Of a DNA stretch of 7,718 nt, positions 1 through 7,718 are shown in pieces; the first letter of the stretch is position 1, and every line of letters starts with the position of its first letter. A model generated the notes under the pieces. That model saw only the letters and a program-made list of their open reading frames with translations, was not told the DNA's origin and did not search any database. The position numbers and the translations under genes are program-made. The DNA is from Deltaproteobacteria bacterium (GTDB taxonomy: Bacteria; Desulfobacterota; DSM-4660; Desulfatiglandales; B25-G16). The DNA is taken from assembly GCA_019310745.1 (NCBI GenBank), contig JAFDDS010000025.1:1-7718 (forward strand), written 5' to 3'.

Positions 1-2
1 GT

Positions 3-380
3 GAAAAGGACTTTGGGTTCAAGGGCAGTACGTTTCACAGGATCATCCCGAACTTCATGCTTCAGGGTGGCGATTTTACCAATCATAACGGGACAGGTGG
101 TAGGTCGATCTACGGCAGCAAATTTGACGATGAGAATTTCACGCTCAGCCACACGAACCCTGGGACTGTTTCAATGGCAAATGCGGGTCCCAATACGAAT
201 GGCTCGCAATTCTTTATCACCACCACCAAAACTGCCTGGCTTGACGGCAAGCATGTGGTCTTTGGAACGGTAACCGACGGCATGGATGTGGTCAAACACA
301 TAGAGGCATTGGGATCAGCGAGTGGACAACCCTCGAAACAGGTTCGCATCAGAGATTGTGGTCAACTGTCAACTGAATAA
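3..380 (+). CDS. Cyclophilin-type peptidyl-prolyl cis-trans isomerase, 3' part
   Basis: This enzyme isomerises Xaa-Pro peptide bonds (EC 5.2.1.8) and helps proteins fold. The 5' end lies outside the window; 125 codons remain in the frame beginning at base 3, followed by TAA. The visible part holds the cyclophilin core: FHRIIPNFM with the catalytic Arg, QGGDF, the GTGGRSIYG loop, [15 protein letters not shown], and [10 protein letters not shown] with the Trp and His that line the proline/cyclosporin pocket, then an IRDCGQL end. The loop and pocket residues resemble eukaryotic cyclophilin A more than the short bacterial PpiB type. No signal peptide can be judged because the start is missing. 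ATG codons inside the preserved part are internal methionines. The gene ends 23 bp before the left inverted repeat. The family call is very secure; the physiological substrate is unknown. Confidence 0.95.
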
Positions 381-403
381 CACGATGGTGATGACAGGTC
401 GTC

Positions 404-506
404 ATTTGATGAAAGAATTATGTTAATAAAGGATGACAGGGGAAGGTATTTTAGACGAAAAGTGTAACCTATGTATCCGGACTATTTTGTAACCTATGTC
501 TCCAAC
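404..506 (+). repeat. Left arm of 103-bp inverted repeat (IS-end remnant)
   Basis: The reverse complement of 5427-5529 aligns here without gaps. By hand count, 45 of the inner 50 positions (457-506) and 39 of the outer 53 (404-456) are identical. The inner part carries two tandem copies of GTAACCTATGT(A/C)TCC, at about 464-478 and 489-503. Repeated motifs of this kind near an insertion-sequence tip are typical of transposase-binding sites in several IS families; I do not assign the family. Similarity stops sharply at 506, 13 bp before the first attC. I found no convincing direct target-site repeat paired with the other arm. Confidence 0.9.
405..467 (+). pseudogene. Remnant of a transposase-like C-terminus (left copy)
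   Basis: Twenty codons and a TAA stop read FDERIMLI..., then RGRYFRRKV. The right arm, read on the minus strand, encodes the same end with 14 of 20 residues identical. Nucleotide differences between the copies fall mostly in third codon positions, so both came from genes that were once under protein-level selection. The stop lies within the first GTAACCTATG motif, the arrangement expected where a transposase gene ends at its element's terminal repeat. The transposase identity is inferred from this layout, not from a recognised catalytic domain; the DDE core is absent. The frame is open back to the cyclophilin stop at 378-380, but codons 381-401 have no counterpart on the right. Confidence 0.65.
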
Positions 507-519
507 TTTACCAAACAGT

Positions 520-583
520 GTATAACCATTCACTGCACATAGACAGCTCGTAAGTTCGCCGCCAATGAGTTCAATCATTATGC
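520..583 (+). other. attC site 1 (probable, altered R' core)
   Basis: The R'' box GTATAAC (520-526) pairs with the R' box ATTATGC (577-583), and the next bases CATTCACT pair with TGAATC, giving an imperfect palindrome of attC size. The R' box should begin with G (GTTATGC) but has A at 577, next to the normal cleavage point. It belongs to a cassette whose body is lost; only 13 bp separate it from the left inverted repeat. It is the weakest of the five sites. Confidence 0.6.
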
Positions 584-607
584 CTCTAAACAAAAAAGGT
601 TCCAAGA

Positions 608-1774
608 ATGAAAGATTCAACAGACCTTATCAGATTCACTGACTGTTATGATGAGATCAACGGAAAAACCGTGAAAACAATCAATCCTCCGGTTTACAAC
701 GGCTCAACCGTATTATTTAAAAGTTATGAAGATCTTCATCAGGCAAATTTGGGAGAATACGGCGGAATCACTTACGGAACAGACCGTCTTCCGACGCAGA
801 GAATTTTTGAAGAAACCCTCAGAAAACTTGAAGGCGGGTATCTTACCAGGGCTTTTCAGTCAGGAATAAGCGCCATTACAAATACGCTGCTTGCATTTAC
901 AGAAAGCGACGACCATATTCTTGTCTGTGAAAATGTTTACGGTCCTACCGTGCGTTTCTGCAATAAGATACTTTCCAAATACAATGTGGGGGTCACATTT
1001 GTTCCTTCTGCTGTTGGTACGGATATCGCCGGATATATCAGGCGTAATACAAAGCTGATATTCCTTGAATCGCCGGGATCAAATACATTTGAAATTCAGG
1101 ATATTCCTGCTGTTACGGAGATTGCCCGTGAAAAAAATATCATTACTGTACTTGATAATACCTGGGCAACACCTCTCTATCTGAAACCATTGGAACTGGG
1201 TGTTGATATATCAGTCCAGTCGGTCACAAAATATATTTCCGGTCATTCCGATGTGCTGCTGGGAGCTGTTACGGTGAATGAGAAATATTCAGAAGCATTT
1301 GACAATTATTACAGTATAATGGGAATTTTTTCATCACCGTATGACTGTTATCTCGCACTTCGGGGTCTTAAAACGCTGGCAGTACGTCTGAAACAGCATG
1401 AAAAGTCCGCACTTAAAATCGCACGATGGCTCGAAACAGTTGGCATGGTGAGTAATGTTATCCATCCGGCATTACCGGGACATCCCCAGAACCGTATATG
1501 GAAGAGAGATTTTGCCGGTTCTTCCGGCCTTTTTGCTTTCACATTCAAGGAAGACTTTTCGGAAGATAAAATTGCTTCTTTTATAAATTCGCTTAATCTT
1601 TTCGGTATCGGTTACAGTTGGGGAGGTTTTAAAAGTCTTATCACTGCCGGAAAATACAGACGTCCTGCAGGTTCGGAGTATTCAGGGAAAACTGTAATAC
1701 GTCTGAATATCGGTCTGGAGGATACCAAAGATATAATGAATGATCTTAAAAAAGGATTTGAAGCTCTGAAATAA
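608..1774 (+). CDS. metC: Cystathionine beta-lyase (MetC type, PLP-dependent)
   Basis: This cytosolic enzyme cleaves cystathionine to homocysteine, pyruvate and ammonia (EC 4.4.1.13), the penultimate step of methionine synthesis by transsulfuration; the family also has cysteine-desulfhydrase activity. The 388 residues are full length for the Cys/Met-metabolism fold-type I family. Visible marks are the YGTDR motif (Tyr56, Arg60) that contacts PLP phosphate of the partner subunit, QSGISA near 84-89, LESPGS at 153-158, LDNTWATPL with cofactor-binding Asp183, SVTKYISGHSD with the PLP lysine Lys208, YSWGG at 336-340, and Arg365 near the substrate carboxylate. HPALPGHP and SWGG favour the proteobacterial MetC/beta-lyase subgroup over gamma-lyases or O-acylhomoserine sulfhydrylases. 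ATG 608 is preceded by AAAGG eight bases upstream and lies 24 bp after attC 1. It is the first cassette; amino-acid biosynthetic cargo is unusual but not unknown in integrons. Confidence 0.9.
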   Translation: MKDSTDLIRFTDCYDEINGKTVKTINPPVYNGSTVLFKSYEDLHQANLGEYGGITYGTDRLPTQRIFEETLRKLEGGYLTRAFQSGISAITNTLLAFTESDDHILVCENVYGPTVRFCNKILSKYNVGVTFVPSAVGTDIAGYIRRNTKLIFLESPGSNTFEIQDIPAVTEIAREKNIITVLDNTWATPLYLKPLELGVDISVQSVTKYISGHSDVLLGAVTVNEKYSEAFDNYYSIMGIFSSPYDCYLALRGLKTLAVRLKQHEKSALKIARWLETVGMVSNVIHPALPGHPQNRIWKRDFAGSSGLFAFTFKEDFSEDKIASFINSLNLFGIGYSWGGFKSLITAGKYRRPAGSEYSGKTVIRLNIGLEDTKDIMNDLKKGFEALK

Positions 1775-1798
1775 ACCGCTTTTCTACCAATAAAAAGG

Positions 1799-1924
1799 CA
1801 TGAACCCGGCGCTGCACCCGACCGCTATTCTGCTGGCGCCCTTCGACAATCTCAGGACTTTCAGCTCCTTCGACAAACTCAGGGCTTTCAGCTTCATAGC
1901 GGCAGGTGAGCTTGGTCGTTATAT
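1799..1924 (+). other. attC site 2 (126 bp, with tandem repeat in loop)
   Basis: R'' CATGAAC (1799-1805) and R' GTTATAT (1918-1924) flank a long imperfect hairpin. The strongest stem is CACCCGACCGCTA (1815-1827) against TAGCGGCAGGTG (1897-1908), with unpaired bases as is normal in attC. The variable terminal part is enlarged by two 27-bp tandem repeats. R'' departs from the usual YAAC by having GAAC. The site separates the metC and DUF6544 cassettes. Confidence 0.8.
1841..1894 (+). repeat. Two tandem 27-bp repeats inside attC 2
   Basis: Units 1841-1867 and 1868-1894 match at 24 of 27 positions by eye. Each begins CTTCGACAA and contains CTCAGG followed by CTTTCAGCT. The CTTCGACAA-CTCAGG core resembles a short imperfect palindrome that I recall as dispersed in many bacterial genomes (CCTTCGACAAGCTCAGG). 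Both units lie in the terminal loop region of the attC hairpin, where length varies freely without harming recombination. Confidence 0.85.
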
Positions 1925-1956
1925 TCTTTAATAAAAACAAGGGACGGATTATTATC

Positions 1957-2829
1957 ATGGATAAAAAACGATTTATAAAAATTGGTGCGGTTGTAATCGG
2001 GATTTTCATATTTGGGATACTTTTATTTTTGATGGTTAATTCTTATTCAATGAATCGGATGGTTGAAAATGAAATTGAAGAACTTATTTCAGAAGCAAAA
2101 AATATAGGAGTTATGACTTATTCGGTAAAAGATATTGAGGGTCTTCCCGACCCTGTTCAACGATATTTCCGATATGCCCTGAAAGACGGTCAGGAATATA
2201 TCAGATTTGCCAGCATGAAAGCTGTAGGAAAATTCAGAAGACCTCTTCAGAAACAATGGACAAAAATGGCTACCCGCCAATATTTCATTACAAAGCCCCT
2301 CGGAATGATATTTGACGCTGTTATGAAACAAAATTCTGTCATGTGGTTTGATATTCGGGACAAATACTACCGGAAGAAAGGCGGAATGTTCGTAAATATA
2401 TTATCGGGGTTTAATGTTCTTAATGAATCTGATGTAAAAGAACTTAATAATACTACATTTCTTCGCTGCATTGGCGAAGCAGTGATGTTTCCGACATGTT
2501 TGCTCCAGAGTGAATACATAAAATGGGAACCGATTGATAAGAATAGTGCTAAAGCCATCGTAACTGACGGCAATAATAAAGGGATTTATAAGTTTTATTT
2601 TAACGATGTAGGCGAAATTGTGAAATATGAATCAGATGACCGTTATGACAGAATTGACGGTAAATTTCAGAAAGTAGGGTCTGTTGCTGTCAGAAGTCAT
2701 TATAAGGAAATCGATGGTATTAAAGTGCCTACAGAATTTCTAATCACACGAATTCTACCAGACGGTACTCATGAGGAATTTTGGAAAGGAGAAGTTACAA
2801 ACATCCACTATAACATGCTAAAGAAATAA
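1957..2829 (+). CDS. Membrane-anchored DUF6544 family protein
   Basis: The 290-residue protein has one N-terminal hydrophobic segment at about residues 8-28, after a Lys/Arg-rich start (MDKKRFIK). This is a signal anchor that would leave the rest outside the cytoplasmic membrane. The soluble part matches what I know of DUF6544 proteins: LPDPVQRYFRYAL at 63-75, a G.FR....W stretch near 92-100, a Y....P.G.IFDAV run, and an FP..LL..EYIKWEP segment. The family has no established biochemical role, so none is given. ATG 1957 is chosen over the in-frame GTG at 1906, which lies inside attC 2; a moderate AAGGGA stands 12 bases before the ATG. The gene is AT-rich compared with the ureohydrolase cassette, suggesting a different source. 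It is the only gene of the second cassette. Confidence 0.75.
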   Translation: MDKKRFIKIGAVVIGIFIFGILLFLMVNSYSMNRMVENEIEELISEAKNIGVMTYSVKDIEGLPDPVQRYFRYALKDGQEYIRFASMKAVGKFRRPLQKQWTKMATRQYFITKPLGMIFDAVMKQNSVMWFDIRDKYYRKKGGMFVNILSGFNVLNESDVKELNNTTFLRCIGEAVMFPTCLLQSEYIKWEPIDKNSAKAIVTDGNNKGIYKFYFNDVGEIVKYESDDRYDRIDGKFQKVGSVAVRSHYKEIDGIKVPTEFLITRILPDGTHEEFWKGEVTNIHYNMLKK

Positions 2830-2877
2830 TAGGAGAGCGAAGTATTTCAGATAGTGCTAACTACTTGATTAATATGA

Positions 2878-2977
2878 ATACAACAGGATGCAGGCTGACA
2901 CAAAAAACCGGCGAGATTTTATAGCAGATCGAAATGTCTTTTTCGGCTTTTTGTGCAGCTGATCCTGAGCGTTAACC
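2878..2977 (+). other. attC site 3 (100 bp)
   Basis: R'' ATACAAC (2878-2884) and R' GTTAACC (2971-2977) bracket a clear hairpin. AGGATGCAGGCTGACACAAA on the left pairs with TTTGTGCAGCTGATCCT on the right, leaving a few extrahelical bases; such bases define strand choice in integron recombination. The hairpin continues through AAAAAACCGG and CGGCTTTTT. It separates the DUF6544 and cupin/VOC cassettes. Confidence 0.85.
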
Positions 2978-2996
2978 CAAATATTGGAATGAACAT

Positions 2997-3329
2997 ATGA
3001 GAGAAATTTTTCCTGATCCGATAAAGAACCTTCCCAAAGCAGATATTCCGCTGAAGGGCCTTACCGCCTATCTCTCTCAATCCAAAACACACCAGATTCT
3101 TTTTATGCAGTTTAAAGAAGACATAGAATTACCAGAGCATTCCCACGAAAGCCAGTGGGGGATTGTTCTTGATGGGAGAATTGATTTAACGGTTGACGGC
3201 GTAGTAAAGACTTACTTAAAAGGTGATCGCTACTTTATTCCGTCTGGGGTGAAACATTCAGCAAAAATATACATAGGATATGCGGATATCACGTTTTTCA
3301 ATGAAAAGGATCGTTATAAAACGAAATGA
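2997..3329 (+). CDS. Single-domain cupin protein
   Basis: This 110-residue protein is a small conserved beta-barrel. Cupin motif 1 is LPEHSHESQWGIVLDGRIDL with His48 and His50, and motif 2 is DRYFIPSGVKHSAKI with His87. These three histidines are likely metal ligands. The usual motif-1 glutamate position is occupied by Gln53, a variant found in one family of small cupins. Small cupins serve as enzymes or ligand-binding proteins, and the sequence alone does not say which; no signal peptide is visible. ATG 2997 lies 19 bp after attC 3 with only a weak GGA upstream. The stop codon overlaps the VOC gene start by four bases (ATGA), so the two are probably translated together. A two-gene cassette suggests a shared substrate or response, but that is inference. 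Confidence 0.85.
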   Translation: MREIFPDPIKNLPKADIPLKGLTAYLSQSKTHQILFMQFKEDIELPEHSHESQWGIVLDGRIDLTVDGVVKTYLKGDRYFIPSGVKHSAKIYIGYADITFFNEKDRYKTK

Positions 3330-3745
3330 CAGAAAAAATAAGAATAGATTCCCTTGATCATTTGGTTTTGACGGTAAGAGATATTTCAAGAACGAGTTCT
3401 TTTTACAGGCAAGTACTTGGCATGCAGGAAATTTCCTTCGGTGGAGATCGAAAAGCATTAATATTTGGAAGTCATAAAATCAATCTGCATGAATATGGGA
3501 AGGAAATTGACCCAAAAGCTGAGCATCCTACGCCGGGTTCCGCTGACCTGTGCTTTATAACTCCCACTCCTATTGAGGAAGTTGAAAAATATATCCGAAC
3601 ATGCGGAATTAATATTGTGGAAGGGCCTGTCCGAAGGACTGGAGCAAAAGGCACGATTTTATCAATTTACCTCCGTGATCCTGACGGCAATCTCATTGAG
3701 CTGTCAAATCACATAGAATCCAAAGAAGAAAATGAAAAGGGTTAA
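3326..3745 (+). CDS. VOC-superfamily (glyoxalase/bleomycin-resistance fold) protein
   Basis: The 139-residue protein has two beta-alpha-beta-beta-beta modules, the usual size of a single VOC chain that dimerises. Module 1 begins LDHLVLTVRDI (His12) and contains FGSHKINLHEYG (His55, Glu56). Module 2 has PGSADLCFI (Asp74) and ends YLRDPDGNLIELSNH (Glu125). His12, His55 or Glu56, and Glu125 are candidate metal ligands. The HKINLHE and RDPDGNLIE stretches fit the dioxygenase/glyoxalase-like subgroup rather than classical glyoxalase I; FosX-type fosfomycin enzymes share the fold, but no resistance is claimed. Its ATG overlaps the cupin stop, and a purine-rich GAAAAGGA lies about 15 bases upstream. 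The TAA stop sits inside the R'' box of attC 4, a common arrangement in cassettes. Confidence 0.85.
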   Translation: MTEKIRIDSLDHLVLTVRDISRTSSFYRQVLGMQEISFGGDRKALIFGSHKINLHEYGKEIDPKAEHPTPGSADLCFITPTPIEEVEKYIRTCGINIVEGPVRRTGAKGTILSIYLRDPDGNLIELSNHIESKEENEKG

Positions 3746-3826
3746 CCAGACACTCCTGCGGGTGGGAAGAAGCGCGGGGGCTTTACGGGCAAGGCTTTTG
3801 GCCCGCCGCTGAGTTTTACGTTAGCC
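3740..3826 (+). other. attC site 4 (87 bp)
   Basis: R'' GGTTAAC (3740-3746) pairs with R' GTTAGCC (3820-3826). Beyond them ACTC and GCGGG on the left face CCCGC and GAGT on the right, and the centre is GC-rich. The stop codon of the VOC gene is part of R''. It separates the cupin/VOC and AhpD-like cassettes. Confidence 0.85.
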
Positions 3827-3880
3827 CCCTAAATTGGTAGCGGGCAGTTCGATATTTATCAAAAAAACAGAACCACAAAT

Positions 3881-3887
3881 AAGGAGG
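3881..3887 (+). promoter_or_regulatory. Strong Shine-Dalgarno site of the AhpD-like gene
   Basis: AAGGAGG stands nine bases before ATG 3897 and fixes that start against the in-frame TTG at 3834, which lies just 7 bp after the attC and has no ribosome site. Confidence 0.85.
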
Positions 3888-3896
3888 AAAAAGAAA

Positions 3897-4241
3897 ATGA
3901 TTGAAAGTCCATTGGAATTAAGAAAAAACCATAGTGTACAATTCGAAAAATATAAAGAACTTATGCCTGAAATCGGTCATGCTTATGATGTGTTGCCAGA
4001 GAAGGTTTTTAAAGATGGAAAAATAGCCGCAAAAATAAAGCGATTAATGGCACTTACTGGGTCATTGGTGCACGGTTGCCCAGCTTGCATTCTTTTTCAG
4101 ACGGAAAAAGCTTTAGACCTTGGGGCGGATGTGGAAGAGATACTAGAGTCCTGCGCTGTTGCAATTAGCCTCGGCGGTACAATGGCGGCTGGTGAAACGA
4201 CAAGGGTGATTCAACATTTAACTGAATTAGGCAAGATCTAG
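3897..4241 (+). CDS. Carboxymuconolactone decarboxylase / AhpD-like family protein
   Basis: The 114-residue all-helical protein belongs to the CMD fold family, whose members act as decarboxylases or, with a CXXC pair, as thiol-based peroxide-reducing partners similar to AhpD. The key segment is VHGCPACILFQTEKALDLG with Cys61 and Cys64, followed by GADVEEILESCAVAISLGG, the typical second helix pair. In AhpD-type proteins a His usually lies four residues after the second Cys; here it is Gln68, so the proton relay may differ or be lost. The CXXC keeps redox activity plausible. No peroxiredoxin partner is encoded nearby. The gene is alone in its cassette, and 89 bp of unassigned sequence separates its stop from attC 5. 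The family call is secure; the reaction is unknown. Confidence 0.88.
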   Translation: MIESPLELRKNHSVQFEKYKELMPEIGHAYDVLPEKVFKDGKIAAKIKRLMALTGSLVHGCPACILFQTEKALDLGADVEEILESCAVAISLGGTMAAGETTRVIQHLTELGKI

Positions 4242-4330
4242 CTTTATGTCGCCAGAACTTGAAAAAGATGATTGCTGCTTAATATTCTAGAAAGGTCTTG
4301 TTTGAAGGGCGTATGCAGGAAGCCTTGGGG

Positions 4331-4389
4331 CGCTAACCATTCGCTCAACCAGACCCACTGATCGTGGGCCGGTTAGTTAATCGTTGGGC
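4331..4389 (+). other. attC site 5 (59 bp, canonical R' core)
   Basis: R'' CGCTAAC (4331-4337) pairs with R' GTTGGGC (4383-4389), which matches GTTRRRY exactly. AACC (4347-4350) faces GGTT (4371-4374), and CCCAC (4354-4358) faces GTGGG (4364-4368) around a five-base loop. It is the shortest and most regular attC of the array and separates the AhpD-like and ureohydrolase cassettes. Confidence 0.9.
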
Positions 4390-4457
4390 GGCCATGCCTC
4401 GGCTTTGCGGCAATGGTGGTTTCACAATAAGCAAGTCCTTGAGAGGGAGTCAATATC

Positions 4458-5423
4458 ATGGATGATGGATTTAACTATGACCCTATGTCCGCGCCGCGCT
4501 ACACCGGGGTTGCGACCTTCATGCGCGCGCCACTGGTTTACGACCCGTCCAAGTTGGATATCGCACTCATTGGTGTGCCTTTCGATGGCGGTGTAGAAAA
4601 CCGTCCCGGCCAGCGTCACGGGCCGCGTGATATCCGCAACATGTCGAGCTTGATCCGCACCGTCCATCATGTCACTAGGGTTAACCCGTACAAACTTTGC
4701 CGTGTTGCTGACATGGGCGACGTTCCAATTACTAACACTTTTAATATCGAGGCGAGTCATGCCGATATCACGGAGTTCTATCGCAGGGTGCACGCCGCAG
4801 GAGCGGTGCCGCTGAGCGCGGGGGGCGACCATTCGGTCAGCCTGCCGATTTTGCGTGCGATTGCCGCGGATAGCCCTGTTGGCATGGTGCATATCGACGC
4901 TCACACCGACACCTGTGACGAGGAATTGGGCTCTAGATTCACCCATGGCACACCGTTCCGACGGGCTGTAGAAGAGGGGCTCCTTGATCCCAAACGGACG
5001 GTGCAGATCGGCATCCGTGGTGCCCAGAACACGGAGGAAGGGTGGGCTTTTTCTCTTGAATCTGGCATGCGCGTCATCTTCATTGAGGAGTTTACCAAGC
5101 TGGGTGTTGAGGCAACGATTGCTGAGGCGCAGCGTGTGGTAGGGAATAGCCCTACCTATATCTCCTTCGACGTAGACAGCCTCGACCCGGCATTCGCTCC
5201 TGGTACGGGGACACCAGAGGTTGGAGGGATGACCACTATCGAGGTGCAGACGTTGTTGCGGGGTCTTCGTGGTCTTGATTTGATCGGAGGCGATGTGGTC
5301 GAGGTATCACCGCCATTTGACCCCTCGGGAAACACTGCACTCGTTGGTGCCACGATGATGTTCGAGATTCTGTGCATTCTGGCTGAAGTGGTCGCCCGAC
5401 GAAAGAAGTCGAAAGGGAAATGA
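4458..5423 (+). CDS. Ureohydrolase of the agmatinase/guanidinobutyrase type
   Basis: The enzyme should use a two-manganese centre to hydrolyse a guanidino compound to urea and an amine (EC 3.5.3 class). All ligand motifs are present in the 321 residues: GGDHS with His125; HIDAHTDT with Asp147, His149 and Asp151; SFDVDSLDPAFAPGTGTPEVGG with Asp238 and Asp240; and the late VEVSP with Glu283. THG at 162-164 fits the agmatinase-like branch, not arginase. The opening PRYTGVATFMRAPLV resembles bacterial agmatinase, guanidinobutyrase and proclavaminate amidinohydrolase homologues, so the substrate stays open. ATG 4458 follows GAGAGGGAG with good spacing. The gene is clearly richer in GC than the cassettes before it. 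It fills the last cassette; the right inverted repeat starts three bases after its stop, so its own attC has been lost. The C-terminal RRKKSKGK is a plausible natural end. Confidence 0.9.
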   Translation: MDDGFNYDPMSAPRYTGVATFMRAPLVYDPSKLDIALIGVPFDGGVENRPGQRHGPRDIRNMSSLIRTVHHVTRVNPYKLCRVADMGDVPITNTFNIEASHADITEFYRRVHAAGAVPLSAGGDHSVSLPILRAIAADSPVGMVHIDAHTDTCDEELGSRFTHGTPFRRAVEEGLLDPKRTVQIGIRGAQNTEEGWAFSLESGMRVIFIEEFTKLGVEATIAEAQRVVGNSPTYISFDVDSLDPAFAPGTGTPEVGGMTTIEVQTLLRGLRGLDLIGGDVVEVSPPFDPSGNTALVGATMMFEILCILAEVVARRKKSKGK

Positions 5424-5426
5424 ACA

Positions 5427-5529
5427 GTCGGAGACATAGGTAACAGAAAAGTCTGGATACATAGGTTACACTTTTCTACAAAAATATCTACCTCTCTTAT
5501 CCATCATTAACATGATCCTGTCTTCAAAT
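5427..5529 (-). repeat. Right arm of 103-bp inverted repeat (IS-end remnant)
   Basis: This is the mirror partner of 404-506, with two tandem GTAACCTATGT-TCC type motifs on the minus strand. The arm starts three bases after the ureohydrolase stop and ends 23 bp before the dehydrogenase stop codon. Together the arms enclose the cassette array exactly. Confidence 0.9.
5466..5528 (-). pseudogene. Remnant of a transposase-like C-terminus (right copy)
   Basis: Read on the minus strand, this gives FEDRIMLM..., then RGRYFCRKV and TAA. It is the homologue of the left remnant, with mismatches concentrated in third codon positions. It is in frame with the upstream dehydrogenase, whose stop is at 5553-5555, and the eight codons between (LGKKILRL) do not match the left side. 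No catalytic domain remains; transposase origin is inferred from position against the IS-like tip. Confidence 0.65.
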
Positions 5530-5552
5530 AATCTTAAGATTTTTTTACCTAA

Positions 5553-6614
5553 TTATGCTTTCTTGCTCGTCTCCTGCTCCTTTTTTTTATTACTAATTCT
5601 TTCATCTGCAAGCCTGTTAGCTATTTCATATGTCGGCTCATTATGCTCTTTAGAAACTGCGATGATTGTGTCGATTTTTTCCTCTATTTCCTCCACCTTC
5701 TTTATTCCTTCCTCTGGTGTGCTGTGCTTTGACTCCATATAAATTGCAATAAGCCCACCTGCATTTATCACATAATCTGGCGCGTAACGTATTCCTTTTT
5801 CATGCAGAATTCTTCCATGGTAATTTTCTTCTAATTGATTGTTGGCAGAACCTGCGACTATTTTACACTTGAGTTTTGGAATAGTCTCATCATTTATTAT
5901 GGCACCAAGACCACATGGAGCAAAAATATGACAATCTACCGAATAGATTTCTTCTGTGTGCACCACCGTTGCTCCAAATTCTTGAGAGACTCTTTTAGTG
6001 AGTTCTTCCCTCATGTCTGCAACGATAAGTTCAGTTTCTTCTTTGTGCAACTCCTTAGCCAGATTATACCCGACATGCCCTACTCCCTGTATTGCGACCC
6101 TTAAACCTGATAAGTTAGAACTTCCGTATACATCCTTTGCACAAGCCCTCATCCCACAAACCACACCATGGGCCGTAAATGGAGAAGGATCGCCAACCTC
6201 TTTGGATATTCCCGCTACATGCTCTGTTTCTTGGTGCATTATTTTTGCGTCCTCAATTCCAATCCCCATATCTTCCCCTGTTATAAATCCTCCCTTAAAT
6301 GTCTCTACGCATCTCCCATGGGCACGTAGAAGTGCCTCGGTTTTCTGCTCAGGTTTCGCAATGATCACTGCCTTTCCACCCCCTGCATCTAAACCTGAAA
6401 TAGACGATTTACGGGTCATGCCTTTCCCAAGCCTCAACACGTCGATGAGCGCTTCTTCCTCGTCACGATAGTTCCACAGCCTGGTACCGCCCCAAGCTGG
6501 TCCCAATGTAGTGTCATTAATGGCTATTATGGCCTTTAGACCTGCCCCTTTGTCGTAAAAGAATGCAACCTCTTCACAACCGTAGTTTTCCAATTTCTCG
6601 AATAGCATCGACAT
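5553..6614 (-). CDS. Leucine dehydrogenase family (Glu/Leu/Phe/Val dehydrogenase)
   Basis: The cytosolic NAD-dependent enzyme deaminates branched-chain amino acids, most likely leucine, to 2-oxo acids and ammonia (EC 1.4.1.9), or runs in reverse. The 353 residues match the usual length. The N-terminal part has LKAIIAINDTTLGPAWGGTR and GMTRKSSISGLDAGGGKAVI, where Lys69 and Lys81 correspond to the substrate-binding and catalytic lysines of Bacillus leucine dehydrogenase; Asp115 lies in TGEDMG. The Rossmann domain begins VAIQGVGHVGYNL (G177, G179, G182), and GSANNQ at 255-260 is the nucleotide-side asparagine motif. The Lys-rich tail is low in complexity. Start choice is open between codon 1 and the Met at codon 3, which is ten bases from the GGAGG site and fits the Bacillus N-terminus. 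It has its own promoter and appears to be a single-gene unit. Phe or Val specificity cannot be excluded. Confidence 0.9.
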   Translation of the reverse strand: MSMLFEKLENYGCEEVAFFYDKGAGLKAIIAINDTTLGPAWGGTRLWNYRDEEEALIDVLRLGKGMTRKSSISGLDAGGGKAVIIAKPEQKTEALLRAHGRCVETFKGGFITGEDMGIGIEDAKIMHQETEHVAGISKEVGDPSPFTAHGVVCGMRACAKDVYGSSNLSGLRVAIQGVGHVGYNLAKELHKEETELIVADMREELTKRVSQEFGATVVHTEEIYSVDCHIFAPCGLGAIINDETIPKLKCKIVAGSANNQLEENYHGRILHEKGIRYAPDYVINAGGLIAIYMESKHSTPEEGIKKVEEIEEKIDTIIAVSKEHNEPTYEIANRLADERISNKKKEQETSKKA

Positions 6615-6618
6615 ACGA

Positions 6619-6626
6619 CCTCCTTT
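6619..6626 (-). promoter_or_regulatory. Shine-Dalgarno site of the dehydrogenase gene
   Basis: On the minus strand AAAGGAGG stands four bases before the first ATG (6614) and ten before the second (6608). The first spacing is rather tight, so translation may begin at the second ATG, giving 351 residues. Confidence 0.85.
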
Positions 6627-6704
6627 ATATATTTAAAAATTCACAAAATACACACGCATTATTCTTGGTAGTTCATTTATAAGAGCTTCCTTTTAGGTAA
6701 AAAT

Positions 6705-6733
6705 AATCTAAAATATCATCAGTCATGTGTCAA
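6705..6733 (-). promoter_or_regulatory. Sigma70-type promoter for the dehydrogenase gene
   Basis: On the minus strand there is a perfect -35 TTGACA (6733-6728), a 17-base spacer and a -10 TAGATT (6710-6705; four of six consensus bases). Transcription would start near 6698 and leave a leader of about 85 bases. I see no convincing riboswitch or operator in that leader. Confidence 0.7.
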
Positions 6734-6890
6734 TGAAAATGCATTGTAAAATATAGCCAGTTAAATTTGATGTGGTTTAATGATAGTTTACGAAAAACGC
6801 TAATGGAGAGGGACTGAAAAGGGAGCGGTGTATAAGTTTGGGTGGTCTCAGAGTTTGATCTTTTCATCCATTTATAGTATTTATTGCTTA

Positions 6891-7718
6891 ATGGCTACAT
6901 TGGTAGAATGTAAAAATTTACATGATTATACAGATCCAAAGAGTTTTGTTTTTTTTAACCTTCTTGGTATTTTCCTCCTGTCCATCCTTGTTGGGTGTGC
7001 TGTAATCCCCTTTCCTTATCTGTGGATTGGCAATATCGATCAAGTGAATTTCAGCGAACCATCAGGAATTGCTTTTCATCCTGGGCGCGGAACTTTGTTT
7101 GTCGTCGGGGATGAAGGTGATGTTTGCGAAATCCAAAGAGATGGAACCTTGGTAAAGCAGAAAAGGATTCTTGATGCTGATTTCGAGGGAATAACATGTA
7201 ACCCTTTATCTGGCTTTCTATATATAGTGATCGAAGGAGAGGAAAAAATCATCGAGGTGGATCCTAATAATTTCAGAGTAGTGCGGGAATTTTCAATCGA
7301 TAGGGTTTTCCAGGGAGCAGTTGTTCTTACACCTGGGGGTCATGGTATTGAGGCAATCGCTTTTGTACCTGATTTAAACCACCCGGAAGGTGGAACATTC
7401 TATATTACCAACCAATGTTTTGATCTAAATGATAAGGAAAACCCATCTGCTATCTTTGAACTTGAAGTTCCTCTTAGGAGTAGTTCTCATGGAGGCAATA
7501 GAGCAAAGATCGTAAAGTATTTACCTTTTAAGACCATTGACCTTTCTGCATATGTTATGAGCGATGCAACAAATACTCTCTTCGAAATCACAACTGAAGG
7601 GAAAATTCTCAAGGCCTACGGCTTCCCAGGGGATAACCAGGAAGGAATAGCAGCGGACACAAAAGGATTCCTTTATATCGCCCAGGATTCAGGAGGAATA
7701 ATCAAAATCAAATGGAAC
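6891..7718 (+). CDS. SdiA-regulated (YjiK-like) beta-propeller lipoprotein, 3' end cut off
   Basis: The open frame gives 276 residues to the window edge with no stop. A hydrophobic stretch at about 19-35 ends in the lipobox LVGC with Cys36, so the protein is likely lipid-anchored and faces the periplasm or the outside. After it come propeller-like repeats: EPSGIAFHPGRGTLFVV (56-72), DFEGITCNPLSGFLYIV (97-113), GIEAIAFVP (152-160) with GTFYITNQ, and DNQEGIAADTKGFLYIAQD (248-266). The GIAF.P..G.L..V pattern is that of the SdiA-regulated family (PF06977), whose function is poorly known. The sequence IIKIKWN looks close to the natural C-terminus. The start is uncertain: ATG 6891 has no clear ribosome site, while an in-frame GTG at 6828 follows AAAGGGAG but would make an overlong signal region. 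It is divergent from the dehydrogenase gene. Confidence 0.82.
   Translation, partial: MATLVECKNLHDYTDPKSFVFFNLLGIFLLSILVGCAVIPFPYLWIGNIDQVNFSEPSGIAFHPGRGTLFVVGDEGDVCEIQRDGTLVKQKRILDADFEGITCNPLSGFLYIVIEGEEKIIEVDPNNFRVVREFSIDRVFQGAVVLTPGGHGIEAIAFVPDLNHPEGGTFYITNQCFDLNDKENPSAIFELEVPLRSSSHGGNRAKIVKYLPFKTIDLSAYVMSDATNTLFEITTEGKILKAYGFPGDNQEGIAADTKGFLYIAQDSGGIIKIKWN

What the first reader, a model, noticed from the sequence alone, without database searches (positions are those of the whole stretch)
507..5426. Five-cassette integron array with no integrase
Every junction between the + strand genes from 608 to 5423 is an attC-like palindrome with R''/R' boxes, and no integrase gene is present. The sites share the fold but not the sequence and run from 59 to 126 bp, and the cargo differs in base composition. 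This suggests cassettes collected from several sources and then stranded outside an integron. The cargo (methionine synthesis, guanidine hydrolysis, CMD, cupin/VOC) is metabolic and contains no recognisable antibiotic resistance gene.
Basis: partly seen in the sequence, partly recalled or inferred. Interest (0 to 1): 0.8.

Follow-up and report, generated by a model that had tools for sequence, protein, structure and literature searches.

The report
Stranded integron cassettes between IS remnants
A row of bacterial gene cassettes carrying ordinary metabolic genes, with no integrase beside it, sits exactly between two broken insertion-sequence ends: a common kind of leftover with an unusually clear trace of how it may have been cut loose.

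Summary
The attC observation holds. A covariance model built from 56 attC sites found beside intI genes puts its five best hits in the window, all on the + strand, at the five claimed places (45.2, 32.5, 22.4, 20.6, 13.5 bits; next 6.1). 144 kb of control DNA gave one hit of 13.5 bits or more (15.1). The window encodes no integrase; its genome is not held. By definition this is a CALIN, a common kind of element. A groundwater Rhodocyclales MAG has the same type of end 13 bp from an attC. Best reading: a piece of array severed by IS481-type insertions and left between a cyclophilin and a dehydrogenase gene of a deltaproteobacterium-like host. Whether the IS pair carried it there is open.

The parts
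3..380 (+). left flank: 3' part of a cyclophilin (peptidyl-prolyl isomerase) gene
   Evidence: Pfam PF00160, 135.7 bits
404..507 (+). left inverted-repeat arm: short transposase 3' remnant followed by two tandem TGTAACCTATGTNTCC boxes (463-478, 488-503), tip facing the cassettes; IS481-type end by inference
520..583 (+). attC 0; R' core mutated (ATTATGC instead of GTTRRRY)
   Evidence: 22.4 bits, E 0.0012
608..1774 (+). cassette 1: cystathionine beta-lyase (MetC-like)
   Evidence: TIGR01324, 410.1 bits, cut-off 365.9
1799..1924 (+). attC 1, with a 27-nt tandem repeat in its central part
   Evidence: 20.6 bits, E 0.0028, match 1803-1920; repeat
1957..2829 (+). cassette 2: DUF6920/DUF6544 protein
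   Evidence: PF21900 195.4 bits, PF20181 188.8 bits
2878..2977 (+). attC 2 (weakest)
   Evidence: 13.5 bits, E 0.092, match 2880-2972; heuristic score 15.7
2997..3329 (+). cassette 3, first ORF: cupin
   Evidence: PF07883, 40 bits
3326..3745 (+). cassette 3, second ORF: VOC/glyoxalase-like protein
   Evidence: PF00903, 45.3 bits; solved relative 3huh, 170.9 bits
3740..3826 (+). attC 3
   Evidence: 32.5 bits, E 8.5e-6
3897..4241 (+). cassette 4: carboxymuconolactone decarboxylase/AhpD-like protein
   Evidence: PF02627, 42.6 bits
4331..4389 (+). attC 4 (strongest)
   Evidence: 45.2 bits, E 1.7e-8
4458..5423 (+). cassette 5, truncated (no attC): ureohydrolase, closest to 3-guanidinopropionase
   Evidence: PF00491 305.4 bits; TIGR01230 183.3 bits, cut-off 174.3; 3nip 437.7 bits
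5426..5529 (-). right inverted-repeat arm, same make-up as the left one, tip facing the cassettes
   Evidence: 85 of 104 identical to the left arm
5553..6614 (-). right flank: Glu/Leu/Phe/Val-type dehydrogenase gene, convergent with the cyclophilin
   Evidence: PF00208 and PF02812

Best explanation
It is a CALIN (cluster of attC sites lacking an integron-integrase): four complete integron cassettes and a fifth without its attC, bounded on both sides by inward-facing ends of two related, decayed IS481-type insertion sequences. Shown: the five attC sites, their common strand, no integrase in the window, and the exact inverted-repeat boundaries. Inferred: IS481-type elements inserted at or near both ends of a stretch of a cassette array. 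The right-hand insertion removed the attC of the last cassette and the left-hand one cut off whatever preceded attC 0. The array was thereby separated from its integrase and is now inherited as an immobile block between two convergent host genes, while most of each IS has been lost. The attC sites, perhaps except the core-mutated first one, could still serve an integron-integrase acting in trans; this step rests on a statement in PMC9668308 (passage) and was not tested.
For: Five best model hits on one strand at the junctions against one hit of 13.5 bits or more in 144,018 bp of control; shuffle control; no integrase among the window proteins. Inverted repeat of 85/104 at the exact edges, next best pair of 104-mers 58/104. 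Ten of 14 differences on the outer side of the arms fall in one codon phase, p 0.0037, so the arms look like diverged coding ends. The same boxes lie at both ends of an element with an IS481-family transposase over the cut-off in G496 and at the end of a similar S. meliloti element. In a Rhodocyclales MAG with intI such an end lies 13 bp from an attC.
Against: The window's genome is not held, so an integrase nearby or elsewhere cannot be excluded. attC 2 scores only 13.5 bits, below one control hit. The arms hold only about 19 codons and no family model can name them; 'IS481-type' rests on the boxes, and the S. meliloti transposase scores just under the IS481 cut-off (212.2 against 224). No target duplication was seen by eye. 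That both arms stop matching at the same point is unexplained. Of six comparable ends outside the window, five have no attC close by, so the meeting of IS and array may be coincidence.
Confidence: 0.65

Rival explanations
1. Composite transposon: the two IS481-type elements, when complete, moved the cassettes as one unit into the junction between the cyclophilin and dehydrogenase genes, and later lost their outer parts.
For: The ends are inverted, lie at the exact edges of the array, and the block sits between two convergent genes. A published integron truncated by the same MITE at both ends shows that such bracketing can mobilise an integron piece (PMC3934969, abstract in the listing).
Against: The outer ends are missing, no target duplication was seen, and the arms differ at 19 of 104 positions with a coding pattern, which suggests two separate insertions of related elements rather than one recent pair.
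Confidence: 0.2
2. Assembly chimera: a cassette-array contig and a host contig were joined through IS-end repeats.
For: IS ends are repeats and common break points; in the Rhodocyclales MAG the two exact double-box loci lie at contig ends. The window's genome is not held.
Against: Two separate false joins would be needed, through two arms that differ at 19 of 104 positions.
Confidence: 0.1
3. An ordinary operon whose spacers happen to hold palindromes.
For: All six genes lie on one strand; inverted repeats are frequent in spacers.
Against: Two sites reach 45.2 and 32.5 bits with a strand-specific attC model and all five lead the list; controls and shuffles do not match this. Terminator-like sites are no more frequent than in shuffles (6 against 5.0).
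Confidence: 0.03

Closest known systems
CALIN (IntegronFinder 2.0, PMC9024848; passages read)
   Same: At least two attC sites with cassettes on one strand and no integrase beside them; five sites is close to the reported average of almost six.
   Different: Both edges here are exact IS-type ends; the passages read describe CALIN as degraded integrons without naming a cutting agent.
Integron truncated by the same MITE at both ends in Acinetobacter johnsonii (PMC3934969; only the start of the abstract in the listing)
   Same: A piece of integron bracketed by mobile-element sequence on both sides.
   Different: There a resistance integron and identical 439-bp MITEs; here metabolic cassettes and two diverged IS481-type ends of 104 bp.
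Integron mobilization unit (IMU; name recalled, one review listed, not read)
   Same: Integron material between inverted mobile ends without its own transposase, as recalled.
   Different: No sign that the present unit can still move; the outer IS ends are missing.
IS1111 members that target attC, such as ISKpn4 (PMC11187229; passages read)
   Same: Insertion sequences that meet cassette arrays.
   Different: [quoted passage not shown] The IS481-type ends here lie near but not in attC, and five of six comparable ends elsewhere have no attC close by.

Membership tests
CALIN | at least two attC sites clustered | tested here: met
   five sites, 13.5-45.2 bits; four of five at 20 bits or more
CALIN | no integron-integrase beside the sites | tested here: inconclusive
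   none in the window, which reaches only 519 bp left of the first and 3,329 bp right of the last site; the genome is not held
integron attC site | R''/R' and L''/L' boxes with an unpaired spacer and a preferred strand | tested here: met
   model alignments; attC 0 lacks the G of the R' core and attC 2 fits the outer boxes poorly
integron attC site | recombination by an integron-integrase | not testable with these tools
   needs an attC x attI assay
complete integron | intI and attI next to the cassettes | tested here: not met
   no intI among the window proteins scanned; attI was not searched for with a model
IS481 family ends | terminal inverted repeats shared with an IS481-family element | tested here: met
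   boxes shared with G496 (255.9 bits, cut-off 224) and S. meliloti (212.2 bits, below the cut-off) elements
IS481 family ends | transposase gene with DDE domain | tested here: not met
   only about 19 codons remain in each arm
composite transposon | two complete or functional IS copies around the cargo, with a target duplication | tested here: not met
   only inner ends remain; no duplication seen by eye

The most novel reading that the evidence does not exclude
IS481-type elements with tandem TGTNACCTATGTNTCC boxes cut pieces out of integron arrays and move them, without an integrase, to other places in genomes of environmental bacteria. This would be a route by which CALIN arise and spread.
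Probability: 0.15. Interest if true: 0.55.

Novelty: new member of a known kind. Interest (0 to 1): 0.35.

Why it matters
[quoted passage not shown] An array whose two edges are exact IS-type ends is a case where the cutting agent can be named, which makes IS-mediated severing testable across genomes. The cargo also shows cassettes carrying plain metabolism (methionine synthesis, guanidino-compound breakdown, small cupin, VOC and AhpD-like proteins) rather than resistance.

Tried and rejected
Rfam scan of the window: no match up to E 1; that attC is not an Rfam family is recalled. ARAGORN: no tRNA. Folding the junctions whole was inconclusive for some sites and was replaced by the covariance model.

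Cargo in plasmids by tblastn: CMD none; cupin one hit at 36%; DUF6920 nine records, five of them haloarchaea by name, all under 60%; VOC 71 records, best listed 64.5%; MetC 374 records, listed ones at most 46.4%; ureohydrolase 361 records, listed ones at most 65.4%. Surroundings were opened for three hits only, so 'no operon with this gene order' is tested in part for plasmids and not for chromosomes. No viral match for the IS ends or the CMD protein. PADLOC: no match for the six cargo proteins. Promoter-like and terminator-like sites were not above shuffles (14 against 10.5 with sd 3.0; 6 against 5.0).

IS481-type ends targeting attC: rejected as a general rule. Of six end loci found by pattern or similarity outside the window, L001 has an attC 13 bp away; L002 (contig end, one side only), L003, L004, L043 and L086 have none close by. 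One more, degenerate end in L012 was seen by eye beside a partial attC.

Archaeal host: considered because one dehydrogenase relative (85%) is labelled Aenigmatarchaeota. Eukaryotic host: considered because the cyclophilin is CypD-like. Both set aside: of seven listed cyclophilin relatives at 85% or more that bear an organism name, five are Deltaproteobacteria or Syntrophales MAGs, one Pseudomonadota, one just 'bacterium'.

Literature: nine searches answered. Passages were read in five papers; a sixth had none of the terms asked for. The two searches that join IS481 with CALIN or attC listed 2 and 5 papers; judged by title and abstract start only, none describes this arrangement. This does not prove that it is not in print.
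Full report
What was checked. The window (7718 bp; no genome held) has six + strand ORFs between 608 and 5423. They encode a cystathionine beta-lyase, a DUF6920/DUF6544 protein, a cupin, a VOC protein, a CMD protein and a ureohydrolase. A cyclophilin fragment lies to the left and a convergent Glu/Leu/Phe/Val-type dehydrogenase to the right.

attC sites, first method. A heuristic scan for paired R and L boxes found three sites on the + strand, at 2878-2977, 3740-3826 and 4331-4389, scoring 14.7 to 15.7. In 20 control loci (145,889 bp) sites of 14 or more occur 0.82 times per 10 kb, both strands counted; in 20 loci beside intI genes (109,064 bp) 16.5 times. Of 200 dinucleotide shuffles of the window none had three such sites on the + strand; the mean was 0.225, though a single shuffled site reached 18.5. 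The other two sites were scored apart: 1799-1924 at 15.1, shut out at first by a box filter, and 520-583 at 11.4, its R' core being ATT.

attC sites, second method. A covariance model was built from 56 attC sites of 18 loci beside intI genes. Over the whole window with filters off it gives 45.2 bits (4331-4389), 32.5 (3740-3826), 22.4 (520-583), 20.6 (1803-1920) and 13.5 (2880-2972), all on the + strand, then 6.1. Over 144,018 bp of 18 control loci one hit reached 13.5 bits, 15.1 in L075. The weakest site is therefore not secure alone. Eight hits in a Vibrio cassette array score 11.8 to 20.2 with this model, so 13.5 is in the range of real sites.

Cassettes. From attC 0 onwards: MetC; DUF6920; cupin plus VOC; CMD; and the ureohydrolase without an attC. 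Pairwise identity of the five sites is 63-76% of the shorter one under a permissive alignment (no shuffled baseline was made), compatible with 'same fold, different sequence'. G+C is 35-41% in five ORFs and 56.6% in the last, so a foreign origin stands out only for the last. Its closest solved relative is 3-guanidinopropionase 3nip (437.7 bits), ahead of guanidinobutyrase 3nio (310.3). A 53% relative of the VOC protein, at 3315-3701 of L087 from Vibrio sp. HDW18, lies between two attC hits at 3167-3286 and 3708-3812 (13.3 and 11.8 bits); [quoted passage not shown]

Boundaries. The array is bounded by a 104-bp inverted repeat, 404-507 and 5426-5529, 85 of 104 identical; the next best pair of 104-mers in the window has 58. 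The right arm begins after 2 bp from the last stop codon, and 12 bp separate the left arm from attC 0. Each arm has two tandem boxes of the type TGTNACCTATGTNTCC next to the array and, on the outer side, a short frame ending at a stop codon just before the boxes. Of 14 differences on that side 10 fall in one codon phase (p 0.0037 over three phases), as expected for two related coding sequences that diverged under selection.

Identity of the arms. They also occur at the end of a S. meliloti pSymB element whose transposase scores 212.2 bits, just below the cut-off (alignment). Against plasmids the left arm matched 9 records (8 Sinorhizobium, 1 Legionella) and the right arm 3, one of them under a feature annotated as DDE-type transposase, in each case over the box part only. 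Exact pattern searches found the double box in one MAG of genome contigs (2 loci), in 2 of 150 genomes of that MAG's order and 2 of 398 of its phylum (the MAG is in both counts), and in no viral contig.

A second case. That MAG, a groundwater Rhodocyclales bacterium, has an integron integrase (481.6 bits) and attC sites (39.0 bits in L001, 33.3 in L012, 56.1 and 27.0 in L013). In L001 13 bp separate the attC from the first IS box. In L012 a degenerate end of the same type lies beside a partial attC, seen by eye. So IS481-type ends abut a cassette array elsewhere too. They do not depend on attC: L002, L003, L004, L043 and L086 show ends without an attC close by.

Host. Of seven listed cyclophilin relatives at 85% or more that bear an organism name, five are Deltaproteobacteria or Syntrophales MAGs. 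The dehydrogenase has an 85% relative labelled Aenigmatarchaeota and a 63% one labelled Thermodesulfobacteriota. The organism-named relatives listed for the CMD cassette are Desulfobacterales, Desulfohalobiaceae and Desulfobacteraceae MAGs at 60-66%. A deltaproteobacterium-like host is the simplest reading; it is an inference.

Mechanism. Shown: an attC array on one strand, no integrase in the window, IS-type ends exactly at both edges. Inferred: two IS481-type insertions cut a stretch out of a cassette array, and decay then removed most of each IS. Open: whether the IS pair also carried the array here. The missing outer ends and the 18% divergence of the arms speak against a recent composite transposon. 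That both arms lose similarity at the same point, 23 bp from each neighbouring stop codon, is unexplained.

Known or new. As a kind this is a CALIN, reported as frequent (passages). Integrons truncated by a mobile element at both ends are known (PMC3934969, start of the abstract in the listing). The new points are a metabolic array with IS481-type ends at both edges and a second abutment in an unrelated MAG.

Noticed in passing
window 3-380: The flanking cyclophilin is of the CypD/CypA kind (best solved match human-type peptidyl-prolyl isomerase F, 208.8 bits), yet its named close relatives are mostly deltaproteobacterial MAGs.
   Followed up: partly
window 5553-6614: The dehydrogenase has an 85% relative labelled Candidatus Aenigmatarchaeota; a misbinned MAG or a transfer between domains.
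   Followed up: no
window 404 and 5529: Both inverted-repeat arms lose similarity at the same point, and each point lies 23 bp from the stop codon of the neighbouring host gene. Unexplained.
   Followed up: partly
window 1840-1893: A 27-nt unit (CCTTCGACAA...) repeated in tandem in the centre of attC 1, 93% identical.
   Followed up: no
L013 627-725 and 1066-1162: Two further attC sites (56.1 and 27.0 bits) at the start of another contig of the Rhodocyclales MAG, so its array is split over several contigs or there are several arrays.
   Followed up: no
   Followed up: no
window 6828-7718: Partial SdiA-regulated/phytase-like beta-propeller gene at the right edge (30.2 and 29.5 bits).
   Followed up: no
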